A stretch of 9,743 bases of DNA. Source: Acidothermaceae bacterium (GTDB lineage: Bacteria > Actinomycetota > Actinomycetes > Acidothermales > Acidothermaceae). The DNA is taken from contig JAICLV010000096.1 of the NCBI GenBank assembly GCA_025925185.1, forward strand, positions 1 to 9,743, given 5' to 3'. Below, piece after piece: positions 1-9,743 of the stretch. Every line of letters begins with the position of its first letter. Positions within the stretch are counted from its first letter, which is position 1. Position numbers and translations under genes: made by a program. The notes under the pieces are model-generated. The model did not search any database. It had not been told where the DNA came from and saw nothing but the letters and a program-made list of their open reading frames with translations.

Positions 1-2
1 AG

Positions 3-581
3 GCCGAGCGGCTCGCCGCCGAAGAAGCCGCCCGCGCCGAATCAGAGCGCCTGGAAGCCGAACGCCTCGAAGCCGAACGCCTCGAAGCCGAACGGTTGGC
101 CGCGGAACGGTTGGCCGCGGAACGGGCCGAGGCGCAGCGCATCCTCGCAGCGGAACAACTCATGGCTGCCCAGGCGGCCGAAGCGGCTGCCGCGGAAGAG
201 GCTGCCGCCGCTGAGGCGGCCGCGCGCGCCGCGGAGGAGCAGGCGGCGGCGGAGGAGGCCGCCCGACTCGCGGCCGTCGACCCCGGACACCTGGCCTCCG
301 CGAACGCGATGTTGGCGGAGTTCAGTCGCACCGGTGCCACGACGCTGACGCAAGAGGAGGCAGACGCCGAAGCCGCGGAGGCCGAGGAGGAAGATCCTTA
401 CGACGCGCTTCCGCAGCCGATCGTTCAGCGTGACCTCACTGACACCGCCTCGCTGCTCCGCGAGTTGTCGAGCCTCGGATTCGAAGACGAGCCGTCGAGC
501 CCGCCGATTCGTCCGCCGGTTAGCGCACGCCCAGTCACCGCGGCAGCGCCGAAGAAGAAGCGTGGCCTGTTCGGTCGCTGA
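3..581 (+). CDS. Ala/Glu-rich coiled-coil protein of unknown function (5'-truncated)
   Basis: The frame is open from the window edge to TGA at 579-581, so the true start lies upstream; 192 residues are visible. The first half is almost entirely Ala, Glu, Arg and Leu in a pattern that should form a long charged helix or coiled coil. It includes five tandem pentads (LEAER x3, then LAAER x2). A middle Glu/Asp-rich acidic stretch, a segment containing [10 protein letters not shown], a Pro-rich linker and a very basic end (KKKRGLFGR) follow. I see no enzyme motif, signal peptide or membrane segment in the visible part. dtd begins 20 bp downstream on the same strand, so the two are probably cotranscribed. 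I do not recognise the family. A scaffold or cell-envelope/cytoskeleton-associated role would be a guess from composition only. Confidence 0.75.
51..125 (+). repeat. 15-bp tandem repeat encoding [10 protein letters not shown] pentads
   Basis: Five consecutive in-frame 15-bp units: three encode Leu-Glu-Ala-Glu-Arg (51-95) and two encode Leu-Ala-Ala-Glu-Arg (96-125). Units within each subtype are nearly identical at the nucleotide level, which suggests recent slippage or unequal exchange inside the coiled-coil gene. Because the unit is a multiple of three, copy number can vary without breaking the frame. Confidence 0.85.
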
Positions 582-601
582 CGCCGTGCGACCATGAGCG
601 C

Positions 602-1027
602 GTGCGAGCCGTCGTCCAACGCGTGAGCCAAGCGCAGGTCAGCGTCGATGGCGAGATTGTTGGCGAACTCGACCGACCGGGCCTCGTCGTGCTCGTCGGT
701 GTCACGCACACCGACACCGCCCAGCAGTCGCTCGCTCTCGCGAAAAAGCTTTACACGCTGCGAATTCTCGACGGCGACAAATCCTGCGCCGACCTCGAGG
801 CGCCGCTTCTCGTCGTCAGTCAGTTCACGCTGTACGCCGACATCAACAAGGGCCGACGCCCCTCTTGGCACGACGCAGCACCCGCCAACGTGGCCGAACC
901 GTTGGTGCAAGCCGTCATCGACGAGCTGCGGAACCTTGGTGCCAGCGTTGCGACGGGCCGGTTCCAAGCGCACATGCGCGTGCAGTTGGTCAACGACGGC
1001 CCCGTGACAATCGTCCTCGACGTCTAA
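602..1027 (+). CDS. dtd: D-aminoacyl-tRNA deacylase (DTD)
   Basis: DTD hydrolyses D-amino acids (and glycine mischarged on tRNA-Ala) from tRNA in the cytoplasm, acting as a chirality proofreader through RNA-based catalysis. The 141-residue product has the usual family length. It starts with the typical [17 protein letters not shown] and carries both signatures: SQFTLYAD at residues 73-80 and the Gly-cisPro motif NDGPVTI at 131-137, which forms the chiral-selective pocket. GRRPSW at 84-89 is also family-typical. The start is GTG at 602; the ATG at 594 is in another frame and stops after ten codons. No good Shine-Dalgarno is visible, and the gene lies 20 bp after the preceding stop, so translation may depend on upstream ribosomes. 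Its TAA (1025-1027) overlaps the stop codon of the convergent ygfZ. Confidence 0.97.
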
Positions 1028-2061
1028 AGCAAGGACTTTCCGCGCAATCCAGCGCGCGCGGCTTGACCCGGGCGCTGCGTGGTGTCGCGCTCGACCACCG
1101 CTTCAATCGACGCCGCGATGCCCGTACCGTCAGCACCGACAACGACCGACGCGTCGTCGGGGGTCATGTACTTCACGACGGCGAGGGCGATCGGCCCGAG
1201 CTCGTGGTGATACGCGGACGTCGTCACAGTACCGACCCCCGCGCCATCAACGAAGACCTGCGTGCCGTGCGCCGGAAGGGTTTCTCGCACGCTCCCGTCA
1301 AGGTGCAACCGCACCAGCCGCCGTGGTGGTCGTCCAAGATTTGCCACGTGCGCAACGGTTTCTTGTCCTCGGTAGCAGCCCTTATCGAGGACGACGGCAC
1401 CGCCGATCCAGCCGAGCTCGTGGGGAATTGTGCGATGGTCGGTTTCCAAGTCGAAGCGTGGCCGGCCCGCTTCGACACGCAACGCCTCAAGCGCGCTGAC
1501 GCCAACCAAAGTGCCTACCGAGTCAGCGAATTCTGCCAGGCGCGCGCGTGGCACGAACACGTGTCGGCCCGCGACCGCGTCACGTTGTGGGTCGACACGA
1601 GTCAGGAACTCGCCGTGTGGCTCGTAAATCGGCTGCCAGACGATGGCCCAATCGCCACTCACCTCGTCGACCTCGACACGCAACATGAACCGCATGGAGT
1701 TCAAAAACTCAACGAGCGAAGCAGATTCGCCGGGTTCGACGTGAATCCACGTCGACTCACCGTCATCGACGAGCAGCAGGTGATGCTCGACGTGGCCTTG
1801 CGGGCTCAGCACCAACGCTTCAGCGCCGACCCCTGGAGCGAGCTTGTCGAGCCGCTGCGTCGTCAGGTTGTGCAACCACGACAGCCGATCCGGCCCGGCG
1901 ATGCGCACGACGGCACGATGCGAAAGGTCGACCACTCCCTCGCCGGCGGCGAGCGAACGCTGCTCGCGGATCGGGTCGCCGTAGTGGGTCGCCACTCCAA
2001 GGTCGGGAGGGTCGGCCGGAACCGCGCCACGGTGATCGAGCAACGGGCTTCGATACGACAT
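1024..2061 (-). CDS. ygfZ: YgfZ/GcvT-family folate-binding Fe-S cluster maintenance protein
   Basis: YgfZ proteins resemble the GcvT aminomethyltransferase fold, bind tetrahydrofolate and help assemble or repair certain Fe-S enzymes. The 345-residue product carries the diagnostic YgfZ signature KGCYRGQE at residues 227-234, with the conserved Cys at 229. The N-terminal half has GcvT-like features ([21 protein letters not shown]... around 42-63). The start is ATG at 2061-2059. Its A is the last base of the upstream regulator's TGA (TGATG arrangement), so the two are translationally coupled in one operon. The gene ends in TAG at 1026-1024, sharing bases with the dtd stop on the other strand. 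Coupling to a Fur-type regulator fits a metal or Fe-S homeostasis role, although that link is inference. Confidence 0.95.
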
Positions 2062-2501
2062 CACGACATGTCCCGGCACGCGGCGCAGCGCCCGAACACC
2101 GCGAAGTGGTGGACGTCGGCCTCGAAACCATGATCGGCGGCGAGCCGGTCGACAGTGGCCGCGACGACGTCCGGCGACACTTCGGAGATCGCGCCGCACG
2201 AACGGCACACCAGGTGCACGTGCTCCGCGTCGTTCGCCACGTGGTACGTCGGCGCGCCATGGCCGAGGTGGGTGTGCGTGACGAGGGCGAGCCCTTCGAG
2301 CAGGTCGAGCGTGCGGTAGACGGTCGAGATGTTGATGCCCCGCGCGGTCTCGCGCACCTGGGAGAGGATGTCGTCGGCGGTCGCGTGCCCAAGCGCCGCG
2401 ATCGCTTCGAGCACCAGTTGCCGCTGCGGCGTGAGCCGATAGCCCTTGGCGCGCAGCTGGCCCTGCCAACCGCCGCTCTCGACTTCCTTCGCCGCGCTCA
2501 C
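2061..2501 (-). CDS. nur: Fur-family metalloregulator, probably the nickel-responsive Nur
   Basis: A 146-residue dimeric metal-dependent repressor. The N-terminal winged helix includes YRLTPQRQLVLEAI (21-34) and the recognition helix GINISTVYRTLDLLE (55-69). The structural zinc site is intact: Cys99/Cys102 (CRSC) and Cys139/Cys142 (CAAC). Compared from memory with Streptomyces coelicolor Nur, the sequence is closely similar. The three nickel-site histidines have equivalents in His76, His78 (THTHLGHG) and His132. In the second metal site His39, His94 and His96 are kept, but the position of Nur His86 is Ala92. The start is GTG at 2501 without a Shine-Dalgarno; a TAAACT lies exactly 7 nt upstream, so the mRNA may be leaderless. 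The stop overlaps the ygfZ start. The Fur-family call is certain; nickel specificity is likely but not proven. Confidence 0.95.
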   Translation of the reverse strand: MSAAKEVESGGWQGQLRAKGYRLTPQRQLVLEAIAALGHATADDILSQVRETARGINISTVYRTLDLLEGLALVTHTHLGHGAPTYHVANDAEHVHLVCRSCGAISEVSPDVVAATVDRLAADHGFEADVHHFAVFGRCAACRDMS

Positions 2502-2508
2502 GCCAGCC

Positions 2509-2514
2509 AGTTTA
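2509..2514 (-). promoter_or_regulatory. Putative -10 element for leaderless nur mRNA
   Basis: On the - strand TAAACT fits the actinobacterial -10 pattern TANNNT. Seven nucleotides separate it from the nur GTG at 2501, which would place the transcription start at the first base of the start codon. No Shine-Dalgarno is present, which agrees with a leaderless mRNA. No good -35 is visible. Confidence 0.45.
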
Positions 2515-2543
2515 GGCGCGCGTTGGTCTGCCGAGATCGCGCC

Positions 2544-2562
2544 GACCCGTCAAAGGCGGGTC
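2544..2562. repeat. Inverted repeat between small ORF and nur
   Basis: Arms GACCCG (2544-2549) and CGGGTC (2557-2562) are perfectly complementary. On the + strand the stem can extend inwards by a wobble and a C-G pair. It lies 6 bp beyond the stop of the 44-aa gene and 30 bp before the putative nur -10. It could be a weak terminator for the small gene or an operator for nur; there is no T-tract, so neither is proven. Confidence 0.35.
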
Positions 2563-2568
2563 AAGCGA

Positions 2569-2703
2569 TCAGTTCTCGTGCCTGAGGAGATCCTCGCTGG
2601 CCGGGCCGTTCGGGTCGACGAGGTCCCAGAGCAACGACAAGGGAAGGCCCTCCGCCAACAGGCGCATGGGCGCTTCTTCGGTCAACTCCATCTGGGTACT
2701 CAC
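2569..2703 (-). CDS. Small conserved-looking protein of unknown function (44 aa)
   Basis: A short - strand frame upstream of nur, in the same direction. It starts at GTG 2703 (44 residues) or at the in-frame ATG 2691 (40 residues) and ends with TGA at 2571-2569. The product contains APMRLLAEGLPLSLLWDLVD and PNGPASEDLLRHEN: a short amphipathic, Leu-rich helix followed by an acidic tail. About 39 of 44 codons end in G or C, matching real genes in this window and supporting coding. It has no signal peptide, Cys/His metal motif or known domain. It sits 67 bp ahead of nur and may be cotranscribed or have its own promoter at 2755-2782. I do not recognise the family with certainty. The GTG lacks a clear Shine-Dalgarno. 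Confidence 0.65.
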   Translation of the reverse strand: MSTQMELTEEAPMRLLAEGLPLSLLWDLVDPNGPASEDLLRHEN

Positions 2704-2754
2704 GACTTGATGATCGGCAGAGCGATAAGTGCCACTGACCGGCCGATGGGGTGA

Positions 2755-2782
2755 TTGATACCCGGGCCATCCGCACTATCAA
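2755..2782. promoter_or_regulatory. Symmetric TTGATA-N16-TATCAA element, candidate bidirectional promoter
   Basis: TTGATA (2755-2760) and its exact complement TATCAA (2777-2782) are separated by 16 bp. Read on either strand the element gives a -35-like TTGATA and a -10-like TATCAA at near-standard spacing, in the middle of the divergent intergenic region. The - strand reading would start transcription about 45 nt before the 44-aa gene; the + strand reading would start about 80 nt before the large regulator. It could equally be an operator with dyad symmetry. Only the sequence match supports it. Confidence 0.4.
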
Positions 2783-2860
2783 GATTTCAAAAGTCTCGCA
2801 GGATTCAGCAGCCAGTGGTTGCACGGCCGTCATATTCTGACGGGCCTACGAGGCACAGCT

Positions 2861-2865
2861 GGAGG
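2861..2865 (+). promoter_or_regulatory. Ribosome binding site deciding the regulator start
   Basis: GGAGG ends 4 nt before the GTG at 2870. Further upstream in-frame candidates such as TTG 2819 have no Shine-Dalgarno and would add residues outside the winged-helix fold, so GTG 2870 is preferred. Confidence 0.6.
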
Positions 2866-2869
2866 CGCT

Positions 2870-5800
2870 GTGGGCGTCGCGTTCTCGGTGCTCGGCCACG
2901 TGTCGGCGAACATCGACGGCGTCGAGGCCGACCTTGGCGCGCCGAAGATGCGGTCGGTCCTCGCGCTGCTCCTGATGCATCGCGGCGACGTGGTGTCGGC
3001 CGATCGGCTCGTCGACTCGCTTTGGCCGGGCGACGCGCCCGCGACCGCCTACGGGACGCTCCAGTCCTACCTGTCGAACCTGCGACGCCGGCTGGAACCC
3101 GACCGGAAGCCGGCGGCCGACAGCATCTTGCGCCACCGGACCGGCGGCTACCTGCTCGCCGCCACACCCGACCAGGTCGACGCGTCAAGGTTCGAGCGAC
3201 TGCTACAGGGGGCGGCGCAGATCGGCGAGCCGACCCGTCGACGCGAGATGCTCGTCGACGCGCTCGCGTTGTGGAAAGGCCCGGCGTACGGCGACCAGCA
3301 AGCCCAGCCGTGGGCCGAGGCGGAGATCGCGCGGCTCGACGGGCTGCGGCAGGTAGCCCGCGAGCAGTTGCTCGATTCCAGGCTCGCCTGTGGGGAGTCG
3401 GCCGTGCTGGTGCCCGAGCTCGAGAATCTGGTCGCCGACCAGCCGCTCCGCGAAGAACGTTGGCGCCTGCTGGTGTTGGCCCTCTACCGGTCGGGGCGCC
3501 AGGGCGACGCGCTCGCTGCGCTACGCCGCGCGCGAGCGCTGCTCGCCGACGAACTGGGCCTCGATCCCGGCCCGGCCTTGCGCGCCCTCGAAGCCGAGGT
3601 GCTGTCACAGTCGCCCTCGCTCGACACCCCGGCGCCGATCGCCACCGTCGTCCAACCGGCACGCCGACCGCCGTCCGTCTCAGCGCCGCCCGCGCGCAGC
3701 GCGTCGTCCGAAGCCGACCTTCTCGTCGACCGCGACACCGAACTCACCCAACTGCGAGCCGCTTTCGACTCCGCCGTCGCCGGCGACTCCCGCGCCGTGC
3801 TGGTCGAAGGGCCCCCGGGCATCGGCAAGAGTCGGCTGCTCGCCGAATTGCGCGCGCTGGCCACTGCGTCAGGCACCACGGTCTGCTCAGCGCGGGGAAG
3901 CGAGATGGAACGCGAGTTCGGCTTCGGCGTCGTCCGGCAGTTGTTCGAACCACTCTTGCGCGACGCATCGCGACGGGCGCGACTCTTGGCCGGATCGGCG
4001 GCCTCGGCGGCGCTCGTCTTCGACGCGGCGGCGCACAGTTCAGCAGTCGCCGACGCCCTTGAAGCACCGCGCGGCGATGTTTCCTTCGCCGCGTTGCACG
4101 GGCTTTACTGGCTGACGTCCAATCTCGCAGAGGACGCGCCGCTCGTCCTCGCCATCGACGACCTGCACTGGTGCGACACCGCGTCGCTTCGGTTCCTCGC
4201 GTATTTGGCGCATCGGCTTGAAGGGCTACCGATACTGGTCGCGGCCACGCTGCGCACCGGCGAAACTCGTCCCGACGACGCGCTTCTCGCCGAACTCACG
4301 CACGATCCGAGCTTGCTCGTCGTCCGGCCGACGCTGTTGACGCTGGACGGCGTCACCGAACTCGTGCGCACGCGCCTCGGGAGCCCGACCGACCCGTCGT
4401 TCGTGACAGCGTGCCATCAGACGACGTCTGGAAACCCCTTGCTGTTAAGGCAATTGCTCCGCGCACTTGAAGCCGACGGCATCCGGCCCGACCGCACGCA
4501 CGCCGACACCGTCACGGCCATCGGCTCTCGTGCGATCTCAAGCATGGTGTTGATGCGATTGCGAAAGCTCTCCACCGCCGCCGTGACCACAGCCCGCGCG
4601 GTCGCGGTGCTCGGCGACGGCGCGCAACTCCCCGTCGTAGCCGCGTTGGCCCAACTTTCCGAGGACGACGTGAACACCGCGATCGCGGCGCTCGTTCGAA
4701 TCGAAGTCGTCCGCGCCGAATACCCCTTCGGATTTGTGCACCCGCTGGTGCGCGACGCGGTGTATCGAGACCTCACACCGGGCGAGCGCGAGTTGCAGCA
4801 CGAACGCGCGGCACATGTGCTCTCGGAATCCGGCGCGTCCCCGGAACAGGTGGCCGCGCATCTGTTGCAGGTGCCGCGGCGGGCGTCGCAGTGGGTGGTC
4901 GACACCCTCGTCGAGGCGGCTCACCGCACGGCCGACCGAGGCGCGTTACCAAGCGCGGTCGCGTACCTCGCGCGGGCGCTCGAGGAGCCGCCGGCACCCA
5001 CGCGGCGCGCCGACCTGTTGCTCGACCTCGGCTGGTATGAGTCTTTCGGCGACGGCCCGGCCGCGGTCGAGCATCTGCGAGCCGCGTACGTCGACCTCAC
5101 CGAGCCGACCCGGCGGCAGACCGCCGCGACGACCCTCGCGCGGCTCCTCGTCTTCGCCGGCGCCCGCGGCGAAGCGGCCGACTTCGCACGTCGAGCGGCC
5201 GCCGAACTGCCGGCGGACGCGTCCGACGTCCGGCAGGGGCTGCTCGCACTCGAGCGCATCAGCCATTACATGCACGGCCTCGAGCGGCAAACCTGGAGCG
5301 ACGAGCAGGAGCCCCCGATCAGCGGCGACGGGCCCGGTGCCCTGATGCTGGCAGCGCAGGTGGCTTGGGACATCACGATCGCGGGCGGACGCCGCGAGCG
5401 CGCCGCCGGGCTGGCCGCGTTTTCCTTGCAGGACGGCAAGCTTCAGCGCATCGACACCGGCCTGTTGCCGATCGTCGCGGCCGTCGTCCTGGAGTTGGCA
5501 GACGAGGATGTCGGCTCGTTTTGGGACGACGCGCTGGCCGACGCGCACGCGCGCGGCTCGATGTTCGCCGCACTCGCCGCACACCTGTGGCGCGGCTACC
5601 ACCTCTGGCGCACCGGCGACCTGCGGGAGGCGCAGCAATCGTTGCTGACCTCGATCGAGCAAGCGGAGCAGTGGGGCAATCCGACGATCGGCGTTCCCTA
5701 CGGCGAAGCGTTCACCGTCGAGGTGCTGCTCGACCGCGGCGACATCTCTGGTGCGCGCCAATTCGTCGACGACCGGCCGGCGCGCCTCCGCGTCGGCGAC

Positions 5801-6490
5801 GGCTTGCGGCTGTTTCGGGAGTCGGTGGCGGCGCTCCTCCTCGCCGAAGGCCGCCCGTCAGAAGCGCTAGCCGAGCTCGACGCCATCCGGCAGTTGCAGC
5901 ACGGCGTGGTCAACCCGGTCTGGCGGCCGTGGCGATCGCTGCGCGCGCGGGCATTGGCGGCCAGCGGCCGGTCGAGCGAGGCGGTCGAGCTGGTCCGCGC
6001 GGAACTCACGCTGGCCCGCGCGTGGGGAGCGCCGCGGTTGACCGGGCGCACGCTGTGGCTGCTCGGCGAGCTCCTCGACCGCGCCGGCCTCGACGGCCGC
6101 GCTGAAATCCAGGAGGCCGCAGGGCTGCTCGCCACCACGTCCGCCCGGGTCGACTACGCGAGGGCATTGCTGTCGTTGACGCGACTCACATCGGGTGCCG
6201 CGCGCGAGGCTCAGCTGTTCGAGGCGCTAGAACTCGCCGAGAAGTGCGGTGCCGACGGACTGCGAGCCGACGTCGCCGCCGCGCTTAGGGCTGACGGCCA
6301 CGAGGTCGCCGAGCGGCCCAGCGGCGCCGTCACGCTGACGACGACCGAACGCCGCATCGCGGCGATGGTTGACAGCGGCGCCGACGTCCGGGAGATCGCG
6401 CAGGCGCTGTTCCTCACGCCGCGCACTGTCGAGATCACTCTCGAGTCGGTGCGCAGCAGAGTCGCCTCAAGCCTTGACTCAAGCGCTTAA
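2870..6490 (+). CDS. Large SARP-LAL regulator (wHTH-BTAD-ATPase-LuxR HTH)
   Basis: A 1206-residue cytoplasmic regulator of the type that activates specialised-metabolism genes. Domain order: OmpR-type winged helix (about 3-98, with TLQSYLSNLRRRLEPD as recognition region); bacterial transcriptional activation domain (about 104-250, beginning DASRFERLL); a Pro/Ala-rich linker (250-283); a STAND/AAA ATPase with Walker A GPPGIGKS (314-321) and Walker B LAIDDLHW (427-434); a long Ala/Leu/Arg-rich helical region resembling TPR-type sensor repeats (about 600-1120); and a C-terminal LuxR-type HTH (LTTTERR at 1156 through REIAQALFLTPRTVEI). Start GTG 2870 follows a GGAGG. Two in-frame TTA leucine codons lie at 4445 and 4946. 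TCAAG heptamers at 11-bp spacing straddle its stop codon just before the FAD oxidoreductase, the probable target. Ligand and regulon are unknown. Alternative label: AfsR/SARP family transcriptional regulator. Confidence 0.95.
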   Translation: MGVAFSVLGHVSANIDGVEADLGAPKMRSVLALLLMHRGDVVSADRLVDSLWPGDAPATAYGTLQSYLSNLRRRLEPDRKPAADSILRHRTGGYLLAATPDQVDASRFERLLQGAAQIGEPTRRREMLVDALALWKGPAYGDQQAQPWAEAEIARLDGLRQVAREQLLDSRLACGESAVLVPELENLVADQPLREERWRLLVLALYRSGRQGDALAALRRARALLADELGLDPGPALRALEAEVLSQSPSLDTPAPIATVVQPARRPPSVSAPPARSASSEADLLVDRDTELTQLRAAFDSAVAGDSRAVLVEGPPGIGKSRLLAELRALATASGTTVCSARGSEMEREFGFGVVRQLFEPLLRDASRRARLLAGSAASAALVFDAAAHSSAVADALEAPRGDVSFAALHGLYWLTSNLAEDAPLVLAIDDLHWCDTASLRFLAYLAHRLEGLPILVAATLRTGETRPDDALLAELTHDPSLLVVRPTLLTLDGVTELVRTRLGSPTDPSFVTACHQTTSGNPLLLRQLLRALEADGIRPDRTHADTVTAIGSRAISSMVLMRLRKLSTAAVTTARAVAVLGDGAQLPVVAALAQLSEDDVNTAIAALVRIEVVRAEYPFGFVHPLVRDAVYRDLTPGERELQHERAAHVLSESGASPEQVAAHLLQVPRRASQWVVDTLVEAAHRTADRGALPSAVAYLARALEEPPAPTRRADLLLDLGWYESFGDGPAAVEHLRAAYVDLTEPTRRQTAATTLARLLVFAGARGEAADFARRAAAELPADASDVRQGLLALERISHYMHGLERQTWSDEQEPPISGDGPGALMLAAQVAWDITIAGGRRERAAGLAAFSLQDGKLQRIDTGLLPIVAAVVLELADEDVGSFWDDALADAHARGSMFAALAAHLWRGYHLWRTGDLREAQQSLLTSIEQAEQWGNPTIGVPYGEAFTVEVLLDRGDISGARQFVDDRPARLRVGDGLRLFRESVAALLLAEGRPSEALAELDAIRQLQHGVVNPVWRPWRSLRARALAASGRSSEAVELVRAELTLARAWGAPRLTGRTLWLLGELLDRAGLDGRAEIQEAAGLLATTSARVDYARALLSLTRLTSGAAREAQLFEALELAEKCGADGLRADVAAALRADGHEVAERPSGAVTLTTTERRIAAMVDSGADVREIAQALFLTPRTVEITLESVRSRVASSLDSSA

Positions 6491-6507
6491 CAAGCTTTCC
6501 TCAAGCG
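6467..6507 (+). promoter_or_regulatory. Putative SARP operator: TCAAG heptamer direct repeats at 11-bp spacing
   Basis: Heptamers TCAAGCG (6479), ACAAGCT (6490) and TCAAGCG (6501) start exactly 11 bp apart; a further TCAAGCC begins at 6467. SARP proteins characteristically bind direct heptamers (TCGAG/TCAAG-like) repeated at 11 or 22 bp, with the 3' copy 8 bp upstream of the -10. Exactly 8 bp after the last copy is CAGCCT (6516-6521), which keeps the key A2 and T6 of TANNNT. The array overlaps the last codons of the regulator gene and precedes the oxidoreductase gene, so it probably drives that gene. Binding is inferred from geometry only. Confidence 0.5.
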
Positions 6508-6543
6508 GTATCACGCAGCCTCCTTCTCGACTCAAGAATCCCG

Positions 6544-6549
6544 AGGAGG
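6544..6549 (+). promoter_or_regulatory. Strong Shine-Dalgarno of the FAD oxidoreductase gene
   Basis: AGGAGG lies 9 nt before ATG 6559. It is one of the best Shine-Dalgarno sequences in the window and implies efficient translation of the oxidoreductase once transcribed. Confidence 0.8.
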
Positions 6550-6558
6550 ACAACCAAC

Positions 6559-7944
6559 ATGACCGCAGAACTCACCCTGTCCCACGTCCACCAGCAAACG
6601 ATCCGCAACCTGTGCGGCGGCGCCGTACACCTGCCCGGAGACCCGGGATACGACAACGCCCGGCTGCCGTGGGCGATGAGCGTCGACCAGCGACCGGCCG
6701 CCGTGATGTACCCGGCGAGCGCCGAGGAGGTCGCGGACGTCGTCCGCTTCGCGGCGGACGCAGGCTTGCGGGTGGCCCCACAAGGAACCGGCCACAACGC
6801 CGGCCCGCTCGGGCCCCTCGATGACGTCATCTTGTTGCGCACGTCGGCGATGACCAGCGTGACCATCGACCCGGTGGCCCGCATCGCGCGCGCCGAGGCT
6901 GGCGCGTTGTGGCTCGACGTCGTCGAGGCGGCCTCGAAGTACGGCTTCGACGGCCTGCACGGATCGTCGCCCGACGTCGGCGTCGTCGGCTACTCCCTCG
7001 GAGGCGGCATCGGCTGGTTCGCCCGGCAGTACGGCCTGCAGACGAACAGCATCACCGCCGTCGAGATCGTGCTTGCCGACGGCTCGCTGGTGCGGGCCGA
7101 CGCGGCCCACCACACCGACCTGTTCTGGGCGCTGCGCGGCGGTGGCGGCAACTTCGGCGTGGTCACCGCATTGGAGTTCAAGCTCTACCCGATCGAGACC
7201 GCCTACGCCGGCATGCTGGTCTGGGACTGGTCGCACGCTCACGAGGTGCTGTCGCGCTGGGCCGCGTGGGCGGTGGACGCTCCCGACCTGATCACGACGT
7301 CCTTCCGGATCTTGCAGATACCGCCGCTGCCGTCGGTGCCCGAGCCGATGCGTGGCCGCAAGATCGTGATGATCAACGGCGCGGCGCTGTGTTACGACGA
7401 GGAGGCCGCGGCGATCCTGGCGCCACTGCGCGAGCTCGCGCCGGAGATCGACACCTTCAGCCGGGTGCCCGCCGTTTCGCTGTCGCGGTTGCACATGGAC
7501 CCCGAAGGCCCGACGCCCGGCGTGTCCGACACCGCGATGCTGCGCGAGCTGCCTCCCGAGGCGATCGAGGCCTTCCTCGCGGTCGCCGGACCGGACTCCG
7601 ACTCGTGCTTGGTGGCTGCGGAGTTGCGCCAACTTGGCGGGGCACTCGCGCGGGTGCCGCGTGGCGCCGGGGCATTGACCCACCTGGCGGGCCAGTTCCA
7701 GCTCTTCGGCGTCGCGATCGCGCCGACCCCGGAGATGGCGGCCGCCGGTCATGCGCACGCGAGCCGGTTGGTTTCGACCATGCGGCCGTGGCACGCCCGG
7801 CAGCAGTACCTGAACTTCGTCGAGAAGGCGGTCGACACCAGCACCGGCTACGACGAGTACAGCTGGTTGCGGCTGCGCGAGCTTCCCGCCCGCTTCGACC
7901 CCGACGGCCTTTTCGTCGCGAACCATCGGCTGGTGCGGAAATGA
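6559..7944 (+). CDS. FAD-binding oxidoreductase, berberine-bridge (BBE) type
   Basis: A 461-residue flavoenzyme of the PCMH/VAO superfamily. The N-terminal FAD-binding domain (about 45-210) contains GTGHNAG, whose His79 matches the histidine that binds FAD covalently. It continues with SPDVGVVGYSLGGGIGWFAR (137-156), YGLQTNSI, LADG and ALRGGGGNFGVVT. The C-terminal BBE domain (about 415-461) has YLNFVEKAVDTSTGYDEYS and FDPDGLFVANHRL. In bicovalent members a second bond comes from Cys in a CPTVG-like motif; here that position is Ser137, so a single His-FAD bond is expected. There is no signal peptide, so it is probably cytoplasmic. Relatives oxidise sugars, alkaloids or polyketides with O2; the substrate here cannot be read from sequence. 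It lies 68 bp after the SARP-LAL regulator on the same strand, behind a putative SARP operator, suggesting a tailoring or detoxifying step under its control. Confidence 0.93.
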   Translation: MTAELTLSHVHQQTIRNLCGGAVHLPGDPGYDNARLPWAMSVDQRPAAVMYPASAEEVADVVRFAADAGLRVAPQGTGHNAGPLGPLDDVILLRTSAMTSVTIDPVARIARAEAGALWLDVVEAASKYGFDGLHGSSPDVGVVGYSLGGGIGWFARQYGLQTNSITAVEIVLADGSLVRADAAHHTDLFWALRGGGGNFGVVTALEFKLYPIETAYAGMLVWDWSHAHEVLSRWAAWAVDAPDLITTSFRILQIPPLPSVPEPMRGRKIVMINGAALCYDEEAAAILAPLRELAPEIDTFSRVPAVSLSRLHMDPEGPTPGVSDTAMLRELPPEAIEAFLAVAGPDSDSCLVAAELRQLGGALARVPRGAGALTHLAGQFQLFGVAIAPTPEMAAAGHAHASRLVSTMRPWHARQQYLNFVEKAVDTSTGYDEYSWLRLRELPARFDPDGLFVANHRLVRK

Positions 7945-7952
7945 TCAGCGGC

Positions 7953-7967
7953 GGTGACACCGTCACC
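7953..7967 (+). terminator. Short perfect hairpin after the oxidoreductase gene
   Basis: GGTGAC (7953-7958), three-base loop ACC, GTCACC (7962-7967): a perfect 6-bp stem beginning 8 bp after the stop codon. No T-run follows, as is common in GC-rich actinomycetes, so termination strength is uncertain. Confidence 0.45.
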
Positions 7968-8010
7968 TTGCTCGGATTCGGTCGGGCTACGACGCAACCT
8001 TCGAACATGT

Positions 8011-8039
8011 TTGCTGGCGGGCTTGACCGCCGTTACGGT
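8011..8039 (+). promoter_or_regulatory. Candidate promoter for the orphan RNA/mini-ORF
   Basis: TTGCTG (8011-8016) and TACGGT (8034-8039) are separated by 17 bp. TACGGT fits the TANNNT -10 pattern of actinomycetes. Transcription would begin near 8046, shortly before the AAGGAGG at 8054-8060. The -35 match is only moderate (TTG plus position). Confidence 0.35.
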
Positions 8040-8071
8040 GGTGGGACACGAGGAAGGAGGTGGTCCGAAGA

Positions 8072-8110
8072 ATGTGTGATAAACGGACTCGTGAGGTGGC
8101 TGTCAGCTAG
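8072..8110 (+). CDS. 12-codon mini-ORF at the 5' end of the candidate RNA
   Basis: ATG 8072 to TAG 8108-8110 encodes MCDKRTREVAVS. A strong Shine-Dalgarno (AAGGAGG, 8054-8060) lies upstream with a rather long 11-nt gap. The stop codon forms the first bases of stem I of the following RNA, so a translating or stalled ribosome would compete with that stem, as in attenuation leaders. A GAGGTGG at 8093-8099 repeats the Shine-Dalgarno region inside the ORF, and GTCCG (8063-8067) can pair with CGGAC (8084-8088), which would enclose the start codon. Translation is plausible but unproven. Confidence 0.35.
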   Translation: MCDKRTREVAVS

Positions 8111-8260
8111 CCGCCGTCCGACCGGACGTGCTTCCATGCCGACGCCTGACGGCGCTGGCTAATCCACGACAGTCATCCGACCCCCGGGCGCCGGACTTCG
8201 TCCAGCCGGCCCGCTCGCACCGGCATCGGCGCGAGCGGAGCAGCCCGGGGGTCGCACCAT

Positions 8261-8308
8261 GTCCGGGCGCCGAGACCCTCGCCAAGGCGGAACTTCCAGC
8301 GCCCGGAC
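8261..8308. terminator. 10-bp stem downstream of nitrobindin (shared with candidate RNA)
   Basis: GTCCGGGCGC (8261-8270) and GCGCCCGGAC (8299-8308) pair perfectly around a 28-nt loop. On the - strand it begins 17 bp after the nitrobindin TAG, where a terminator would be expected; on the + strand it is the last stem of the candidate RNA. It may therefore act in both directions between these converging transcripts. No T-run is present. Confidence 0.35.
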
Positions 8309-8325
8309 GACGAATTGTCTCCGCG

Positions 8326-8910
8326 CTAAGAGGGCTGCACCGGCGGAACCGGCTGCACCGGCGGAACCGGCTGCACGGGCCGCAACCGGGCCGACAGGTG
8401 CGACTGCAACGGCTGTCCCACCGCCGCCATGTCGTACGCGTACAGCAGGTCGCCCTCGACCAATCCGTAGAGCCGGCGCCCGCCGGTCACCTCTTTGGCG
8501 GACGCCGTGCGCGCCACGACGTCGCTGCTGAGTTCGATGCGCGTGCCCGTCACATCACCGACCCAGATCTCGGCGAACCCGGTCGCGTGCGCGAGCACGA
8601 CCTCGAGCCCGTCGCCGGTCATTCGCCAAAACCCCGACTCGGCGGCGCCGGGGCGCACGACCGCGCCCTCGTCGTCCAAAATCCACGACCGGCTGGTGTA
8701 GCTCAACACCGGCTTTCCGGCGTGCCCGAACATAACCTCTTGGCCAAAGCGGAAAGACTCGATCGTCGGGTATCCGCCCACGCCAACCCCGCGCCACGTG
8801 CCGAGCAAGAACGCGATCGGCGCCAACGCCTCGTGCAGGGGCGGGGTGTCGCCGTCCGGCACAAAGGGGGTCTCGAAGTCGGCCGCGAGGTCGCCGGAAC
8901 CCTCACTCAC
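8326..8910 (-). CDS. Nitrobindin-type FABP-like haem protein (peroxynitrite isomerase)
   Basis: A 194-residue beta-barrel haem protein of the nitrobindin/THAP4-like family. Its mycobacterial relatives bind haem through one histidine and convert peroxynitrite to nitrate, protecting against reactive nitrogen species. The family signature GTWRGVG is at residues 37-43, followed by GYP, FGQEVMFGHAGKPVLSYTSR and ESGFWR. The near-C-terminal HLSARL supplies His171 as the expected proximal haem ligand. The start GTG 8910 is chosen because it overlaps the upstream small membrane-protein gene by 8 nt; an in-frame TTG at 8934 would add eight residues without support. The end is odd: after the barrel there is a Pro/Val/Gln tail made of repeated VQPVPP. 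It is transcribed with the small TM gene and converges on the candidate RNA. Confidence 0.92.
   Translation of the reverse strand: MSEGSGDLAADFETPFVPDGDTPPLHEALAPIAFLLGTWRGVGVGGYPTIESFRFGQEVMFGHAGKPVLSYTSRSWILDDEGAVVRPGAAESGFWRMTGDGLEVVLAHATGFAEIWVGDVTGTRIELSSDVVARTASAKEVTGGRRLYGLVEGDLLYAYDMAAVGQPLQSHLSARLRPVQPVPPVQPVPPVQPS
8333..8376 (-). repeat. 18-bp repeat encoding the VQPVPP tail of nitrobindin
   Basis: Two identical 18-bp units (8333-8350 and 8351-8368) plus the first 8 bp of a third encode the nitrobindin C-terminus, which repeats VQPVPP. The exact nucleotide identity between units points to recent duplication, and the unit keeps the reading frame. Confidence 0.85.
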
Positions 8911-9016
8911 CGTTGTCGCGCTTTGCAAAGGCAAGGCGCCGGACGACGAGCGCCGCCGCCACCGCGATTCCGAGAGCCACCGCGACCGGCGGGCCGACGC
9001 TGATGAGTTCGGTCAT
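8903..9016 (-). CDS. Small single-pass membrane protein (37 aa)
   Basis: ATG 9016 to TGA 8905-8903 on the - strand. The product begins MTELISVGPP, continues with a hydrophobic helix of about 20 residues (VAVALGIAVAAALVV) and ends RRLAFAKRDNGE; the positive charges after the helix suggest an N-out/C-in topology. The gene overlaps the nitrobindin start by 8 nt, so the two are translationally coupled. About four-fifths of codons end in G/C, supporting coding. There is no Shine-Dalgarno, but TATCGT lies exactly 7 nt upstream of the ATG, implying a leaderless transcript. The function is unknown; by position it might tether or assist the nitrobindin, which is inference. Confidence 0.7.
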   Translation of the reverse strand: MTELISVGPPVAVALGIAVAAALVVRRLAFAKRDNGE

Positions 9017-9023
9017 GGCCGCG

Positions 9024-9029
9024 ACGATA
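9024..9029 (-). promoter_or_regulatory. Putative -10 element for leaderless small TM gene/nitrobindin mRNA
   Basis: TATCGT on the - strand fits TANNNT and is separated by 7 nt from ATG 9016, placing the transcription start on the A of the start codon. This would be the promoter for the TM-protein/nitrobindin pair, downstream of the sseC terminator. No convincing -35 is visible. Confidence 0.45.
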
Positions 9030-9071
9030 CCGCCGGCGGGCGCGCATCCCTGCCGTCGCGGCCGGATTACC

Positions 9072-9088
9072 CGTTGCGCCCGGCAACG
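9072..9088 (-). terminator. Second small hairpin in the sseC downstream region
   Basis: CGTTGC (9072-9077) and GCAACG (9083-9088) pair perfectly around GCCCG. It abuts the larger hairpin at 9088-9128 and may be a tandem terminator for the sulfurtransferase/sseC operon. Confidence 0.4.
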
Positions 9089-9128
9089 CAAGCGGTCCCC
9101 CGCGACAAACGCGCGAGGGACCGCTTGC
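9088..9128 (-). terminator. Strong hairpin terminator after sseC
   Basis: GCAAGCGGTCCC (9088-9099) and GGGACCGCTTGC (9117-9128) form a perfect 12-bp stem; the loop can add CGCG/CGCG around ACAAA. It begins 10 bp beyond the sseC TAG on the - strand, the classical place for a terminator. As is usual in high-GC actinomycetes there is no T-run. It separates the sulfurtransferase operon from the TM-protein/nitrobindin pair. Confidence 0.8.
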
Positions 9129-9138
9129 ACCCCCGGAA

Positions 9139-9429
9139 CTAGTTGACCGAGACCTCGACCTCGGCGATCGAGCCCTTGGCGGCGCTCACCAACCGGTCAG
9201 CCGTGCCGCCGGGCACCAAAGCCCGCACGGTCCACGTACCGGGCGCGGCGAAGAACCGGAACTCACCGGTCGCCGACGTCGGGACCTCGGCCGTGAACTC
9301 GCCGCCGTCGTCCAGCAAACGCACGTAGCCGACCACCGGCTGGCCGCCCCTCTTCACGACTCCCTGAATGACGGCCTCCTTGCCGGCGTCGACGCCGAGG
9401 GGCAGGCCCCCCGCGACCGCTCCGCACAT
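9139..9429 (-). CDS. sseC: DUF1416 protein, SseC-like
   Basis: A 96-residue protein matching the actinobacterial DUF1416/SseC family (mycobacterial sseC1/sseC2). It starts [18 protein letters not shown]. The highly characteristic core runs VRLLDDGGEFTAEV (36-49) and SATGEFRFFAAPGTWTVRAL (52-71), a small Ig/carboxypeptidase-regulatory-like beta sandwich. The family is almost always found directly after a CysA-type thiosulfate sulfurtransferase and is thought to take part in sulfur transfer; the biochemical role is not established. Cys2 is conserved in the relatives I recall. ATG 9429 overlaps the preceding gene's TGA (TGATG), so translation is coupled. A strong hairpin terminator follows. Confidence 0.93.
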   Translation of the reverse strand: MCGAVAGGLPLGVDAGKEAVIQGVVKRGGQPVVGYVRLLDDGGEFTAEVPTSATGEFRFFAAPGTWTVRALVPGGTADRLVSAAKGSIAEVEVSVN

Positions 9430-9743
9430 CAGGAACCGCTCCCGGTCTCGATCGGGACGCCGACCAGCGAGCCGTACTCGGTCCACGAGCCGTCGTAGTT
9501 CTTCACGTTCGCCTCGTCGAGGATCTCGTGCAGCACGAACCACGTGTGCGCCGAGCGCTCGCCGATGCGGCAGTAGGCGATGGTGTCCTTGCCGAAGTCG
9601 ACGCCGGCGTCCTTGTACAGCGCCTTCAACTCGTCGTCCGACTTGAAGGTGCCGTCGTCGTTCGCGGCCTTGCTCCACGGGACGTTCTTCGCCGTCGGCA
9701 CGTGGCCGCCGCGCTGCGACTGCTCCTGCGGCAGGTGCGCCGG
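9429..9743 (-). CDS. cysA2: Thiosulfate sulfurtransferase, CysA type (5'-truncated, C-terminal 104 aa)
   Basis: The gene runs off the right edge of the window; the last 104 residues are visible of about 280 usual for the family. They contain the second rhodanese domain. The persulfide-forming active loop [12 protein letters not shown] has its catalytic Cys at residue 58 of the fragment; [15 protein letters not shown] and [16 protein letters not shown] are characteristic of mycobacterial CysA2/CysA3 and their relatives. The enzyme moves sulfane sulfur from thiosulfate to thiophilic acceptors such as cyanide or to downstream sulfur carriers in the cytoplasm. Its TGA (9431-9429) overlaps the sseC ATG, giving a two-gene coupled unit. 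Despite the symbol, it is unrelated to the sulfate ABC-transporter ATPase also called CysA. Confidence 0.95.

Follow-up and report, generated by a model that had tools for sequence, protein, structure and literature searches.

In the DNA analysed here, a window of 9743 bases, positions 6479-6521 very probably form a SARP-dependent promoter that serves an FAD-oxidase gene and is bound by the SARP-LAL regulator encoded next to it. The initial annotation had already read this site as a SARP operator for the adjacent regulator, and this reading is supported by all 19 same-strand pairs of the two genes.

Both genes are located on the + strand with 68 bp between them. The regulator gene (2870..6490) encodes 1206 residues from a predicted GTG start at 2870 that was picked by aligning relatives. 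Pfam matched the Trans_reg_C winged helix (PF00486) and BTAD (PF03704) in its N-terminal SARP part, AAA_16 (PF13191) in its ATP-binding LAL half and, weakly, GerE at the C-terminus (25.0 bits for a cut-off of 23.5, with only positions 2-42 of the 57 of the model covered). The N-terminus also matches the solved chains of AfsR and EmbR in the PDB, in agreement with the initial description of the upstream protein as carrying a SARP winged helix and BTAD. Relatives of this regulator are abundant, since 2980 of 7995 scored candidates were matched at E <= 0.001. The predicted target gene (6559..7944, + strand) encodes an FAD_binding_4 oxidase of 461 aa, identified by Pfam and by PDB matches. Its likeness to the mitomycin radical oxidase 9r43 (residues 25-457 of 461, 244 bits) and to EncM chains (residues 21-457 of 461, about 185 bits) extends over nearly the whole protein and is known by sequence only. 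Among known systems, the BagI/FevR SARP and the BagK/FevA1 FAD oxygenases are also matched, by the N-terminus of the regulator (112.6 of 500 bits) and by the oxidase (350.9 of 800 bits) respectively, both far below the NCBIfam cut-offs, as is the match of the regulator to the AfsR model. A compound-sensing switch that produces an oxidase is thus a fair guess and no more.

The neighbours of the gene pair encode a D-Tyr-tRNA deacylase, YgfZ, Fur, a THAP4-type heme-binding protein and a rhodanese-fold protein. YgfZ and the nearest regulators were found on contigs of equal size (P0126/P0005 on 131738 bases, P0127/P0003 on 7285 and P0131/P0004 on 7240), and these contig pairs suggest that gene order around the pair is kept in near relatives. 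An open frame with alanine/glutamate-rich repeats (ERLEAERLEAERLAAE...) lies at the start of the window (3-300). Just downstream of the oxidase, the Rfam family Ms_IGR-5 (RF02471, 113.6 bits) was matched at 8046-8260 on the + strand, including a 12-codon frame at 8072-8110 (MCDKRTREVAVS) behind GGAAGGAGG; apart from this downstream match, no Rfam family was found at the regulator/oxidase junction at gathering scores.

Three predicted SARP heptamers are found on the + strand of the junction, TCAAGCG at 6479..6485, ACAAGCT at 6490..6496 and TCAAGCG at 6501..6507. Direct reading confirmed the exact 11-bp period that had been claimed for them (6479-6490 = 11, 6490-6501 = 11), although only CAAG is constant within the heptamer, the first base being variable. 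In the register of the CGGCAAG heptamer, the window copies read ACTCAAG, TAACAAG and TCCTCAAG, without the full consensus. The spacer GTATCACG (6508-6515, + strand) separates the third heptamer from CAGCCT (6516..6521, + strand), a predicted -10 element of the form xAxxxT that starts 8 bp past 6507, as had been described. A further copy, TCAAGCC, was read as expected at 6467..6473 (+ strand), 12 bp before the first phased heptamer and thus 1 bp off the 11-bp phase, and its role is uncertain. TCAAGAA is likewise present at its annotated position (6532-6538, + strand); it lies 31 bp from 6501 and out of phase, so it is probably not part of the operator and was dropped as an operator copy. Of note, CTTGACTCAAG at 6473-6483, which overlaps the first heptamer, is a perfect 5-1-5 palindrome.

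This layout equals a published rule for SARP promoters, in which the repeats are 11 or 22 bp apart and the 3' repeat stands 8 bp from the -10 (PMC10936776). The match to the SARP paradigm noted at first holds for both distances, the -10 being judged by its A2 and T6. The transcription start is predicted at 6528..6530 (+ strand), from the -10 and from the centre of the AfsR box at -29.5 given in PMC10936776. The oxidase has a likely ribosome-binding site, GAGGAGGA, at 6543..6550 (+ strand), which lies between the -10 and the ATG that follows it by 37 bp; this distance is 25-36 bp in most other junctions. In three of the 19 junctions (L003, L137, L020) the ATG follows the -10 by 6-7 bp, and at the PhoD-like look-alike of L135 it does so by 7 bp, while a GTG stands at 5 bp in L004; the short -10-to-ATG distances of L003, L137, L020 and L135 are as would be expected for leaderless mRNAs. 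A search for sigma-70 consensus promoters found none at 6350-6700, and says little as the shuffles likewise contained none. The promoter and terminator scan that included this search found nothing, with none to 0.3 hits expected.

We infer that binding, activation and gating would proceed as follows. Two or three SARP winged-helix domains would sit next to each other along one face of the DNA, each bound to an 11-bp CAAG repeat. The downstream CAAG pair would occupy the -35 position and offer a docking surface to sigma region 4 of RNA polymerase, and transcription would then start from the weak CAGCCT element near 6528-6530. Gating of the SARP part presumably falls to the AAA/TPR part, in response to a signal.

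The kind of operator is already known. The likeness to AfsR at afsS comprises the 11-bp direct repeats, the 8 bp between the 3' repeat and the -10, a weak -10 (the afsS CACTGT fits xAxxxT) and a box lying on the spacer and -35, the -35 of the window being possibly poor as well; in contrast, the window has a CAAG core instead of the afs box, an oxidase instead of afsS as target, a regulator with a putative C-terminal GerE remnant and an operator that extends into the regulator gene (PMC10936776). The window operator also resembles that of PimR, the archetype SARP-LAL, which binds three CGGCAAG heptamers with 4-bp spacers before pimM (PMC5930380). Both systems have a SARP-LAL and three heptamers with 4-bp spacers and a common CAAG core, and L020 even carries CGGCAAG twice together with CGGCAAT, but the CGG- is mostly replaced in the junctions studied here. 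According to PMC5930380, the PimR operator does not overlap the -35, unlike that of the window at 8 bp from the -10, and PimR is without a LuxR HTH and has as its target pimM, a PAS-LuxR gene in a polyene cluster.

The reading is supported by the junctions of related gene pairs. A scan of genome contigs (80 loci listed) and genome searches gave 19 distinct same-strand pairs, window included. Apart from the window, ten belong to the Geodermatophilus sabuli family (L006, L010, L090, L097-L099, L101-L104) and eight come from Dactylosporangium (L003, L016), the family of G006, which is the genome of L016 (L137, L138), Hamadaea (L004), the order of G004 (L089), Agromyces (L009) and Solirubrobacter (L020). 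Regulators are 41-56% identical to that of the window in the best tblastn segment, and oxidases 50-62%. BTAD was found in 17 of the 19 same-strand regulators; the winged helix of L020 is under the cut-off, tblastn matched the SARP part of L104 in a segment of its own, and the L138 contig begins at residue 320 of the regulator, past the SARP part.

A composite rule, derived from the first reading of the window and from nine junctions viewed by eye, asks for a pair of CAAG cores at a distance of 11 bp, with one mismatch at most across the pair, and for xAxxxT exactly 8 bp after the second heptamer. It describes 19 of 19 distinct same-strand junctions, with A2 and T6 at the same spacing in each, and it had been fixed before nine of these (L097, L098, L099, L101, L102, L103, L104, L137, L138) were read. 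The initial annotation had proposed as a check that loci with both genes should conserve the heptamer phase, and this was so in all 18 other junctions, which are distant orthologues; ten of the 18 belong to one family, so that the independent lineages are fewer, and ten representatives were taken for them. In these representatives, with one Geodermatophilus member, CAAG is invariant in the first copy of the pair and CAA in the second, the A2 and T6 of the -10 are also invariant but by selection, and the third CAAG copy 11 bp upstream is half kept. The divergent pair L021 (Frankia), whose regulator has BTAD, fits the rule as well. The other divergent pair, L013 (Thermoleophilaceae, BTAD present), shows GCAA cores at 11-bp steps and fits only with 2 mismatches. 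Finally, in L015 an LAL without SARP domain stands alongside an oxidase that is 46% identical, and no site was found there even with 2 mismatches.

Closer relatives were seen as proteins only. P0002-P0006, 81-86% identical, end in SSPNSSA, SSLDSSA, SSLDSSA, SSAASP and SSLNSSA, ends that are compatible with TCA-AGC pairs but no proof of them. No orthologue of 81-86% identity was among the 80 loci listed from the scan of genome contigs. In parallel, none of three genomes from the order of G197, whose YgfZ is the closest (71%) of 246 sampled genomes, matched P0005 at E <= 1e-100.

SARP heptamers are alike between members of the family. A true SARP operator that is mainly used by another SARP of the cell would fit this likeness, and the other SARPs of the cell are uncountable from one contig. 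This explanation is nevertheless improbable, because the operator accompanies the gene pair in every same-strand case and is not found next to the LAL of L015, which has no SARP domain.

The operator, which the neighbouring SARP-LAL would bind in the preferred reading, runs into the coding end of the regulator. In the window, the closing codons are TCA AGC CTT GAC TCA AGC GCT TAA. The first two heptamers had been described as coding; this stands for the phased copy at 6479, and for the extra copy at 6467, but not for that at 6490, which begins on the last base of the TAA stop (6488-6490) and is non-coding. In the Geodermatophilus family the CAAG pair and the -10 are both located inside the regulator frame. 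Ser-Ser over the operator is written TCA-AGT in nine of the nine Geodermatophilaceae junctions that encode Ser-Ser there, although both codons rank with the least used ones for serine in the genes concerned (chance 0.0001-0.0021 each), the nine loci being related by ancestry and so not nine independent events. L103 encodes Ala-Ser over a GCAAGT copy, and in the window each TCA-AGC has a chance of 0.018. As the operator overlaps the last codons and the stop codon, the final residues of the regulator would be partly dictated by operator DNA.

The C-terminal end of GerE was scanned in the window, L003, L006, L013, L015 and L020. In the window the match breaks off at position 42 of the 57 in the model, in L003, L013, L020 and L015 it runs to 53-55, and no GerE match was listed by the domain scan for L006, which has the operator. 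We infer that the last helix of GerE may have given way to the operator, a loss that binding by the SARP part would make tolerable, PimR itself being without a LuxR HTH (PMC5930380). The opposite assignment, in which the C-terminal LuxR-type domain, GerE, binds the repeats, could draw on the perfect palindrome at 6473-6483 and on the weak GerE match of the regulator. It is more improbable still, since the other junctions, as judged by eye, keep direct CAAG repeats and not the palindrome, GerE is shortened in the window and unlisted in L006, and the site is absent from L015, whose GerE match (53.5 bits) is the best in the set scanned and which has no SARP.

What is unusual at the junction is the phased arrangement, not the abundance of heptamers. 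When one mismatch is allowed, TCAAGCG is found 40 times in the window, no more often than expected (40.2). The exact triplet CAAG-N7-CAAG-N7-CAAG occurs once, on the + strand, and is absent from the - strand; 5000 dinucleotide shuffles of the 200 bases at 6359-6558 never contained it, nor did 100 shuffles of the whole window, in which the + strand was scanned. Of 500 shuffles of the window region, one contained the CAAG pair (<=1 mismatch) followed by the -10, and the composite site is unique in the window on both strands, even with 2 mismatches allowed. Least credible is the explanation that the repeats are due to chance or coding and have no regulatory role, the oxidase being read through from the regulator promoter: genes on the same strand 68 bp apart would allow an operon, and the one-mismatch pair alone occurs in 11.6% of the window-region shuffles, but phase and -10 spacing are kept both where the site is coding (Geodermatophilaceae, L009) and where it is non-coding (L003, L016, L020, L089, L137), as well as in L021, where the divergent genes make read-through impossible.

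Both spacings of the proposed SARP operator were specific in control scans of 19 junctions, here 17 same-strand and 2 divergent ones. The 11-bp lag was seen in 18 of the 19, and none of the other lags between 6 and 24 was shared by more than 5. A2/T6 stood at spacing 8 in 18 of the 19 and at other spacings in at most 2, except for spacing 19, which was found in 7 loci and equals 8+11, one extra repeat from triplets. Shuffles of each region gave the composite in 0-0.4%. It occurred 22 times in 361,946 strand-bases (20 loci), 18 of them at oxidase promoters (17 same-strand and L021). The four remaining sites precede a PhoD-like gene (L004:9024), a second FAD oxidase (L009:8881) and a frame starting GTG AGC TAC ACC (L101:6481, read further in L140), or lie by the regulator start, pointing away from it (L020 minus 3943). 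Among 23 further loci, sites were present in L005, L007, L008, L086 (= L021), L135, L136 (= L003), L137 and L138 (two), and L019 and L025 had single one-mismatch sites without such a gene setting. L005, L007, L008 and L135 are SARP-LALs without an adjacent oxidase, yet carry the site; L001, L002 (same record as L139) and L088, complete SARP-LALs that also lack an adjacent oxidase, showed no site in the available flanks.

The one-target circuit suggested at first therefore holds only for what the window shows, since some relatives have second composite sites (L004, L009, L101/L140, L138). A second FAD oxidase follows the oxidase in L009, L006 and L010. The next gene has its own operator-like site, clean in L009 (8860-8990) and L140 (430-475) and degenerate with 2 mismatches in L006 (8970-9030) and L010 (9010-9060). 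In L004, the PhoD-like gene (Pfam 31.4 bits; 9024-9091) has the composite site in front, as does a frame in L135 (4425-4475) whose N-terminus is similar by eye, and one L138 site (3851) is at the contig end. At three Streptomyces loci (L005:10090, L007:10009, L008:10088), composite sites on the two strands cover nearly the same bases, and in L005 and L007 a second SARP-LAL match lies close by.

The exact composite pattern gave 48 matches in 13 genomes, compared with 5 for the reversed pattern. Junction sites made up 11 of the 48, the junctions of G006 and G094 being uncounted owing to one mismatch. For the 30 matches recovered as loci, PWM scores were 21.5-31.4 at ten junctions (two of them in the PWM) and 13.6-21.8 at twenty non-junction matches, one of which reached 26.8 (L121). 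With the PWM of the ten representatives, left-out sites scored 11.4-25.1 vs 13.6-26.8 for non-junction matches, and this overlap means that the sequence score alone cannot sort sites genome-wide. Five non-junction matches have CAAGTATCCG in common. The L121 site (1500-1531) stands 32 bp before a 250-aa ORF, possibly a further target or chance.

Two aspects are new: the SARP-LAL/oxidase unit that is widely kept, in distantly related actinobacteria too, and its operator, which in the window as well as in Geodermatophilaceae runs into the coding end of the regulator and is accompanied there by rare serine codons and a GerE that is shortened or undetected. No paper on this regulator/oxidase pair was among the matches listed, which comprised titles and abstract openings and covered few subscription journals. 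To our knowledge, relatives of the regulator are mostly without known targets, and the composite rule read beside such a regulator would name its target together with the likely start site. An operator class of Streptomyces antibiotic clusters is thereby extended to loci of Geodermatophilus, Dactylosporangium, Hamadaea, Agromyces, Frankia and Solirubrobacter, and it offers a clear example of an operator whose bases are partly those of the end of the gene for its own regulator. We tentatively propose, as a possibility rather less likely than its opposite, a widespread actinobacterial two-gene switch outside the recognised antibiotic clusters, in which the SARP-LAL would sense a compound, the FAD enzyme that it activates, similar to mitomycin radical oxidase, would remove it and the operator-written tail would replace the last helix of a dispensable GerE domain. 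If true, the operator would have moved into the 3' coding end of its regulator in several lineages.
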